Below are positions 1 to 64,000 of a DNA stretch of 64,000 nucleotides, in pieces. The notes beneath the pieces were generated by a model. The model was given only the letters and a program-made list of their open reading frames with translations, made no database searches and was not told the origin of the DNA. The DNA is from Singulisphaera sp. GP187 (lineage in GTDB: Bacteria > Planctomycetota > UBA1135 > UBA2386): the NCBI GenBank assembly GCA_945871815.1, contig CAMBXM010000001.1:1-64000 (forward strand), written 5' to 3'. Made by a program: the position numbers and the translations under genes. Positions within the stretch are counted from its first letter, which is position 1. Each line of letters begins with the position of its first letter.

Positions 1-2
1 CC

Positions 3-983
3 GAGGTCCCCATGGAGCCGGACATGGCGCGCAAGATCTCGATGTTCTGCAATGTGCGGCCGGAATCGGTGATCGAAGAACGCGACGTGGACTTCTCGAT
101 CTACGAGGTGCCGCTGATGCTGATGCGCAGCGACTTGCCGCGCCGCATCTTCGACCAACTGCACCTCGAGCAGAAGCGCCCCGCGGACACCAGTGACTGG
201 GAGCGAATGCTCCAGGTCGTCAAGCACCCCGAGCACGAGGTCGAGATCGCCGTCAGCGGCAAGTACATCGAGCTGCACGACGCCTACAAGTCGATCTACG
301 AATCGCTCAGCCACGCCGGCATCGCCCACGCTGCCAAGATCAAGCTGCGCAAGGTCTCGGCCGAAGCGGTCTACAACGACGGCGCTGAGAAGCACCTCGC
401 CGGCGTCGATGGCATTCTCGTCCCCGGTGGCTTCGGCGAACGTGGCTTCGAAGGGAAGATCGCCAGCATCAAGTACGCGCGGGAGAACAAGATCCCGTTC
501 TTCGGAATCTGCTACGGCATGCAGGCCGCGGTCGTCGAGTTTGCGCGCAGCAAGCTCGGCATCACCGATGCGACCACCACCGAGTACGACCCACAGGCCG
601 CCAACCCGGTCATCAGCCTGATGGAGGAGCAGAAACGCGTGAACGACAAGGGCGGCACGATGCGCCTTGGCGCCTTCGACTGCGCGATCAAGCCGGGCAC
701 GCACGCCCACCGCGCCTACGGCAAGGAAGCGATCCGCGAGCGCCATCGCCACCGCTTCGAACTCAACAACGACTACCGCTCGCGACTGAGCGAGGCCGGC
801 ATGGTCATGTCGGGCGTCAATCCGAAGCTCGATCTCGTCGAGATCATCGAGTTGGCGGACCACCCGTTCTTCGTCGGGGTGCAGTTCCACCCCGAGTACA
901 AGACCAAGCCACTGCAACCGCAGCCGCTCTTCCGCGAGTTCATCGGCGCCGCAATCGAGCGCAAGGCAAAGAAGAGCCGCTGA
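3..983 (+). CDS. pyrG: CTP synthase, C-terminal part (cut by window edge)
   Basis: CTP synthase makes CTP from UTP, ATP and glutamine. Only the last ~327 codons lie in the window: the end of the synthetase domain and the whole glutamine amidotransferase domain. The frame is open to the left edge, so the ATG at 12 is internal and not a start. The amidase nucleophile is in GICYGMQ (GICLGMQ in the E. coli enzyme), the oxyanion region is in VPGGFGERG, and the His-Glu pair is in VQFHPEY near the end. The link region KYIELHDAYKS matches the family closely. The gene ends in TGA at 981-983 and is followed by a hairpin. Identification is secure; nothing can be said about its promoter or 5' neighbour. 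Confidence 0.96.
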   Translation, partial: EVPMEPDMARKISMFCNVRPESVIEERDVDFSIYEVPLMLMRSDLPRRIFDQLHLEQKRPADTSDWERMLQVVKHPEHEVEIAVSGKYIELHDAYKSIYESLSHAGIAHAAKIKLRKVSAEAVYNDGAEKHLAGVDGILVPGGFGERGFEGKIASIKYARENKIPFFGICYGMQAAVVEFARSKLGITDATTTEYDPQAANPVISLMEEQKRVNDKGGTMRLGAFDCAIKPGTHAHRAYGKEAIRERHRHRFELNNDYRSRLSEAGMVMSGVNPKLDLVEIIELADHPFFVGVQFHPEYKTKPLQPQPLFREFIGAAIERKAKKSR

Positions 984-992
984 CCACGACGC

Positions 993-1011
993 GCAGCCGC
1001 ACGGCGGCTGC
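993..1011 (+). terminator. Hairpin after pyrG, terminator-like
   Basis: A perfect 8-bp inverted repeat (GCAGCCGC / GCGGCTGC) with a 3-nt loop starts 10 bases after the pyrG stop. It lacks a T tract, so intrinsic termination is an inference; it may only protect the 3' end. Confidence 0.45.
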
Positions 1012-1045
1012 ATGCGGGCGCTTTCCAGTGGCCGGCCGCCGGGGT

Positions 1046-2251
1046 ATGGATGCGCTCATGACGCTCCTCACCCGGCGCGACCCGATGGGCATCTATCAGG
1101 TGCTCTTCGCCTTTGCCCAGCAAACGGGTTCCTACATCGGCGATCCGGGCACCCATCCGTTGAGCCAAGGCTTCCCGCTGGTGACCAGAGTCCCCGGAGG
1201 CCCAGATCTCCCGTCGACCCTGCCGGTCACGGCCACGGATCGCATGTACCCGAAGGCCGACGGCACGCCTTTGCTGCGACAGGCGATCGCGAGTTACTAC
1301 AACCGGCACTACGGGTGCTCGCTCACGGACGCCAACGTGATGCTGTTCGCCGGCGGTCGCCCGGGCCTTGTCGCGCTCCTGTGGATGCTCGAGAAGGACC
1401 TGCGCGTCACGATCGAAGAAACCGAGTACACGCCCTACTGGGACATGCTCCGGCACTGCGCGCGCGACTACACGATCGTCGCCAGCAACGAGCAGAACCG
1501 CTTCCGACCGACGCTCGACGACCATCGCAAGGCGCACCAACAGTCGGACGGGAGCTCGCGCCAACTGCTGCTGCGCAGCAACCCCGGCAACCCGACCGGC
1601 GTGACGCTGCAGCGCGACGACCTCGGCAAACTCGCGACCTGGAGCAAGGAAAAGGGCTTTGCGGCCCTGATCGACGAGGCCTACGAGTTCTTCGTCGATC
1701 CGCCCGAGAGCGTCCTCGCCCACGTGAAGGACCTCGATGCGCACAACCTGTTCGTCGTCGGCGCCGCGACCAAGGGCCTCCAGGCCCCCGGAGCTCGCAC
1801 CGGTTGGGTTTTGGGTCCAGCGCGCGAAATCGAGGTGCTGCGCAACTTCTCGTCGTACGGAATGGGCGGCGTCAGCCAGCTGAGCCAGAACTACGTGCTG
1901 CAGCTGTTCGCCAAGCCACACATCGACGCGGCCCGCATTGCCATCGCCAAGTTCTACGGCGGCCAGCGCACGCGCTATGTCGAGGCCTTGAAGGCCCTGG
2001 GCTTTGTCGACTTCACCGGCAACGGCGGCTTCTACGCCTGGATGAAACTGCCGGGAGGTCTCAACGCCGCCGAGTTCAATCGCCGGTTGTTCAGGCACAA
2101 GGCCGCGATCCTGCCAGGAGAACTCTGCGACATGCACCGCCGCGGGGCGAACTCGCCTCTGGCGCACTTCATCCGCGTGTCGTTCGGGCCGCGTCAACCG
2201 GACGACTTCGCCGGCGACATCGCCGCCCTCCGCGCCGCGTTGAAGGGATGA
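1046..2251 (+). CDS. PLP-dependent aminotransferase, class I/II
   Basis: Fold-type I aminotransferase of about 401 residues, a normal length for the family. It should move an amino group between an amino acid and a 2-oxo acid using pyridoxal phosphate in the cytoplasm. Visible landmarks are SNPGNPTG (about 178-185), DEAY (210-213, cofactor ring contacts), the probable Schiff-base lysine in AATKGLQAPGARTGW (K243) and the carboxylate-binding arginine in FIRVSFG (R377). I prefer the ATG at 1046 over the upstream in-frame GTG at 1028 because the protein then starts just before the first conserved helix. The substrate cannot be told from sequence. It lies downstream of pyrG on the same strand, after a hairpin, so it is probably transcribed separately. 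Confidence 0.88.
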   Translation: MDALMTLLTRRDPMGIYQVLFAFAQQTGSYIGDPGTHPLSQGFPLVTRVPGGPDLPSTLPVTATDRMYPKADGTPLLRQAIASYYNRHYGCSLTDANVMLFAGGRPGLVALLWMLEKDLRVTIEETEYTPYWDMLRHCARDYTIVASNEQNRFRPTLDDHRKAHQQSDGSSRQLLLRSNPGNPTGVTLQRDDLGKLATWSKEKGFAALIDEAYEFFVDPPESVLAHVKDLDAHNLFVVGAATKGLQAPGARTGWVLGPAREIEVLRNFSSYGMGGVSQLSQNYVLQLFAKPHIDAARIAIAKFYGGQRTRYVEALKALGFVDFTGNGGFYAWMKLPGGLNAAEFNRRLFRHKAAILPGELCDMHRRGANSPLAHFIRVSFGPRQPDDFAGDIAALRAALKG

Positions 2252-2523
2252 GCCCGCATTGGACAGAAAGTGCGCGGAGCCCCGCGAACCGCACCTGAAG
2301 GCCGCACCAAAATCGGTGGCCGCGGTCGCCACCATAGGGCACTGGGCCGCTGTCGCTGGGACCCCGATGCGGCCAGCAGCCGCGCCCGCAGCGACTCGGT
2401 GCGCATGCTGCCTCTGCTTGCCAACGACGACGCAGAACCCCAGGCGCCAGCGCCGACCGGATGCGGCCCTGCCCCGCCGTCGCTAGACTGTTCGCTCCTG
2501 CACCCGACCCCGCACCCGTGCTC

Positions 2524-4794
2524 ATGACCCATCGTCCGTTTGTCTCCAGCCTCGTTGCGTTCACCCTCGTCGCCAGCGCTGCCGCACAAGCCAACGAGGA
2601 AGCCGACTTCAACCAGCGTCAGGCCAAGTCGCTGAACGCGTTCGCCAAGAAGTCCTTCGACAAGGGTTTCCCGCGCATCGCCAAAGTCGTCTGGCTGCAG
2701 GTCCACAAGCTCTACGACCCGGACAACGTCGAAGCATGGACCGGACTCGGCTACGTGAAGGTCGGCAACAGCTGGAACCCCGACACAAACAAGCCATACC
2801 CCAAGACCGACACAGGAAACGGCGCCGAAGGCCAGCCACTGCAGCGCGCCTACGAACAGCTGAAGAAGGACCTCGCCGGTATGCACCGCTTGCAGGCCGA
2901 CAAGTGGGGCAAGGCCGGGCGCACCGACCGAGCGAACCACCATTGGCGCATGGTGCTGCGCTGGGTCGACGACGATGAACAGGCCAAGAAGGCGCTCGAT
3001 TACGTCGAGGTCGGCGCGCTGTCCGGGACCGGCCTAGAGAAGAGCCTCTATGATCGCAGCAAGGCGATCGAGAAGGCAGTCGAGGAACAGTCGAAGACCG
3101 ACTACGAGGTCAAGCAGGTCACCGACGTCCAGTGCGAGCCGCTGGACCGCGCTCAGGTGAAGTACATCACAGTGAGGTCCGAGCACTTCACGCTGCACGG
3201 CGACGAAGACCAACTCGACAGCCTCTGCAACGGGCTGCGTTGGGCCGAGCGCACACTGCGCGTGTGCAAGGTCGCGTTCCCGTGGCCGGTAAAGGACGGA
3301 GCCTGGCCGCAGGACTGGGCGTGCTTCGACGCCAAGGAGACCTTTCAGCAGATCCTCAAGGCAAACCAGGTCCCCGACCTCGAATGGCGACTCGAGAACA
3401 CCGCAAGCTGCGGCATCGGGCGCACCAACGTTGCCGCTACCACGGGCGTTCAGGTACTGCTCGACTCGTGCGTGCGCAACGTCGCGCGTGGCTGCGCCGG
3501 CTTCGCTTCCGACGCGTATGTGGAAGGCATCGGCCACACGCTGGTCGGCATGATCTTCAACAACAACCGACTGTTCTCGGTCGACCTGAAGAAGCAGCAG
3601 GGCACGACTGCGAGCGAAGAGGACCGCGAGTTCCAGTCCCCGGACTTCGACGTCTGGAAGAATCTGAGCCTCGAACTCGCCTGGCGCAGCACCGGCGGCA
3701 TCCCGGCCAACAGGCTGCCGTTCTGCGAGGCGTCGAACTTCAGCAACGAAGAGCGCATCAAGGCTTGGTCGTTCTGCGACTACATGATGCGTCGCGACCC
3801 CGAGATGCTGCGCACCATGGACGCCATCGCCGTGGACATGCAGCAGAAGCGCCAGAAGCAGCCCGCTGACTTCGACAAGCAGTTCGAAGAGCAGCACAAG
3901 CTGCCTGTCGCGCAGCTCGACAAGGAGTGGGAAGACTTCTGGACCGGCGCGTCACCCGTGCTGAAGGCCATCCAGAACAACACGCCGCCGCTCGCCGCGA
4001 TCAGCAAGGGCGTGGACAAGTGGCTCGAGGCTTACAACGCCGCACGCAAGACGTTTGGCAAGACGCCCGTCACTTGGTCGGCCAACTTCTCCTCGCGCTG
4101 CAAGGAGCACGCGGAGTACCTCAAGAAGAACAAGGACCTGCGCGACCCAGCGTCGATGCACACGCAGTCCGTCGATCTCGGCGGCAGCTACGTCGGCAGT
4201 CTGTTTGCCCAAATGGCGCTGGTGATCCCGGACGCCAGCATCGGCAACGCCAAGAAGACCTTTGAAAAATGGGTCTACCTGCCCGGCTATCGCGACGCGC
4301 TGGTCAACAACACGATCCTCTCGGTCGGCATGTATCTCGAAGGCGACGTGCTGGTGATCAATGCCACGAGCGGCATCGGCCAGCCAAAGGCCGCGAGTGC
4401 CGGTGCCGATTGCTATCCGCCGCGCACCGACGGCGGGCTCACCTTCGAACGCGAAGTCGCGGTGGCGGACCTCGGATCCGAGGTCGAGGCATTGCTCAAG
4501 AAGCACGGGCGCGAGGGCCAGAAGACCATCGGCTTCCCACTCACGATCCACTTCGGCAGCACCGGCGGCCTCGGTGTTCGCGGCTCCCTCAACTGTTCGA
4601 TGCGTGGCCCGAAGGGCGACGCGATCGAGGGCGTGCTGGTGTTCGACGATGGCACCGTGCGGACCACGTCCGCCCCCGGCATGGCAACGTTCTGGCCGCT
4701 CGATCCGCTGCCAAAGGGCAAGGTCCAGTTCGCCTGGAGTTGGATGGGCGGCGACGCGCAACAGGTACTGAAGGGCGGGTTCTCCGCGAAGTGA
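2524..4794 (+). CDS. Secreted protein with C-terminal CAP-like domain
   Basis: About 756 residues. The ATG at 2524 gives a clean signal peptide (MTHRPFVSSLVAF..., cleavage near AAAQA); an in-frame ATG 63 bases upstream would put an odd proline-rich leader in front. The N-terminal third has helical, tetratricopeptide-like character. The middle (around VRSEHFTLHGDED) resembles the start of a peptidase-MA-like region, but I see no HExxH. The last ~280 residues carry CAP/SCP-like features: W-SANFSSRCKEHAEYL, a later conserved His (MHTQ), and KWVYLPGYRDALVNNTILSVG, which mirrors the family pattern W..SPGHR..LL....VG with the His of GHR replaced by Tyr. Function unknown; probably an extracellular or periplasmic binding protein. 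It is convergent with the protease gene at 5056. Confidence 0.75.
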   Translation: MTHRPFVSSLVAFTLVASAAAQANEEADFNQRQAKSLNAFAKKSFDKGFPRIAKVVWLQVHKLYDPDNVEAWTGLGYVKVGNSWNPDTNKPYPKTDTGNGAEGQPLQRAYEQLKKDLAGMHRLQADKWGKAGRTDRANHHWRMVLRWVDDDEQAKKALDYVEVGALSGTGLEKSLYDRSKAIEKAVEEQSKTDYEVKQVTDVQCEPLDRAQVKYITVRSEHFTLHGDEDQLDSLCNGLRWAERTLRVCKVAFPWPVKDGAWPQDWACFDAKETFQQILKANQVPDLEWRLENTASCGIGRTNVAATTGVQVLLDSCVRNVARGCAGFASDAYVEGIGHTLVGMIFNNNRLFSVDLKKQQGTTASEEDREFQSPDFDVWKNLSLELAWRSTGGIPANRLPFCEASNFSNEERIKAWSFCDYMMRRDPEMLRTMDAIAVDMQQKRQKQPADFDKQFEEQHKLPVAQLDKEWEDFWTGASPVLKAIQNNTPPLAAISKGVDKWLEAYNAARKTFGKTPVTWSANFSSRCKEHAEYLKKNKDLRDPASMHTQSVDLGGSYVGSLFAQMALVIPDASIGNAKKTFEKWVYLPGYRDALVNNTILSVGMYLEGDVLVINATSGIGQPKAASAGADCYPPRTDGGLTFEREVAVADLGSEVEALLKKHGREGQKTIGFPLTIHFGSTGGLGVRGSLNCSMRGPKGDAIEGVLVFDDGTVRTTSAPGMATFWPLDPLPKGKVQFAWSWMGGDAQQVLKGGFSAK

Positions 4795-4866
4795 GACCTC
4801 GCAGCCGCTGCGTTCGGCGCCGACGCCTCACCTCGGCAGCCGAGCGGCCTGCGACTCCGCCCCGGC

Positions 4867-4900
4867 GTGCCTGACCAGACTGCGTGCCTGACCAGACTGC
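4867..4900. repeat. Tandem duplication of 17 bp
   Basis: GTGCCTGACCAGACTGC occurs twice in direct succession between the convergent genes ending at 4794 and 5056. Both copies are identical, so the duplication is recent or maintained. No function is evident. Confidence 0.8.
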
Positions 4901-5055
4901 GCGCCGAGCGAGAACGCAGCGCGTAGCACGCGGCACGGGAACCCCGTGGCCGCGGTCCTCGGCTTCGACTGGTGCGGCCGGTGCCTGCAAGGGCATGGCC
5001 GGCCAGCGTGTCGGCCAGATCTACGCCGCAACCACGCGCCATCCGGCTCTGCCGC

Positions 5056-7980
5056 TCACCAGAACAGGCGCTTGCCAGTCCACTTGACCGCCAGCACCTC
5101 GGAGCCGCGGGCGATCCAAACGCGCCACTCTGCCCCGTCATAGCTGCCGAGTTGGCGATCGTTCCAGAGGTCGCGGAGGGACGCGACGCTGTCGATGCGC
5201 TTCAGCACCGGATCGCCGCTCTCGCTGCGCAGTTCGATCGCCAGCACAAGGTCGCCGTCCTTCACGTCGACACCCTCTCTCTGCTCGCCCGGAAAGTACT
5301 TCTCCACCACGACCGCGGACTCAGGGATCTGCTGGGGCTCGCCCGTGGCGTCGCCAGTGAACTGACGATGCAGCGAGATCGCCGCCGCCCGCATCCGCGT
5401 TTCGTCTTCAGCAAACGGGAAGTCGCGGACCTGCAATCCCGACTGGCGGAGTACGGCGAAGACCTCGGCAGCAAGGGGGGCGATCCGAAGCGTGTTGCTC
5501 TGGCCGTTTTGCAGGAGCTTCAACTCGATCTCGACCAAAGGCCTCGCATTCTGCAACTGGAGTGCAAACGCCGGGCTCCACGAGATCTGCGTCCCGTCGA
5601 GAGCGACGATGCAATCGCCAGCCCTGACGCCGGCACGCGCGGCCGGGCCACGCGGGTCGCAATCGAGCACTAGCACTTTGCCGTTGTCGTCGAGCACGCG
5701 CATGCCGAGATCCGCACTTCGCAACTTGTAGGCTTGCAGCAGCAGCGAGAGAACCTGCTGGCGCACGTGGTCGACCTCGATCGCGTAGCCCTTGTTGTTG
5801 AACGTGCCACCGCCAGCGCTGTTGATCCCGACAAGGCGGCCGCGCATGTCCAGCAAGGCACCGCCGCTATTGCCGCCGTTGATCGCCGCATCCGTCTCGA
5901 CCAACGGACCGAGCTTCTCGAAGCGCCCCTTCACCCGGATCGATTGGTCCTTGGCCGAGACGATACCGAACGTCACCGTGTTGGCACGTCCGTGCGGATT
6001 GCCGATCGCCGCGACCCATTCGCCAACGGCGAGAGCCTCGCTACTGCCGAGCTCGATGGCGTGCACTGTTTCGCCAGCTTCGAGTTCGAGCTGCAGCAAG
6101 GACAGGTCGTCCTCGCGCGAGATGCTGAGCACCTTGACGCGATACTCCTTGCCGCCGAACACCCGCGCCGTGACCTGATGGTCTTGCACCATCGAACCAT
6201 CCGGTTTGGTCGCGTCGTCGACCACGTGCCAGTTGGACAGCGCCAAGCCCGACGCATCGATGATCACGCCCGAACCCAGGCTCATCGGCACGAACTTCTG
6301 CTCCTTCATCGAGGCGAACGGGTCGTCCTCATCGACGGCGGTCACATTCCTCGAAACGTAGATGTTGAGCATGGCCCCAGCCTGCTGCTCGACCATGCGT
6401 GAAAGCGCGGTCCGCCGCGCTTCCCGGCGTTCCGGATCCCGCCCCGCGGCGCGGATCGACTCGGTCGCAGTCGCGTGCTCTTCGATCTGCTCCTGGAAGG
6501 CGCGGCGGACGCGCGCGATGCCGACAAACGTCGACAGGTTGGTCTCGGTCGACACGCGATCGCCACGCTGCGCGAACTGCATCTCGATCGGATCGATGGC
6601 GCCGGCGTCGCCGATTCCGAGCAGGTGTCCGTGGACATCGATGACGGCCCCGCCGCCATTTTGATTGCCGAGGTTGGCGTCGGCCTGGATGCGACCACCC
6701 TCGCGATCCCGCTTGGCCGAGACGACGCCCGCCGTGACGACCGCAGCTCCATAGGGCCTGCCGACCGCGAGCATCACCTCGCCGACCTCGATGTCGTCGT
6801 CTTGGTTGCACACGGCTGCCGACAAGGTCGCACCGACCGGCAGCTTCACTCGGAGCAGCGCCAGATTGATGCTCGAGCTCGTGTGCAGCAGCTCTGCCTC
6901 GTAGACCGAGCCATCCGCAACGCGAAGGCGCGGCGTGCCCTTCTTGGCGACGTGCGCATTGCACACGACCAAACCCGTAGCCGAGAGGACCACGCCGGAG
7001 CCGAGTCCTGGCACGCGCACCACGCCACCAGGATCGAGCGGACCGGCCTTCGGAAACTCGCCCTCGCCAGCCCACACGGTGACGACCGACGGCAGCATGG
7101 CCTGCACGGCCGCGGCTTGCGGGTGCACGGGGCCGGCCTTCGGGGCCCCACCGCCGAGCGCCGAGGCGAACACCGTTTGGATGCACGAAGCCGTGACCAG
7201 CGCACCAAAGCTCGGCTTCAGCAGGTCCTCGAGCTTCGGGTCGGAAACGTCGCGTTGCACGTGTTCGCTGGCGTAGATCCCGAGCACCCGTCCCTGCGCG
7301 TCAAACGCCGGCGCGCCGTCGCAGCGTTCGTCGTTGCGCGAATCGCACAAGAACACCTGTTCGGCGGCCAACTGGGCCCCGCCGATCTCGATGCCCGACG
7401 AGGCGTTGCTGGCGACCCCGAGGAAGGCGAGCATGTCCTTGCCGTCTGGTCGCGAGAGAACGACGACCGGCTCACCGATCGCGGGGCGCGGCGCGCCAAA
7501 GGTCGCGGCGACGAGGCCACCCTCCGGCGGCGTGACCTTGAGCAGCACCAGCCCCGTAGCGTCATCGATCGCCTCGATCGCAGCGGGCAGCTGCGTGTTA
7601 GCCGCGTCGTCGAGCTGCACCAACAGGCGCTTGTCCGTCGCACCCTGCACTTCGCGCACGAGGTGGCGAAAGGTCAGCACCAGGCCCTTCTGGTCGACAA
7701 CCACGCCGCTCGCCATGCGCACGATCGGGAACTTGCCGCGCGGCCCGTCGACTTCGACGACGACGTGCACCACGCTGCGGCGGACCTTGGCGACGAGGGC
7801 TGCGGATCCGCTCGGATCTACTGCGGCGGCGGCAACAGTCGGCGCTCGAAGCAGCGTCGGGTTGCCAACAGCTGGACCGCCTGGGCTCTGGGCCGCGAGC
7901 GGCAGCATCAGCGACAACAGAGCCCACGACGGGGGGCCGAACGCGGGAAGATCCGAGGACGCAGAACGCGGACGCAGCAT
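5056..7980 (-). CDS. HtrA/Deg-like protease with three trypsin folds, one active
   Basis: 974 residues with a signal peptide (about 1-31), so it acts outside the cytoplasm. Three trypsin-like domains follow one another. Domain 1 (about 60-250) keeps a His (H106, FRHLV), but the Asp position reads G143 (GLVLLK) and the serine loop reads RCDGAPA, without Ser. Domain 2 (about 290-480) keeps H343 (NAHV) but has Asn for Asp (INLALL, N372) and Asn for Ser (NQNGGGA, N441). Domain 3 (about 535-750) has a full triad: H585 (NWHVV), D625 (DDLSLL) and S705 (GGNSGGA). A PDZ domain follows (about 757-835), with GPAARAGVRAGD as its ligand-loop region, and then a divergent second PDZ-like tail. Domains 1 and 2 are therefore probably pseudoproteases. 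The secreted CxxC-protein gene lies 39 bp upstream on the same strand (stop at 8020) and may be co-transcribed. Confidence 0.88.
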   Translation of the reverse strand: MLRPRSASSDLPAFGPPSWALLSLMLPLAAQSPGGPAVGNPTLLRAPTVAAAAVDPSGSAALVAKVRRSVVHVVVEVDGPRGKFPIVRMASGVVVDQKGLVLTFRHLVREVQGATDKRLLVQLDDAANTQLPAAIEAIDDATGLVLLKVTPPEGGLVAATFGAPRPAIGEPVVVLSRPDGKDMLAFLGVASNASSGIEIGGAQLAAEQVFLCDSRNDERCDGAPAFDAQGRVLGIYASEHVQRDVSDPKLEDLLKPSFGALVTASCIQTVFASALGGGAPKAGPVHPQAAAVQAMLPSVVTVWAGEGEFPKAGPLDPGGVVRVPGLGSGVVLSATGLVVCNAHVAKKGTPRLRVADGSVYEAELLHTSSSINLALLRVKLPVGATLSAAVCNQDDDIEVGEVMLAVGRPYGAAVVTAGVVSAKRDREGGRIQADANLGNQNGGGAVIDVHGHLLGIGDAGAIDPIEMQFAQRGDRVSTETNLSTFVGIARVRRAFQEQIEEHATATESIRAAGRDPERREARRTALSRMVEQQAGAMLNIYVSRNVTAVDEDDPFASMKEQKFVPMSLGSGVIIDASGLALSNWHVVDDATKPDGSMVQDHQVTARVFGGKEYRVKVLSISREDDLSLLQLELEAGETVHAIELGSSEALAVGEWVAAIGNPHGRANTVTFGIVSAKDQSIRVKGRFEKLGPLVETDAAINGGNSGGALLDMRGRLVGINSAGGGTFNNKGYAIEVDHVRQQVLSLLLQAYKLRSADLGMRVLDDNGKVLVLDCDPRGPAARAGVRAGDCIVALDGTQISWSPAFALQLQNARPLVEIELKLLQNGQSNTLRIAPLAAEVFAVLRQSGLQVRDFPFAEDETRMRAAAISLHRQFTGDATGEPQQIPESAVVVEKYFPGEQREGVDVKDGDLVLAIELRSESGDPVLKRIDSVASLRDLWNDRQLGSYDGAEWRVWIARGSEVLAVKWTGKRLFW

Positions 7981-8019
7981 CCGCCGGAGACTACCGGCTC
8001 GGCGTCGCGCGGGGCAGCG

Positions 8020-8925
8020 TCACTTGCCCTTGCTGTCCTTACCCGACTTCTCGTCTTTGCCCGCTCCGTCCACTTTCGCATTCGCCTCGGCGCGCTTGTG
8101 GACCAGCTCGAGCATTCGCTTCTGGTGCTTCAGGTAGTGGGCCGTGTGCGCAGCCACCATCTTCATCGTGTTCGCTTCGTTCTCCTCGTGGCCTTGGAAC
8201 TGCGAACCACCGTAGACCTTGTTCATCACGTCATCAGTCGACTTGATGGTCCGCTTCAGCGCCGGAAAGGTCGCCTGCACGCTCTCCATCATCTTGGTCA
8301 GCGCCTTGACCTCCTTGCGGGCTTTGGGTCCACCGACCGGGGCGAAGTCCTCGAGCTGCTTCAGCAGAGCGTCGGTCTGCGTCAGAGCCTTCTGCAGGTC
8401 CTTGTCTTTCGCGTCTGCGAACGAGGGTTTGAAGGCCGCCATCTCGACGAAGCGCTTGCCGTCGCAGGTGGCGCACTTCCAGCCGCCGTCGCCCGAGCAG
8501 CCAGGACACTTGGTCGGCTTGGGCGCCCCGGCGACGCCGATCTCACCGCGACCGGCGCACAGCACGCAGATCAGGAACGAAGCCGCGCCACAGGCAGGAC
8601 ACGGCGCTGTGTGCAGTGGGTCTTTCAGCTTGCCCTCGCCGGCGCACATGCGGCAAGGGGCCTCGCGCTCGGGTTTGCGCTCGCAGTCGAGGCAGAACTT
8701 CGCGTCTTCGGGATAGCGCTCGCACGTCGTGCACTTCACCTTGCCCTTGCCGACGCAGTTGGGGCACTCGTCGCCCTTGTACTCGGCCCACTGGGCAACG
8801 CCGTTCTCGTCCACCACGGTGGCGCGTTCGAGCTTCTCTGGGATCAGAACCTTCTGTTGCGCCGAACCGACGGCGGCGAAGACGAACAGCGCGACCAGGG
8901 ACAACAGGGGGGACATCGCGAACAT
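8020..8925 (-). CDS. Secreted zinc-finger-like protein with eight CxxC motifs
   Basis: 301 residues, with a signal peptide ending near GSAQQ. Residues about 50-160 hold eight CxxC pairs (CPNC, CTTC, CLDC, CRMC, CPAC, CVLC, CPGC, CATC), several in the CxxCxGxG style of the DnaJ cysteine-rich domain. That arrangement would fit four zinc sites. The second half is helical and charged, and ends in a Lys/Asp-rich tail. No J domain is present, so this is not DnaJ. An exported protein with so many thiols is unusual; metal binding or a redox role is possible. It lies directly upstream of the three-domain protease on the same strand (39-bp gap), which suggests a shared envelope quality-control role, but that is inference. 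Confidence 0.8.
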   Translation of the reverse strand: MFAMSPLLSLVALFVFAAVGSAQQKVLIPEKLERATVVDENGVAQWAEYKGDECPNCVGKGKVKCTTCERYPEDAKFCLDCERKPEREAPCRMCAGEGKLKDPLHTAPCPACGAASFLICVLCAGRGEIGVAGAPKPTKCPGCSGDGGWKCATCDGKRFVEMAAFKPSFADAKDKDLQKALTQTDALLKQLEDFAPVGGPKARKEVKALTKMMESVQATFPALKRTIKSTDDVMNKVYGGSQFQGHEENEANTMKMVAAHTAHYLKHQKRMLELVHKRAEANAKVDGAGKDEKSGKDSKGK

Positions 8926-9215
8926 CGTGGACTCCTCGAACTCTCGCGCAACGGGCGGATGCGGGCGGCAGCCACCGACGCGCGGGGTGCAGAAAGGCTG
9001 CAGGGTTTCAGAATAGCCGGCGCGCGGCGCCGAGCCACAGCGACCAAGGCAGGTCGCGGACTCGAAGCGGGATCCACGGACTCCGCAGGGAGTAGGCCAC
9101 CTCGCCAGCGATCGTCGGGGTCACAGCCAGCTGCCAGTGCCTGTGGCCCTCCCTTGTAGCAGCCGAGTCCCTGCCTCGGCATATCGCCCGACCGCCGGCG
9201 ACGGCAGCCAGGCGG

Positions 9216-10550
9216 TCACTCGATGATGATCGACCCAGGCTGCGAGCCCGCGACACCGAGGGCATTGGCAAACGGATCGAGGGCTGCCAGCTGCACATCG
9301 AACGCGGCTCCCGCGAGGGCTGCGGTGGCCGGGACCGGCAGGGACAAGAAGCCTGCACCATCGGCTCCAACCAGGACGATCAGACTCGCGTAGGGCTGTA
9401 AGCCGAGTTCGCAGCCAGGCGCGCCGAACGGGCCCAGATCGAGGGCTTGACCCGCGCCAATGTGGCCGCCGAGGAACAACACATGCAAGGCCGCCGGAAT
9501 CGGCGTGCGCACGTCGATGCCGAACTGGGCGTTGCCGCGGCTCGGTTGGGTGCGGCCGTTGATGTGCAGTTCCCCCGCGCTCGTAGGACACACCGTGCCG
9601 AAGTGATGCAGCGGCGGCGATTGCGCGATGGCGAGCGCGGGCAGGGCGTTTGGCAGTGAGCCGAACGGGGCACTGGTAATCACCCCGTCGTGCACGACCG
9701 CAATCCCGGACACTGCCCCACTGATGCCACCGGCGATCAGGATGTCGTGCGTGCGGCAATCGAAGCCGATCGACCGCGGGCCCACGAACGGGAGCTGCAG
9801 GTAGCTCACCAGCGCACCATCGTCGATGTTCACGGTGCGCAACGACGTCACCGGCAAACCGAAGGGGTTGTCGACGACGCCGAGGAGCAAGTGGCCGCTG
9901 TCGTCGATCGCGATCGCGTTGATCAGATCGACGACGCCGACTTGGGCCCGATGCAGCAAGAACGGCGGCTGCGTGCCCATCAAGTCCACACGGTGGACGT
10001 TGTGCACGTTGGCCACGATGTAGGCATGGCGACCATCGCAGGCCATAGCCGTTGGCACGAGTGCGGCGCCAATCGTGGCCAGCTCCGTACGAACACCACT
10101 GCTCTTGCTGATGCGACTCAGCGATTGCCGACCGAGGTAGATGAGATCTTCCCCGACGACCGCCACAGCGACGACGTAGTCCTCGAACAACGGCTGGGCA
10201 TTGACGACTCGCCAACTCGTGACGATCCCAGCGCTCGCCTGGAACTCGATGATCTCGCAGATACTGCCGCTCGTCCCGGTGACGTTGTAGGTACCTGCGT
10301 AGTAGCGACCACGCACATACGGATCCGCACAGAGCGACGAGGTCATGGTCAACGGCGCCGGCACGTTCACTAGGGGCGTGATCGAGGCCTGCGCAACATC
10401 CACGAGCCAGAGCCCGCCAGGGACGCTCGGCACTTGCGTCGTCGTGAGCCCGCCGACGAGGACTTGGCCGGGCTGCTCTTGGGCATCGAGGGACCCGATG
10501 CACGCAATCGCAGCGAGCAAGGTCGAGCCCATCACAATAGAGAGGTTCAT
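9216..10550 (-). CDS. Secreted propeller-like protein with C-terminal beta domain
   Basis: About 444 residues from the ATG at 10550, which gives a signal peptide (MNLSIVMGSTLLAAIACI..., cleavage near LDAQ); the open frame upstream of it is arginine-rich and not protein-like. The centre has repeated short beta strands with Asp/Gly turns, like an NHL/YncE-type propeller. The last ~130 residues (from FGTVCPTSAG) form a separate block with a GNAQFGIDV strand, LFLGG, DLGPFGAPGC, LPVPATAALAG and LDPFANALG. A related tail layout appears on two other secreted proteins in the window. Function unknown; extracellular or cell-surface. A separate region of 636 bp without clear genes lies upstream. Confidence 0.7.
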   Translation of the reverse strand: MNLSIVMGSTLLAAIACIGSLDAQEQPGQVLVGGLTTTQVPSVPGGLWLVDVAQASITPLVNVPAPLTMTSSLCADPYVRGRYYAGTYNVTGTSGSICEIIEFQASAGIVTSWRVVNAQPLFEDYVVAVAVVGEDLIYLGRQSLSRISKSSGVRTELATIGAALVPTAMACDGRHAYIVANVHNVHRVDLMGTQPPFLLHRAQVGVVDLINAIAIDDSGHLLLGVVDNPFGLPVTSLRTVNIDDGALVSYLQLPFVGPRSIGFDCRTHDILIAGGISGAVSGIAVVHDGVITSAPFGSLPNALPALAIAQSPPLHHFGTVCPTSAGELHINGRTQPSRGNAQFGIDVRTPIPAALHVLFLGGHIGAGQALDLGPFGAPGCELGLQPYASLIVLVGADGAGFLSLPVPATAALAGAAFDVQLAALDPFANALGVAGSQPGSIIIE

Positions 10551-11186
10551 AGTGCAGATCTCGGAGCGCACGCGATGATAGCGCGCCGTCCATCGGCGGG
10601 GTCCGGCTGAAAGGCGTAGCGAGCCGAGCCAACGCTCTGCACCGCATTGGAAACCCACGCTCGGCAGGGCGATGCCGGCATTCCCCCGCATTGCGCGCGG
10701 TCGGACGCAATGTGGTGCGACGAAGATGGGGCCAGCAAAGAGGCGATCGCTGCCGCCGAATAGGCCCCGCGATGGCTGCCCGACGGACCTAGAAGTGGTT
10801 TCCCAACACCAGAGCTGCTGCGGCCGGCTCGTTGGGAAACCACTTCTTGGAACCGCAACGGACTTCACCCATGGCATGGGCGTGACGCCGCGCGAACGCT
10901 GCTGACACCGGCGGCGTCGAGGAGGCTCTAGGTATCACAGAGAGTCCGCGCCGCTGCGGTTTCACATCCAGCAAGGTCGCGACTCCTGCTGCTCTGAGAC
11001 GCCAATTCGAGTGGCCCGACTCTCGGGTTCGTACTCCATGTCGCGAGCGCTTCACGCTGCGTGCAGCGTTGCCGCTCGTCAACGTCGTCACCGACCAGCA
11101 GAGTCGTCACGGTGCCTTGCGCACGCCGAGCATGACTCGCCGACATGGAGTTCGAACTTGGAAGTCAGCCCACTAGAGTCCACTGC
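10551..11186. other. Divergent intergenic region, 636 bp
   Basis: It lies between the 5' ends of the secreted protein (minus) and tsaC (plus), so it should contain both promoters. I see no convincing ORF, tRNA or riboswitch. Its one strong structure is the 17-bp inverted repeat at 10791-10847. Confidence 0.6.
10791..10847. repeat. 17-bp perfect inverted repeat, hairpin
   Basis: AGAAGTGGTTTCCCAAC at 10791-10807 is followed, after 23 bases, by its exact reverse complement at 10831-10847. It lies between divergent genes, so it is not a terminator for either. The arm shares the GAAGTGGTTTC-CCAA core with the dispersed repeats at 25148, 30747 and 54975. Confidence 0.9.
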
Positions 11187-12197
11187 ATGGAACTGCTGCT
11201 GGTCGACCAAGACGCACCTGACCCCGACGCGATCGCACGCGCGGCAGCACAGTTGCGCAACGGGCGACTCGTCGCGTTCCCCACCGAGACGGTGTATGGC
11301 CTCGGCGCCAACGCCCTCGACCCAAGCGCAGTCGCACGCATCTACCGAGCGAAGGGCAGACCATCGAACAACCCCTTGATCGTCCATGTCGCGGACGTCG
11401 CGGGCGCGCGCAGAATCGTCGCCGAGTGGCCGCGAATCGCCGAGCAACTCGCCGCGCGATGGTGGCCCGGCCCGTTGACGATCGTGCTCGAGAAGAACGC
11501 GTCGATCCCCAACTCGGTGACCGCCGGGCTCACGAAGGTCGGCGTTCGCGTGCCAGCACATCCGGTAGCCCTCGCGTTGTTGCGTGCGGCCGGCGTACCG
11601 ATCGCAGCGCCGAGCGCGAATCGCGCCAACGCGGTCTCGCCGACCACCGCGCAGCACGTGCAGAACTCGCTGCCCGATGCCGACGTGCTGGTCCTCGACG
11701 GCGGCCGTTGCGAAGTCGGCATCGAGAGCACGGTGCTCGACCTCAGTGGTCCGGTGCCGACGATGCTGCGGCCAGGGGGCGTATCGCAAGCTGAGATCGA
11801 ACACGAACTCGGCATGCCGATCCGGCGGGTAGAGGCGAGCGACGATGGCGACGCCGGGCGCCCAGCGCCTGGCATGTCGAAGAAGCACTACGCGCCGCGG
11901 GCGAAACTGGTGCGCATCCCCCATGGCGACGTCGGCGCGATGGCGCGAGCAATCGATGACGCCCGCAGAGCTGGCGAACTGGTCGCGGCCCTCGCGATCG
12001 GCGAAAGCGTATGCGCGGCAGCCGCCCCAGCCGCGTGCGTCGCGATGCCCGACGACCCGCACGGCTATGCCCGCTGGCTCTACGCCGAGCTGCACGCCAT
12101 GGACGACCGCGGCATGACGCGCATCGTCGTCGAAGATGTGCCACCCGGAACCGCGTGGGACGGCGTTCGCGATCGACTTGCGCGCGCGAGCGCCTGA
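11187..12197 (+). CDS. tsaC: L-threonylcarbamoyladenylate synthase (Sua5/YrdC type)
   Basis: Makes threonylcarbamoyl-AMP from threonine, bicarbonate and ATP, the first step to the t6A base at position 37 of ANN-decoding tRNAs. At about 336 residues it has the long Sua5 form: an N-terminal YrdC domain (LVAFPTETVYGLGANA, KGRPSNNPLIVH, WWPGPLTIVL, PIAAPSANRANAVSPT, ESTVLDLS, LRPGG) and a C-terminal Sua5 domain after the linker SKKHYAPRAKL. I chose the ATG at 11187 because it places MELLLVDQD directly before the family's first helix; an in-frame ATG at 11145 would add 14 unlikely residues. No partner tsaB, tsaD or tsaE gene is in the window. Confidence 0.94.
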   Translation: MELLLVDQDAPDPDAIARAAAQLRNGRLVAFPTETVYGLGANALDPSAVARIYRAKGRPSNNPLIVHVADVAGARRIVAEWPRIAEQLAARWWPGPLTIVLEKNASIPNSVTAGLTKVGVRVPAHPVALALLRAAGVPIAAPSANRANAVSPTTAQHVQNSLPDADVLVLDGGRCEVGIESTVLDLSGPVPTMLRPGGVSQAEIEHELGMPIRRVEASDDGDAGRPAPGMSKKHYAPRAKLVRIPHGDVGAMARAIDDARRAGELVAALAIGESVCAAAAPAACVAMPDDPHGYARWLYAELHAMDDRGMTRIVVEDVPPGTAWDGVRDRLARASA

Positions 12198-12329
12198 CCC
12201 GAGAACCGCCGCGCCAGTGGCATCGTGCACCGCCGGCGCCCCGCCGCCGGACTACCGTCATCACGGCAAGATCGGGCGAACGCACTCGGGGCCTTGTCAG
12301 TTGCCCCCCGTGCCCCGATCGTACGGCGC

Positions 12330-14639
12330 ATGAACCAACAGAGTTCCCTTGGTCGTCGCGCCGATGCGACGGTCTCGCGCCTCGCCTGGGTTGCCGCCTC
12401 ACTGGTTCCACTCGCTGGAGCAATGGCCCAAGTGCAATGGCGGGAACCGACCGGTGTGGTCCGACTGACTGGGCGAACGGGTGTCGCGCTGGCCTACGAC
12501 CTCACGCGCCAACGCACAGTCGCATTCGGCGGCCTGAACGGCGAGGGCTCCAGCGACGAGACCTGGGAATGGAACGGCTCGCTGTGGAGCCAGCTTCTCC
12601 CCGCCGTGCGCCCGCCCGCGCGATCGCATCACGCGATGGCATTCGACGTGAACCGCAATCGCATCGTGCTGTTCGGTGGCGTGCCGACGGGTCCCGCGGC
12701 GACGACGCCACTCGGGGACTTCTGGGAATGGGACGGCACGACATGGACGCAGATCCCTTTCGCCATCGGCCCGTCGGCGCGCACCGGTGCCTCGATGACG
12801 ACCGACCTCGTACGTGGGCGCGTCGTGATGTTTGGCGGCGGCAATCCCAATCTCTACGCGGCGCCTGCGGCCGACGCTCACTGGGAATGGGACGGCACCA
12901 ACTGGACGCAGGTGACGGGGACGCCGCCGCCGCGATCGTCCGCGAGCCTTTGCTATGACTCGACGCGCGGGCGCACGGTGCTGTTCGGCGGCATCGCGCA
13001 GTGCTTCGGCTTCTCCTGCCCGACCTTCGCCGACACGTGGGAGTTCGACGGCGTCGCGTGGACGCAGCGCCTCGTGGCGACGCCGCCGGCGCGTCACTCG
13101 GCGATGATGGCATTCGATTGGCAACGCAATCGCGTCGTGTTGACCGGTGGCCAGGGTGGTTGCCAACCCGCTTGCGGCATCAACTACGACGACACCTACG
13201 AATGGGACGGCACGCAGTGGACGCGCAACTTCGCGGCCACACCGCGCCTCACTGCGGCGGGAATGGTCTACGACCCCGTCAACTCGAGTTGTGTCGTCTT
13301 CGGCGGGACGGCGATCATCCCGCAGCACTCGGGCTGGAACAGCGCCGAGACCTACGGCTTCGACGGCACGTCGTGGACCACACTCGCGGCCTCGGCGATG
13401 CCGCCGGCGCGCAACGCCGACGCGTTGTGCTACGACGAAGCGCGCGCCGAGACTGTCTGGTTCGGAACGACGGAGTCCACCAACCCAGGCGTCGCCGGCA
13501 CGTTCACGTTCGACGGCACCACCTGGCAGCGGCGCACCCCGCTGGTCACGCCGCCGGCTCGCACCTACCACGCAATGGCCTACGACAGCTTGCGTCAGCG
13601 CGTGATCTTGTTCGGCGGCCAGGCCAGCAACGGCGCGCTCCTCCGCGACACCTGGGAGTGGGACGGCGCGAACTGGGCCCTGGTGGCAACGCCGTCGTCG
13701 CCGCCGGGCCAGTATCAGCACCAACTGGCGTTCGACAGCGTGCGCAACGTCACCGTGCTCTACCCCGGCTCGCTCGGCCAGAACCTCGTGCACGAGTACG
13801 ACGGCCTCACGTGGACGCCGCGCCCGTCGCCGACCACGCCGCCGAACCGCTTCGACGTCGCTCTCGCCTTCGACAGCCGCCGCGGGCGGACCGTGATGTT
13901 TGGCGGCGTGACCCAGTTCGCGCTCCAGGACTGCTGGGAATGGGACGGCGCGAACTGGACCCAGGATCTCTCGCCCGTTCGTCCGCCTGCTCGAAAAGGT
14001 GCGCGCATGGTGTTCGACGACCTTCGCGGTCGCTGCGTGCTGTTCGGCGGCTCCACTTCCAGCAACACCGTCCTGCAAGACACCTGGGAGTACGACGGCA
14101 GCGCCTGGACCCTGCGTCCGAGCACCGAGCTGCCGCCGCGGCGCTCGACCCAAGGAATGGCCTTCGACCGCGCTCGTTCGCGCACGGTGATGTTCGGCGG
14201 GTTCCCGGGCTCCGGTTCGTACGGCCATCTGCAGGACACCTGGGAACTGGTCACCGAGTGCGATCGCGCCGGCCCCGGCGAAGTCTCGGGCGGTGGCCTG
14301 CCGCTCGCGTGCGCCACGCCGCCGCGGATCGGCACGACCTTCTGTCTCAGCTATACCAACCCGTCGCCGAACGCCGCGGGCCTCAGCTTCCTGCTGCTGA
14401 CGCCGGGGGCTTGCAGCGGCGCACCGGGGGTCGTGCCGCCGCCGACCGGCTGCGTCGCGAGCTTCCTCTACGGTCTGCCGACGGAGGTGTTCGTGCAGAT
14501 CGGCGGGCCTGCGACGTTCTGCTTCGCCGTGCCGAACAACCCGGTCTTCGTCGGCGCCGCGTTGTGCTTCCAGGGCTCGTCGCTGGAGACCACCGGGTGC
14601 TTCCGCGCCACCGACGGCGTGCAGGTCGTCGTGCAGTGA
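12330..14639 (+). CDS. Secreted kelch-repeat protein, about 12 repeats
   Basis: 769 residues from the ATG at 12330, with a signal peptide ending near GAMAQ. About twelve repeats of ~50 residues run from residue 45 to 650. Each has the pattern R-x-R-x-V-x-FGG ... TWEWDG-x-x-W ... PPAR-x-x-x-x-M-A-(F/Y)-D. Examples of the Gly pair are VLFGGV, VMFGGG, VLTGGQ and VVFGGT; the ninth repeat is degenerate (YPGSLG). Twelve blades would suit two six-bladed propellers. The tail (about 655-769, Cys-rich, starting CDRAGPGE) resembles the C-terminal block on other secreted proteins here. Likely a surface-exposed binding protein for a glycan or protein; the ligand is unknown. The long antisense frame over this gene is a codon-bias shadow. 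Confidence 0.88.
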   Translation: MNQQSSLGRRADATVSRLAWVAASLVPLAGAMAQVQWREPTGVVRLTGRTGVALAYDLTRQRTVAFGGLNGEGSSDETWEWNGSLWSQLLPAVRPPARSHHAMAFDVNRNRIVLFGGVPTGPAATTPLGDFWEWDGTTWTQIPFAIGPSARTGASMTTDLVRGRVVMFGGGNPNLYAAPAADAHWEWDGTNWTQVTGTPPPRSSASLCYDSTRGRTVLFGGIAQCFGFSCPTFADTWEFDGVAWTQRLVATPPARHSAMMAFDWQRNRVVLTGGQGGCQPACGINYDDTYEWDGTQWTRNFAATPRLTAAGMVYDPVNSSCVVFGGTAIIPQHSGWNSAETYGFDGTSWTTLAASAMPPARNADALCYDEARAETVWFGTTESTNPGVAGTFTFDGTTWQRRTPLVTPPARTYHAMAYDSLRQRVILFGGQASNGALLRDTWEWDGANWALVATPSSPPGQYQHQLAFDSVRNVTVLYPGSLGQNLVHEYDGLTWTPRPSPTTPPNRFDVALAFDSRRGRTVMFGGVTQFALQDCWEWDGANWTQDLSPVRPPARKGARMVFDDLRGRCVLFGGSTSSNTVLQDTWEYDGSAWTLRPSTELPPRRSTQGMAFDRARSRTVMFGGFPGSGSYGHLQDTWELVTECDRAGPGEVSGGGLPLACATPPRIGTTFCLSYTNPSPNAAGLSFLLLTPGACSGAPGVVPPPTGCVASFLYGLPTEVFVQIGGPATFCFAVPNNPVFVGAALCFQGSSLETTGCFRATDGVQVVVQ

Positions 14640-14726
14640 GACGCTGACGGACAGCCGGATCGGGCGCCGCGTTCTGGACTCGCCGCGCGCGCGGATCGCA
14701 CGGCCGTGCCAGAATGCGCCCCCCTC

Positions 14727-14954
14727 GTGCACGACCAACCGAACAACCCACTTCACGGCGTCACCCTCAAGGCGATCCTCGAGTTCCTCGTCGAGCACCT
14801 CGGCTGGGAGCAGATGGCCCGCGAAATCGACGTCCGCTGCTTCACGTACGAGCCGAGCGTCACCTCGTCGCTGAAGTTCTTGCGCCGCGTGCCGTGGGCC
14901 CGCACCAAGGTCGAGGAGCTCTACGTGCGGGTGAAGCACCCCCACACTTGGTGA
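14727..14954 (+). CDS. VF530 (DUF2132) family small protein
   Basis: 75 residues, the normal size for the VF530 family, which has been structurally described as a small helical, possibly DNA-binding protein. The family pattern NNPLHGVTLKAILEFLVE, then W..MAREIDVRCF, PSVTSSLKFLRR and PWAR.KVE.LY is complete. I chose the GTG at 14727, which gives VHDQPNNPLHG as the N-terminus; the in-frame GTG at 14706 adds seven residues not typical of the family. The next gene starts 44 bases downstream. Cellular role unknown. Confidence 0.88.
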   Translation: MHDQPNNPLHGVTLKAILEFLVEHLGWEQMAREIDVRCFTYEPSVTSSLKFLRRVPWARTKVEELYVRVKHPHTW

Positions 14955-14998
14955 GCGGCGGGCAGAGTGTCCATTCCGTTGCTATCCTCCTCGCCCCT

Positions 14999-16603
14999 GT
15001 GACCGAGCCCGCCGACAGCCAGCCCGAGACCCTGGACCCCAAGACCCTGGCCGAGCGCGCGCGCACAACGATCGCCTTCTTGCAGGAAGTGCTGTCGGAT
15101 CGCGCGGTCCTCGCCCACCTCGACGACGAGCTGCGCAAGGACCTGCTGCAAGCCGCTGGACGCGTCGCTCGACCAGACCCATGGCAGAAGCGCGAGCTGT
15201 GGCGCGAGATGCGGCGCCAGCGCAAGGCGCAGAAGCGCGCCGAAGACGAAGAGAAACTCTCGTGCACCGGCATCCGCAAGCTGCGCAAGGAAGCTGTGTT
15301 CGTGACACCGCCGCCGCCGCTGCCGGCACCGGTCGCGGCCGGCACCGACCTCGACGAAGCGTTCGCCTCGGCGGCGACGGCAGCGCCGGCCGCAGACGCA
15401 GTCGACGCCCGCCCAGTCGTCCGCGAAGAACGCTACTGCTACGTCTGCAAGGCATCGTTCACCCGGCTGCACCACTTCTACGACTCGATGTGCCAGCGCT
15501 GCGGCGACTTCAACTTCGCGAAGCGTCAGCAGACCGCGGACCTTCGCGGGCGCACCGCCATCGTCACCGGTGCGCGCGTGAAGATCGGTTACCAAGCGAG
15601 CATCCTGTTGCTGCGCGCCGGCTGCTCGGTGATCGCGACGACGCGCTTTCCACACGACGCCGCACTGCGCTATGCGCGCGAGGTGGACTTCGAGGACTGG
15701 CGCGATCGCCTGCAGGTGCACGGTCTCGATCTGCGGCACACACCAAGCGTCGAGGCCTTCGCGCGCCACTGCAACGCGACCCTCGACCGACTCGACTTCA
15801 TCATCAACAACGCCTGCCAGACCGTGCGCCGCCCGACAGGGTTCTATCGCCACTTGATGGACCAAGAGCGCGAGCCGCTGTCGCTCCTACCCGATGGCGC
15901 CCGGCACGTGCTGCGTTCGCATGAGCAACTGCGCTGCCGCACGCTCGAACACGCCGCCGGAACCAGATCGCTGCCGACTGTGCCACAGCCGCTGCGCGAC
16001 CACGATGCGCCCGAGTTGTCGCAGCGAGCCTTGCTGGCCGAAGACCTCGTGCACCACGACGGCATCTTCCCCGACGGCACGCTCGATCAAGACCTGCAAC
16101 AAGTCGACTTGCGTGGGCACAACAGCTGGCGCATGCCGCTGCACGAGGTCACGACCGTCGAGTTGCTCGAAGTGCAGTTGGTCAACTCGGTGGCGCCATT
16201 CGTGCTCAACGCGCGCTTGAAGCCGCTGATGCAGAAGGTAAAGACGCGCGACAAGCACATCGTCAACGTGTCGGCGATGGAGGGGCAGTTCTACCGCGCC
16301 TTCAAGACCGACAAGCATCCGCACACCAACATGGCGAAGGCCGCCCTCAACATGATGACGCGCACGTCGGCGCGCGATTACGTGCAGGACGGCATCCACA
16401 TGAACAGCGTCGACACCGGCTGGGTGACCGACGAAGACCCGGCCGAGATCGCGGCGCGCAAAGTCGAGGAGCACGGCTTCTCGCCGCCGCTCGACATCGT
16501 CGACGGCGCGGCGCGCATCGTCGATCCGATCTTTGCCGGCATCCGCACCGGCACGCACGTGTGGGGTCAGTTCTTGAAGGACTACGCCCCGACGCACTGG
16601 TGA
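14999..16603 (+). CDS. SDR-like protein with N-terminal zinc ribbon, catalytic Tyr missing
   Basis: 534 residues from the GTG at 14999. Residues 1-100 are helical and charged. A zinc-ribbon-like knuckle follows: C147-x2-C150 and C165-x2-C168. The Rossmann domain begins with TAIVTGARVKIG (about 187-197) and includes NNAC (270-273) and VNVSAMEGQF with the usual serine (S425). The YxxxK signature is altered: HTNMAKAALNMM has the lysine (K447) but Thr at the Tyr position. An insertion of about 100 residues separates the NNAC motif from the S425 strand. It probably binds a dinucleotide, but classical SDR chemistry is doubtful. The conserved-looking stretch NMAKAALNMMTRTSA suggests a real subfamily rather than decay. 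It is convergent with the selenoprotein candidate. Confidence 0.82.
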   Translation: MTEPADSQPETLDPKTLAERARTTIAFLQEVLSDRAVLAHLDDELRKDLLQAAGRVARPDPWQKRELWREMRRQRKAQKRAEDEEKLSCTGIRKLRKEAVFVTPPPPLPAPVAAGTDLDEAFASAATAAPAADAVDARPVVREERYCYVCKASFTRLHHFYDSMCQRCGDFNFAKRQQTADLRGRTAIVTGARVKIGYQASILLLRAGCSVIATTRFPHDAALRYAREVDFEDWRDRLQVHGLDLRHTPSVEAFARHCNATLDRLDFIINNACQTVRRPTGFYRHLMDQEREPLSLLPDGARHVLRSHEQLRCRTLEHAAGTRSLPTVPQPLRDHDAPELSQRALLAEDLVHHDGIFPDGTLDQDLQQVDLRGHNSWRMPLHEVTTVELLEVQLVNSVAPFVLNARLKPLMQKVKTRDKHIVNVSAMEGQFYRAFKTDKHPHTNMAKAALNMMTRTSARDYVQDGIHMNSVDTGWVTDEDPAEIAARKVEEHGFSPPLDIVDGAARIVDPIFAGIRTGTHVWGQFLKDYAPTHW

Positions 16604-16634
16604 GTGCGCCGATGGCGGTCGCGGTCCGCGCGAG

Positions 16635-17609
16635 TCACTCGACCTTGGTCTGCAGCGCTAGCAGCAGCGCGCGCGCGCGATCGAGCACCTTGGAGCTGCC
16701 TTCGTTCTTGAGCAGCGCGGCCAGCGCCTTCGGCGCGCCATCGCCCTTCTTGCCCCGGAGTTGGTCCTGGATCTTGTCGAGCTTCTTGTCCAGCGCGACT
16801 TCGGCCTTCAGGGCTTCGCCGTCGAACTCGGCGACCATCGGCTGCACCTCGGTGACCCAAGGGGCACGCTGACCGACGCTGCGAGCAAGCTCCTTGCTCT
16901 GCTCCTCGGCCTTCAAGAAGTAACCCTGCGACTTCAGGTTCTCGATCGACTTCTTCGCCGATGCGAAGCGAGCATCGACCTCTTTCTGCAACTGCGTGCG
17001 CTCGTCGCCTTCTGGCAACTCCTCGACTGCGGCCAAGGCGGCGGCGAGGTCGCGCTTGCCGTAGAGCGACGCGCGGACCTTGCGTGCACCAGCGCTGGCA
17101 CCCCAGCCCTTCTTGACCTTGACCAGCTCGGCAGCGATGAGCTCGTCGATCTTCTTGGTGTCCGAAAGCGGATTGCCCGACCACAGCAGCGTCCCATCAA
17201 CCCCGATCACACAGGCGTTGGGGATGCCGGGGGCTTCGGGATTCGGCACAAAGGTGCTCGTGCAGGCAAAGCAGTCATTGCCCGGAAACGTCTTCCACAG
17301 GAAGGCTGCGAGCTCGTTCTCATTCGCGCCCTGGACCTCGACCAGGATGCTGACGAGACCGCTCTTGCTGAGTTCGTGATCGTGTTTGATGGCGCTCGGC
17401 ACGGAGCCCCCGATGCACGGGCCTCAATGTGTGCCCCAGCGGTCGATGACGACCGGCTGGCCATAGAACTCGGACAGGCTTTGACGCCCGTCGCCATTCA
17501 AGAACTGCGAGAACGAGAAGTCCGGCATCTTGTCGCCGACCTTGGCGCGCTCTTGCGCGGCCAGCGGCAGGACGAGGAATGCCAGAGCGATCAGAGTGCG
17601 ACGATTCAT
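16635..17609 (-). CDS. Thioredoxin-fold selenoprotein candidate (UGPC active site)
   Basis: Read through one UGA, this is a single 324-residue frame. Residues 1-18 are a signal peptide (LPLAAQ). Residues 20-150 are a thioredoxin/TlpA-like domain: VGDKMPDFSFSQFLNGD, then VVIDRWGTH-U62-GPC65-IGGSVP. The UGA (17424-17426) falls precisely on the first Cys of the expected WGTxCGPC motif. Downstream the same frame stays open for 262 codons with fold-consistent sequence (SGLVSILVEVQG, then PNACVIGVDGTLLWSG, the cis-Pro/beta region) and a charged helical tail. A hairpin suited to a bacterial SECIS follows the UGA. Standard gene calling splits it into 61- and 255-residue pieces. The alternative is a nonsense mutation or sequencing error of TGC/TGT, but the position and the selenium transporter candidate at 56884 favour selenocysteine. 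Likely an exported disulfide/peroxide redox protein. Confidence 0.8.
17391..17409 (-). promoter_or_regulatory. bSECIS-like hairpin downstream of in-frame UGA
   Basis: On the transcript, GGGCUC pairs with GAGC-G-CC (one bulged G) around the six-base loop CGUGCC. The loop has G at its second position, 22 nt after the UGA, within the usual spacing of bacterial SECIS elements. A lower helix CGUG/CACG (17416-17419 with 17381-17384) can extend it. Folded by eye only. Confidence 0.55.
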
Positions 17610-17727
17610 GGGTGACGATCCAGTCGGAGCAGGCGCGAGAGTCTAGCGATCGAACCCGTGCGACGCAGGCACCGAGGCCAAATGCCCTGGGGCCGGCGCG
17701 AGGTCACCGCTGGCCACCGGGCCAAAG

Positions 17728-18672
17728 TCACTTGGCGTAGCGCCAAGCACCCTTCTGCAAGAACGCGAGCCACACCTCAGCGGACCAACTCGGCAGCGGG
17801 CCCTTGACGATCGGTTCCGGCCTGCCGGCCAGCGCCACCAGCGCCGCCTCCGCACTGGCCCGCTGCACTTCGTCGTCGGTCTGCAGCAGGTGCCACAACA
17901 CCAGCGTGTCGCGTGGCATGCGGCAGGTGGCGACCAGGTCCACTGCAAGCTTGGTATCGAGATCCACGCCTTTGGCGGCGTAGGCGGCAGCTCGATTCAC
18001 CATCTTGCGCAGCTCGTCGGTGGCGTCGCCAAACAGCGGCAGCGAAGGCCCGGCCAGCGAGAGTCGCACCGCGGCGCCCGCCGGTACGACAACGGTACGA
18101 GCCTCAGACCCAACGCGGCCAAGACCGTCGTGCACGCGCAGCTCCCCGGTGTGCGTCCCGGGATCCATCGACAGTTCGCCAAAGCACCGCCGCGCCTGCT
18201 CCTCGACCGCAACTTCGCCAAGCTCGGTCTCCACGACTACGAAGGCTGCGCCTTGTCGCGCCGTCTCGTCAATCTCGACCACGCACGTGCCGCGACGAAG
18301 GCGCACGCGCAACTCATCGTCGCGCCAATGGACGAACTCGAGCTCGGCGCCGCCTTGCAACACGACTTGCCCGAACGGCTCGAGCGGCAGCGTCAGCGAT
18401 TCCTGCTGCGCCACGAACGTGCGCGAGGAGGAGCCGCGCTGCAGCTTGGTCGCGCGCGACAGCGCCAGCGCCATCGCGAGCGAGACGAGCATGGCCGCAG
18501 CGAGCCACAGCCATGGGCGCAGAGTCGCACGGTGCGACGCGTCCGGCCCGAGCCGTTCGAGCGGCAGCTCGCAGCCGTCGTGGGCGAGCGGTGACAGCAG
18601 ATGCTCGAGCGCCACGATCTCGGGATCGGGCGTGCCGGCTCCAAGGAAGAGGTAGTCTTCGTGCTCGTTCAC
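17728..18672 (-). CDS. FecR-like membrane anti-sigma factor
   Basis: 314 residues from a GTG at 18672, overlapping the stop of the upstream ECF sigma gene by four bases (GTGA). The first ~50 residues should be cytoplasmic, the hydrophobic stretch LWLAAAMLVSLAMALAL (about 55-71) is one membrane segment, and the rest is outside. After the membrane segment comes a FecR-like beta region (VVLQGGAELEFVHWRDDELRVRLRRG... and VVVETELGEVAV). FecR-type regulators sense an envelope signal and control a cognate sigma factor, and the overlap makes the 18669-19235 sigma factor the obvious partner. The last ~100 residues are helical and HEAT-like, not typical of FecR. Confidence 0.75.
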   Translation of the reverse strand: MNEHEDYLFLGAGTPDPEIVALEHLLSPLAHDGCELPLERLGPDASHRATLRPWLWLAAAMLVSLAMALALSRATKLQRGSSSRTFVAQQESLTLPLEPFGQVVLQGGAELEFVHWRDDELRVRLRRGTCVVEIDETARQGAAFVVVETELGEVAVEEQARRCFGELSMDPGTHTGELRVHDGLGRVGSEARTVVVPAGAAVRLSLAGPSLPLFGDATDELRKMVNRAAAYAAKGVDLDTKLAVDLVATCRMPRDTLVLWHLLQTDDEVQRASAEAALVALAGRPEPIVKGPLPSWSAEVWLAFLQKGAWRYAK

Positions 18673-19235
18673 GGTAGACCTGCCTCTGCCAGCAAGGGCC
18701 GCAACTGCGCCATGCCGCGCACCAAGTTGACGCGCACGGACCCATGCGTGAGACCGGTGCGGGCAGCGATCTCGGGACCTGAGAGGCCCTCGACGAGGCG
18801 CAGGGTCAGAGTCTCGCGATAGGCCTCGGGGAGCCTTCGGATGCAGGCCAGTGCGCGGGCGGCGGCGGCGCGCACGGCAAACGCGTCACCCGGTGCATGC
18901 TCACGGCCGACCGGTTCGTCGAGCGGCATCGGCTGCGGCCGTTGCTGTCGCGCTCTTAGGCGATCGATGGCCGCACGTCGCGCCGTGGTGCAGAGCCAGC
19001 CAGCGAAGGCACGAGGATCGCGCACTTCGGTCAATCGTTGGAATGCTTGCACGAACACGTCCTGCACAAGGTCGTCGGCGTCGTCCTCGCCGCACGTCGC
19101 GAGCGCGATGCCGTGCACCGTCCGGGCGAACTCGCGGTACAGCACCGCGAACGCCGCGCGGTCGCCCGCTTGTGCGCGCTGCACGAGTTCTGCGGTGCCA
19201 GGGCTTCCCGGCGAGTGCGCGGCGACGTTGGGCAC
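18669..19235 (-). CDS. ECF-family RNA polymerase sigma factor
   Basis: 188 residues from a GTG at 19235. Region 2 is seen in DRAAFAVLYREFARTVHGIA and DADDLVQDVFVQAFQRL, followed by FAGWLCTTARRAAIDRLR. Region 4 is seen in LPEAYRETLTLRLVEGLSG and the helix-turn-helix EIAARTGLTHGSVRVNLVRG. No extra domains. The downstream membrane FecR-like gene overlaps its stop codon, so the two are translationally coupled and probably form a sigma/anti-sigma pair. Target promoters are unknown. Confidence 0.92.
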   Translation of the reverse strand: MPNVAAHSPGSPGTAELVQRAQAGDRAAFAVLYREFARTVHGIALATCGEDDADDLVQDVFVQAFQRLTEVRDPRAFAGWLCTTARRAAIDRLRARQQRPQPMPLDEPVGREHAPGDAFAVRAAAARALACIRRLPEAYRETLTLRLVEGLSGPEIAARTGLTHGSVRVNLVRGMAQLRPLLAEAGLP

Positions 19236-19615
19236 GTGAGTGCGAAGATACTCGTCACAGCGGAGGCAAGGCGAGCAGCAGCTCGGCTGCTCGACGCAGC
19301 TTGCAGCGTGAGGGGGATCGAGTCGGAATCGGGCTCATGCCGAACCAGACGGCGGCGATCCCGCCAGTGTTAGCACCGAGTAGACACCGAGTGCCTGACG
19401 AAGCGGTGCCGGCAGCGAGCCCGACCTCGGCGGCCTCGGCGGCCGTGCGGTCAACCTCTGCTGCAGGAGCCCAAGCGCGCGGTGCTTGGCCGCCCTGGTG
19501 ACGAGGACCCCGCGGCGGCGGCGCCGGAGAGCCAGCACCCGAGTCAAATCGACTCGAGCACTTCAGCCGCTGGGATTCTTGCGTACTCTCGGCGGGCTCC
19601 CGGAGATTCCCCCAC
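19236..19615. other. Divergent intergenic region between two sigma-factor genes, 380 bp
   Basis: It separates two divergently transcribed ECF operons and should hold both promoters. I see no convincing ORF, RNA gene or long repeat. An autoregulatory ECF promoter is likely, but I cannot pick out a -35/-10 pair with confidence. Confidence 0.5.
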
Positions 19616-20149
19616 GTGTCACGCATCGATGAGACCGCGAGCCCCCAGGCTCGAGCCGACACCACCGGCGACGCGGCCTTTGCCTTCGTACATCGGCACC
19701 AACGCGGCCTTTGGCGCTTCCTGCGCGCTTGCGGCTGCCCCGCACATGCCGCCGACGAAGTGGCGCAAGATGCCCTGCTGCTCGCACTCGAGCGGAACGT
19801 CGACGATGACGCCGCGCCAGGCTACTTGCGGCAGGCCGCGAAGTTCTTGTGGCTACGCCGAGTGCGGGACGAGGGTCGCTCGCACGCGCGCTGGCTCGAC
19901 GCGGCCGAACAGCTGTGGCAGCAAGACTGCGCCACGGACGCCGGCGACGGGCTCATCGCGGCGCTGCGGACCTGCCTCGACGTGCTACCGCCGCGCTCGC
20001 GCCTCGCGCTCCAGCGCGTCTACGCCGAAGGCACGAGTCGTGAGACCCTCGCCGCGGAACTTGGCATTGGCGAGCACGGCGCCAGAACTCTGCTGCAGCG
20101 CATCCGCGCCGCGCTCCGTGATTGCATCGAACGACGGCTCGCACCATGA
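19616..20149 (+). CDS. ECF-family RNA polymerase sigma factor
   Basis: 177 residues from a GTG at 19616. Region 2: FAFVHRHQRGLWRFLRACG and ADEVAQDALLLALE, then YLRQAAKFLWLRRVRDE. Region 4: LPPRSRLALQRVYAEGTSRE and the helix-turn-helix TLAAELGIGEHGARTLLQRIRAAL. Its stop overlaps the ATG of the LRR membrane protein (ATGA at 20146-20149), which marks that protein as its probable regulator. The sequence is divergent from the other three sigma factors in the window, so it probably reads a different promoter set. Confidence 0.9.
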   Translation: MSRIDETASPQARADTTGDAAFAFVHRHQRGLWRFLRACGCPAHAADEVAQDALLLALERNVDDDAAPGYLRQAAKFLWLRRVRDEGRSHARWLDAAEQLWQQDCATDAGDGLIAALRTCLDVLPPRSRLALQRVYAEGTSRETLAAELGIGEHGARTLLQRIRAALRDCIERRLAP

Positions 20150-21663
20150 CCGACGACGCAAGGGACACGCGATTGGACTGGGCACTGCGCGAGGCGCTCG
20201 GTGCCGAAGCACCGCCGGATCTCGCCCGCGTGACGGTCGCCAGATTTCGCGCAGGCGATGCCGCTCGCGTGCCGTCGGCAGCAGTGCCACGCCACACGCA
20301 CTGGCAAGCGGTTGCGGCGCTGCTGCTCGCTTGCTTGGTGGTCGCGACCTTCGCGCTGTGGCCACGCCCAGCAGAGCCGGCAACGCCGGCGCAAGAACCC
20401 GAACCGGTCCAGGTCTACTCACGCGCCGACATCGACGCCTTGCCAGCAACCACGCTCGCTGTCAGTGCGGTTGGCCTCGACGACTCTGCCTTGTCGGCGC
20501 TGCTGCGACTGCGCGAACTACGGTTCCTCGAGATCCGGTACCCCGAAGCGATGGTGCTCGGCCTCGGCCTGAAGACCATGCCGCCGAAGCAACCACCGTG
20601 CATCACGGCCACGTGCTTCGACACGCTGGCGAAGTTGAGCAAGTTGCGCACGCTCCGGATTCGCGGCGCCCATGCGATCACCGAGGCGTTTCCGTTCGGC
20701 GGCAGCGGCGGCGGTCCCGAAGCCATCGCCAACGCCACGATCGGGCACCTCGAACGATTGCCGCTGCTCGAAGAACTGTGCCTCACTCACTTCGACGTGC
20801 CGGCCTACGCGCTCGCCGCGCTGTCTCGGCTCGCAGCACTTCGGCGCCTGGACCTGTCGGCCAACTACGGTGTCGATGCCGAGGTCGTGGTCGCGCTGTT
20901 GCGCTGTACGCGACTCCAGTCGCTCACCCTCGACGCCTGCATGGCGCTTCCCGGCACCGCGATCGCACGCCTCGCCGAACTACCGCACCTCGAACACCTC
21001 GCCGTCGCCAACATCGATGGCATGTCGTGGCGAAGCGGCGGTGGCGACTTCTTGGGGCCGACGACCAAGGACTACGAAGCACAAGCGCACAGAGCCTATG
21101 ACCTCGGCGGTTGCGGCGTCACCGATGCAGCGCTGACCGGCCTGTCGCGCGCGAAGTCCTTGCGCACCTTGTTGATGGCCGAGCCGAGTTGCTCGCTGCT
21201 TGGCGTGCGAGCACTGCGCGACTTCCAATCGCTCGAACGACTCGATCTCTTCGGCTTCGGCTCGAGCACGACGGAAACCGACGTGCTGGCAGACTCCTTG
21301 CCGCCGCTGCTCATGCTCTCCGCATGCGGCGAATTCGACGACTCCTTCTGCAACAAGCTGCGCCGGCGCCAACCGCGCCTCGAACACTTGGAGCTGCCTG
21401 CCTGCTACGCGATCACCGACCAAGGTCTCGCCCAGTTGCTGCGCATCGGCACCCTGCGGCATCTCGACATTCGTCAATCGCGCGGTTTGTCTGCGGCAGC
21501 GATGCCACTACTCCTCGCCGCGACGCAACTCGAGTACCTCGACCTTCGCCACATCGACTGGGTCACCAAAGCGCACGTGCTCGAACTGCAACGCGCTCTG
21601 CCACGGCTGCGGACGTTGTTGGCCAACGTCGAGGGCCACGAAACCGAACCCAGCGGCCGCTGA
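20146..21663 (+). CDS. Membrane-anchored leucine-rich-repeat protein, probable anti-sigma partner
   Basis: 505 residues starting at the ATG that overlaps the sigma-factor stop. Residues 1-50 (LDWALREALGAEAPPDL) look like the short cytoplasmic segment of planctomycete membrane regulators, the segment VAALLLACLVVATFALW (about 56-72) crosses the membrane, and the remaining ~430 residues are exported. The exported part contains leucine-rich repeats of irregular spacing, for example LRELRFLEIR, LSKLRTLRIRG, LERLPLLEELCLTHF, LAALRRLDLSAN, LQSLTLDAC and LRHLDIRQS. Several repeats have the ..GL..L..L..L..LDL form of the cysteine-containing or RI-like class. The coupling to a sigma gene suggests it senses an external ligand through the LRR and controls the sigma factor; no zinc-binding anti-sigma motif is present. 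Confidence 0.8.
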   Translation: MTDDARDTRLDWALREALGAEAPPDLARVTVARFRAGDAARVPSAAVPRHTHWQAVAALLLACLVVATFALWPRPAEPATPAQEPEPVQVYSRADIDALPATTLAVSAVGLDDSALSALLRLRELRFLEIRYPEAMVLGLGLKTMPPKQPPCITATCFDTLAKLSKLRTLRIRGAHAITEAFPFGGSGGGPEAIANATIGHLERLPLLEELCLTHFDVPAYALAALSRLAALRRLDLSANYGVDAEVVVALLRCTRLQSLTLDACMALPGTAIARLAELPHLEHLAVANIDGMSWRSGGGDFLGPTTKDYEAQAHRAYDLGGCGVTDAALTGLSRAKSLRTLLMAEPSCSLLGVRALRDFQSLERLDLFGFGSSTTETDVLADSLPPLLMLSACGEFDDSFCNKLRRRQPRLEHLELPACYAITDQGLAQLLRIGTLRHLDIRQSRGLSAAAMPLLLAATQLEYLDLRHIDWVTKAHVLELQRALPRLRTLLANVEGHETEPSGR

Positions 21664-21698
21664 GGCGGTCGCCTGACGATGGCCGTGAGTGGGGACGA

Positions 21699-21730
21699 CG
21701 CCGACACGCCGACACGCCGACACGCCGACA
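21699..21730. repeat. Tandem repeat, 4 x 8 bp
   Basis: CGCCGACA is repeated four times exactly in the 148-bp gap between the LRR gene and the convergent kinase gene. No coding role. It could be a length-variable tract. Confidence 0.85.
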
Positions 21731-21811
21731 CGGAACCGACAAGAGCCGGACCCTGTAGCACCATGGTCGGCTGCTGCCGCGCGTCGACGAGCGCGAGCAA
21801 GGCGCGCACGA

Positions 21812-23926
21812 TCATTTCCAGCGATCGTCGGCGAAGTACCCCAACAAACTCTGCAAGCGCGCTTCGTCGAGGTTGGGGCCGGCCCGGCGAAGTCGATCGC
21901 GAGCTTCGCTGGCAAGCCGCCGTGCCTCCACGGCATCGCCAGACTGCAAGGCACTCTCCGCCAATCTCATGCGCGCGCTCAGAGCACCGAACAGCGCTTC
22001 GGCATCGGCAGGACGCTGATCGAGCAGTGGATCACAGAACTCCAAGACCGCCCGCAGACACCGCAGCTGCAGCGCTGGATCCCCACGCCGTTCGGCCAGG
22101 AACGCCCGCATCAGCCAGAGCGAGCGCCCATTGATCATCGTGGCAGGTCGCTCGGGCGCGTCCCGCAGCAGTTGGTCCAGCAACTGCTGTTGGCGCGCCA
22201 GAAGCTGCTCTGCCGCGGCAAACTCGCGGTCTTCGATCGCGAAGTGGGCCATCCGATTGCAACCGTGCGCAAGGTCGTCGAGAGACCTGGGGTCGCAATG
22301 GCCGTCGTCGACGAGCCTCTCGAACAACGCCTGAGCCTTTCGGTAGCTGGCACGAGGCCGCTCTGGATCTCCTTCGTCCTTCTCCAGGTCGCCAAGTCGC
22401 ACGAGGTCGGTCGCCAAGTCTCTGACTACCAGAGGATCCTCCGGGCGAGCCTGGGCCAGCCTCTGCCGGAGCAGCAGCGCCTGCTCGCGAAACGGCCGTG
22501 CGGCAGAACGCCGATCGGCCTGCACTTCAAGATTGCCGAGGGCGACCGCGAGATCCGCGCGCAGCGCCAAGTGGTCGGGATCATCCGGCGCGCGCTCGGC
22601 AAGGGACGCGAGTTCGGTGCCGATGCCGAGCAGAAGTTCGCGCCGCAGCGCGAAGGTTCCGATCGACTGCTCCAGCAGAAACACGCGCCGTGTCACCATC
22701 GTCAGCACGTCGCGCACCCGTTGCCGAGATGCTCGCACCTCGGCATAGGACTGTACCATCACCGCGAGCGACGCGGCGGCGAGGAGTGCGATCAGCACCA
22801 GGGTTGCCATCCACGCCCGTCGTCGCCGAGCGAACAACCGTACGCGGTGCCACACCGTCGCGCTGTGCGCCTCCACGGTTTCGTGCGCCAGCACGCGACG
22901 CAGATCCTCGGCGAAGGCACTTGCCGAGCCGTAACGCTCCTCAGGATCCGTCGCCAACGCCTTGCTGACGACGGCCTCGAGGTCGCCGCGAAAGCGCCCA
23001 TCGACGTCGCCGAGCGGAACGGCGATCGCCTCCCGCCGCTGGGCAATCCGTTGCTGGAGTTCGCCATCGAAAGGCGGCATCGGCGGTTGGCCCGTGAGCA
23101 ACTCGTAGCAGATCGCGCCAGTCGACCAGACATCGGAGCGAGTGTCGACGCACGCGCTGCCAACCGCCTGCTCCGGACTCATGTAGGCGAGTGTGCCCAC
23201 GACCGCGCCCTGCAGAGTGCGCTCCGTATCGACTTCGGACCGCTGCAGCCGCGCCACGCCAAAGTCGAGGATGCAGACGCGCAGTGCGTCGTCGCCTTCG
23301 CGGATGACGACGTTTTGCGGCTTGAGGTCGCGATGGATCACGCCTTGTCGGTGCACGTACTCCACGGCGTCGAGGATCTGCAGCACCACCGCCAAGCACT
23401 GTCGCCAATCGGGCTTCGCCGCCGCGCGCCACTCATGCAACAGCAGACCGCGAACAAGCTCCGTGGCCAAGAACGGCACAGCGGTGCCCCCGACATCGGC
23501 GACGCCAGCCTCGAAGATCTGCAGTACGCCGGGATGCTGCAACCGCGCGAGTGCCTCGGCCTCGATCACGAACCGGCGCATGCTGGCGGTCGAGACACTG
23601 CCGGTCTGCAGAAGTTTGAGCGCTACTTCGCGCCGGGGCTGCTCTTGCTCGGCGCGCAGCACCGTGCCGCTCGAGCCCTCGCCGATCTTGCCGAGCACGC
23701 GGTAGGAGCCAATGCGTTCGGGCAAGATGCAGGCAACGCGTGCTGCCGGTGCGGGGTGCTTTCGGGTCGCCTCAGCAGCCAGGAGCACGGCATCCTGCGC
23801 AAGCATCCGCTCGACCTCCGCCCGCACTGCCGGCCGCGAGCCGCACAGCGCTTCGAGCAGCGCCCCCCGCTGCTCGACCGGCAGCGCGATCGCCTGCTCG
23901 AAGATCGTCATCGCGCCGGGTGCCAT
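21812..23926 (-). CDS. Membrane Ser/Thr protein kinase with helical sensor region
   Basis: 704 residues from the ATG at 23926, two bases after the stop of the upstream sigma factor. Residues 1-50 match the short helical leader common in sigma-linked kinases. The kinase domain (about 75-335) has all key motifs: GEGSSGTV (81-89), VALK (K104), HRDLKPQN (D200), DFGVAR (D221) and MSPEQ. One membrane segment lies at about 371-391 (AWMATLVLIALLAAASLAVMV). The outer part is helical and TPR-like, with several Ala/Leu repeats (ADLAVALGNLEVQAD, DLATDLVRLGDLEKDE). An active kinase is expected. Its place directly after an ECF sigma gene suggests that it modulates that sigma factor by phosphorylation. In-frame ATGs at 23977 (inside the sigma gene) and 23911 are less likely starts. 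Confidence 0.9.
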   Translation of the reverse strand: MAPGAMTIFEQAIALPVEQRGALLEALCGSRPAVRAEVERMLAQDAVLLAAEATRKHPAPAARVACILPERIGSYRVLGKIGEGSSGTVLRAEQEQPRREVALKLLQTGSVSTASMRRFVIEAEALARLQHPGVLQIFEAGVADVGGTAVPFLATELVRGLLLHEWRAAAKPDWRQCLAVVLQILDAVEYVHRQGVIHRDLKPQNVVIREGDDALRVCILDFGVARLQRSEVDTERTLQGAVVGTLAYMSPEQAVGSACVDTRSDVWSTGAICYELLTGQPPMPPFDGELQQRIAQRREAIAVPLGDVDGRFRGDLEAVVSKALATDPEERYGSASAFAEDLRRVLAHETVEAHSATVWHRVRLFARRRRAWMATLVLIALLAAASLAVMVQSYAEVRASRQRVRDVLTMVTRRVFLLEQSIGTFALRRELLLGIGTELASLAERAPDDPDHLALRADLAVALGNLEVQADRRSAARPFREQALLLRQRLAQARPEDPLVVRDLATDLVRLGDLEKDEGDPERPRASYRKAQALFERLVDDGHCDPRSLDDLAHGCNRMAHFAIEDREFAAAEQLLARQQQLLDQLLRDAPERPATMINGRSLWLMRAFLAERRGDPALQLRCLRAVLEFCDPLLDQRPADAEALFGALSARMRLAESALQSGDAVEARRLASEARDRLRRAGPNLDEARLQSLLGYFADDRWK

Positions 23927-23928
23927 GA

Positions 23929-24477
23929 TCAGGTCCTCTCGGGATCTCCCAGCGAACTCCATCGCGCCATCACCCACGCGCGCGCGCTGCGGAACTCGTC
24001 CTGCACCGTGCGTCGCGAAACGCCGAGCACCGCAGCGACTTCGTCCTCGGTCAGACCGCCGAAGAACCGGAGGTTGAGCACCTCGGCGCGACGCGGACTC
24101 AGTTGTTCGAGCTCGACGAGCAGCGCGTCCACGTCGAGCAGCATCTCAGGCGGCAGCCCGCGAGCAGAGTCCAGCGTGTCGTCGTGGAGCGGGTCGAACT
24201 TGGCGCTGCGCTTTTGGCGCCCGCGAAATCGCGCGCGGTCGATCAGGATCCGCCGCATCGCGAACGCGACGCCGCGCACGAACTCACGCGAGTCGCCGGC
24301 GAGCTTGCGTTCGCGCTGCAGCCGAAGGAACGCTTCATGCACGAGCACGGTGGCGTGAACGGAACCGTTGCGCGGTTCGCGGGCGAGGATGTCGGCGGCG
24401 ACGGTGCGAAGGTCGTCGTAAAGCAGGGACCAGAAGTGTTCCGAGTTTCGCGGCTCCGTCGTCACGGCGAGGAGCAT
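23929..24477 (-). CDS. ECF-family sigma factor linked to a Ser/Thr kinase
   Basis: 182 residues. The motifs LYDDLRTVAADILAREP, TVLVHEAFLRLQRERK, FVRGVAFAMRRILIDRAR, LSPRRAEVLNLRFFGGLTEDEVAAVLGVSRRTVQDEFRSARAW are typical of the kinase-linked ECF group common in Planctomycetota, Acidobacteriota and Gemmatimonadota, where the usual membrane anti-sigma is absent and a kinase gene follows. The kinase gene begins two bases downstream of its stop. Confidence 0.9.
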   Translation of the reverse strand: MLLAVTTEPRNSEHFWSLLYDDLRTVAADILAREPRNGSVHATVLVHEAFLRLQRERKLAGDSREFVRGVAFAMRRILIDRARFRGRQKRSAKFDPLHDDTLDSARGLPPEMLLDVDALLVELEQLSPRRAEVLNLRFFGGLTEDEVAAVLGVSRRTVQDEFRSARAWVMARWSSLGDPERT

Positions 24478-24592
24478 AGCGAAGGCGGAGCAGAAGGGCG
24501 GCGGATGGTGGCCTCAAGGCGGCGCCGCGTCCTGATGCAAAGTCGTGTCCCTGGCCAGTTGGGACCGGATCGCCCCCGCGTCGTAGATCCCC

Positions 24593-25126
24593 CTACTTGG
24601 TCTTCTGGACTACCTCGACCGCGTTGGCATCCCACTCTTCTTTCGCGTTCTCAGCGGTCAATCCGAAAGGCACGCGACTGACCAAGCCCCTGCGGGCTCC
24701 AAGAGGAAGCGTCGCCAGAATTGGGAAGTCCGACTTCTTGAACTCCAAGACGACCAGCTGCTCGATCGAACCCAGCGCCTTCGACTTGGCAACGCCCTCC
24801 TTCAGCCTCGTGATGTTCGGTGAGTTGAGCAACAGAACTTCACCGTCCTTGGTCGCATCGTCCACGAGCAGAAATTCCGCTCGAAGGCCGGACGTCGGTT
24901 CCACGAAAGTGTGATCAGCGCGAGCCTTGTCGTGCTGCACCGTAACAACGATCTCCACGATGGGATCGCCATCGTGGATTCGGATCCGCTTTGGCTTGGG
25001 TCCCGGAATCCTGCTCGTCTGGGCCGGATCCTGCGCGGCAGTTGTGAGATGCGCATCCGTGAGATGCACGGTGAGACACGAGGGCAAGGTAACGGCCACG
25101 AGACCGAGCAGGGCCAGCGCGCATAC
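24593..25126 (-). CDS. Lipoprotein, paralogue of neighbour, start uncertain
   Basis: The frame encodes a lipoprotein: hydrophobic ALALLGLVAVTLPSC with a lipobox cysteine, then about 155 exported residues. It is clearly a paralogue of the next gene (25324-25860): both share GP-P---R, HTFV/HKFV, TK----LL, LVVLEFKKSDF versus ATLCFTKADF, and a W-AN near the end. The start is a problem. No ATG, GTG or TTG lies close before the signal sequence in this frame. The nearest upstream in-frame ATG is at 25267 and would give a leader of about 60 residues running through the dispersed repeat at 25148-25215. Either an unusual start is used or the 5' end was damaged when the repeat arrived. The coordinate given for the start is nominal. 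Function unknown. Confidence 0.6.
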   Translation of the reverse strand, partial: VCALALLGLVAVTLPSCLTVHLTDAHLTTAAQDPAQTSRIPGPKPKRIRIHDGDPIVEIVVTVQHDKARADHTFVEPTSGLRAEFLLVDDATKDGEVLLLNSPNITRLKEGVAKSKALGSIEQLVVLEFKKSDFPILATLPLGARRGLVSRVPFGLTAENAKEEWDANAVEVVQKTK

Positions 25127-25147
25127 ACGTGCCTGCCTGTGACGTGA

Positions 25148-25215
25148 GAGCTCTCGAAGTGCGTTCCCAATTGGCCTGCGAGCGCGGCCGAGCCACGCAG
25201 GTCGAGGGCAAGGAG
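25148..25215 (+). repeat. Dispersed intergenic repeat, copy A
   Basis: About 68 bp matching copy B (54975-55042) at roughly 85% identity over its whole length, beginning GAGCTCTCGAAGTG and including GGCCTGCGAGCG and an AGGGC-AGGAG end. It lies between two lipoprotein genes. The central GGCC...GGCC can fold into a short hairpin. Confidence 0.75.
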
Positions 25216-25323
25216 CGAGTTCGCAGCGAGTTCCATAGCTTCCGCGGGGACCGCGCGATGACGCCATCGGTCGCTGGGGCCGGCCGCCGCCACCAGCGCT
25301 CGCGCCAACCAAGTCTTCGAAGC

Positions 25324-25860
25324 TCACAGGCAGTCTCCTGGCTTGAAGGCTGCCGGCTTGCGGCCGTTCGCCGCCCACTCCAGCGACCATGAGGCCTCGT
25401 CCGATCCGAACGCAGTACGGATCACCAGGATGTGGGGCATAGCCGGGTCGAAGGTGAAGTCGACAAAATCGGCCTTGGTGAAGCACAGCGTCGCGGTCGC
25501 GGGCTTCACTGCGGTGGCCTCGGCTAGCGTCGCGTTGAGGATCTCGCAGTGGGCCTCGGTCAGCAGGGCGAACCCGCACTTCTTTGTCTGCTCGTTCATG
25601 AGCACGCACTGCGACACCCACGGGCTCTTGGAGGTGACGAATTTGTGCCCTTCGCGGAGGGGGTCTTGCAGCAGTCGAACCTCGACCACGACCCGATCGT
25701 CCGCTGAGGTGAACCGCACCCCAATAGGCTCCGGACCAGGCGGGATACCCAGAGCATCAAAGCCCGGCGAGGAGGCCCGCTGGACGTACACGCTCGTGCA
25801 CGAGGCCAGCAGAAGCAGAAATGCCGCCATGCAGAAACGCACGAGATGGATCCGAAGCAT
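25324..25860 (-). CDS. Small lipoprotein of unknown function
   Basis: 178 residues. Positive n-region, hydrophobic FCMAAFLLLLASC with lipobox LASC, so the mature protein is lipid-anchored at Cys22 or nearby. The exported part is beta-rich and ends GDCL. The downstream gene at 24593-25126 is a diverged paralogue in the same orientation, so the pair arose by tandem duplication. I recognise no domain. Confidence 0.75.
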   Translation of the reverse strand: MLRIHLVRFCMAAFLLLLASCTSVYVQRASSPGFDALGIPPGPEPIGVRFTSADDRVVVEVRLLQDPLREGHKFVTSKSPWVSQCVLMNEQTKKCGFALLTEAHCEILNATLAEATAVKPATATLCFTKADFVDFTFDPAMPHILVIRTAFGSDEASWSLEWAANGRKPAAFKPGDCL

Positions 25861-26241
25861 GAGAATCCTGGACGGGTGGTGTTTGGCTAGCGAAGGCGCA
25901 GCCGCACATGCGCAGCGTGGAGTCCGCGCGCATGGGCTCGCGAGAGGATGACGATACCACGACGCGCGCCGCGCCGTCGAAACGCCACGCCGGCGTTCGG
26001 TCGATGTAGGTGCGGACGAACAGGATCGGGAGATGTGCGCGTCCGCCGGTGCGACCTAGACACTCGGGTTGGCAGAGTTACTACGGGCGGAAGTTCCGTG
26101 ACGCACTCGCCGACAGCGATAGCAGAAGACGATGGGCAAACTGTCAGGCCGGATTTTGTGGCAGGCTGCGACGCGCGCGGTTCCCGACGTGCAGACGCGC
26201 ACCGAGTGCCGAGTGCCGAGTGCCAAGTGGAAGCCTCGCAT
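25861..26241. other. Intergenic region, 381 bp
   Basis: It lies between the lipoprotein promoter side and the end of the kinase gene at 26242. It contains a short tandem GAGTGCC x3 at 26204-26224 followed by AAGTGGA. I see no ORF with protein-like composition and no RNA gene. Confidence 0.5.
26204..26224. repeat. Tandem GAGTGCC x 3
   Basis: Three exact 7-bp units just beyond the kinase stop codon. Too short to assign a role. Confidence 0.7.
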
Positions 26242-28968
26242 CTACTTCGTCTCTTTGAGGAAGCCATCGCAGATCTCCCGCAGGTATCCAGCGGCGACAC
26301 TCGGACCGAGGTTGTCGCGGTAGACCTGCCACCGCGCGCAGCCCTCGCGCAACGCCGCCGCGGCAGTCGGGTCCCCGGGCTTCAGTTCGCGCCTCGCCCA
26401 CAGCAAGGCAACCTCTGCCTCGATGCACGTCGGGGGCGTCATTCTCTTCGAGAACTCTGCGAACTGTTCGCAGTACGCGAGCTTCTCCTCGACCGTCCAC
26501 GACTGCACCTGCGCAGCGAGCTTGGTCGCGGAGAACCAAAACACGCGGCTCGCCGACTCCTCGTCTTCGCCATCGGCTGCGAGCGGACGCTGGCACTGCG
26601 ACGCTGCGAGCGCGAGGTGCGCATACGGGTCCATCGATCCGCGCGCATCCCACTCGAAGCCGGCAAACTGGGTCAGAAAGAGGATTGGCGCCGTGTAGAC
26701 CTTGGGATCCGCCTTGACCCGCATCAGCTCGTCGAGGAACTCGGCACAGACAACGTCGAAGCGGCCCCGCAGTGGCCCGTCTAGTTCCGAATCGCCGCGC
26801 CCGATCTCTTGCGTGAACCGCTTCGCCAGCTGCGGCTCGAACTCGGCAGCCTCGCGGAAGCGCACAACCACGCGGTGCATCGCCTCGGAGTCGGTGTCCG
26901 CCTGCCGAACCTGAACGCGGAAGCCAGCTGCCGCCTCGATCAACACCATCGCGGGCCGCTCCGCGGCTTCTGGCGCGAGCCCAGACTCGGCCAGCCGATC
27001 CTCGATCACCCCGAGTGCCTTTGCGGGGTCCCCAGTCTGCAGGCGGACCAGCGCGAGCAACGTCGCGACCATGTTGGCAGCGAAGCGATCCGTGGCGGTC
27101 TCGCGCAGCGTCTTTGCCAGTGCCATATCGAGGCGCACGAGCGCCTCTCGCATCTCCTCTTGACGAGCGAGCGCAATCGCCATCGTTGCCGGTCGCCTGA
27201 CGCCGCTGAACATCGGCGTTGCCGACTGGCCAAACTCCTCGTCCTGAAAGGTCTCGCCGACGCGATCGCAGGACGAGGCTTCGAGGAGGAGCATCGCGCG
27301 GCAACACAAGGTGTCGACCTTCAGGTTGGCAAAGTCGCGCGATGCATCTACAGCCAGCGTGCGCGAAGCCGTCGCATCACCCGCCTTGGTCTGCTTGCAC
27401 TCGACGAGCGTCATCAATGCGTCAAGGTGTCGCACACGCTCATCGTTGCGCGATGCCTCCGGCAAGCTACGAAGGACCCGCAACGCGTCGCCTTCGGAGC
27501 CGGACCGCAGGTGGTAGAAGGCGTTCTGCACCACGAGCTCGATGCGCGTCTCCGGACTCATCGCGACCCCGGAAGCGAGATGCATGCCCGCCATCGCGCC
27601 AACACGACCCGTCACGGTTGCAGCCACCATGTTGGTCGGCACCAACGCCGCGCGCTGGAACACGGCCCTGGTCAAACCTGGCGAAACCGCGGTCAGCGTG
27701 CCCAGATAGAGGTCTTCGTACTCTTGGTCGCCGTGAAACTCTGACTGCATGCGCAGGGCCAGGGCCAATGCCGCTGTTGCATCCCCTGCATCGCCCGCAA
27801 TCCCTGCCTCGCACTGCGCCCGAAACGCCGCCAACGCGGCGCGCCTTTCCCACCAACCCTGGCCAACAACGAGCAGCGCCGCCATCACCACACCAGCGCC
27901 GGCGATCGCCGGCCACCGACGCATCACGGCCACCGCCAGCTTCTCGCGGGCAAACACTGGTCCCTTTCCTGCCAGCAACCGCGAGAGGTCCGTCGCCAAG
28001 TCCTTGGCACTCGCATGGCGCTTGGCCGGGTCCTTCTGGAGCGCCTTCGCGAACACGCAGTCAAAGCCCTTGGGCAGCGAACGCGCCACCGCTGAGAGCG
28101 GCTTGACGATGCCGAAGGCAATCTCGCGAAACACCCCCACGCCCCGTTCGTCGGCGAGCACCAGCTTGCGACCGCTCAACAACTCGTAGAAGCACGCGGC
28201 GAGGCTGTAGATGTCCGAGCGCCCGTCGAGCTGGGTCATCGCCAGAACCTGCTCCGGGCTCATGTACGGAACGGTGCCCGCCAACGCATCGACGATCGGG
28301 TCCGTCGACACATCGAGCGACAGCCCAAAGTCGATCACGTAGGGAAACCCATCCTCGGCGATCATCACGTTCGACGGCTTCACGTCGCGGTGGACGATGC
28401 CGTGTTCGTGCATTGCGTGCAGCGCCAGCGCGAGGTCGCGCATCCACGCCAGGTAGCGCAGTCCGTCCTTCGGCGAGAGCGGCGTGGTGGCATCGTCCCA
28501 CCGCTGCTCGAAGACCTCGCGCAGCGTCTGGCCGCGGACGAGTTGCATCGCCATCCACGCGAGACCGTGGTCGACACCGTGATCGTAGACCTGCACCACT
28601 CCGCGGTGGTCGATGCTGCCGAGCGCCGAAGCTTCTTCGCGCAGCACGTGGGCGAGATCCGATCCGGCCGGCGCCGTCTTGATCGCGACGGCCTTGCCGG
28701 TCGTGGCATGAACGCCGCGATAGACCGTGCCCATACCACCGCGGCCGATCGGCGCTTCGACGCGGTAGGGGCCGAGCTGCGTCGGGGGCTCCGTTGCCAC
28801 GAACCGCTGCGCCTCGTTCGCCAACCGTGCCGACAGGCTCGTCAGGACCTTGCTCGCGGTGCGCTGGAACTCGTCGTCCAACCCGTCGCCGAGAAAGTGA
28901 TGCAACAGCTCCGGCGGAACAGACGCGCCCACAATCGGGCCCACGGACGGTTCATGGTGGCGTGACAC
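26242..28968 (-). CDS. Large membrane Ser/Thr protein kinase
   Basis: 908 residues from a GTG at 28968. An N-terminal helical leader (1-65) precedes the kinase domain (about 68-340): GRGGMGTV (75-82), AIK (K97), HRDVKPSN (D195), DFGLSLD (D213) and YMSPEQ. One membrane helix follows around 355-375 (IAGAGVVMAALLVVGQGWW). The remaining ~530 residues are exported, mostly helical, with TPR-like character (for example FYHLRSGSEGDALRVLRSLPEA and MVATLLALVRLQTGDPAKALGVIEDRL). All catalytic residues are present, so it should be active. It has no adjacent sigma gene, unlike the kinase at 21812. Probably a signalling receptor for an unknown envelope signal. Confidence 0.9.
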   Translation of the reverse strand: MSRHHEPSVGPIVGASVPPELLHHFLGDGLDDEFQRTASKVLTSLSARLANEAQRFVATEPPTQLGPYRVEAPIGRGGMGTVYRGVHATTGKAVAIKTAPAGSDLAHVLREEASALGSIDHRGVVQVYDHGVDHGLAWMAMQLVRGQTLREVFEQRWDDATTPLSPKDGLRYLAWMRDLALALHAMHEHGIVHRDVKPSNVMIAEDGFPYVIDFGLSLDVSTDPIVDALAGTVPYMSPEQVLAMTQLDGRSDIYSLAACFYELLSGRKLVLADERGVGVFREIAFGIVKPLSAVARSLPKGFDCVFAKALQKDPAKRHASAKDLATDLSRLLAGKGPVFAREKLAVAVMRRWPAIAGAGVVMAALLVVGQGWWERRAALAAFRAQCEAGIAGDAGDATAALALALRMQSEFHGDQEYEDLYLGTLTAVSPGLTRAVFQRAALVPTNMVAATVTGRVGAMAGMHLASGVAMSPETRIELVVQNAFYHLRSGSEGDALRVLRSLPEASRNDERVRHLDALMTLVECKQTKAGDATASRTLAVDASRDFANLKVDTLCCRAMLLLEASSCDRVGETFQDEEFGQSATPMFSGVRRPATMAIALARQEEMREALVRLDMALAKTLRETATDRFAANMVATLLALVRLQTGDPAKALGVIEDRLAESGLAPEAAERPAMVLIEAAAGFRVQVRQADTDSEAMHRVVVRFREAAEFEPQLAKRFTQEIGRGDSELDGPLRGRFDVVCAEFLDELMRVKADPKVYTAPILFLTQFAGFEWDARGSMDPYAHLALAASQCQRPLAADGEDEESASRVFWFSATKLAAQVQSWTVEEKLAYCEQFAEFSKRMTPPTCIEAEVALLWARRELKPGDPTAAAALREGCARWQVYRDNLGPSVAAGYLREICDGFLKETK

Positions 28969-29073
28969 GAGTTCCCGATCGAGGCGATCCCTCGTCAGGA
29001 GAGGGCGAGATGGATCGCGCCGAGACTGTAGTCCCTGCCGCGAGCACCGGTCAACCGCTGGGCTCCTGCCGAC

Positions 29074-29775
29074 TCACCCGCCGGCGCCCATCCCCTCCAG
29101 CACTTTGTCCACCGCCGCGACCAGCAACTGATAGCTCGCGAGCTGCCCTTCCCTGAACACGGTCGCGCTGCGCAGCAGGTTGCGAAACTCGTTCTGCGGC
29201 GCCAGCGCGCGGAACGCCTCGTGGTAGCCGCTCGCTGAGGCGCCGCTCATCTCGACTTGGAAGCTCGGCCCGTGCGCATCCAGGTACGGGAACAGGCGCT
29301 CCAGGACGAAGCTGCGGTTGACTGCGTCCCATTCGGTCGCAATCGGATAGATGCGGTCGTAGAGGGCAATGATCTGGTGCAGCAGGAGCTTGTCGCGCAG
29401 GAGTCGCGAGCCCCCGAGTTGTTGCAGCTCGAGATAGGTCGAACGCGACGGGGCAAACGACACATAGCCAAGCGCTACGTCCATCGCGGCGTCGAGTTCG
29501 CGTTCGCTCAGGGCTGCCGTGTCGGGCTGGAGCAGACGGCGAACACTGGCGATGTCCTGCTCGATTCGCGTTCGGCGCTTCAGCAACTCGGCACGGTCGA
29601 CGCGCAGCTCAGCAACGAGTCCTCGCAGCAGCCGCGTCTCTTGCTTGCGGTCCTCCCGCTGGTCGCGCCATTCTTGCAACCAGAACGAGATCGTGATGCC
29701 GAGCACGACGACCAGGAGTTCGAGGACGAGTTTGCCGCGCAGGCCGCGGGAAGGCGCCGGAGTCGCGTGGGACAT
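29074..29775 (-). CDS. Single-pass membrane protein, DUF6090-like
   Basis: 233 residues from the ATG at 29775. A membrane helix near the N-terminus (KLVLELLVVVLGITISFWLQEW) runs straight into a charged coiled-coil-like helix (QREDRKQETRLLRGLVAELR). This is the layout of DUF6090-type proteins (ELVVVVLGI-I-F-L-EW followed by an E/R-rich helix). The exported part is helical with no recognisable catalytic motif. It is divergent from the ECF sigma gene at 29930, with a 154-bp shared promoter region. Function unknown. Confidence 0.65.
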   Translation of the reverse strand: MSHATPAPSRGLRGKLVLELLVVVLGITISFWLQEWRDQREDRKQETRLLRGLVAELRVDRAELLKRRTRIEQDIASVRRLLQPDTAALSERELDAAMDVALGYVSFAPSRSTYLELQQLGGSRLLRDKLLLHQIIALYDRIYPIATEWDAVNRSFVLERLFPYLDAHGPSFQVEMSGASASGYHEAFRALAPQNEFRNLLRSATVFREGQLASYQLLVAAVDKVLEGMGAGG

Positions 29776-29929
29776 CGCGACAAGACTAGTGCAAGGAGCC
29801 ACTGCCACGAAACCAACCTAGCACGCCGGGATTCCGTGATGGGTAAGGGGCGGCGCTCGCGGACTCCCTTGCGACCGGCAGGCCCGACCACGGGCGGTGC
29901 CGCCTTCCCCCCCGCAGGAGATCCCGATC

Positions 29930-30739
29930 ATGGCCACCGCGACCATCCATCACCCGGAAAGCCCCGCGCTCCGCGAGCGCCTGCTGCAGCTGTCGAAGCG
30001 CACTCATCACGAAGGCCTCTGCCGTATCGCCGAGCGCACCTCGCCGCTCGATGGCAGCCCACTGCAAACCGATCTCGATTGCAGTGATTGGCTCAGCACG
30101 AGCCTGATGAACGTGTTCAAGACAACCGGCGATGCCGAAGCATTCGCCCTGTTGTTCGAACTCAACTCGGCTGATTTCCTGCGCACGATTCGAGCGCGGC
30201 TGCGCAACTGCAGTGGTGTCGATGCCAACGACGTGCTGCAGGACGCCTTCGTCAACATGTTTCGCTACCCGAGCCGCTTCGACCCCTCGCGTCCCGATGC
30301 GTTCCGCAACTGGGGCCATCGCATCGTGCGCAACACGACGTTCGCGAGTATCCGTGGCCTGCAGCGGCAACCCCAGGCACTGATCGCCGACGACGAATTC
30401 TTGCCACAGGTCGACACCAACACAGTGGCGCCCGAGCTCGCGGCCGCCAACCACGAGATCGCTGCGACCGTCGATCAGGCGTGGCTGCTGTTCTTGTCGC
30501 TCTATCTCGTGGAGTTTGGCCGCCTCAGCCAGAAGGAACAGCGCGCGTTGACCCTCGTCGAGGTCGAGAGGAACAGCTATCGCGAGACCGCGGCTCAGCT
30601 CGGCGTCTGCATCGCCAACCTGAAGATGGTGATCTTCCGGGCCAGAAAGCGTGTGGCCCGCGGCCTCGCCGAAGCACTGGCGGCACTTGACCGCCAGGAG
30701 TGCATCGTCGCTTCACCGAAGCTCGCCATTGCCGGCTGA
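29930..30739 (+). CDS. ECF-type sigma factor with extended N-terminus
   Basis: 269 residues from the ATG at 29930, preceded by GGAG at 29917-29920. About 75 extra residues precede region 2 (FALLFELNSADFLRTIRARL, DANDVLQDAFVNMFRYP, FRNWGHRIVRNTTFASIRGL). Region 4: LSQKEQRALTLVEVERNSYRE with the helix-turn-helix TAAQLGVCIANLKMVIFRARKRV. No anti-sigma gene follows; the gene ends before a dispersed repeat. It is longer than the usual ECF factor (about 180 residues), so the N-terminal segment may be a regulatory domain of its own. Confidence 0.85.
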   Translation: MATATIHHPESPALRERLLQLSKRTHHEGLCRIAERTSPLDGSPLQTDLDCSDWLSTSLMNVFKTTGDAEAFALLFELNSADFLRTIRARLRNCSGVDANDVLQDAFVNMFRYPSRFDPSRPDAFRNWGHRIVRNTTFASIRGLQRQPQALIADDEFLPQVDTNTVAPELAAANHEIAATVDQAWLLFLSLYLVEFGRLSQKEQRALTLVEVERNSYRETAAQLGVCIANLKMVIFRARKRVARGLAEALAALDRQECIVASPKLAIAG

Positions 30740-30746
30740 GTGCCAA

Positions 30747-30808
30747 GAAGTGGCTTCGTCAGCAGACCTGCGCACGAAGCAGTGCGCCGGCGGCAAAGGG
30801 CAAGGAGT
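30747..30808 (+). repeat. Dispersed intergenic repeat, copy D (diverged)
   Basis: Shares GAAGTGG-TTC at its start, CCTGCG in the middle and AGGGC-AGGAGT at its end with copies A and B, but the spacing differs by about two bases and the centre is diverged. It lies between the convergent stops at 30739 and 30855. Confidence 0.5.
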
Positions 30809-30854
30809 GGACTCGCAGCGGCAGCCACGGGGGTTACTTGGCACCCACCTCGAC

Positions 30855-32969
30855 TCAGCGCGGCATGACCGCCCACCATTCGGCGCTGCCCCAGGTAGTG
30901 GGCGCCCCGAGACCGGTGACGATTTGGTCGCAACGCCCGACCAGGGCGGGATCCAGTCCGCGATGCAGTTCGCGGCAGATCAGCACCGACGGAAAGATCC
31001 ACTCCCAGAAGCTGATGCCGACCTGCACGTCCGGGCTGCCTTCGTAGTAGCTGCTCGCCGGCAGAGCCTGACCTTCTTGCGCACCTTGCAGATAGCGCAC
31101 ATTGGTGCACGCGACCCAGGTCCCGTTCCGGTTGTAGATGCAGTGGTTCACGATCATCTTCGAGACCTCCATCGCCATCTGCCGGTAGCGCGGGTCGCCG
31201 GTGACACGGTAGGCGGCGTAGTAGCCCATCGTGGCGATGCTGTGCTCCCAGACCACGATCGCTGGCACGGCACTGCCATCTTGTTCGCGGAAGGTCGGCG
31301 AGCTGCCGAGCGCCATCGCCCGGATCGGCCTCGTCGGGTCATTGACGAAGTTGCGGCCCGGCCAGATCGCGCGCAGATTGTCGATGCGCCTGCCCATGTG
31401 GATCAACAACGCCTGCCGCTCGGACTCCTCGTCGAGCAGCAACACCATGTTGCTCCAGGCCAGTTCCAGTCGGCCTTCGGCACGAGGCGAGTCGACGAAA
31501 CCGGGCTGCTGCGTCAGATCGATTTGGAGCAGATCCTTCTGCGCTTGGCGCAAGGCGTAGCTCCCGGTCAACGCGAGCTGCGCGTTGAGGTTGTTCTGCG
31601 AACGATGTTGATCGTCGATCCCGGACCAACCGTTGGATGGCCAGCTGTACGGGAATGGGCACGGCAAGCCCAGCGTGTCGCCGGTCGTGCGGCAGTTGAT
31701 GATCTGACTCCACGTGCGCAGATTCGGATGATTCACGGCCTGCAGTGGCGAGCCGTCGGCTTCGCGATAGTGGAAGGGCCGCCCGAACATCTCGTACATC
31801 GAGTAGCCCGCTTCCCACAGGTAGCGCGGGTCACCGACAGTCACGGCAAGCGAGCCCTTGCAGGCGCCAAAGTCCTCTTGCCCACCGGTCGATCCCGCCT
31901 GCGGCGCCAGCCCTCTTGGTCGCGCTGCGTAGTAATCCCGCGTCGTGCTCAGGAGATTGCGAAAGGACGCGGCGCTCGCGTTGGCCGCATTCCAGCCGCC
32001 GTTCTGCTGGCCGGCCGGAACTTCGGGGACCCACCCGCAGGCGAGCCACTTGCCATTCCAGTTGTCGGCCACCGCAACCACGGGGCCGCGCGTCTCGGCG
32101 ACAAAGTTGGTAGCGCGCTCCTCCGGGGTCAGCAACAGGGGCCGCGAGCCGTAGGGGAACGACAACGTGTCGACCGGCCGCCCCGGACTCGGCACGGCGA
32201 GGACCGTGCCACTGAAGAACATCTGCTCGCCGCGACCCATGGTTCGGCGCGGTGACAGGACCTGGATCCAGTTGCCAAAGCTGCTGTGCCACGGCCAGAA
32301 GTCCTGCCGCCCGGGGGGCTGCATGCCCTCGATGCGGCGATAGTCGAACGACATGAACTCCCCGGCCTCGACCCACATGGCCTCGAACTCGTAGCTGAGA
32401 TCCGCGACACGAGGATCGCTGAAGGTCACCGTCATCTCGAACTTCATCACGTCCGACGTCGAGTAGAGGTAGATCCACTCATCGAAGATCAGCGGCGTCG
32501 TGCCGATGCGGGCACGCAGGTGAAACACGCGGCGCGCGCGGTTGTCCTCGACTTGCAAGAAGTGGATCACCGAGAGTCGATGCTCGATCCCATCCTTCAT
32601 CACCCGCAGCCGCGGAATGGTGGCGAACGAATCGTCGTCGACCCAAGGCGACGTGGCGAACGGCGGCATCTGCGCCGGGTCCGAGGTGATCGGCAGGAGC
32701 GGCGCGACGAACGACTGGTTCGGTTGCAGCTCGACGTAGGCGTGGAACATCTGCGAGTGCAGACCGACGCGAGCGCCCTTCAGGGCAACGAAGCCGCCGA
32801 GGTCACACTGCTCAGGCAGGTTGGCGCCATCGCTCAGCGGTACGGCGAAGTCGACCCACTGCTTGCGCGGCAGATCAGCGAGGTTGGTGACGCGCACATT
32901 TTGCGCCAGAAGTGGAACAGACAGAACGGCGCCGACGAGCGCCATGAACCAGGTGGTGCGTTGGATCAT
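30855..32969 (-). CDS. Large secreted protein of unknown function
   Basis: 704 residues from the ATG at 32969, which gives the signal peptide MIQRTTWFMALVGAVLSVPLLAQ. The upstream open frame is not protein-like. The first half is beta-rich, with aromatic stretches (SSFGNWIQVL, SRPLLLTPEERATNF). The second half is helical, with repeated aromatic/Gly patches (WEAGYSMYEMFGRPFHY, YYAAYRVTGDPRYRQMAMEVSKMIV), which fits an alpha/alpha toroid of the kind seen in some glycan-active enzymes. I cannot identify catalytic residues or a family. It is convergent with the sigma factor at 29930. Confidence 0.7.
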   Translation of the reverse strand: MIQRTTWFMALVGAVLSVPLLAQNVRVTNLADLPRKQWVDFAVPLSDGANLPEQCDLGGFVALKGARVGLHSQMFHAYVELQPNQSFVAPLLPITSDPAQMPPFATSPWVDDDSFATIPRLRVMKDGIEHRLSVIHFLQVEDNRARRVFHLRARIGTTPLIFDEWIYLYSTSDVMKFEMTVTFSDPRVADLSYEFEAMWVEAGEFMSFDYRRIEGMQPPGRQDFWPWHSSFGNWIQVLSPRRTMGRGEQMFFSGTVLAVPSPGRPVDTLSFPYGSRPLLLTPEERATNFVAETRGPVVAVADNWNGKWLACGWVPEVPAGQQNGGWNAANASAASFRNLLSTTRDYYAARPRGLAPQAGSTGGQEDFGACKGSLAVTVGDPRYLWEAGYSMYEMFGRPFHYREADGSPLQAVNHPNLRTWSQIINCRTTGDTLGLPCPFPYSWPSNGWSGIDDQHRSQNNLNAQLALTGSYALRQAQKDLLQIDLTQQPGFVDSPRAEGRLELAWSNMVLLLDEESERQALLIHMGRRIDNLRAIWPGRNFVNDPTRPIRAMALGSSPTFREQDGSAVPAIVVWEHSIATMGYYAAYRVTGDPRYRQMAMEVSKMIVNHCIYNRNGTWVACTNVRYLQGAQEGQALPASSYYEGSPDVQVGISFWEWIFPSVLICRELHRGLDPALVGRCDQIVTGLGAPTTWGSAEWWAVMPR

Positions 32970-33407
32970 GCGGAACGGACGGAGGGAGAGGACCTGGGGG
33001 CTCCCGGCTGCTGCCGCCGTGCCGATCGCGGTGCGAACCGTCGTCCGTCCGTAGCAATCCGCATGGCACGCAAGCCGCCAGAGTCTGCCCGCAACTACGC
33101 ACAAGGGGAGGTCCTCTGGTCCGACGGAATCGAAGTGCTGAGAACCGCATCCGAATGCCAGTGCGGGGCGGCACTTCGGCTGCTGCGGCGAGACTGCGTC
33201 AGACCAATCGAGCCACAATTCTGAGCTCTCTGGCATCCGCGTTCTCGCCGTCCGACCCATAGGAACTGCGGCGCCGCTCCTTCCGGCAGGGCCGTCGACC
33301 GCTAGCGGCAAACCTGCAGCGCCGCCGATGCGAAGAACCGACGTGCTTTGCGTGAAGCCAGCATCGCCGAGCCGCGCCGCCACAGTCTCACGATCACTCG
33401 GCGCCGC
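32970..33407. other. Intergenic region, 438 bp
   Basis: It lies between the start of the secreted protein gene and the end of the FemAB/GNAT-like gene. A 53-codon ATG frame on the plus strand (33063-33224) has three cysteines but no support as a gene. No RNA gene or strong repeat seen. Confidence 0.45.
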
Positions 33408-34436
33408 TCAGCGGGGCGACTTCTTTGGCTCCAGCAACCACGTGTGCATCGTCGTCTCGATCTCCGTCCAGTGGACCTTGTAGTCCATCTTTGGCCCCAT
33501 GTCGTAGCGTGCGATGCCCTCTTCGCACAGCCAGCGCAGTTGTTCCCATTGCAGCAGATTGCCGATCGACGACGAGTGCCACGCGTCGGCGTAGCTGAAC
33601 TGCTGGCCGCGATAGACCTGACCCGCGATCCCGCCAAACACGTAGCCGATGTCGAGGCCGTCGTGACGGGCGAACATCACCCGCGCCGACGCCGACCGCG
33701 AAAGGCGCAGCAGCATCGAGCGGTAGAACTCGCGCGAACCAGCCACCGCCATGCCACACTCGCCGATGCCTTTCCAACTGACCAACTCGGCCGCGATCAT
33801 GCGCTCGTACAGCGCCAGAGCCATGACTTCGGTGTTCGGCACCTGACGTTCGAAGGTGATGGCCTGGTCGCGGGCCCGCCGCACCGTCTGCCGCAGTCGT
33901 CGCCGAAAGTGCGCCGACCGCCGCGACAGCCAGCCGTCGAGGCCGCCAGCGAGCTTCGCGCTGCTCTGAACCGCAACATCGACCCGGTACAGCTCAAAGC
34001 GACGCTGGAAGCGCCGCCACAACGACTCGGCGAGTTCGCCGTCGGGCAAGACCCCACTGATGAGGACGGCATTCGGGCTCTGCGTCCCTGGCAGCGTGGC
34101 GAGGAATGCATCGAGCAGATCGACGGCGCGCGCCCCGAGCAGCGGACAGCCAAAGCGCCAGCTCGCCTCAACGGGCTCCAGCACGCGACCGAGGTCCTGG
34201 TAGGTCCGCTCACAGAGCGCCACGACGCTGCCGCAACTCTCGACCACATGAACCGGCCGCTGCGGCAAGAAGACTTCGTGGAACGACAGCGCCCACTCGG
34301 TGCGGCAGCAGAACGGATCGCCGTGGACGGTCGCTGCCGCGGCGCGATTCCACGCCGAGTCGGCGTGGTCCTCTTCGGCGAACGTGCCGTTGCGCATCCC
34401 GGCCCGCACGGCTGCAGCTTGCTCGTTCTTGCTCAT
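33408..34436 (-). CDS. FemAB/CelD-like acetyltransferase-fold protein
   Basis: 342 residues from the ATG at 34436. The C-terminal half has GNAT-fold character of the FemAB/CelD type: SRRSAHFRRRLRQTVRRA (the usual SKKxRxxLRR-like motif), then LYERMIAAELVSWKGIG, FYRSMLLRLS, ARVMFARHDGLDIGYVFGGIAGQVYRGQQFSYA and EQLRWLCEEGIARYDMGPKMDYK. Such proteins transfer acyl or aminoacyl groups in envelope polysaccharide or natural-product pathways. It is the last of three same-strand genes (asparagine-synthetase-like, secreted unknown, this one) with gaps of 39 and 67 bp, divergent from the phosphonate genes. The substrate is unknown. Confidence 0.75.
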   Translation of the reverse strand: MSKNEQAAAVRAGMRNGTFAEEDHADSAWNRAAAATVHGDPFCCRTEWALSFHEVFLPQRPVHVVESCGSVVALCERTYQDLGRVLEPVEASWRFGCPLLGARAVDLLDAFLATLPGTQSPNAVLISGVLPDGELAESLWRRFQRRFELYRVDVAVQSSAKLAGGLDGWLSRRSAHFRRRLRQTVRRARDQAITFERQVPNTEVMALALYERMIAAELVSWKGIGECGMAVAGSREFYRSMLLRLSRSASARVMFARHDGLDIGYVFGGIAGQVYRGQQFSYADAWHSSSIGNLLQWEQLRWLCEEGIARYDMGPKMDYKVHWTEIETTMHTWLLEPKKSPR

Positions 34437-34503
34437 GCGAGTTTGCCGTGCCCACGCTACGCCCGCAGTGCGGGGTCGGCAACGCGCCCGAGTGCGCCAG
34501 CCG

Positions 34504-35793
34504 CTACTTGTTCGTCTTCTCGGCGGCGTCCATCGCCTCGAGCTCGCGCTGCAGCCACTCACGCATCGTCACTGCCGTGCCGTCAGCGCCGAGCACCGTG
34601 TGCGGCTCGCCGGTCCGACGCGACGTGCTGGCGACGTCGTCAACGAACGTCGCGACCGTGAGCTTGCGCCCGCTCGGCCCGCTCGCGGCCAGCGACAACG
34701 ACCGCGCCGCCAAGAGGCCATCGAACTTGACTCCGTCTCGCAGGAAGGTGTCCCCGCTCGCGGCCACTCGACGGACCAATATCGCGATGCGATCTGGCAT
34801 GTAGCCCGCGGCCGGTCGCACGAACAGTTCGGCATGGTCGTCGCCAATCAGGCGGTTCTGCAAGCGCTCGACGACCAGCACATAGCGCTCGTCCGCGACC
34901 GCGAACTCGACGGCCTCGCGTTCGAAGACCAAGCGATGCGCGAGGACCTCACGACCGTTCGCGTCGCGGATCTCGAGCTCGGTGCCCCCCATCGTGATGT
35001 CGCCGATCCTGACCACGAGCCAACCCCGACTGCCGGGCATGTAGGAGGCCTCGCGTTGGATCACCGAGAACTCGGCCGTGCCGTCGAGCGCGAGCCTTCG
35101 GGGCGCGAACTCGAACACGAAGCTCGCGGGCACCCCGTCGAGCTCGGCCTCGACGCAGAGCTGCTCTGACTTCGCCACGAGCTCGCGCAACTGGTCGTCG
35201 AAGCGCAACTCCATGACCTCGCTCTCCGCGACTCGGAGGAACGGCAGACGGTGCTCGGCCGAAGACGCCGTCGCCTTGTCAATTCGACCGCGCGGTGCAC
35301 GGAGCTCGATCGCCGTGATGCCTTCGCCGTCGAACCACGTCGAGGACAGCACGCTGCCGTCGTGAACAGTTCCCGAGTCGGTGCGCAGGCGACAGCCCAG
35401 CGAGGTCTCGCGCACGCCCTTCGCGACCCAGAGAATGGGCGCGCTCGAGACGGCGCCGATGCCCGAAGAATCCCCGTTCGCACCGGAAGCATGCACGAAC
35501 AGCCGGCCGTGAGTGGCGCCTCGAGGCAGCATTGCTGCGACTTCGGGCGTGGCCAGGTTGAGTTGCCAACTCGTGGCCCCACTTCGGCGCATCGGGACCG
35601 TCGGGCCGCCGAGCAATGCGCCGAGCGCGACAGCACGTGGGAAGCCCTGGACCTCGACCTCGAGCATCAGGTTGGAGCCGGGGTCCGCGGGCAGCACGAC
35701 CTTCTGCGGCACCTGCACGAGCCGGATCGCCAACTGCGCCGAGGCGGGCGAAAGGAGCAAGGACATGAGCCCGATGGCGCGGAACGCGATCAT
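34504..35793 (-). CDS. Secreted beta-rich protein of unknown function
   Basis: 429 residues with a signal peptide (MIAFRAIGLMSLLLSPASAQ). The mature part consists of many short beta strands with charged turns and no cysteine clusters or catalytic motif I can recognise. The C-terminus ends with a charged helix (EWLQRELEAMDAAEKTNK). It lies between the asparagine-synthetase-like and FemAB/GNAT-like genes on the same strand, 39 bp downstream of the former, so it is likely part of that transcription unit. Confidence 0.7.
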   Translation of the reverse strand: MIAFRAIGLMSLLLSPASAQLAIRLVQVPQKVVLPADPGSNLMLEVEVQGFPRAVALGALLGGPTVPMRRSGATSWQLNLATPEVAAMLPRGATHGRLFVHASGANGDSSGIGAVSSAPILWVAKGVRETSLGCRLRTDSGTVHDGSVLSSTWFDGEGITAIELRAPRGRIDKATASSAEHRLPFLRVAESEVMELRFDDQLRELVAKSEQLCVEAELDGVPASFVFEFAPRRLALDGTAEFSVIQREASYMPGSRGWLVVRIGDITMGGTELEIRDANGREVLAHRLVFEREAVEFAVADERYVLVVERLQNRLIGDDHAELFVRPAAGYMPDRIAILVRRVAASGDTFLRDGVKFDGLLAARSLSLAASGPSGRKLTVATFVDDVASTSRRTGEPHTVLGADGTAVTMREWLQRELEAMDAAEKTNK

Positions 35794-35832
35794 CGCAACA
35801 GCATACGGCCACCGCGCGCGGGCCCCTGCAGT

Positions 35833-37641
35833 TCAGCCGATCGGCGCGCTGGCCACGTTGGGCACTTGGTGCAACAGCGTGATCAGGTCGCCGCCGGTCT
35901 TGCCGTCGAGCCAGTGCGCCTTCGCCAGTTCGAGGTCGAAGATCTCGGTCCAGAACCCGCCCTGCGCGAACGCCTCTTCGACCAGCGGGTAGGCCATCGT
36001 GCGCCAGTACGAGCGATAGCCAAACTTGTGCCTTCTGCGCTGCTGACGCCACTCCGGCAGGTTCTCGTCGCCGGGCTTCGACTCGGGTGCGGCGATCGCC
36101 GGCACGCGTCCCGAGCGCAGGTCCTCTTCGGTCACCTGGTCCTCGAACGGGAAGGCCGCCCACTCGGGCGCATTCTTCTTCGTGATGTAGCGATGCATCG
36201 GCTTGGTCACGAGTTCGTCCTCCGGCAGCGCGTAGCACGCGCGGATCATGTCCGGGCTCAGGAACGGTGCTACCACGAGGCCCGTCTGCGAGTTGACGGT
36301 CGCCGAACCCCAGCGCCGGGTGTACTCGTTCAAGAACAGGTAATGCAACGGACCACGGCCGGTGAGCCCGTGCTCATGCGCCGCGCGATAGGCCTGCCGC
36401 AGGATCTCGCGCACCGAGTGGAACTGATCCTTCCGCAGATACACCGGCGCTTCGCGCAGCAGCACGTCGAGCAGCAGCTCTTCGTAGCGCTCAGGCGGAT
36501 GCTGGCCGGCGTCGATCTTGCGCGCGAAGTCGGCTTTGCCGATGCCGCCGTGTTGCCCCATCACGTTGACGACGCCGCCGTCGAGCTTGTCCTTGCCCTC
36601 GCGCGCCAGGAAGTTCTTGTGCTTCAGGGTCGCGAAGTTGCCACTCTGCCAGAGCAACGACTTCTGCAGGCTCGCGCGGCAGCCATCGACGGTGTCCGAC
36701 GGCAAGCCGCCGCCTTCTTTGATCCGGATCTTGAGACCAGCGATGCGCGCCAGTTCGGCCGCGATCATCACGTCGACATTGGTCGTGCTGCCGCGCACGC
36801 GCAGGTCGTAGTCGAAGCCGAGCACACGCAGACAGGAAACCACCGTTCGACTGTCCCAGCCACCCGAGAGGCCGACGCTGGGCTTGGTCCAGATCTCATT
36901 GGCATCGGTCAACAGGTTCATCATCGCGTTGCGGCCGAGCTCGAACGCGTCCTGCCGAGCCATCGGCAGCGGCTTGACCCAGCCGCGCACGACATCGATG
37001 ACGTCGCGAGCTACTCGGTGTTCACGCAGCTCGATGCGACTGCCCCCCTTGACGTAGCGAACGCCGTGAAAACCGCTGCGCGCCTGTGGGAACCAGCCGG
37101 CAACCATGCGCACGGCCCAGTCCTCGGTCGACGGCCGCAGCACGACGCCGAGCGCGCGCATCGCCATGACGCGGTTCGTCAAGACGTAGATCTCGTCGTC
37201 CTCGTACTCGAACAGCTGCGACTGCCCGAGGCCGTCGTTGTGGATCACGATGCCGCGTGGACCGCCGCATACGAGGGCTCCTGGCGGGATCATCGCCGCG
37301 AGCGTCGAGGCACGCTTTTGCTCGAGCAGTCGCGACAGGGCCAGGAGGATCTTGCCGTCCGCAGGCAGACCACCGCCGTCGCGAACGAGGCGCCGCGCGT
37401 TGAGCGGGTACTCGACCGCGAGGGCAAACTGATCGCCTTGCTCTTCCCAGAGCGGCACCCTCAGGCCCGCTACCGGCAACTCGAGCCAGGTGACGCACGC
37501 CGAACCGAAGGTCCGGTGGTGCACCGCTGGCAGCGGGTCAAACAGATGGCCGAACTGTTGAAGCAGCCGCGCGCCGATGCGATCGGCCGACAGCTCAGTG
37601 CGACGGGGATCCTTATGCTGCCAGATGAGTACGATGCGCAT
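35833..37641 (-). CDS. Asparagine-synthetase-like amidotransferase/ligase without N-terminal Cys
   Basis: 602 residues. The C-terminal synthetase (ATP-pyrophosphatase) domain is clear: VGLSGGWDSRTVVS (SGGWDS at about 259-264), then LRVRGSTTNVDVMIAAELA and VVAPFLSPDMIRACYALP. The N-terminal part has glutaminase-like fragments (GALVCGGPRGIVIHNDGLG, YVLTNRVMAMRALG), but the protein begins MRIVLIW and lacks the Cys2 nucleophile of glutamine-hydrolysing AsnB. It therefore probably uses free ammonia, another amine, or a beta-lactam-synthetase-like intramolecular nucleophile. Such proteins form amide bonds in natural-product and glycopeptide pathways. The 86-bp gap to the divergent phosphonopyruvate decarboxylase gene suggests a shared regulatory region. 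Confidence 0.85.
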   Translation of the reverse strand: MRIVLIWQHKDPRRTELSADRIGARLLQQFGHLFDPLPAVHHRTFGSACVTWLELPVAGLRVPLWEEQGDQFALAVEYPLNARRLVRDGGGLPADGKILLALSRLLEQKRASTLAAMIPPGALVCGGPRGIVIHNDGLGQSQLFEYEDDEIYVLTNRVMAMRALGVVLRPSTEDWAVRMVAGWFPQARSGFHGVRYVKGGSRIELREHRVARDVIDVVRGWVKPLPMARQDAFELGRNAMMNLLTDANEIWTKPSVGLSGGWDSRTVVSCLRVLGFDYDLRVRGSTTNVDVMIAAELARIAGLKIRIKEGGGLPSDTVDGCRASLQKSLLWQSGNFATLKHKNFLAREGKDKLDGGVVNVMGQHGGIGKADFARKIDAGQHPPERYEELLLDVLLREAPVYLRKDQFHSVREILRQAYRAAHEHGLTGRGPLHYLFLNEYTRRWGSATVNSQTGLVVAPFLSPDMIRACYALPEDELVTKPMHRYITKKNAPEWAAFPFEDQVTEEDLRSGRVPAIAAPESKPGDENLPEWRQQRRRHKFGYRSYWRTMAYPLVEEAFAQGGFWTEIFDLELAKAHWLDGKTGGDLITLLHQVPNVASAPIG

Positions 37642-37727
37642 GAGTCAGAGAGAGTGCCCGCAACCTCCAGACCGTTCACCACAGTTTTTATCGTGTCCGG
37701 TTTGCGCGCGGATCGAAGAATACGCCG

Positions 37728-38873
37728 ATGCCCGATCTGTCCGCCGACAAGGTACTCGCCGCCCTCCGCACCGCAGGCTTCGACTTCGTCACTGGGGTGC
37801 CATGCTCGTACCTGACGCCGCTGATCGACGCGGTCATCGGCAGTCGCGACATGCGCTATGTGCCCGCTGCCAACGAAGGCGACGCCATCGCCATCGCGGC
37901 TGGGGCGGAGATCGCCGGGCGACCGTCGATCGTGATGTTCCAGAACTCGGGCCTCGGCAACGCAGTCAACCCGCTGACTTCGCTGACCTACACCTTTCGC
38001 CTACCCGTTCTGGTGCTCACCACGTGGCGCGGCGAGCCGGGCGGCGCCCACGATGAGCCACAGCACGATCTCATGGGCGCGATCACGCCGACGATGCTCG
38101 AGTCGATGCAGGTGCCGTGGGAGCTGTTTCCCACCGATCCGAACGCGCTCGCTGCGGCGCTGCAGCGGGCGAGGGCCCACATGCAGAAGGAAGGGCGGCC
38201 GTACGCGCTGATCCTGCAGAAGGGCACGATCCAGGCGATCGGCGGGGACCTGCCGCGCACGCCGGAGCGCGTCGTGCACGCCCGCGTCGACGGCGCCTTT
38301 ACCGCGGACCAGCGACTCGACCCCGACGCGGCGCTGCAGGTGCTGGTCGACGCCAGCGGCGGCCAGGACGTGATCGTCACGACCACCGGCTACTGCGGCC
38401 GCGCACTGTATGCACTCGGCGACCGCGAGAACCACTTCTACATGGTCGGCTCGATGGGCTGCGCCAGCAGCTTTGCGCTCGGCATCGCCATCGCACGACC
38501 GGACCGACGGGTGATCGTTGCCGACGGCGACGGGGCGTTGCTCATGCGCCTCTCGGCGCTGGCGACGATCGGCGTCGAGTGCCCGAACAACCTCGTCCAC
38601 GTGCTGCTCGACAACGGCGTGCACGACTCGACCGGCGCGCAGGCGACGGTGTCACCGGCTGTGGATCTGGCCATGGTTGCCGCCGCGTGCGGCTATCCGT
38701 GCGCCATCCGCGCCACCGACGCCACCGCACTGCGAACGGCGATCGACGGCGCCCGCGGCCAGCTCGCCTTCGTGCACGTGCGCACCAATCCACGGCGCCA
38801 GGGCGCGTTGCCACGTCCCAAGGAGACGCCACCGGAGATCGCCGCCCGCCTACGCAAACTGCTGCGGCGCTAA
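37728..38873 (+). CDS. aepY: Phosphonopyruvate decarboxylase
   Basis: TPP-dependent decarboxylase that turns phosphonopyruvate into phosphonoacetaldehyde, the step that drives the unfavourable PEP mutase reaction forward. 381 residues, the family's usual length (shorter than other TPP decarboxylases, as phosphonopyruvate decarboxylases are). Visible features are FVTGVPCSYLTPLIDAV, the catalytic glutamate E50 in PAANEGDAIAIAAG, the substrate loop WRGEPGGAHDEPQHDLMG, and the TPP/Mg motif DGDGALLM followed by NNLVHVLLDNGVHDSTGAQ. It faces the transaminase gene across only 55 bp of spacer. No PEP mutase (EDK-x5-NS motif) is in the window; it should lie elsewhere if the pathway is complete. Confidence 0.92.
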   Translation: MPDLSADKVLAALRTAGFDFVTGVPCSYLTPLIDAVIGSRDMRYVPAANEGDAIAIAAGAEIAGRPSIVMFQNSGLGNAVNPLTSLTYTFRLPVLVLTTWRGEPGGAHDEPQHDLMGAITPTMLESMQVPWELFPTDPNALAAALQRARAHMQKEGRPYALILQKGTIQAIGGDLPRTPERVVHARVDGAFTADQRLDPDAALQVLVDASGGQDVIVTTTGYCGRALYALGDRENHFYMVGSMGCASSFALGIAIARPDRRVIVADGDGALLMRLSALATIGVECPNNLVHVLLDNGVHDSTGAQATVSPAVDLAMVAAACGYPCAIRATDATALRTAIDGARGQLAFVHVRTNPRRQGALPRPKETPPEIAARLRKLLRR

Positions 38874-38925
38874 ACCCAGTGGAGTTACTGAACCCAGTGA
38901 GTGACTGAACCCAGTGGAGTTACTG
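38873..38925. repeat. Tandem repeat, 3 x about 18 bp, between convergent stops
   Basis: AACCCAGTGGAGTTACTG (38873-38890), AACCCAGTGAGTGACTG (38891-38907) and AACCCAGTGGAGTTACTG (38908-38925). Units 1 and 3 are identical. It fills almost the whole space between the aepY stop and the phnW stop. It may be a decayed expansion or a transcription-end element; no T tract follows. Confidence 0.85.
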
Positions 38926-38928
38926 GCG

Positions 38929-40059
38929 CTACGAAGCGCGCGCCGACGGATCGAAACCCATCGCCCGCGCCGTGGCCGCGATCGCGGCGAGCAGCGCACT
39001 CACGTCCATCGCGCCGATTCGACCGATGTTGCCGACGCGAAAGCATGGCTCCGCCGTCAGCTTGCCCGGATAGATCACGAAGCCGAGGTCCGATAGGCGC
39101 CGGTAGAAATCTTCGAACACAAAGCGCGCGTCGCGAGGGTAGCGGAAGGTCGCGATGATCGGTCCTTGCACAGCCGCCGGCAGGTAGCTCTCGAAGCCCA
39201 GCGCCGTCATGCCCGCGAGCAGTACCTGTTGGTTCTCGCGATACCGCAGGCCGCGGCCGGCGACTCCGCCCTCGGCATCGAGTTCGTCGAGGGCCCGCGA
39301 GAACGCCAGCAACGCATGCACTGGCGGCGTGAAGCGAAACTGGCCGTCCTGTTCGAGCCCGCGCCACTGCGCGAACAGATCCAACGCGACGGTGCGGGAC
39401 TTGCCTTCGCATGCCAGCAGCGCCGCTCGGTTGCACAGCACAAACACGAACCCTGGCACACCCTCGATGCACTTGTTCGAGGAGGACACCAGGAAATCGG
39501 CGCCGAGCGTGCGTAGATCGACCGGAACGGCGCCGAACGCGCTCATCGAGTCGACCAACAGGCGGCGGCCATGCGCGGTCACCGCTCGGGCGATGGCCTC
39601 GATCGGGTTCATCAGTCCCGCGGTGGTCTCGCAATGCACGACCGACACATGCGTGATCGCCGGGTCCGCAGCGAGCAGGGCCGCCACGTCCGCGTCCGAA
39701 AACGCGGTGTCCTCGCGCCGCCGTTCCTCGTGCACTGCGATCCCATGCACTCGCGCGATGTGCGCAATGCGGGCACCGTAGGCGCCATTGACCAGAGCCA
39801 GTAGCTTGCCGTCAGGCGGGATCGCGCACGAGATCATGGCCTCGATGCCGTAGGTGCCGCTGCCCTGCAGGATGACGGTCTCGAAGCCAAGGTCTTGGCG
39901 GACGTTGGCCAGCGCCAACAGCCGCCGACGAACGGAACGGACAACCTCGACGAACTCGCGATCGCGCGAGCCGAGGTCGCGCAGCATGGCCTGCTTGACC
40001 GTGGCGCTGGTCGTCAATGGCCCAGGCGTGAACAGGAGCTTGTCGGCAGGCGTGGTCAC
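38929..40059 (-). CDS. phnW: 2-aminoethylphosphonate--pyruvate transaminase
   Basis: PLP enzyme of fold type I that interconverts phosphonoacetaldehyde and 2-aminoethylphosphonate. About 376 residues from the GTG at 40059, which gives MTTPADKLLFTPGPLTTS, the family's characteristic N-terminus; an ATG at 40098 would add 13 residues. Further landmarks are MLRDLGSRDREF, VILQGSGTYGIEAMI, HCETTAGLMNPI, VDSMSAFGAVPVD, and the PLP lysine in SSSNKCIEGVPGF (K196). Paired with phosphonopyruvate decarboxylase, it most likely works in the biosynthetic direction; phnX, the catabolic partner, is absent here. Confidence 0.93.
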   Translation of the reverse strand: MTTPADKLLFTPGPLTTSATVKQAMLRDLGSRDREFVEVVRSVRRRLLALANVRQDLGFETVILQGSGTYGIEAMISCAIPPDGKLLALVNGAYGARIAHIARVHGIAVHEERRREDTAFSDADVAALLAADPAITHVSVVHCETTAGLMNPIEAIARAVTAHGRRLLVDSMSAFGAVPVDLRTLGADFLVSSSNKCIEGVPGFVFVLCNRAALLACEGKSRTVALDLFAQWRGLEQDGQFRFTPPVHALLAFSRALDELDAEGGVAGRGLRYRENQQVLLAGMTALGFESYLPAAVQGPIIATFRYPRDARFVFEDFYRRLSDLGFVIYPGKLTAEPCFRVGNIGRIGAMDVSALLAAIAATARAMGFDPSARAS

Positions 40060-40178
40060 GTAGACAGAGAACCTCACGATCACCAGAAGTGCCAGCACCG
40101 AGCCAGAAGGACCACAGGCAGGCCTCTGGGATCATGGCGGCCAAGACGTTTCGCCGGCACGATGCGAACTACCGCCAG

Positions 40179-40200
40179 TCCGCATGTCCGCATGTCCGCA
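40179..40200. repeat. Direct repeat TCCGCATG, 2.75 copies
   Basis: Lies in the divergent region between phnW and pstS. Its spacing of 8 bp does not match the 11-bp direct repeats of a Pho box, so I do not call it an operator. Confidence 0.5.
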
Positions 40201-40247
40201 ATCCAGGCAGTGCCGCCGTGGCACATGGGTTGCCTCTGCTTCGCACC

Positions 40248-41072
40248 ATGCCCCCATCCAAGTGGTTCTTCTGCGCTAGTGCCGCCGCCCTCCTGCTGAT
40301 GTTCGGCTGCAACAAGAACCAAGCGGTCCGTTTCGTGATTACGGGCAGCAGCACGTGCCAGCCGGTGCTGCAAGAGGTCACCGCAAGGCTCGAGCAGCGC
40401 GACCCGAGTGTGCGGTTTCAGGTCGAAGCCGGCGGCAGCGGTCGCGGCATCACGGACGCCAAAACCAGGAAGGCGCAAGCTGGCATGGCCTCGCGCGACC
40501 TGTTGCCCGCCGAACTGGAAGGACTGACGGTGGTGCCGTTCGCCCGCGACGGCGTGACCATCGTCGCCCACGCCAGTCGCAACCTCGCGGCCGTGACCAG
40601 CGAGCAGGTGAAGGCGATCTACACCGGCAAGTTGACCAACTGGAAGGAACTCGGCGGGCCCGATGCAAAGATCACCGTAGTGAACAAGGCCGAAGGCCGC
40701 GCGACGCTCGAGGTCTTCCTGCAGAAGTTCAAGCTCAAGAACAGCGAGATCAAGGCCGACGTTGTGGTCGGCGACAACGCGCAATGCGTGCGCCTCGTCA
40801 CCGGCGACGAGCATGCGATCGGCTACCTGTCGATCGGCGAAGCGCTGCGCGCAGTCGAACGCAAGGAGCCCCTGCGACTCCTTGACCTCGATGGCGTCGC
40901 GGCGACGCTAGAGAACGTCCGCGACGGCTCCTTCCCGCTCGGTCGCTCGCTCTACCTGCTGTTCCCCGGCCAAGCGGACGCAGAAGGCCAACGCATCGTC
41001 GATTTCCTGGCCTCGCCCGAAGGCTCCGAACTCCTCTACGCCCAGGGCTTCGTGCCGCTGTCCGGCACCTGA
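40248..41072 (+). CDS. pstS: Phosphate ABC transporter substrate-binding lipoprotein
   Basis: 274 residues from the ATG at 40248: a short positive n-region and AAALLLMFGCN with a lipobox (LMFGC), so it is lipid-anchored on the outer face of the inner membrane. Phosphate contacts are in GSSTCQPV, the helix-start serine/glycine loop VEAGGSGRGITDAK and MASRDLLPAE; also VTSEQVKAIYTGKLTNWKELGG and VNKAEGRATLEVFLQKF. It starts the pstSCAB operon but is 144 bp from pstC, leaving room for a processing or attenuation site. A long frame upstream of 40248 has no coding character. Confidence 0.9.
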   Translation: MPPSKWFFCASAAALLLMFGCNKNQAVRFVITGSSTCQPVLQEVTARLEQRDPSVRFQVEAGGSGRGITDAKTRKAQAGMASRDLLPAELEGLTVVPFARDGVTIVAHASRNLAAVTSEQVKAIYTGKLTNWKELGGPDAKITVVNKAEGRATLEVFLQKFKLKNSEIKADVVVGDNAQCVRLVTGDEHAIGYLSIGEALRAVERKEPLRLLDLDGVAATLENVRDGSFPLGRSLYLLFPGQADAEGQRIVDFLASPEGSELLYAQGFVPLSGT

Positions 41073-41216
41073 TCGGCGTCGTCGAGCATCCAAGATCGCA
41101 TCGTGGGCCGGTCGTGACTGTCCGCGGATCTGCCCCATGACCCATTGCTGCGAACTCCGGTGCCCACGCCGCTCTGCTTACGGATGCGACCAAGAGCGCC
41201 AAGCAAGCCCAGCCCC

Positions 41217-42050
41217 ATGCCACGCCTAGCCAGTCTTCTGCTTGCAGGACTTGGGCTGCTCGCCGCGCTGGCAGCGCCGGCAGTGGCGATGTTCTTGCTG
41301 TGGCGGGCCTTCCCTCTGATCGGCGACGGTCACCTGCTCCGACTCGTCGACGACGAGTGGTTCCCGGGCGAGGGCAAGTTCGGCCTGCTGCCGCTCGTGG
41401 TCGGGACCGCGTCGACCGCCGGACTGGCGCTGCTGCTCGCCGTGCCGATCGGTCTCCTGTCAGCAGTCTGGGTGCGCTTTTATGCCGGGCCGCGCCGCGC
41501 GCGCCTTGCGGAGATGAGCCTCGGCGTGATCGCCGGTATGCCTTCGGTCGTGTTCGGACTCTTCGGCACGTTCTGGATCGTCCCGGCACTCGGCGCCTCG
41601 CTGGCCTCCGCGGCACTGGTTCTGGCGATGATGGTCGTTCCGTCCTTTGCGCTGTTCGCACTTGCCGCGCTGCGACAAGTGCCCGAGGGGCTGCTGCGCG
41701 ATGGCCAAGCACTCGGCTTGCACAAGAGCCGCGTGATCCGCCACCTCGCGCTGCGAACGGCGCAGCCGGGCCTCATCGGTGCGGCCACCTTGGCCCTGGC
41801 AAGGGCGCTGGGCGAAGCGCTCGCCGTCGAGATGGTCGCCGGCAACGTGCCGAACTTCCCGGACTCCTTGCTCGCGCCGGTTCGCACGCTCACGACAACC
41901 TTGGTCCAAGAGTTCGAGTACGCACACGGGGCCCACGCTGGCGCCCTCCACCTCGTCGCCTTGGCGGTCGTCGCGCTGGCGAGCATGCTCGTCACCCTCG
42001 CCTTCAAGCTCGGCCACGGCCAGATTCACGCGGCTCCGGAGGCCGCATGA
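41217..42050 (+). CDS. pstC: Phosphate ABC transporter permease PstC
   Basis: 277 residues from the ATG at 41217 with about six membrane helices. The EAA-type loop reads LRDGQALGLHKSRVIRHLALRTAQPGL, and IAGMPSVVFGLFGTFWIVP is a highly conserved PstC/PstA stretch. It forms the membrane channel with PstA. Its stop overlaps the start of pstA (ATGA), so both are translated together. Confidence 0.9.
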   Translation: MPRLASLLLAGLGLLAALAAPAVAMFLLWRAFPLIGDGHLLRLVDDEWFPGEGKFGLLPLVVGTASTAGLALLLAVPIGLLSAVWVRFYAGPRRARLAEMSLGVIAGMPSVVFGLFGTFWIVPALGASLASAALVLAMMVVPSFALFALAALRQVPEGLLRDGQALGLHKSRVIRHLALRTAQPGLIGAATLALARALGEALAVEMVAGNVPNFPDSLLAPVRTLTTTLVQEFEYAHGAHAGALHLVALAVVALASMLVTLAFKLGHGQIHAAPEAA

Positions 42051-42862
42051 GCGCGCCACCGCTGAAGCTGCTCGCAACCGGCGCTGCGATCGCCGTTGCG
42101 GCGCTGTTCTCGCTGCTGATGCTCGACATCGCGGTCGAAGGTCTTCACGGCCTGCTGGCAACGGCGCTGCCGAAGACGACGACGACGACGGCCGACGAGG
42201 GCGGCGTCTTCGCGGCTCTGCTCTCGACCGTCTCGATCAGCGTGCTGGCTCTGCTGACCTCGCTGCCCGTGGCCCTTGGCTGTGCGTGGCTCGGGGTCGA
42301 GACCTTGGCGCGGCGGCCCCGCGTCGGCACCGCCCTCCGGCGTTCCCTGGACGTAGCCAGTGCAACGCCATCGATCGCCATCGGCCTGGTCGGGTGGACG
42401 TTGTTCAGCAACAGCTTCGGACTCGGTTTTTCGCTGCTCGCCGGTGCCTTGACGCTGTCATTGATGATTGCGCCGTTGATGGCCTCGGCGTTCTTGGCCG
42501 GCATCGACGCGCTGCCCGCGGCGTTGCGCGCGCAGTCCCTCGGACTGGGCGTGAGTCGCTGGAACACGTTCTGGCGGTTGCTGCTGCCGAGTTGCCGCCC
42601 GGCCATCGCCGCAGGCATCGTCTTGGCGCTCGGCCGCGCCACGGCGGAAACCGCGTGCCTGATCCTCACGTCCGGCATCTCGACGCGCTGGCCAGAGAGC
42701 ATGGGCGATCCGGGGGCGACGCTCGCGGTCCACGTCTACCACCTCGCTCGCAACGTGCCCGACGGCGAGCCGCGGGCCTATTCTGCGGCCTTGCTGCTCG
42801 TCGTCGTCAACGCCTTGGTCCAGGTCGTGCTCGCGCGCTTGCGTCTCGGAGGCCCGCGATGA
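42047..42862 (+). CDS. pstA: Phosphate ABC transporter permease PstA
   Basis: 271 residues with about six membrane helices. Conserved stretches are VASATPSIAIGLVGWTLF, the EAA loop LRAQSLGLGVSRWNTFWRLLLPSCRPAI, and GRATAETACLILTSGIS. The start ATG overlaps the pstC stop by four bases and its stop overlaps the pstB start in the same way. Confidence 0.9.
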   Translation: MSAPPLKLLATGAAIAVAALFSLLMLDIAVEGLHGLLATALPKTTTTTADEGGVFAALLSTVSISVLALLTSLPVALGCAWLGVETLARRPRVGTALRRSLDVASATPSIAIGLVGWTLFSNSFGLGFSLLAGALTLSLMIAPLMASAFLAGIDALPAALRAQSLGLGVSRWNTFWRLLLPSCRPAIAAGIVLALGRATAETACLILTSGISTRWPESMGDPGATLAVHVYHLARNVPDGEPRAYSAALLLVVVNALVQVVLARLRLGGPR

Positions 42863-43725
42863 TCCAGGTCCGCAAGCTCGGCGTCCGCTGCTGCGGGGCC
42901 CCGATCCTCGACGCTATCGACCTCGATCTGCCCGACCGCGGCATCGTCGTGCTGCTGGGCCCGTCTGGCTGCGGCAAGACCACGCTGCTCCGGTGCCTCA
43001 TCCGCGAGGACGAAGAGGACCGAACACTGCTGGTGTCGGGTCGAGTCATGCTCGGCGGCGACGACCTGCGCGACCCAAAGGTGCCGGTGGTCCGCGTGCG
43101 CCAGCAACTCGGGCTGGTGCCACAGCGGCCGTATCCATTTCCGGGCACGGCGTTCGAGAACGTCACCTTCGCGCTGCGTCACACCACGAGACTGTCCACC
43201 GCCGAGATCGACGCACGGGCCCTGTCGGCACTGCAGGAGGCCGGGCTCGAACTCGCCCACCATCGCACCCAGGCCGACAAACTGAGCGGCGGCCAACTCA
43301 AGCGTCTCGCGGTCGCGCGCACGATTGCGCTCGATCCGGCCGTCCTGCTGATGGACGAGCCCACCAACGGACTCGACCCGCTCGCCGTCGTGCGCATCGA
43401 GATGCTGATGACTTCGTTGGCCGAGAACCGCCTCGTCGTCGTCGTCACCCACGATCTCCACCTGGCGCGGCGCATCGCCGACCAGGTGCACTTCCTGTGG
43501 CCGTTCCCTACCGGTGCGCGCCTGGTCGAGTCGGGCCCGCCGGATCGCGTGCTCGAATCGCCGGCACATGCCGAAACCCAGCTCTTCGTCGCCGCCGCCT
43601 GGAATGGCGCAGCCGCTCTGTACGATGAGGACGACGAGATTGGTCCGCTACAACAGCGCTCGCATCTGCGACCGCGACCGCTGCCACAGTCTGACTCCGA
43701 CCACGACCGCATCGCCAAGCCATGA
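42859..43725 (+). CDS. pstB: Phosphate ABC transporter ATP-binding protein PstB
   Basis: 288 residues. Walker A GPSGCGKTT, Q-loop LGLVPQRPYPFPGTAFENV, signature LSGGQLKRLAVARTIAL, Walker B VLLMDEPTNGLDP and the switch His in VVVTHDLHLARRIAD. In the standard enzyme the signature continues QQRLCIARA; here it is LKRLAVART, a mild departure. It energises PstCA. Overlaps the pstA stop by four bases at the start and the aroA start at the end. No phoU gene follows, which is unusual for a pst operon. Confidence 0.9.
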   Translation: MIQVRKLGVRCCGAPILDAIDLDLPDRGIVVLLGPSGCGKTTLLRCLIREDEEDRTLLVSGRVMLGGDDLRDPKVPVVRVRQQLGLVPQRPYPFPGTAFENVTFALRHTTRLSTAEIDARALSALQEAGLELAHHRTQADKLSGGQLKRLAVARTIALDPAVLLMDEPTNGLDPLAVVRIEMLMTSLAENRLVVVVTHDLHLARRIADQVHFLWPFPTGARLVESGPPDRVLESPAHAETQLFVAAAWNGAAALYDEDDEIGPLQQRSHLRPRPLPQSDSDHDRIAKP

Positions 43726-45035
43726 CCGCATCGCCACCCCGCCCCATCCCAGTGCTCACCGGCCGCAACCTCGCTCCGTTCGAAGCCAGGATCCCCGGCT
43801 CCAAGTCCTACACCAACCGCGCGCTGTTGCTCGCGGCGATGCGTATGGGGACGACCGAAGTGATCGGCGGCCTCGACTGCGACGACACACAGCGCCTGAT
43901 GCAGGCGCTCGACGCGTTCGGCGGACTCTCGGTCACGCAGGTGAAGGGCGGCTTCCGAACGGTGCGCACGCAGCCGCGGCTCACAGCACCAAAGCAAGAG
44001 GTGCACATGGGCGCGGCCGGCACGCCAGCGCGCTTCATGCTCGCGTTTGCGGCCGCGGCCGATGGTGAGACCGTGGTCACCGGCACGCCACGGCTGTGCG
44101 ACCGTCCGATGGGCGACTTGTTGGCGGCGCTGCGCGCGATCGGCATCCGCTGCGACTGCCTCGCCAAGCCCGACTGCTTGCCCGTGCGCGTCTACGGTTC
44201 GGCGCCGAAGAACCGCAAGTGGCGCATCCACGCCGGCGTCTCGTCGCAGTTCACCAGTTCGCTGATCCTGTTCGCGAGCCAGCAGCCCGGCGAACCGATC
44301 GAGATCACACTCGAAGGCAACCAGGTGTCGCGACCGTACGTCGAGATGACGCGCTCGATGATGACGCAGTGCGGCATCCGCACCGAACGCAAGGGCGAGG
44401 ACACGATCCTCGTGCACCCAGGGACGCCAAAGCTGGAACGCATCCAGGTCGAAGCCGACGCCAGCGGCATGAGCTACTTCTTGGCGCTCGCTGCGGTCAC
44501 CGGCACCACGGTGGTGATCCCCGGCATCGACGACACCTCGGCACAAGGCGACGTCGGACTCGCCAGAGCGTTGGCGCAGATGGGCTGCAAGGTCGGATTC
44601 GAGCCGGGCAGGATCCGCATCCAAGGCGGCCAACTGCGCGGCATCGACATCGACATGGAGACAATGCCCGACGTGGTGTTGACGCTGGCGATCGTCGCGG
44701 CACGGAGCAAGGGCAGCACGCGTGTCACCAACATCGCCAACCTCCGCGTCAAGGAGTGCGATCGCATCCATGCAGCCGCCACCGAACTAACGCGCCTCGG
44801 CCAGAAGGCTGAAGAAGGTCCCGACTGGCTTGCGATCCACCCAACCGGCTCGCTGAAGTCTGCCCTCGTTCACACCTACGACGACCACCGCGTCGCGATG
44901 GCATTCTCGATCCTCGGGCTGTTGCACCCAGGCATCGAGATCGAGGACCCAAAGTGCGTCACCAAGTCGTTCCCTGACTTTTGGACTGAGTTCGACCGCT
45001 TCTGCGCGCACCACGACGGAGCCAAGCCAGCATGA
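43722..45035 (+). CDS. aroA: 3-phosphoshikimate 1-carboxyvinyltransferase (EPSP synthase)
   Basis: Joins shikimate-3-phosphate and PEP in the shikimate pathway. 437 residues, normal length, two half-domains. PGSKSYTNRALL, the PEP loop MGAAGTPARFMLAF, RPMGDLL, SSQFTSSLIL, TMPDVVLTLAIVAA, NLRVKECDRI and DDHRVAMAFSI are all recognisable. In the PEP loop the usual GNAGTA-R reads GAAGTPAR, so the Asn before AGT is Ala and Phe follows the Arg. It starts within the pstB stop (ATGA) and ends within the gpmI start (ATGA). Coupling to phosphate uptake is unusual; both PEP use and phosphate release link it to cell phosphate. Confidence 0.92.
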   Translation: MTASPPRPIPVLTGRNLAPFEARIPGSKSYTNRALLLAAMRMGTTEVIGGLDCDDTQRLMQALDAFGGLSVTQVKGGFRTVRTQPRLTAPKQEVHMGAAGTPARFMLAFAAAADGETVVTGTPRLCDRPMGDLLAALRAIGIRCDCLAKPDCLPVRVYGSAPKNRKWRIHAGVSSQFTSSLILFASQQPGEPIEITLEGNQVSRPYVEMTRSMMTQCGIRTERKGEDTILVHPGTPKLERIQVEADASGMSYFLALAAVTGTTVVIPGIDDTSAQGDVGLARALAQMGCKVGFEPGRIRIQGGQLRGIDIDMETMPDVVLTLAIVAARSKGSTRVTNIANLRVKECDRIHAAATELTRLGQKAEEGPDWLAIHPTGSLKSALVHTYDDHRVAMAFSILGLLHPGIEIEDPKCVTKSFPDFWTEFDRFCAHHDGAKPA

Positions 45036-46510
45036 GCGAGCGGCGCGCATTGCTGCTGGTGCTCGATGGCGCCGGGTTTCGCACCGACACGCGCGGCAAC
45101 GCCGTGACCGAGCGGACTCTGCCGAGCCTGTTCGCAACGATGCGCGATCAGGGCTTCGCCGTGCTGCAGGCCGCGGGGACCGAGGTCGGCCTCGAACCAG
45201 GGCAGGTCGGCAACAGCGAGGCCGGGCACATGACGATCGGCGCCGGCGAGGTCGTGCCGGCCACGGTGCGGCGCCTTCTACTGGCCTACGACGACGGCTC
45301 CTGGCAGCGCGATGCCGCGTGGCAGCGCATTGCTGCGGCCGGGCCTCTGCACGTGGTGGGACTGCTGTCGGACGCAGGCGTCCACGCGCTCGTGCGCACG
45401 ATCGTCCACGCCGCGACGTTGGCGCAACGGAACGGCTGCAAAGAGATCGTGGTGCACCCAGTGCTCGACGGGGTGGACTCGCCGGCCGGCACAGCCCCGC
45501 AACTGCTTGCCGAACTGCGCCAGGCGCTTTCGACCTTGCCCGACGTCGCCATCGGCGTGATCCAAGGACGCAAGACGTTCTGTGATCGCAGCGGCGATCT
45601 CGCCGTGTCGCAGCGTTGCGTCGATGCGTGGCTCGGCCGCCTGCCGATGCCGCCCTTTGCCGACGCAACCCTGGCGCATCATCTCGGCACCGGCCAGAGC
45701 GAAGCCTCGTTCGCGCCGCATCTCGACCGCGGCGGCCGCACGATGAGGCCTGGGGAGTCGGTGCTGCTGACCAGCCATCGAGCCGATCGCGCCCGGCAGA
45801 TCGCGACCGTGTTGCAGCAGACGCAACCGCTCTGGGCGCTCGTCGATCTTGGAGGTGGCATCACCGCGCAGCATGTGTTCTTCACGACCGTGCGACGCAC
45901 GCGCGGGCTCGCCCAAGAACTGCTGCGCCATCGCGTGCCGTCGCTTCGCGTCGCCGAGAAGTGCAAGTTCCCGCACGTGACGCACTTCTTCAACGGCCTC
46001 GACGCGGGTTGCGAAGGCGAAGGCTGCTGCCTGCCAACGATCGCCGATGATCGCATTCCACACGAGCCGCAGATGTCGACCGAGGCAATCACCGACAGCC
46101 TGATCGCGGCCCTCGCTGATCCCGCGCGACGCGCGATCGTCGCCAACTTTGCGAACCTCGACCAGGTCGGTCACCTCGGCCAACTCGGGCTCGCGGAGCG
46201 TGCCGCCGCGAGCGTTGACCGCTGCTACCAGCGCTTGCTCGCTGCGGCCCGGCAGCACAGCGTGTCGCTGCTGGTGACCGCCGACCACGGCAACGCCGAG
46301 GTCATGGAAGACGCCGACGGCAAGCCGTTCGGCTCGCACACCGAGGCGCCGGTGCCGTTCTTCATCGCGCCGGCGAACGGCCTCACCGTCAACTGGCGGG
46401 CGCGGGAGGGCTCGCTCGCCAACGTCGCGGCGACCTTCCTCGATGCGATCGGACTGCCGGCGCCGGACTGGATGCAGCCTGGCTGCGCCACCCTGCGTGG
46501 GCGCTCGTGA
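45032..46510 (+). CDS. gpmI: 2,3-bisphosphoglycerate-independent phosphoglycerate mutase
   Basis: Mn-dependent enzyme of the alkaline-phosphatase superfamily interconverting 3- and 2-phosphoglycerate. 492 residues. The phosphoserine motif VGNSEAGHMTIGAG has S62. The metal sites are in LVLDGAGF (D12), LSDAGVHAL, FANLDQVGHLGQL and VTADHGNAEVM. AEKCKFPHVTHFFNGLDAG matches the family loop before a short Cys-rich stretch (GCEGEGCC) that I do not recall from typical GpmI sequences. Last gene of the overlapping pstCAB-aroA-gpmI chain; 2-phosphoglycerate feeds PEP, the substrate of AroA. Confidence 0.9.
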   Translation: MSERRALLLVLDGAGFRTDTRGNAVTERTLPSLFATMRDQGFAVLQAAGTEVGLEPGQVGNSEAGHMTIGAGEVVPATVRRLLLAYDDGSWQRDAAWQRIAAAGPLHVVGLLSDAGVHALVRTIVHAATLAQRNGCKEIVVHPVLDGVDSPAGTAPQLLAELRQALSTLPDVAIGVIQGRKTFCDRSGDLAVSQRCVDAWLGRLPMPPFADATLAHHLGTGQSEASFAPHLDRGGRTMRPGESVLLTSHRADRARQIATVLQQTQPLWALVDLGGGITAQHVFFTTVRRTRGLAQELLRHRVPSLRVAEKCKFPHVTHFFNGLDAGCEGEGCCLPTIADDRIPHEPQMSTEAITDSLIAALADPARRAIVANFANLDQVGHLGQLGLAERAAASVDRCYQRLLAAARQHSVSLLVTADHGNAEVMEDADGKPFGSHTEAPVPFFIAPANGLTVNWRAREGSLANVAATFLDAIGLPAPDWMQPGCATLRGRS

Positions 46511-46541
46511 GCGGTTGTATCCCTTTGGCCCACGGTCGCGG

Positions 46542-47384
46542 TCACTTGCGCCGACGGTCGCTCTTGTCGTCGCTATTGGACTTGCTACCGCCGACCTTCT
46601 TGTTGTTGCCCGCCTGCGGCAGCGGATTGCGATCGAGCCACGCCTTGGCCTCCGGCAGCGTGCTGAAGCGCTGCCCGGTGATCGCAAACACCGCCTCCTT
46701 CACCTTGCTCCGCCACACCGACCACGACTTCCATCGTGCTTCCCAATACTCCTTTGGCGGATTCTCAGCATGGTCGACGTTGGACGGCACCGGCTCGTCC
46801 AAGTGACGCAGCAACAGCGGCAGCGCTGCCGCTTCGGCCTTGGCCATCGCGAGGTCGAGTACCGCCTCCTGAAGCGGCACGCGCTCGACGGTGAAGTCGC
46901 GCTCGAACAGCGGCTCCAGGCTTTTCCACTGGCGACTGTCGTAGTCGCAACGCGACAGGCCGCGAACCAACTCGGCCGCTACGGCCGACTGCTCGGTCAC
47001 CTTCGGCTTCGCCAGCAACTTCTCGATCGCCGCACTCGCTGCCGCAGCCGGCTGATTGGCGATCAGTTCTGCTGCACGTTTGCGCAACACTATCGACTTC
47101 TCCGTCTCGACCAGCTTCGCCAACGGTGCGACCAGGGACGCGTGGCTGCCCTCCGCCAGCGCCTCGAGCGCGCGCGACTTGGTCGCCATCGACGTCGCAC
47201 CCTTCAGCGTCTTGGCAAACGCATCGAGCGCGGCCTTGGCCTGCTCGTCGTCCCACGCGACAGCCGGTCGCGCGGTTGTGCCTTCGGCTGCCACAGCAGG
47301 TGCGGCGTTGCCAGGGTCCTGGCCCGTGGCGGGCGGAGCCGGATCCTGGGCCGCGAACAGGCTGGTCAGCAACCAAGCGAGCAT
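46542..47384 (-). CDS. Secreted HEAT-like helical protein
   Basis: 280 residues. Short signal peptide (MLAWLLTSLFAAQ), then a Pro/Ala-rich linker and Ala/Leu-rich helices spaced like HEAT repeats (ALAEGSHASLVAPLAKLVE, LIANQPAAAASAAIEKLLA, VLDLAMAKAEAAALPLLLRHL). The C-terminus is Lys/Asn/Asp-rich. It lies 31 bp downstream of the vWA gene at 47416-49146 on the same strand, and the similar repeat style suggests a related or paired role. No catalytic motif. It is convergent with gpmI (31-bp gap). Confidence 0.7.
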   Translation of the reverse strand: MLAWLLTSLFAAQDPAPPATGQDPGNAAPAVAAEGTTARPAVAWDDEQAKAALDAFAKTLKGATSMATKSRALEALAEGSHASLVAPLAKLVETEKSIVLRKRAAELIANQPAAAASAAIEKLLAKPKVTEQSAVAAELVRGLSRCDYDSRQWKSLEPLFERDFTVERVPLQEAVLDLAMAKAEAAALPLLLRHLDEPVPSNVDHAENPPKEYWEARWKSWSVWRSKVKEAVFAITGQRFSTLPEAKAWLDRNPLPQAGNNKKVGGSKSNSDDKSDRRRK

Positions 47385-47415
47385 TGGTAGAGTCTATGCC
47401 GACGCCGTTGCGCCG

Positions 47416-49146
47416 TCACTCCACGTGGATGTGGCGACCACCATTCTCGTTTGCCAGCGCCTTCAAGAACTCGGTGTCGTTCTGCGCGCCGAAGGTGATG
47501 CAGTGGATCGCGATGCGGCGCAGGTTGTTGGTCTCACGCACTCGGCGGCGGATCTCGTCCTTGTCGACCACCGCCCCGGCAGTCGGCGCCCCATCGCTGA
47601 TGACGTAGAGGGTGTCGAACCCGGCGGCGTAGTACTTGTCGTGCAAGCCGCGGCCACCGAAGTCGAGCGCCTTGTCGAGGGCACCGTAGAGATTGGTCGC
47701 TCCGCTCGGCCGCAGTGAGTCGAGAAAGCTGCCGAGCAAGTCATCGCGCGTCTCGTCATCGAGCTTGACCAAGGCCGGTCGATTGCCTTCTTGCCGCCAG
47801 ACGCGCACGTCATCGCCGAACACCACGACGTTGACCAAGGCGCCGTCGGGCAGCGACACGATGAGCTTCTTCAGCTCGCTCACGACCACCGCGACCTTGG
47901 TTGTGGCGACGCCTTTGCCAGCCGCGGTCGTGTGCGTCTGCAGGGTGATGGGCTCGGCCATCGAGCCGCTGAAGTCGAGCACGAACAACACGCGATCGGA
48001 CTCGACCTCGAGGTCGAAGAACTTCTCGTACGGATCGGCCACGGCCCGTTCCCCACCGGGAGCGACTTTCGGGCGCACCGCGAAGGTCGGCCCTTCCTTC
48101 AGCCAGAACTCCCGCCACGGCGCGATGCCGCCGCGCACCACCTGCTGGCCCGTGAGGCCTTCGAGCAGCTTGTGCAGTCGCACGTCCATTGCCCACGGGT
48201 CCTTCTTCCGCGTGAGCTCGGCGTCGAGGCCGTTGATCAACGCCGGAACCACGGGCTTGCACTTCATGTTGGCCAAAGCAAAGGCCGCGGCGTTGCGAAC
48301 CTGCCACACAGGATCGCGGACCAGCAGTTCTTCGAGCTTCTGGATCGAGCCATCGCGCAGCTGCAGCGTGTCTGTCGACGGTTGTTGGCCCAGGGTCTCG
48401 TCGACATGCGGCTGCAAGGCGGCGCCCAGTGCGTTGCATACAGCAATGCGCACGTTGGGCTCGGCATCGCGCAGGAGATCCTGCAGCGTCGGCACGAGGT
48501 CGACCGTCGGGTCCTTGGCCATCGCGTTGACGGCGACCACGCGCAACTCCGTCGGCATCGTCTTGCAAGCGCGCACGAGTTCGACCTGAGCCTCGAGACT
48601 CGGATGACCACCGAGGACGCGCAGACACACGGCGGCGTTCTTCTGATCCGCCGAGGGCTTCTGTGCCCGCAGCGAAGGCGAGCTCAGCATCTGCAGCAAC
48701 CACGCGAGCACATCATCACCGCGCATGGTGCGCAGGTGCTTCTGCGCCATGCCCTGCACGCGCCACGGTTGCAGTTCGCGCTGCTGATCGACGAGTTCGG
48801 TCGAGGACTTCGCGGCGCCCGGCTTCGGTTCGACCCCGGCGACCTCGAACAGCAACTTCGCCGCCGGCAGCGTGTCGATCGCAGCGACGTCCGACAAGCG
48901 CTGTTCGAGGATCGCGATCGCATCCGCGTCGACGTGGTCCAGCTTGACCAAGCGGATCGCGCCTTTGCGATAGTCATCGAGCCACGTGCGCAAGGCGGCG
49001 AGCGATGCCCCCTGCGCAGCCAGCGCGGTCGACGCTGCCCCCCGGTTGCCGTCTGCGTGCCGCGGCTCTTGTGCAAGCACAGAACCAGCCGCCAAGTTCA
49101 CGACCAGCCACGGCACGAGGATCACGGTGCGCATCGACGCACGCAT
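47416..49146 (-). CDS. Secreted HEAT-repeat plus von Willebrand factor A protein
   Basis: 576 residues with signal peptide (MRTVILVPWLVVNLAAGSVLAQ). HEAT-like helices fill about 90-350 (VCLRVLGGHPSLEAQVELVRACKTM, VRIAVCNALGAAL, VRNAAAFALANMK). The vWA domain runs from about 386 to the end, with the MIDAS motif FVLDFSGSM, the second site at GATNLYGALDKAL and ISDGAPTAG. It should bind a divalent cation and a protein ligand. An in-frame ATG 12 bases later (49134) is an equally good start. Genes of this HEAT/vWA type are common in Planctomycetota as secreted proteins. It probably forms a transcription unit with the smaller HEAT-like gene downstream. Confidence 0.85.
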   Translation of the reverse strand: MRASMRTVILVPWLVVNLAAGSVLAQEPRHADGNRGAASTALAAQGASLAALRTWLDDYRKGAIRLVKLDHVDADAIAILEQRLSDVAAIDTLPAAKLLFEVAGVEPKPGAAKSSTELVDQQRELQPWRVQGMAQKHLRTMRGDDVLAWLLQMLSSPSLRAQKPSADQKNAAVCLRVLGGHPSLEAQVELVRACKTMPTELRVVAVNAMAKDPTVDLVPTLQDLLRDAEPNVRIAVCNALGAALQPHVDETLGQQPSTDTLQLRDGSIQKLEELLVRDPVWQVRNAAAFALANMKCKPVVPALINGLDAELTRKKDPWAMDVRLHKLLEGLTGQQVVRGGIAPWREFWLKEGPTFAVRPKVAPGGERAVADPYEKFFDLEVESDRVLFVLDFSGSMAEPITLQTHTTAAGKGVATTKVAVVVSELKKLIVSLPDGALVNVVVFGDDVRVWRQEGNRPALVKLDDETRDDLLGSFLDSLRPSGATNLYGALDKALDFGGRGLHDKYYAAGFDTLYVISDGAPTAGAVVDKDEIRRRVRETNNLRRIAIHCITFGAQNDTEFLKALANENGGRHIHVE

Positions 49147-49210
49147 ACGGGCTGGCCCGCCAACGGGGAAGGGCCCCGACGCGGTTCGCAGCGGCTCGCC
49201 TGGCTCGGGC

Positions 49211-50785
49211 CTATTCGCGCGCCACGTCCACCATGGCGTGATCGAGTTCGAGCAGCAGCTTGTTGTAGGCCTCGTCGTCGATCGAACCGGCGTCGCGCAA
49301 GCGCAGCAGCGCGGTCTCCTGAGATGCTGCCACGGCCGTGCGCACGTCGCGCGACACCGCGAGCCGTTGCGCCGCGCGCATGCGCTCGGCCTCGTCATCG
49401 GCCTTCAGCGACGCCAGTTCGTCGGCCATCGATTCGCGAAACCGGTGAACCGCGACCGGGCAACTGTGCTCGTTGCAGAAGGCGTCGAGGCGGGCAATGC
49501 CGGCCTGCAGCAGCCGTTCGCGCGCGGCGCGCATTTCGTGTGCGGTCGTGCCGTCGTCGCGCAGACCGAGCAGCCGTACCAACGGGAACAGCGTGCCGCC
49601 TTGCAGCACGAGGGTGACCAGGATCACCGCCAAGGTGCAGGCGACGATCTCGTCGCGACCGGGGAACGGACCACCAGCCGGCGTCCACATCGGGATCGCC
49701 AGCGCCGCCGCCAGCGACACCGCGCCGCGCACGCCGCACCACGACACCAACATCACGCCCCCCGGCTTGGGATATCCACCTTCGCGCTGCCTCAGAGTCG
49801 CCGACAGTCGCAAGGGCAGGTAGGCACTCGGCCAGCAACACAGGATCCTCGTAGCGATTGCCGCCGCACTGACCGCAAGACCCGCCTGCCAGAGTCCGCC
49901 GCCGCGATGCGCCGCTTCGCTGATCAGGCACGGCGACCGCAGCCCGATGTAGAGAAAGCACAGCCCGTTCAACAAGAAGGTCAGTTGCGCCCACGAGGCT
50001 CGCAAGCTGAGTCGCGCCGCTGGGGCGATGACGTGGACGCGCCATGCAACCACGGCGCCCGCTACGACGACGGCCAGCACCCCGGACACTTGCAGCACGG
50101 ACGCCGTCGCGAACGCAAGGTACGGAGCCAGCAGCGATACGGTGAACGCGACCGCGGGATCGCGCACGTAACGGTTCGCCAACGTGAACACGAACCCGAA
50201 CACAAACCCCAGCGCGATGCCAATGCCCGCAACCCAGGCAAACTGCGTCGCGACTGAGGTCCAGGAGAACACGCCTTGCAACGCCACGACGACGCCGATC
50301 TGCACGCCGACGAGACCGGTTGCGTCGTTGACGAGACTCTCGCCGCCGAGGATCGCCGTCATGCGCCTGGGCACGCGAAGGCGCTCGAGCACGGACTGCA
50401 CGGCCACGGTGTCGGTCGGCGACACCACCGCACCGAGGATGAAGCACGCGGTCCACGGCAACTCGGGCAGGAACCACTTCGCCACTACGGCCACGGTGAC
50501 GATGGTCACGGCGACGAGTCCGACCGCGAGCATCAGAATCGGTCGCAACCAACGCCGGAAGTCGCGCCACGAGGTCTGCCACGCATCGGCGTAGAGCAAG
50601 GGGGGCAAGAAGCCAGCGAGGATCAGCTCAGGCTCGAGCGGCAGTTCGCGCACCGACGGCACGAAGGTGAGACCGACACCGGCCAGCGCCAGCGCGAGCG
50701 GTTGCGGCAGTCGCAATCGCGGCGCCAGCATGGTCACAACGGCCAAGGTGCCGAGCACGAGGGTCAGGGCTTGCAGCGTGTCCAT
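49211..50785 (-). CDS. CPA1-type Na+/H+ antiporter
   Basis: 524 residues from the ATG at 50785, about 12 membrane helices then a hydrophilic tail (from about 425). Signature motifs are FILGAVVSPTDTVAV, GGESLVNDATGLVGVQIG (the ND motif, with the Asp involved in ion exchange), SGVLAVVVAGAVVAW and WCGVRGAVSLAAALAIP. The cytoplasmic tail is helical and coiled-coil-like (RERLLQAGIARLDAFCNEH) and probably regulatory. The function is exchange of Na+ (or K+) for protons at the cytoplasmic membrane; the ion is not determinable here. The vWA gene follows on the same strand with 64 bp between. Confidence 0.9.
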   Translation of the reverse strand: MDTLQALTLVLGTLAVVTMLAPRLRLPQPLALALAGVGLTFVPSVRELPLEPELILAGFLPPLLYADAWQTSWRDFRRWLRPILMLAVGLVAVTIVTVAVVAKWFLPELPWTACFILGAVVSPTDTVAVQSVLERLRVPRRMTAILGGESLVNDATGLVGVQIGVVVALQGVFSWTSVATQFAWVAGIGIALGFVFGFVFTLANRYVRDPAVAFTVSLLAPYLAFATASVLQVSGVLAVVVAGAVVAWRVHVIAPAARLSLRASWAQLTFLLNGLCFLYIGLRSPCLISEAAHRGGGLWQAGLAVSAAAIATRILCCWPSAYLPLRLSATLRQREGGYPKPGGVMLVSWCGVRGAVSLAAALAIPMWTPAGGPFPGRDEIVACTLAVILVTLVLQGGTLFPLVRLLGLRDDGTTAHEMRAARERLLQAGIARLDAFCNEHSCPVAVHRFRESMADELASLKADDEAERMRAAQRLAVSRDVRTAVAASQETALLRLRDAGSIDDEAYNKLLLELDHAMVDVARE

Positions 50786-50950
50786 CGGTTGGGGCGCGGA
50801 GCAGAGCGGAGCAACGACCAGAGCGCCAGCGATTGGCCGAACTGGCATCAGCAGACAGCGCGTCAGCCATCGAGCACACCGGCGGTCAAGTCCACTTCGC
50901 GAAGACTCGGATCGGCGCGCAGTTCGCCAGATGTCGCAACGACACCGCCT

Positions 50951-51418
50951 GTGCGCCACAGCACGCGGCTGCGGCAGGCCGCCGCGCTCGCGCCCGCAGC
51001 CTTCACCGTTGGTGAGCGCGGCCCCTCGCTGCGCTCCCCGATCGCAGAAGGCACCCGGCCTGCCGAGGTCGGCGTCTGCGACGTCGGCGCTTGCTCACCC
51101 ACCTCCGGCGGCGCCACCACGGACTGCTGCGCTAGCTGTGGGGAACTGTGCTGCAGCCACTGGGCGGACAAATCGCTAACGAAGCGGGTCCAGCAGCGCC
51201 TCGGCAACGCGCGCAAGGCGAGGCTAGGCACCGAGAACTGGATCGACCGCACCGGTATCTCGGCGACGGGATTGGCGCCCGAGGGTTTGGTGCGCATCGA
51301 TGGCCTCGACTTCGACGCGCGCTGTCGCGGGGACTCGATCCCACCGCGCTCGGCAATTCGGGTGGTCGATGTCGCCGCCGACGGCGTTCTCCGGTGCATC
51401 GCCGAGGAAGTGTCCTGA
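50951..51418 (+). CDS. NfeD-like OB-fold domain, fragment or short gene
   Basis: The last ~60 residues read RTGISATGLAPEGLVRIDG followed by LDFDARCRGDSIPPRSAIRVV, matching the C-terminal OB fold of NfeD-family membrane proteins (G..G.A.T.L.P.G.V.I.G...A...G..I..G..V.V). The region before it is Cys-rich (CDVGACS, CCASCGELCC), lacks membrane helices and does not look like an NfeD N-terminus. The only in-frame standard start in the region is a GTG at 50951. This may be a soluble small NfeD relative or the leftover of a longer gene. NfeD usually pairs with a SPFH-domain protein, not seen here. Confidence 0.45.
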   Translation: MRHSTRLRQAAALAPAAFTVGERGPSLRSPIAEGTRPAEVGVCDVGACSPTSGGATTDCCASCGELCCSHWADKSLTKRVQQRLGNARKARLGTENWIDRTGISATGLAPEGLVRIDGLDFDARCRGDSIPPRSAIRVVDVAADGVLRCIAEEVS

Positions 51419-51493
51419 GCGCCGCCTTTCGACTGCAGGATCGCGGCAAGTTCCGCCCGCCGCCAAGCCTGCTCCCTCCGTATCCTGCCGCGC

Positions 51494-54400
51494 ATGTCCT
51501 CCTCCCCGCGGCTCCTCGCCCTGCTGCCGTTCCTGTTCCCGCTCTTTGCCCAGGCCCCGACGACCTCAGCCGGCAACGTCGACTTGCCGCGCTTCCCGTC
51601 CCTGAGTCACGACGGCACCCGGATTGCCTTCTCGTGGCGCGGCGACCTGTGGACCGTCGCCGCCAGCGGCGGGCAAGCAATGCGACTCACCAGCCATCCT
51701 GCCGACGACGGCAAGAGCGCCTGGCTCGCGGATGACAGCGGGCTCGTGTTCGAGAGCGAACGCCAAGGCGCGCGCAACGTCTGGTTGATCCGCAGAGACG
51801 GCACTGGCATGCGGCAGATCACGACGCTCGACACCAGCAGCCTGTCGCTCTCGGCGGTCGCCAATAGCCCGCACGGCCTCGCGGTTTACTTCGACGCCAA
51901 TCTCGAAGGCGACCTGTTCCGGAGTACGCGACCCTACTACGTCCCGCTGACCGGCGGCGAGCCGGTGCGGACCCACGGCGCCTTCGGGACCGACGCAGCC
52001 CCTGACGAGAGTGGCCAGCGCGTGCTGTTCGAACGCGGTGGCAGTTCGTGGTCGCGGCGGCACTATCGCGGACCAGACCAGCGCGACGTCTGGTTGTTCG
52101 ATCGTCAGCAGCCCGCAGCCGCGGCCTTCACGCGACTCACCGAGTGGAATGGCAACGACGGCCACGCCCGCTTCCTGTCTGGCGACACCTTCGTCTTCCT
52201 GTCCGATCGCGAGTTCGACACCGTCAACCTCTACCGCCAAACTGGGAACGGCGCCGCCGAGCGACTCACCTCGTGGCAGGGCCAGGATCTGAAGGACCTC
52301 GCCGTTTCGGGCAATGGGGCGCTGGCCGCGTTCACCGTGTGGGATCGCCTCTACACGATCTCGCTGCGTCAGAAGTCCGAACCGACACCGATCGCGATCA
52401 TCGCAACCGAGGACTTCGGCGACGGCTTCGAACAGAAGGCCATGAACTCGCTGGGCAACGAAGGCGTGCTGAGCCCGGATGGCAAAGTCATGGCTGTCGT
52501 CGCCTACGGCGACGTGTGGATCAAGGGCATCGACAGCAAGCTGCCAGCTCGCCGCGTGACCGAGACGGCGGCGCGCGAGCAGGATGTTGCCTTCAGCGCC
52601 GATGGCGAGACGCTCTTCTTCACCAGCGACCAGAGCGGCAACGAGAGTATCTGGCAGGCGACGGTGACGGCCGTGCGCGACGACGTGAGGAAGAGCTTCG
52701 AACTCGCAACCAAACCCGCAGGCGAAGCCGTGAAGCCCGCTGCGAACCAGGTCGAGACCCAGAACGAGAAGCCAGCGGACAAGCAGAAGGACGACGACGA
52801 GCCGGAGGACGAGGTGGGCGCAGCGGATACCACCGGCAGCGAGGAGCAAAAGAGCGCCAGCAAGAAGGTCGACAAGAAGGACGCGAAGGAAGCACCGAAC
52901 CGCTGGCTCGAGGCCGTGAGCTTCGCCGTGACCGAGCTGATCGGCGGCGCCGAGAACGACCGGCAACCGGTGCCCAGCCCCGACGGCAAGCACCTTGCAT
53001 TCCGCCGTGGCCGCGGCGACCTCTGCTTGTTCGAACTCGCGACCAAGACTGCAAGAGTGCTCCGTTCGGGTTGGGATCCCTCGATCGAGTACATCTGGAG
53101 CCCTGACGCGACGGCGATCGCGTTCGCGCAAGACGACATCAACTTCAACAAGGACATCTGGATCGTTCCGGTCGACGGCAGCAAGCCGCCGGTGAACGTG
53201 ACGCGCCACCCCGACAACGACACGCGCCCACGCTTTTCGCACGACGGCAAGGTGCTCGCGTTCTTGTCCGAACGCACCAACGAAGAACTCGACGCGTGGT
53301 ATGTGTTCCTCGACAAGTCGCTGGAAACACTCTCGCGCTTCGAACAGGAACAGCACTGGAAGGCCGCCAGCGAAGTGGCGAAGAAGCGCAAGCCGCTGGC
53401 CAAGAAGGCGGCGCCAAAACTCGATGATGCGCCAGCGCCGCCGGCGGTCATGCCCGCATGGGACCTCGCCGATGCCTACCTGCGCGTGCGCCGCATCACC
53501 AGCGCGCCTGGCAACGAGAGCAATCTCGAACTGCTGCCGTCGGGCGATCGCATCCTGATCTCGACCAATGAGGGCCTGCAAACGGTCAGGCTCGACGGCA
53601 CCGAGACCAAGAAGATCGCCGGCACGCTACGGGTGATGGGCCTCAGCCTGTCCGGAGACCACGCCTTCGGCATTGCAGCTGGCAAGGCCGCCACGCTTGC
53701 GCTCGCCGGCGGCGACATGAAGACCGCCGAACTCGACGCCGTGATCCTCGTCGACAAGCAGCAGCGGAACAGCCAGAAGTTCTTGGAGGCAGCACGCGCG
53801 CTCGGCGAGGAGTTCTACCACCCGACGATGAAGGGCCTCGATTGGCCAGCGCTGACTGCCACCTACCATCAACTGGCGCGGCAAGCGCGCACGGCCGACG
53901 AGTTTGACTACGTCGCCAATCGCTTCCTCGGCGAACTCAATGCCAGTCACCTCGGCATCCGCACGCCGCGGGGTGAGGGCGGTCCGCGACTCCCGCAAGG
54001 ACGAGTCGGCCTGCAAGCAGTACCGATCGAGGCCGGCTTCCAGGTCGCGCGCGTGATCGAGCAAATGCCGGCAATGCGAAGCAAGACGCCGCTGCAGCCG
54101 GGCGACGTGATCACCGCTGTCGACTACAAGCCAGTCGCGACGAACGCCACGCTCGAGAGCCACTTCACCGGCCGCAGCAACCGCGAGACCGTGGCCACCG
54201 TCGTGCGCACGCTCGCGGACGGTCGCACGGTCACCTTCGACACCTTTGTGGAGCCGGTCGCGGCCAGCGCGGCGGCCGAGATCGCCTACGAGAATGCGTG
54301 GCGAGGCATGGCAGCGAGAGTCGAGGAGTGGTCTGCCGGTCGACTCGGCTACATCCACATCCAGGGCATGGACCAACCGTCGCTCGACGAATTCGAACGC

Positions 54401-54919
54401 GGTCTCTATGCCGCCACCGAGGGCAAGGACGGCCTGATCGTCGACGTGCGCAACAATGGCGGTGGCTGGACCGCGGACCGACTCATGGCGTCGCTAGCGG
54501 CGCCGCGCCACGCCTACACCGTGCCGCGAGGCCAGGACCCCAGCATCACGACGGGTTACCCGCAAGACCGCTTGTTCATCCAACGATGCATCGTGGCGAC
54601 CAACATGCTGTGCAACGAGAAGAGCTTCTCCAACGCCGAGATCACGGCGCACGCCTTCAAGGCGGTGAAGCGCGGCACCCTGGTGGGCCAGCAGACCTAC
54701 GGCGGCGTGATCTCGACCGGGGGCATTGTCCTGCTCGACGGTACGACATGCCGCATGCCGACGCGCGGTTGGTACACCCTCGACGGCGTCGACATGGAGA
54801 ACCACGGCGCCATGCCGGATCTCCTCGTCGCGCAGACCCCGCAGGACGAAGCCGCCGACTTTGACGCCCAGCTGAAGGCTGCCGTCGACGACCTGCTGCA
54901 GCGCCTGCCGAGGAAATGA
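51494..54919 (+). CDS. Tricorn-type protease (beta-propeller, PDZ, S41)
   Basis: 1,141 residues with a signal peptide (LLPFLFPLFAQA). Two WD/TolB-like beta-propellers span about 30-690 (LPRFPSLSHDGTRIAFSWRG, SPDGKVMAVVAYGDVWI, SPDGKHLAFRRGRGDL), with a charged Lys/Glu linker near 415-465. The tricorn core part has ELNASHLGI (the Ser-His pair found in tricorn), then a PDZ-like block (KTPLQPGDVITAVDYKPV). The S41 peptidase follows: GRLGYIHIQGM, DGLIVDVRNNGGGWTADRL, and the serine motif NEKSFSNAEI (S1044 or S1046). An exported rather than cytoplasmic tricorn is typical of bacteria. Predicted to degrade oligopeptides or misfolded proteins outside the cytoplasm. Confidence 0.92.
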   Translation: MSSSPRLLALLPFLFPLFAQAPTTSAGNVDLPRFPSLSHDGTRIAFSWRGDLWTVAASGGQAMRLTSHPADDGKSAWLADDSGLVFESERQGARNVWLIRRDGTGMRQITTLDTSSLSLSAVANSPHGLAVYFDANLEGDLFRSTRPYYVPLTGGEPVRTHGAFGTDAAPDESGQRVLFERGGSSWSRRHYRGPDQRDVWLFDRQQPAAAAFTRLTEWNGNDGHARFLSGDTFVFLSDREFDTVNLYRQTGNGAAERLTSWQGQDLKDLAVSGNGALAAFTVWDRLYTISLRQKSEPTPIAIIATEDFGDGFEQKAMNSLGNEGVLSPDGKVMAVVAYGDVWIKGIDSKLPARRVTETAAREQDVAFSADGETLFFTSDQSGNESIWQATVTAVRDDVRKSFELATKPAGEAVKPAANQVETQNEKPADKQKDDDEPEDEVGAADTTGSEEQKSASKKVDKKDAKEAPNRWLEAVSFAVTELIGGAENDRQPVPSPDGKHLAFRRGRGDLCLFELATKTARVLRSGWDPSIEYIWSPDATAIAFAQDDINFNKDIWIVPVDGSKPPVNVTRHPDNDTRPRFSHDGKVLAFLSERTNEELDAWYVFLDKSLETLSRFEQEQHWKAASEVAKKRKPLAKKAAPKLDDAPAPPAVMPAWDLADAYLRVRRITSAPGNESNLELLPSGDRILISTNEGLQTVRLDGTETKKIAGTLRVMGLSLSGDHAFGIAAGKAATLALAGGDMKTAELDAVILVDKQQRNSQKFLEAARALGEEFYHPTMKGLDWPALTATYHQLARQARTADEFDYVANRFLGELNASHLGIRTPRGEGGPRLPQGRVGLQAVPIEAGFQVARVIEQMPAMRSKTPLQPGDVITAVDYKPVATNATLESHFTGRSNRETVATVVRTLADGRTVTFDTFVEPVAASAAAEIAYENAWRGMAARVEEWSAGRLGYIHIQGMDQPSLDEFERGLYAATEGKDGLIVDVRNNGGGWTADRLMASLAAPRHAYTVPRGQDPSITTGYPQDRLFIQRCIVATNMLCNEKSFSNAEITAHAFKAVKRGTLVGQQTYGGVISTGGIVLLDGTTCRMPTRGWYTLDGVDMENHGAMPDLLVAQTPQDEAADFDAQLKAAVDDLLQRLPRK

Positions 54920-54924
54920 CCAAC

Positions 54925-54969
54925 CCGGCACCGCGGAGGTTTGGCCGAAGGCTGAACGCCGCGTGCCGG
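54925..54969 (+). terminator. Imperfect hairpin after tricorn gene, terminator-like
   Basis: CCGGCACCGCGG (54925-54936) pairs with CCGCGTGCCGG (54959-54969) with one bulged base. The 22-nt loop can itself fold (GGCC with GGCT). No T tract. Lies between convergent genes. Confidence 0.45.
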
Positions 54970-54974
54970 CCAGG

Positions 54975-55042
54975 GAGCTCTCGAAGTGGTTTCAGAATGG
55001 CCTGCGAGCGAGGCCGAGCAACGCAGTCCGAGGGCCAGGAGT
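54975..55042 (+). repeat. Dispersed intergenic repeat, copy B
   Basis: About 68 bp, roughly 85% identical to copy A (25148-25215). Its centre GGCCT-GCGAGCG-AGGCC is a perfect 5-bp hairpin. It fills the gap between the terminator-like hairpin and the end of the methyltransferase gene. Copy A matches it from GAGCTCTCGAAGTG through AGGGC-AGGAG. Confidence 0.75.
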
Positions 55043-55043
55043 C

Positions 55044-55793
55044 TCAGCGCATGCGCCGGAATGCGTTCACCACGTCGCCGTCGTGATGCACATGCGTCAA
55101 CGACCGCAGCGTCGGCGAGCCCGCGAGAAGGTCCTTCAGGTGCACATGCTGATGCATCGGAAACGCCGGCCCGACATCGTGCGCATCGATGATGAGATAC
55201 ATGAGGCCGCCGGGCTTCAGCGCCCGTGCGAGTCGCTCCACGGTCGCGGCTGGATCCGGCACATGCTCGATGACCGAGTCCGAGAACACGAGGTCCCACT
55301 GCCGACCTTCTGGCAACACGAGTTCCGACGACGGTGTGTGCAGGATCTCGATGTCGCGCTGCCCAGTCCGCTCGAAGTACCACCGCGCAAACTTCGCAGC
55401 CGGACCGTCGACATCGCAGTAGGTCACACGCCGACCTTCATCGCGCAACAGCGAGCACGTGAGTCCGAGCCCGCCGCCGAACTCGATCACATCGGGCCCG
55501 ATGCTGGTCATCCACTGCCAATGCCCGAAGTGCTGGTAGACCTGTTTGCGCCAGGCCTTGCTGCGACTGCCGTGCAGCAGGTCGAACAGATACTCGTCCG
55601 TGTTCTCGTAGTAGACCTTGGCCTTGTCGCAGAAGGTCGCGCCTTCGCACTCGCTCCAGGTCACCTGGTTGAAGGCGCCAAACTTCGTCGCGCACTGCTC
55701 GACGATCTCGACAGGGATGCCGGTGTACTCCGAGTAGAGCGCAACTGACGAAGTGTCCGCAGTGATAGCCGGGAGCTCGGTGGCGATGGTCAT
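55044..55793 (-). CDS. Class I SAM-dependent methyltransferase
   Basis: 249 residues. Motif I is VIEFGGGLGLTCSLL, with the acidic residue after strand 2 in VTYCDVDGP; the later blocks are WDLVFSDSVIEHVPDP and ALKPGGLMYLIID. An N-terminal helical extension of about 90 residues precedes the Rossmann core. The substrate cannot be told. The gene has a compact 3' boundary with a dispersed repeat and lies convergent to the tricorn gene. Confidence 0.85.
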   Translation of the reverse strand: MTIATELPAITADTSSVALYSEYTGIPVEIVEQCATKFGAFNQVTWSECEGATFCDKAKVYYENTDEYLFDLLHGSRSKAWRKQVYQHFGHWQWMTSIGPDVIEFGGGLGLTCSLLRDEGRRVTYCDVDGPAAKFARWYFERTGQRDIEILHTPSSELVLPEGRQWDLVFSDSVIEHVPDPAATVERLARALKPGGLMYLIIDAHDVGPAFPMHQHVHLKDLLAGSPTLRSLTHVHHDGDVVNAFRRMR

Positions 55794-55877
55794 GGTCGAT
55801 CCTCGCCCGTGCTATCGGGACTTTGGCCGCGGCAACTGAAAGCCGGGCAGCCAAGAAGGTGCGCCGGCCACGGCGGC

Positions 55878-56657
55878 TCAACGAGACTCACGCCGCTGCG
55901 CGAACATCCACTCGAGCGCGCCGTCCCTGCCGTAGGCCTGCCGCCAACTGTCGTGACCGACGCCGGGCAGTTCGCTGTATTGGACGTCGAGATCGAGCTT
56001 CTTGGCCGCGGCGTGCATCTGCCGCGAACGCACCACGGGGACTGCCGAGTCGGCGTCGCCATGCCAGATCCACAGCGGCAAGGACGCGAGCTTGCCCATC
56101 GACGCCGGGTCGCCGCCGCCGCACACGGGGACCAGCGCGGCGAAGCGCTCGGGCATGCGCATCGCAAGATCGAAGGCGCCGTAGCCGCCCATCGAGAGTC
56201 CCGTCAAGTAGACACGATCGGGATCGACGTTCTCGGTCGCGAGCACCCGGTCCATCGCTGCGATCACGGCGCTCATCGCCCGCGTCGGGCGGGCAGGCAA
56301 GGGCGACGGATCGATCTCGCTCCACGGCACGTCGGCCCACTTCTCACCGTCTGGGCACTGCACGGCGAGCAGATAACAGGAGAACCTGGCGCGCATCGCA
56401 TCCCCGGCCAAGTTGAGAGGCAGCCACGTCAACTGTTTGCTGTTGTCTTCGCCGCGCTCGCCAGCGCCATGCAGAAAGATGACCAAGGGCTGCGGCTCGC
56501 CCACGTTCGCGTTGGGGCGAAGCAACTGGAACGGATAACGCACACTGTCGATCTCGACAGCGGAGGCTTGAAACACGGTGAGGTCTCGATCGGTTGCGAG
56601 TGACGAACAGGCAGCGAAAAGCACGAGTAACGTCGCAGCAGAGCGCATCACGCGCAT
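55878..56657 (-). CDS. Lipid-anchored alpha/beta-hydrolase (PHB depolymerase/esterase type)
   Basis: 259 residues from the ATG at 56657; the alternative ATG at 56648 shortens it by three. Lipobox FAAC after a short hydrophobic segment. Hydrolase motifs: LVIFLHGAGERGED (oxyanion region), nucleophile GLSMGGYGAFDLA, LWIWHGDADSAVPV (Asp) and LPGVGHDSWRQAYG (His). This layout matches the PHB-depolymerase/feruloyl-esterase-like family, often found as surface lipoproteins acting on esters. The substrate is unknown. Confidence 0.88.
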   Translation of the reverse strand: MRVMRSAATLLVLFAACSSLATDRDLTVFQASAVEIDSVRYPFQLLRPNANVGEPQPLVIFLHGAGERGEDNSKQLTWLPLNLAGDAMRARFSCYLLAVQCPDGEKWADVPWSEIDPSPLPARPTRAMSAVIAAMDRVLATENVDPDRVYLTGLSMGGYGAFDLAMRMPERFAALVPVCGGGDPASMGKLASLPLWIWHGDADSAVPVVRSRQMHAAAKKLDLDVQYSELPGVGHDSWRQAYGRDGALEWMFAQRRESR

Positions 56658-56883
56658 TGTGCGAGCCGGCGGCGTGAACGCCACCGTCACGACGGTGCAT
56701 CCGCCTGCGGCGCAGGCCATGGCTCTCGACGTCGCCGCACTCGCAGGGTCCTCCGAACCGGAGGTCGATCTCGCGGAGCATGGCACGGAAGGAGCTCGCC
56801 CTTCCTGAGGCTGCCCGACGGCAGAACCGCAGGACACGGACAGCACGCTTCCGCGTGCGCTGCACGTTGCGCATGATCGCCGC

Positions 56884-57984
56884 ATGCTGCGTGGCGACCA
56901 CCCCACCTCAGTGCGCGTCCGCGCCATTTGTCTGCTCGCGCTGCTCGGCGCGCTGTCGGCAGCCTTGGTCGCGCTAGGCAATCCTGGCAACATGGGCCTC
57001 TGCGGTGCGTGCTTCCTGCGCGACATCGGCGGTGCGCTGCGGCTCCACGGTGGCCCGGCGATCTTGCGGCCCGAGGTGCCGGGCATTGTGCTCGGCGCCC
57101 TTCTGCTGTCGCTGGCGACCCGACGCCACGTCGGCCGCAGTGGCAGCTATGCCATGGCGCGCTTCTTTTTGTGCGTCGCCATGGGCATCGGCGCGATGGT
57201 GTTTCTCGGCTGTCCGTTTCGTGTGCTCCAACGACTCGGCGGCGGCGACCTGAACGCGTTGCTGGCGCTGCCCGGACTCTTGCTCGGCGTGTTCCTCGCC
57301 ACGCGCTCCGAAGGTCGCGGTTACACGCTCGGCAAGACCAGCGAAGTGCCGCTAGCCGTCGGCTTGCTCGGACCCGCACTGTTCCTCGTGGTGCTGTCGA
57401 TGTTCGTGTTCGGCACCGTCCTGGCGGGACCTGAGCACGGTGCCGCAACAGGCCCAGCGCATGCACCTTGGCAACTCGCGCTCGGCGGCGGGCTCGGCGC
57501 GGGTGCCGTGCTCTCGGCCACGGGCTTCTGCGCGATCAGTGCCTGTCGACAGGTGTTGGCGCGCCGCGGCCCCATGCGGTTCGCAGCACTGGCGTTCGTG
57601 CTCGCCTACGCGGCGACCAGCGCCGCGACGGGCAATCTCCGCGTCGGCTTCGACGGCCAGCCGATCGCACACGGCCACTGGCTGTGGAACAACCTTGCAC
57701 TCGTTCTGGTCGGCCTGTGCGGGACATTCGCCGGCGGCTGCCCAGTGCGGCAACTGGTGATGACCGGAGAAGGCAACGGCGACGCAATGGTCGGCGTCGT
57801 GGGTCTGGTCCTCGGCGGATCGCTCGCCCATGGTCTGAAACTCGCTGCCACACCTGCGACCGCGGACGATCTCGGCGGGCCTTCAGCTGGCGGCAAAATC
57901 GCAGTCGTCGTGCTGCTGGTGGCAGTCACGCTGTACGGCATTGCCATGCAACCGCGTGCGGGCCGCGACCCAGCGAGCCGCTGA
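56884..57984 (+). CDS. yedE: YedE-family putative selenium transporter
   Basis: 366 residues with about nine membrane helices. Distinctive motifs are GNMGLCGACFLRDIGGALR, LRPEVPGIVLGALL, GAMVFLGCPFRVLQRLGGG and GTFAGGCPVRQLVMTGEG, which match the YeeE/YedE subgroup annotated as a selenium metabolism/transport protein (seleno-YedE). Cysteines in the CGAC, LGCPFR and GGCPVRQL motifs may bind the chalcogen. No yedF/SirA-like gene is adjacent; the next gene is DUF3817. Together with the UGA-containing redox gene at 16635-17609 this points to selenium use in the organism. A sulfur-compound role is the main alternative for this superfamily. Confidence 0.82.
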   Translation: MLRGDHPTSVRVRAICLLALLGALSAALVALGNPGNMGLCGACFLRDIGGALRLHGGPAILRPEVPGIVLGALLLSLATRRHVGRSGSYAMARFFLCVAMGIGAMVFLGCPFRVLQRLGGGDLNALLALPGLLLGVFLATRSEGRGYTLGKTSEVPLAVGLLGPALFLVVLSMFVFGTVLAGPEHGAATGPAHAPWQLALGGGLGAGAVLSATGFCAISACRQVLARRGPMRFAALAFVLAYAATSAATGNLRVGFDGQPIAHGHWLWNNLALVLVGLCGTFAGGCPVRQLVMTGEGNGDAMVGVVGLVLGGSLAHGLKLAATPATADDLGGPSAGGKIAVVVLLVAVTLYGIAMQPRAGRDPASR

Positions 57985-58017
57985 CCGCGGGCCCCGGCCG
58001 GCACTTTCCGCACCTGC

Positions 58018-58329
58018 TCAGGGCTTCTGCCCTTCCCGAATCCAGTCCTTGAGGTGCCGATCGAGGAAGAACGGCACGATCGGCAGCAGCGACGCCACGA
58101 ACACGACCAGCAGGCGCCGCCGCGACCAGTGCCGCCGGACGAGCGTAGCCAGCAGCAGCAAGACCATCAGCAGGAAGAGCACGCCATGTGCCATCCCAGT
58201 GACCCGCACCAGCATGGTTCCGATCGGCCACTTGCCGCCGTACTTGACGACCATCGCCGAGAGCAGCAGCACGTAGCTGACGGCTTCGACCAGGGCCACG
58301 CGGCGAAGCCAAACCAGAAGGTGGGTCAT
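58018..58329 (-). CDS. DUF3817 family membrane protein
   Basis: 103 residues from the ATG at 58329, normal for DUF3817, with about three membrane helices. Features are RRVALVEAVSYVLLL, VRVTGMAHGVLFLLMVLLLL with the family His, and RRLLVVFVASLLPIVPFFLDRHL. Function unknown. It is convergent with yedE, with 33 bp between stops. Confidence 0.85.
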   Translation of the reverse strand: MTHLLVWLRRVALVEAVSYVLLLSAMVVKYGGKWPIGTMLVRVTGMAHGVLFLLMVLLLLATLVRRHWSRRRLLVVFVASLLPIVPFFLDRHLKDWIREGQKP

Positions 58330-58498
58330 GGGGCGAGCACGGTGCCGGACCTGATGGGCAGCCGCAAGTACGACATCGTCGCAGAGGCTACCCACCACCT
58401 TCGCACGGCGGTTGGCGGCGAACCGCACCAAGATTCCCTGACACACGGACGGTCGCGACGATCAGAATGCGCCCCCCCCTGAACCCGAGGACCTCTTC

Positions 58499-60091
58499 GT
58501 GCAACGACCCCTTCTCGCTGCCTGTTTCCTGACGATCCCGCTCCTTGCTCAGAGCAATGCCGTTCCTGGTCTCGATGTCAGCACCTACGAACTGGGTGAC
58601 GCCACGGTGTTTGGCCGTCGTGGCTCCGCGTTTCCCAATGGCGAAGTCGGCATCAACCTTGGTCACTCGATGTGCAACTCAGGCACCGTGATCATCCCGT
58701 GGGTCGGCTCCTCCGCGACACAGATGTTGTCCACCTACCCGCGCATCGCGTCGCTCCTCGCTCGCGAGAGCGATGGCCGCATGGTGCAAGTGTCCGGCAA
58801 GTCGTTCTGCAAGCACTCGGCCACCGCCTTCAACTTCACCGGCGGCCCCTGCGGCACCTGCCAAGCAGGACCATCGCAGACCTGGCGCATCCAGTGCTCG
58901 GACGTCTACAGCAGCGGTTTCAGCAGTACCGGATCGCTCGGTCCGACCACGGAGATCGATCCATGGCTCGGAACTTGGAACCCAATCGGCAGCTACTTTG
59001 ACCGCGGCCTCCCTGAAGTCGCACCACCCGCCAACAGCGACGGCATCCGCTCGCCGATCACCTGGAGCGACCCGATCCAGGGCCGCATGCTCGTGCCCGA
59101 TACCGAACTCGACGTTCCGGGTGCCAGCTTCTGGGGGCAAGTCTGGGTCAGCGTCATCGGCGAACCCGGCGACAACCGCGGCAACAACGCGACCACGCGG
59201 CGCGCGACCTTCACGCGCACGGCGACGAACTTCACCGGCGCAGTCACCGGCACAGCAGTAGTCGCACCCGTGTTGACTCGCTGGACCGGCGCCACGACGA
59301 CCCTTGGCCGCAACGGCCTCGATGACGGTCACTTCATGGTTGGCGTCAAGGTGACGGGACCCGTCGACGGCTTCTGGCACTACGAGTACGCCATCCACAA
59401 CATCGACAATGCGCGGGGCGGGGCCGCCTTTCGCATCCCGGTTTGCAGCAGCGCGCAGGTGCGCAACGTCGGCTTCCGCGACATCGACCGCGATGCGCTG
59501 AACCAGTGGCAGTACACGCGGACCGGCAACGAACTGGCGTGGCAGGCTCCGGCGAACAACCCGCACGACTGGAACACGATCTACAACGTCTGGTTCGACT
59601 GTGATGCCGCACCGATCGCTGGCACGTTCGCAGTGGACCAGGCGCGCATCGGCCCGGGCGCACTCAGCGTCGCGGTCGCTAGCTCGATCCCCGGCCAACT
59701 CTGGCACGAGAACCTCGGCGCCGGATGCGGCACCCCGACCGCGACCTTTCGCACCGTTGGCGTGCCGAGCGTGCCGAGCCCGAGTTACGCGCTGGGCGTG
59801 ACCGGTGCGCCATCGTCGCTGGCGCTGATCGTGTTGACGTTCGCCGGCAGCAACACGCCTCTAGGTGGCGGTTGCACGCAGTGGATCGACACCAACCAGC
59901 TATTGGGCACCGAACTGACGGCCACCAACGCCGGCGGAGTGGCGACGTGGAACCTGCCGATTCCTGCGGGTCTCGCGCCTTTCGACCTGTTCGGCCAAGC
60001 GGCGGTGTTGTTGCCGGGCGGCCCCGCCTTTGGCGCCGCGGTGCTGAGTAACGCCCTGCGTCTGCGCATTGGCGGCATCGGCTGCCCGTGA
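58499..60091 (+). CDS. Secreted protein with C-terminal beta domain
   Basis: 530 residues from a GTG at 58499. Signal peptide MQRPLLAACFLTIPLLAQS. The body (about 20-410) is beta-rich with many Gly/Asn/Thr turns. The last ~115 residues, from GAGCGTPTATFRTVGVPSV through FDLFGQAAVLLPGGP, repeat the tail pattern seen on the proteins at 9216 and 12330 (a Cys-containing start, alternating small-residue strands, a Pro-rich strand end). Function unknown. Confidence 0.75.
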   Translation: MQRPLLAACFLTIPLLAQSNAVPGLDVSTYELGDATVFGRRGSAFPNGEVGINLGHSMCNSGTVIIPWVGSSATQMLSTYPRIASLLARESDGRMVQVSGKSFCKHSATAFNFTGGPCGTCQAGPSQTWRIQCSDVYSSGFSSTGSLGPTTEIDPWLGTWNPIGSYFDRGLPEVAPPANSDGIRSPITWSDPIQGRMLVPDTELDVPGASFWGQVWVSVIGEPGDNRGNNATTRRATFTRTATNFTGAVTGTAVVAPVLTRWTGATTTLGRNGLDDGHFMVGVKVTGPVDGFWHYEYAIHNIDNARGGAAFRIPVCSSAQVRNVGFRDIDRDALNQWQYTRTGNELAWQAPANNPHDWNTIYNVWFDCDAAPIAGTFAVDQARIGPGALSVAVASSIPGQLWHENLGAGCGTPTATFRTVGVPSVPSPSYALGVTGAPSSLALIVLTFAGSNTPLGGGCTQWIDTNQLLGTELTATNAGGVATWNLPIPAGLAPFDLFGQAAVLLPGGPAFGAAVLSNALRLRIGGIGCP

Positions 60092-60142
60092 GGACAAACG
60101 GCAGGGCGCGCCACGGCAATACCGCAGCGCGCGCCTGACATC

Positions 60143-62773
60143 TCAACTGCGCGCCGGCTCGCTCTGGCGCGCGTCGATCTTGATCGCGCCGCCCTCGAGC
60201 GAGATCGCGATCGTGCTGCCGTCCGGGATCTCACCGGAGATCAGCTTGCGGCCAATGCGCGTCTCTAGCTCCTTCTGCAAGTAGCGCTTCAGCGGCCGCG
60301 CGCCATAGACCGGGTCGTAACCCTGATTGCCGAGGTAGGTCTTGGCCTCCTCGGTCACTTCGATCGCGATGCGCCGGCCCGTGAGCCGCTTGCGCAAGCC
60401 AGTCAGGAGCAAATCGACGATGCGGCGGATCTCGTTCGACTGCAGCGGCTTGAACAGGACGACGTCGTCGATGCGGTTCAGGAGCTCTGGCCGGAAGTGG
60501 CGCCGCAGCTCGGCCATCACCTGATCGCGCGCGGCATCGCGGATCTGGCCGTCCTTGGTGATGCCCTCGAGCAGGATCGGCGCGCCGATGTTCGAGGTCA
60601 TGATGATGACGGTGTTCTTGAAGTCGACCGTCCGCCCCTGGCTGTCGGTAGCGCGACCGTCGTCGAGGATCTGCAGCAACACCGAGAAGACGTCCGGGTG
60701 CGCCTTCTCGATCTCGTCGAACAGCACGACCGAGTAGGGCTTGCGGCGCACGGCCTCCGTCAACTGCCCGCCCTCCTCGTAGCCGACGTAGCCGGGCGGC
60801 GCGCCCAGAAGACGACTGACTGCGTGCTTCTCCATGTACTCCGACATGTCGATGCGCACGAGGTTGTCCTCGCTGTCAAACAGCGCCTGCGCCAGCGTCT
60901 TCGCAAGCTCGGTCTTGCCGACACCGGTCGGCCCCAGGAACAAGAAGCTGCCGATCGGTCGATTCGGGTCCTTGATGCCTGATCGTGCGCGGATGACCGC
61001 GTCGGCAACCAGTTGCACAGCCTCGTCCTGACCAATCACGCGTTCGTGCAAGATCTGATCGAGCTTGAGCAACTTCTCGCGCTCGCCCTCGACCAGGCGG
61101 CTCACCGGAATGCCGGTCCAGCGCGCCACAATCTGCGCGATCTCCTCGGCCGTGACTTCTTCGCGCAGCAGGCGTTCGCCACCCTTGCCGGTGCCCGACT
61201 GCATTTTTGCTTCCTCGGCAGCAAGCGCCTTCTCGACTTCTGGGATGGCGCCGTACTTCAACTCGGCAGCCCTGTTCATGTCGTAGCGACGCTCGGCCTG
61301 GTCCTGTTCACGCCGCAGCACTTCGATCTTCTCTCGCAGCGCACGAACGCCGCCGATTGCCTTCTTCTCGGCTTCGTACTGCGCGCGCATCGAATCAGCT
61401 TTCCCGCGCAGCTCCTCCATCTCCTTCTTGAGCTCGTGCAACCGCGACCTGCTCGCGACGTCTTTCTCCCTGGCAAGGGCCGTTTCCTCGATCTGCAACT
61501 GCATGACGCGGCGACTGACCGTGTCGAGTTCGGTCGGCAACGAGTCGATTTCAGTCCGGATCATCGCGCAAGCCTCGTCGACGAGGTCGATGGCTTTGTC
61601 CGGCAGAAAGCGCTCGGTGATGTAGCGGTGTGACAACGCCGCTGCGTCGACGAGCGCGGCATCGTGGATCTTGACGCCGTGATGCACTTCGAAGCGCTCC
61701 TTGAGACCTCGCAAGATGGAAATCGTGTCTTCGACGCTCGGCTGCTCGACCAACACTGGCTGAAAACGCCGCTCGAGGGCAGGGTCCTTCTCGATGTACT
61801 TGCGGTACTCGTCGAGCGTTGTGGCCCCGATGCAGTGCAATTCACCGCGCGCGAGCATCGGCTTCAGCATGTTCCCGGCGTCCATCGCGCCTTCGGCCTT
61901 GCCGGCGCCGACGATCGTGTGCAGTTCGTCGATGAACAGCAGGATCTTGCCTTCGCTGCTCTTGATCTCGGCAAGCACGGCCTTGAGGCGCTCCTCGAAC
62001 TCGCCGCGGTACTTGGCGCCGGCGACGAGACTACCCATGTCGAGCGCGAACACCGTCTTGTCCTTGAGGCCTTCGGGCACGTCGCCGCGCACGATGCGTT
62101 GTGCAAGACCTTCTGCGATCGCAGTCTTGCCGACACCCGGCTCGCCGATCAAGACAGGGTTGTTCTTGGTCTTCCGCGACAGAATCCGGATCACTCGACG
62201 GATTTCTTCGTCGCGGCCGATCACGGGGTCGAGCTTGTTCTCGCGACACATCTGCACGAGGTCGCGTCCGTACTTACCGAGCGCCTCATAGGTCGCCTCA
62301 GGAGTTGCGCTCTGGACTCGCTGGTTGCCGCGCACTTCCTTGAGCGCGTTGAGAAACGCTGCCTCATCGACACGCAGCTTCTTGAGCAAGTCGCGCAGAC
62401 TGCCCTTGCTCCCCTGTAGCAGGGCGAAGAACAAGTGCTCGACCGACACGTACTCGTCCTTCATCGTCGCGGCCTGCTGCTCGGCAACCGTCAGCGCCTG
62501 TGCCAAGTCCTGGTCGAGGAAGATCTTGTCTGGCTGATAACCAGGCCCCGACAGCCGTGGCCGCTTGCGCAACTCTTGTTCGATGCCGGCAAGGAGCTGA
62601 TCGGTCGGCACGTTCATGCGCTGCAGGAGGCGCGGTACGAGACCGTCGGATTGCTCCAGCAGTGCAAACAACAAGTGCTCGCAACCAGTTTGTTGGTGAC
62701 CAAAGGTGACTGCTTTGGCTTGGGCCTGCTGCAGGGCTTCCTGCGACTTCTGCGTGAGCTTCTGCATGTCCAT
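60143..62773 (-). CDS. clpB: ATP-dependent chaperone ClpB
   Basis: 876 residues; the disaggregase normally has about 860. N-terminal Clp repeats (about 1-150), NBD1 with Walker A GEPGVGKT (210-217), [12 protein letters not shown], the M-domain coiled coil (about 400-530), NBD2 with Walker [11 protein letters not shown] and [10 protein letters not shown], and the C-terminal domain. It works with DnaK to pull apart aggregates in the cytoplasm. The ATG at 62773 has an ideal AGGAGG ribosome site (62780-62785), six bases away; the in-frame codons further up have none. I see no CIRCE element or clear heat-shock promoter upstream. Confidence 0.96.
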
Positions 62774-62779
62774 CACATA

Positions 62780-62785
62780 CCTCCT
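62780..62785 (-). promoter_or_regulatory. Shine-Dalgarno site of clpB
   Basis: AGGAGG six bases before the ATG at 62773. It decides the start: no upstream in-frame codon has a comparable site, and few other genes in the window show so strong a match. Confidence 0.8.
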
Positions 62786-62850
62786 GTGGAAAGCACGTCG
62801 CCTACCGACGCCGACGAGCCTTGCCATGTGCACCATTCGTGCCGTACTGT

Positions 62851-62865
62851 CTTGGACGTGCCAAG
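62851..62865. promoter_or_regulatory. Palindrome CTTGG-N5-CCAAG upstream of clpB
   Basis: Perfect 5-bp arms with 5-bp spacer, 78-92 bases before the clpB start. It could be an operator; the arms are too short to be sure it is not chance. Confidence 0.25.
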
Positions 62866-63409
62866 TGACGATCACAACGGAACTAAGGACGCAAGCTGGC
62901 CATTGATCGCGACCAGACATTCCGCCAAATTGGCACCAACATCCGAACTGCTGTCAGACTGCCAGACACTCGGGAGCGGCGGTAGGCGGCCCTGATGCAG
63001 GGGCAACCTGCCCGCCTGCCAGCGCCGTCGCCTGCGGATGCTAGCCGCCGCCCGCCCGGATCGGGCCGCCCCCAACAACAACAACTGTCGACAGGAGGCC
63101 ATCCTCTGTTCCGCCTTGTCCCACCGCGATGGCCGGCCAGGAGCCGGTGCGCCAGGGCCAACTGACCGACGGTGGCGCCTAGGGAGCGAACGCGCCCCGG
63201 GTTCGCTTGCGCAATCTCGTTGCCGAGGTTGAGGACACGTCCTGGCCTCGCGACGCGCTGCCGCTGGACCGAGGGCGTCGAGTGGACCACGATGGCCCAC
63301 GCGCAACGCGCACGCTACTGCCCGTGACCTCGACAGGATCGGGAGCACCGCGGATGCCACAGCACCGACGTTGACCCGACACCTGGTGGGGCCCAACATC
63401 GGCGCTGCG

Positions 63410-63844
63410 ATGCGTCGGCACACGTTCGTCCAGCTGACAGTGGGAACCGCCACCGGCGTGATCTGCCTCGCGATCGACAACTACTGGTTTGGACCGTGGC
63501 ACCAACCAATGCGCGATTGGGGGCTGCACTGGCTCACCCTGGTCTGCGCCTCGATGTTCACGATGCTATTGCTGCAAGGCACCTCTGCTGGGCTGCAGCA
63601 GTCGTACCGCAAGCTGGTCACCATCGCCTGCCTCGTGCCGGTGTGTATCTCATCCGGCCACGAGATCATGCAGTTCTTGTTCCCGAGCGGCGAACTCGAC
63701 CAGTTCGACTGCGCGCGCGACTTCGCGCTGAACGTGGCCGGCGGCGCCATCGCCTGGTGGCTCTTGCGTCGCTACGAACCCCCTCCCGAACCGACGGCAC
63801 CGCGGCGCCCTTCTCGCACGCGCGCGCACCGCGACGAACCGTAA
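63410..63844 (+). CDS. Small VanZ-like membrane protein
   Basis: 144 residues from the ATG at 63410; a TTG at 63371 is an alternative. Three to four membrane segments: GTATGVICLAIDNYWFG, LTLVCASMFTMLLLQG and VTIACLVPVCISSGHEIMQFL. The stretch GHEIMQFLFPSGELDQFDCARDFALNVAGGAIAWWLL fits the VanZ-like pattern (HE..Q...R..S..D...N..G) with a shifted charge. The hydrophilic tail is Pro/Arg-rich. Function unknown. Confidence 0.55.
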   Translation: MRRHTFVQLTVGTATGVICLAIDNYWFGPWHQPMRDWGLHWLTLVCASMFTMLLLQGTSAGLQQSYRKLVTIACLVPVCISSGHEIMQFLFPSGELDQFDCARDFALNVAGGAIAWWLLRRYEPPPEPTAPRRPSRTRAHRDEP

Positions 63845-63845
63845 C

Positions 63846-64000
63846 TCAAAAACCTGCCCCCTTGGTTCGGGTCTGAATGCGCAGCAGGTGCATGTCAGCC
63901 GTCACATAGAGCGTGCTACCGTCGTCGCCCCACGCGCAGTTGGCGGTCGCTTCGCCCGTGCGCAACCTGCCGAGCAGAGTTCCATCCTTCTCGATGACGA
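63846..64000 (-). CDS. SMP-30/gluconolactonase family protein, C-terminal end (cut by window edge)
   Basis: Only the last ~51 codons lie in the window. The sequence TANCAWGDDGSTLYVTADMH followed by LLRIQTRTKGAG matches the final blade of SMP-30/gluconolactonase propellers (usual form ANCAFGG.D..TLYITA...LYRI). It is convergent with the VanZ-like gene, with one base between the two stops. The rest of the gene extends beyond 64000. Confidence 0.85.
   Translation of the reverse strand, partial: VIEKDGTLLGRLRTGEATANCAWGDDGSTLYVTADMHLLRIQTRTKGAGF

Follow-up and report, generated by a model that had tools for sequence, protein, structure and literature searches.

The locus and its reading frame

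The window, by which we mean the whole 64,000-nucleotide stretch of Singulisphaera sp. GP187 DNA that was analysed, carries on its minus strand a 324-codon frame that opens with an ATG at 17609, closes with a TGA at 16637-16635 and contains a single internal TGA, codon 62, at 17426-17424. With this codon written as U, the translation reads MNRRTLIALAFLVLPLAAQ...VVIDRWGTHUGPCIGGSVPSAIK... The original prediction held that two listed minus-strand frames are one frame broken by a single TGA at the first Cys of a redox motif, and the sequence agrees on each count: the motif is WGTHUGPC, and the frame stays open for 262 codons beyond the TGA (17423-16635, minus strand). The GTG at 17402, from which the second listed frame starts, is merely the first start codon past the TGA, the frame being open from 17423. 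The features of the gene itself are as follows.

16635..17609, minus strand: complete coding sequence of 324 residues, opened by ATG and closed by TGA, whose internal TGA would be read as selenocysteine (Sec); 52-65% full-length identity to close orthologues
17424..17426, minus strand: UGA codon 62, putative Sec at the first position of UGPC, as judged from the TGA column in orthologues
17415..17417, minus strand: Cys65, the likely resolving partner of Sec62 (UxxC), invariant in alignment A3

An open reading frame of 284 residues also runs antisense over the gene (16761-17615, plus strand); it is probably a mirror, or shadow, of the codon pattern, since its 42-50% conservation lies below the 52-64% of the sense frame. 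No neighbouring gene proved to be conserved or to point to a partner: apart from the gene and its antisense shadow, no open reading frame between 8 and 30 kb of the window matches the flanks of ten orthologous loci, and a search for a plasmid-borne relative found none. No second convincing candidate, an in-frame TGA within a redox motif, emerged from the rest of the window in a non-exhaustive scan whose GC3 filter missed the present gene. Elsewhere in the same genome, at L105 (G000:C79:4243-4689), a further in-frame TGA falls within a UxxC motif of thioredoxin-like character, VDFWGDWUGPCRELYP.

Conservation of the UGA codon

A homologue search covering 61 genomes of the same order returned a match in 50. 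Thirty homologous loci were fetched, from independent genomes of that order and with the window gene among them; column 62 is TGA in 26 of these. The proposed alignment check thus gave U or Cys in this column, with one Ser: L031 (52% identity) has TGC, and L033 (45% identity) has AGC, from which it follows that the Sec residue can be lost. The genome of L033, G018, retains selB, and L033 itself has lost the hairpin described below. Two more remote sequences, L048 and L049 (~30% identity), keep the surrounding fold motifs and have neither UxxC nor CxxC. TGA is likewise found at column 62 in three public planctomycete contigs from metagenome-assembled genomes (L051-L053; 60-65% identity), which are public copies of the already counted loci L022, L028 and L026. 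Far relatives in the Gemmatimonadota, Latescibacterota, Bacteroidota and other Planctomycetota carry Cys.

Could the TGA be a nonsense mutation in a pseudogene, or a miscalled TGC or TGT? The source genome, G000 (4.19 Mb), is 87.6% complete and lies in 286 contigs, and errors can occur in such an assembly; however, the internal TGA is common to all eleven of the closest Sec-type orthologues (11/11, window gene included), each from a separate assembly, as well as to many distant ones. Nor does the coding character of the frame end there: the three codon positions diverge to much the same extent on either side of the internal TGA (0.32/0.20/0.44 before, 0.30/0.27/0.44 after), so that codon-like divergence persists past it. 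With the TGA conserved in independent genomes, we reject both a pseudogene and a read error, and consider either to be highly improbable.

A SECIS-like hairpin downstream of the UGA

A hairpin resembling a bacterial selenocysteine insertion sequence (SECIS) follows the UGA, as had been predicted, with its apical G at 17402, exactly 22 nt past the UGA.

17391..17410, minus strand: SECIS-like hairpin, stem 17410-17404 with 17397-17391, based on covariation and synonymous randomisation
17398..17403, minus strand: apical loop CGUGCC with G as its second base, the likely SelB contact; identical in 35/35 TGA-bearing sequences

Counted from the T of the TGA, nt 17-23 pair with nt 30-36 around the loop CGTGCC in 35 TGA-bearing relatives, which were picked for a gap-free alignment over the hairpin (A4); relatives with gaps there, L065 and L054 among them, have, by eye, similar but shifted hairpins. 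On A4, 82% of cells are paired (shuffled mean 58.7%), 49 cells are changed on both sides of the stem (19.3 shuffled), and the covariation score is 0.497 (0.131 shuffled; 0.07-0.21 for slid versions of the pairing). These values were reached by none of 500 shuffles, a count that is not a probability because the sequences are related. As the hairpin lies in coding DNA, synonymous codons were also randomised: 5.74 of the 7 pairs are kept, against an expectation of 3.09 +/- 0.20 and a maximum of 3.80 in 2000 randomisations. Furthermore, the Val codon in the loop is GTG in all 35 sequences, although GTC is equally common in the family, and among the orthologues the eight codons from +5 and +6 after the UGA have a third-position divergence of 0.12, as compared with a median of 0.43; this minimum is matched by a single further stretch, at +100. 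By these comparisons, the stem shows covariation, and its conservation goes far past anything that the encoded protein would require. In all four relatives examined in which column 62 is Cys or Ser, the hairpin is lost, with 1, 0, 2 and 3 of the 7 pairs left in L031, L033, L101 and L102, respectively. The folding energy of this one sequence by itself does not stand out significantly from that of its synonymous randomisations (p = 0.14), so the argument for the hairpin is a comparative one that rests on the family. Searching G000 with the hairpin model gave no further strong site, the next best having an E-value of 0.05.

The selenocysteine decoding machinery

The genome also encodes the full apparatus for Sec, which the original prediction had proposed to look for: a tRNA-Sec (selC; 79 bits, anticodon tca), together with SelA, SelB and SelD, whose scores of 470.7, 335.2 and 348 bits, respectively, are each over the cut-off. 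SelD (L018, G000:C70) has an in-frame TGA of its own, in ...ASGSGUAAKLPPGSL..., which is followed by a predicted hairpin whose loop, CGTGC, resembles the CGTGCC loop of the thioredoxin-like gene; in most relatives (L142-L170), the loop of the SelD hairpin is CGGGC or CGGGA. Across the same order, own genome included, selB is present in 58/61 genomes and selD in 57/61, and nearly all selD genes in those 57 have an internal TGA. From these genes SelD is predicted to be a selenoprotein across the order, and Sec decoding seems, for the same reasons, to extend through the entire order.

The machinery bears directly on a further reading of the data, in which TGA is reassigned genome-wide to Trp, Cys or Gly rather than decoded as Sec. 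Reassignment would account for the read-through of the internal TGA, but TGA is also the terminal stop in 9 of the 11 closest orthologues, that is, here and in 8 of the 10 others; moreover, the genome holds a full Sec set, including tRNA-Sec, and the internal TGA is confined to the column of the active-site Cys, where it is followed by the covarying hairpin. Because TGA serves as a stop within the gene family, we reject this reading and rate its probability lower still than that of a pseudogene or read error. Taken together, the internal TGA in 11/11 orthologues, the terminal TGA in nine of them and the unchanged codon-position divergence exclude read error, pseudogene and code reassignment.

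The UGA conserved in place of an active-site Cys, the machinery for decoding it and the covarying hairpin together lead us to conclude, with high confidence, that the window gene is an intact gene for an exported UxxC selenoprotein, most likely a thiol-disulfide oxidoreductase, with Sec most plausibly inserted at residue 62.

Predicted structure of the protein

The protein is predicted to comprise a leader and two domains.

17553..17609, minus strand: putative signal peptide, approximately residues 1-19 (MNRRTLIALAFLVLPLAAQ), judged by eye; the hydrophobic leader is kept in homologues (A3)
17130..17540, minus strand: thioredoxin-like domain (Redoxin, ResA/TlpA type), residues 24-160, based on PF08534 and Foldseek
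17220..17222, minus strand: Pro130 of a GIP motif, the likely cis-Pro facing the active site, invariant in A3
16638..17117, minus strand: all-helical C-terminal domain, residues 165-324 (~160 residues), eight helices, pLDDT 87.6

An AlphaFold2 model, in which Sec was entered as Cys, has a mean pLDDT of 89 and a pTM of 0.84, and consists of a thioredoxin domain followed by a helical domain; its low-confidence segment 1-18 coincides with the signal-peptide-like leader, through which the protein would be exported. The UGPC motif sits at the start of helix 63-83 with a proline opposite, and Pro130 is presumably the active-site-facing cis-Pro familiar from the thioredoxin fold. Foldseek places DsbE, ResA and TlpA-related oxidoreductases as the best solved-structure matches (E ~1e-6 to 1e-5, TMt 0.72-0.81); as modelled, the thioredoxin domain is ResA/TlpA-like in fold. 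Leader and fold are thus in keeping with the exported thioredoxin-fold redox enzyme that had been proposed. A second CxxC (CFAC, residues 113-116) was considered and set aside, as it is not conserved among orthologues. Folded alone, the helical tail found no significant match in the PDB, just loose TPR-like ones.

Profile searches leave some room for a real selenoprotein of a different function, namely, a peroxiredoxin-like peroxidase. Redoxin (PF08534) scores 30.5 bits, over its cut-off of 26.6, through profile positions 1-71 of 148 only, its N-terminal half, and published Prx-like UxxC selenoproteins have Redoxin and AhpC-TSA domains (PMC2398784, PMC13188914). However, AhpC-TSA (PF00578) reaches only 20.9 bits here, under its cut-off of 26, and the UxxC with its later GIP proline, and the best structural matches, point instead to the thiol-disulfide oxidoreductases. 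We regard a peroxidase as unlikely, albeit far less so than the readings rejected above; an exported UxxC thiol-disulfide oxidoreductase is most likely, its redox role being assigned by homology only.

For such an oxidoreductase, a plausible course of events can be outlined. At the UGA, SelB carrying Sec-tRNA-Sec would bind the loop CGUGCC on the ribosome, and selenocysteine would then be inserted at residue 62. The product would be exported via its signal peptide and fold as a ResA/TlpA-type thioredoxin domain; outside the cytoplasm, Sec62 may attack a substrate disulfide (or an oxidant), and Cys65 would resolve the mixed selenenylsulfide. The helical tail, we would guess, binds substrate, partner or envelope.

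Relation to known selenoproteins

UxxC selenoproteins of the Redoxin, TlpA and Prx-like types are a published class (PMC13188914, PMC2398784), of which the window protein is therefore a member, and selenoproteins have been reported earlier in Planctomycetes (PMC4807772). With the Redoxin family selenoprotein (PF08534, 'Prx-like 3' of the GOS survey; PMC13188914, PMC2398784), it has in common the Redoxin match and the UxxC, a likeness at the level of domain and motif. The ResA/TlpA/DsbE oxidoreductases share its fold (Foldseek E ~1e-6), export, CxxC position and GIP proline, whereas the window protein has Sec for the first Cys and an extra helical domain of ~160 residues, and falls far under the NCBIfam cut-offs (27.3 versus 170 for ResA, 20.2 versus 230 for TlpA). 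Indeed, none of the NCBIfam models reaches its cut-off for the window protein, which lends indirect support to the claim that the gene is unannotated.

Two named families come close in other respects. The C-terminal half of the profile for VPGUxxT type 1 (NF041382; positions 195-347) matches the helical tail of the relative L054 with 84 bits, which indicates that a named selenoprotein family, with a different Sec motif, shares the arrangement in two domains; L054 nevertheless falls short of the cut-off of 350, and the window protein, with UGPC rather than VPGUxxT, has no match. NF041054 (ResA-like WAxxUGC motif protein) has a ResA-like domain in common and is weakly matched by relatives from the second clade described below, but those matches lie far under its cut-off of 300, and the window motif is UxxC. 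The novelty lies in the two-domain subfamily and in how widely it occurs among the Planctomycetota; a literature search, in which subscription journals were partly covered, turned up no account of the subfamily in this phylum.

Spread and significance of the family

The family is a large one: of the 294 genomes of the phylum that were searched with its profile, 222 gave a match at 1e-20. Most of the best matches listed have one TGA each, and in the phylum loci examined the TGA lies within the UxxC motif. In a second clade, [FW]AxWUGPC and relatives (L069-L100, and L104 in G000), ~27 sequences carry TGA in place of the same Cys, and the 66 nt that follow the TGA showed no conserved hairpin. The member of this clade in the source genome, L104, lies at G000:C5:30448-31422. 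At several loci (L054, G175:C4, G292:C3, G283:C86, G082:C50 and G190:C3), a TGA gene stands in tandem beside a paralogue without TGA; at L054, the two genes (3830-4828 and 4932-5924) pair UGPC with CGPC. We offer only tentatively, as something we doubt at present, the broader proposal of a phylum-wide two-domain UxxC family, partly in tandem Sec/Cys pairs, with a second clade in which the same UGA is read through although the first 66 nt lack the usual hairpin. If true, there would be a second way of marking a Sec UGA in the same cells.

Standard gene callers stop at the UGA and would thus overlook redox proteins of this sort in genomes of the Planctomycetota. As a clean natural set, the family also lends itself to testing the rules of SECIS function, since the hairpin accompanies Sec and disappears where Cys or Ser takes its place. 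It further suggests that these little-known bacteria use selenium chemistry routinely in their envelope.
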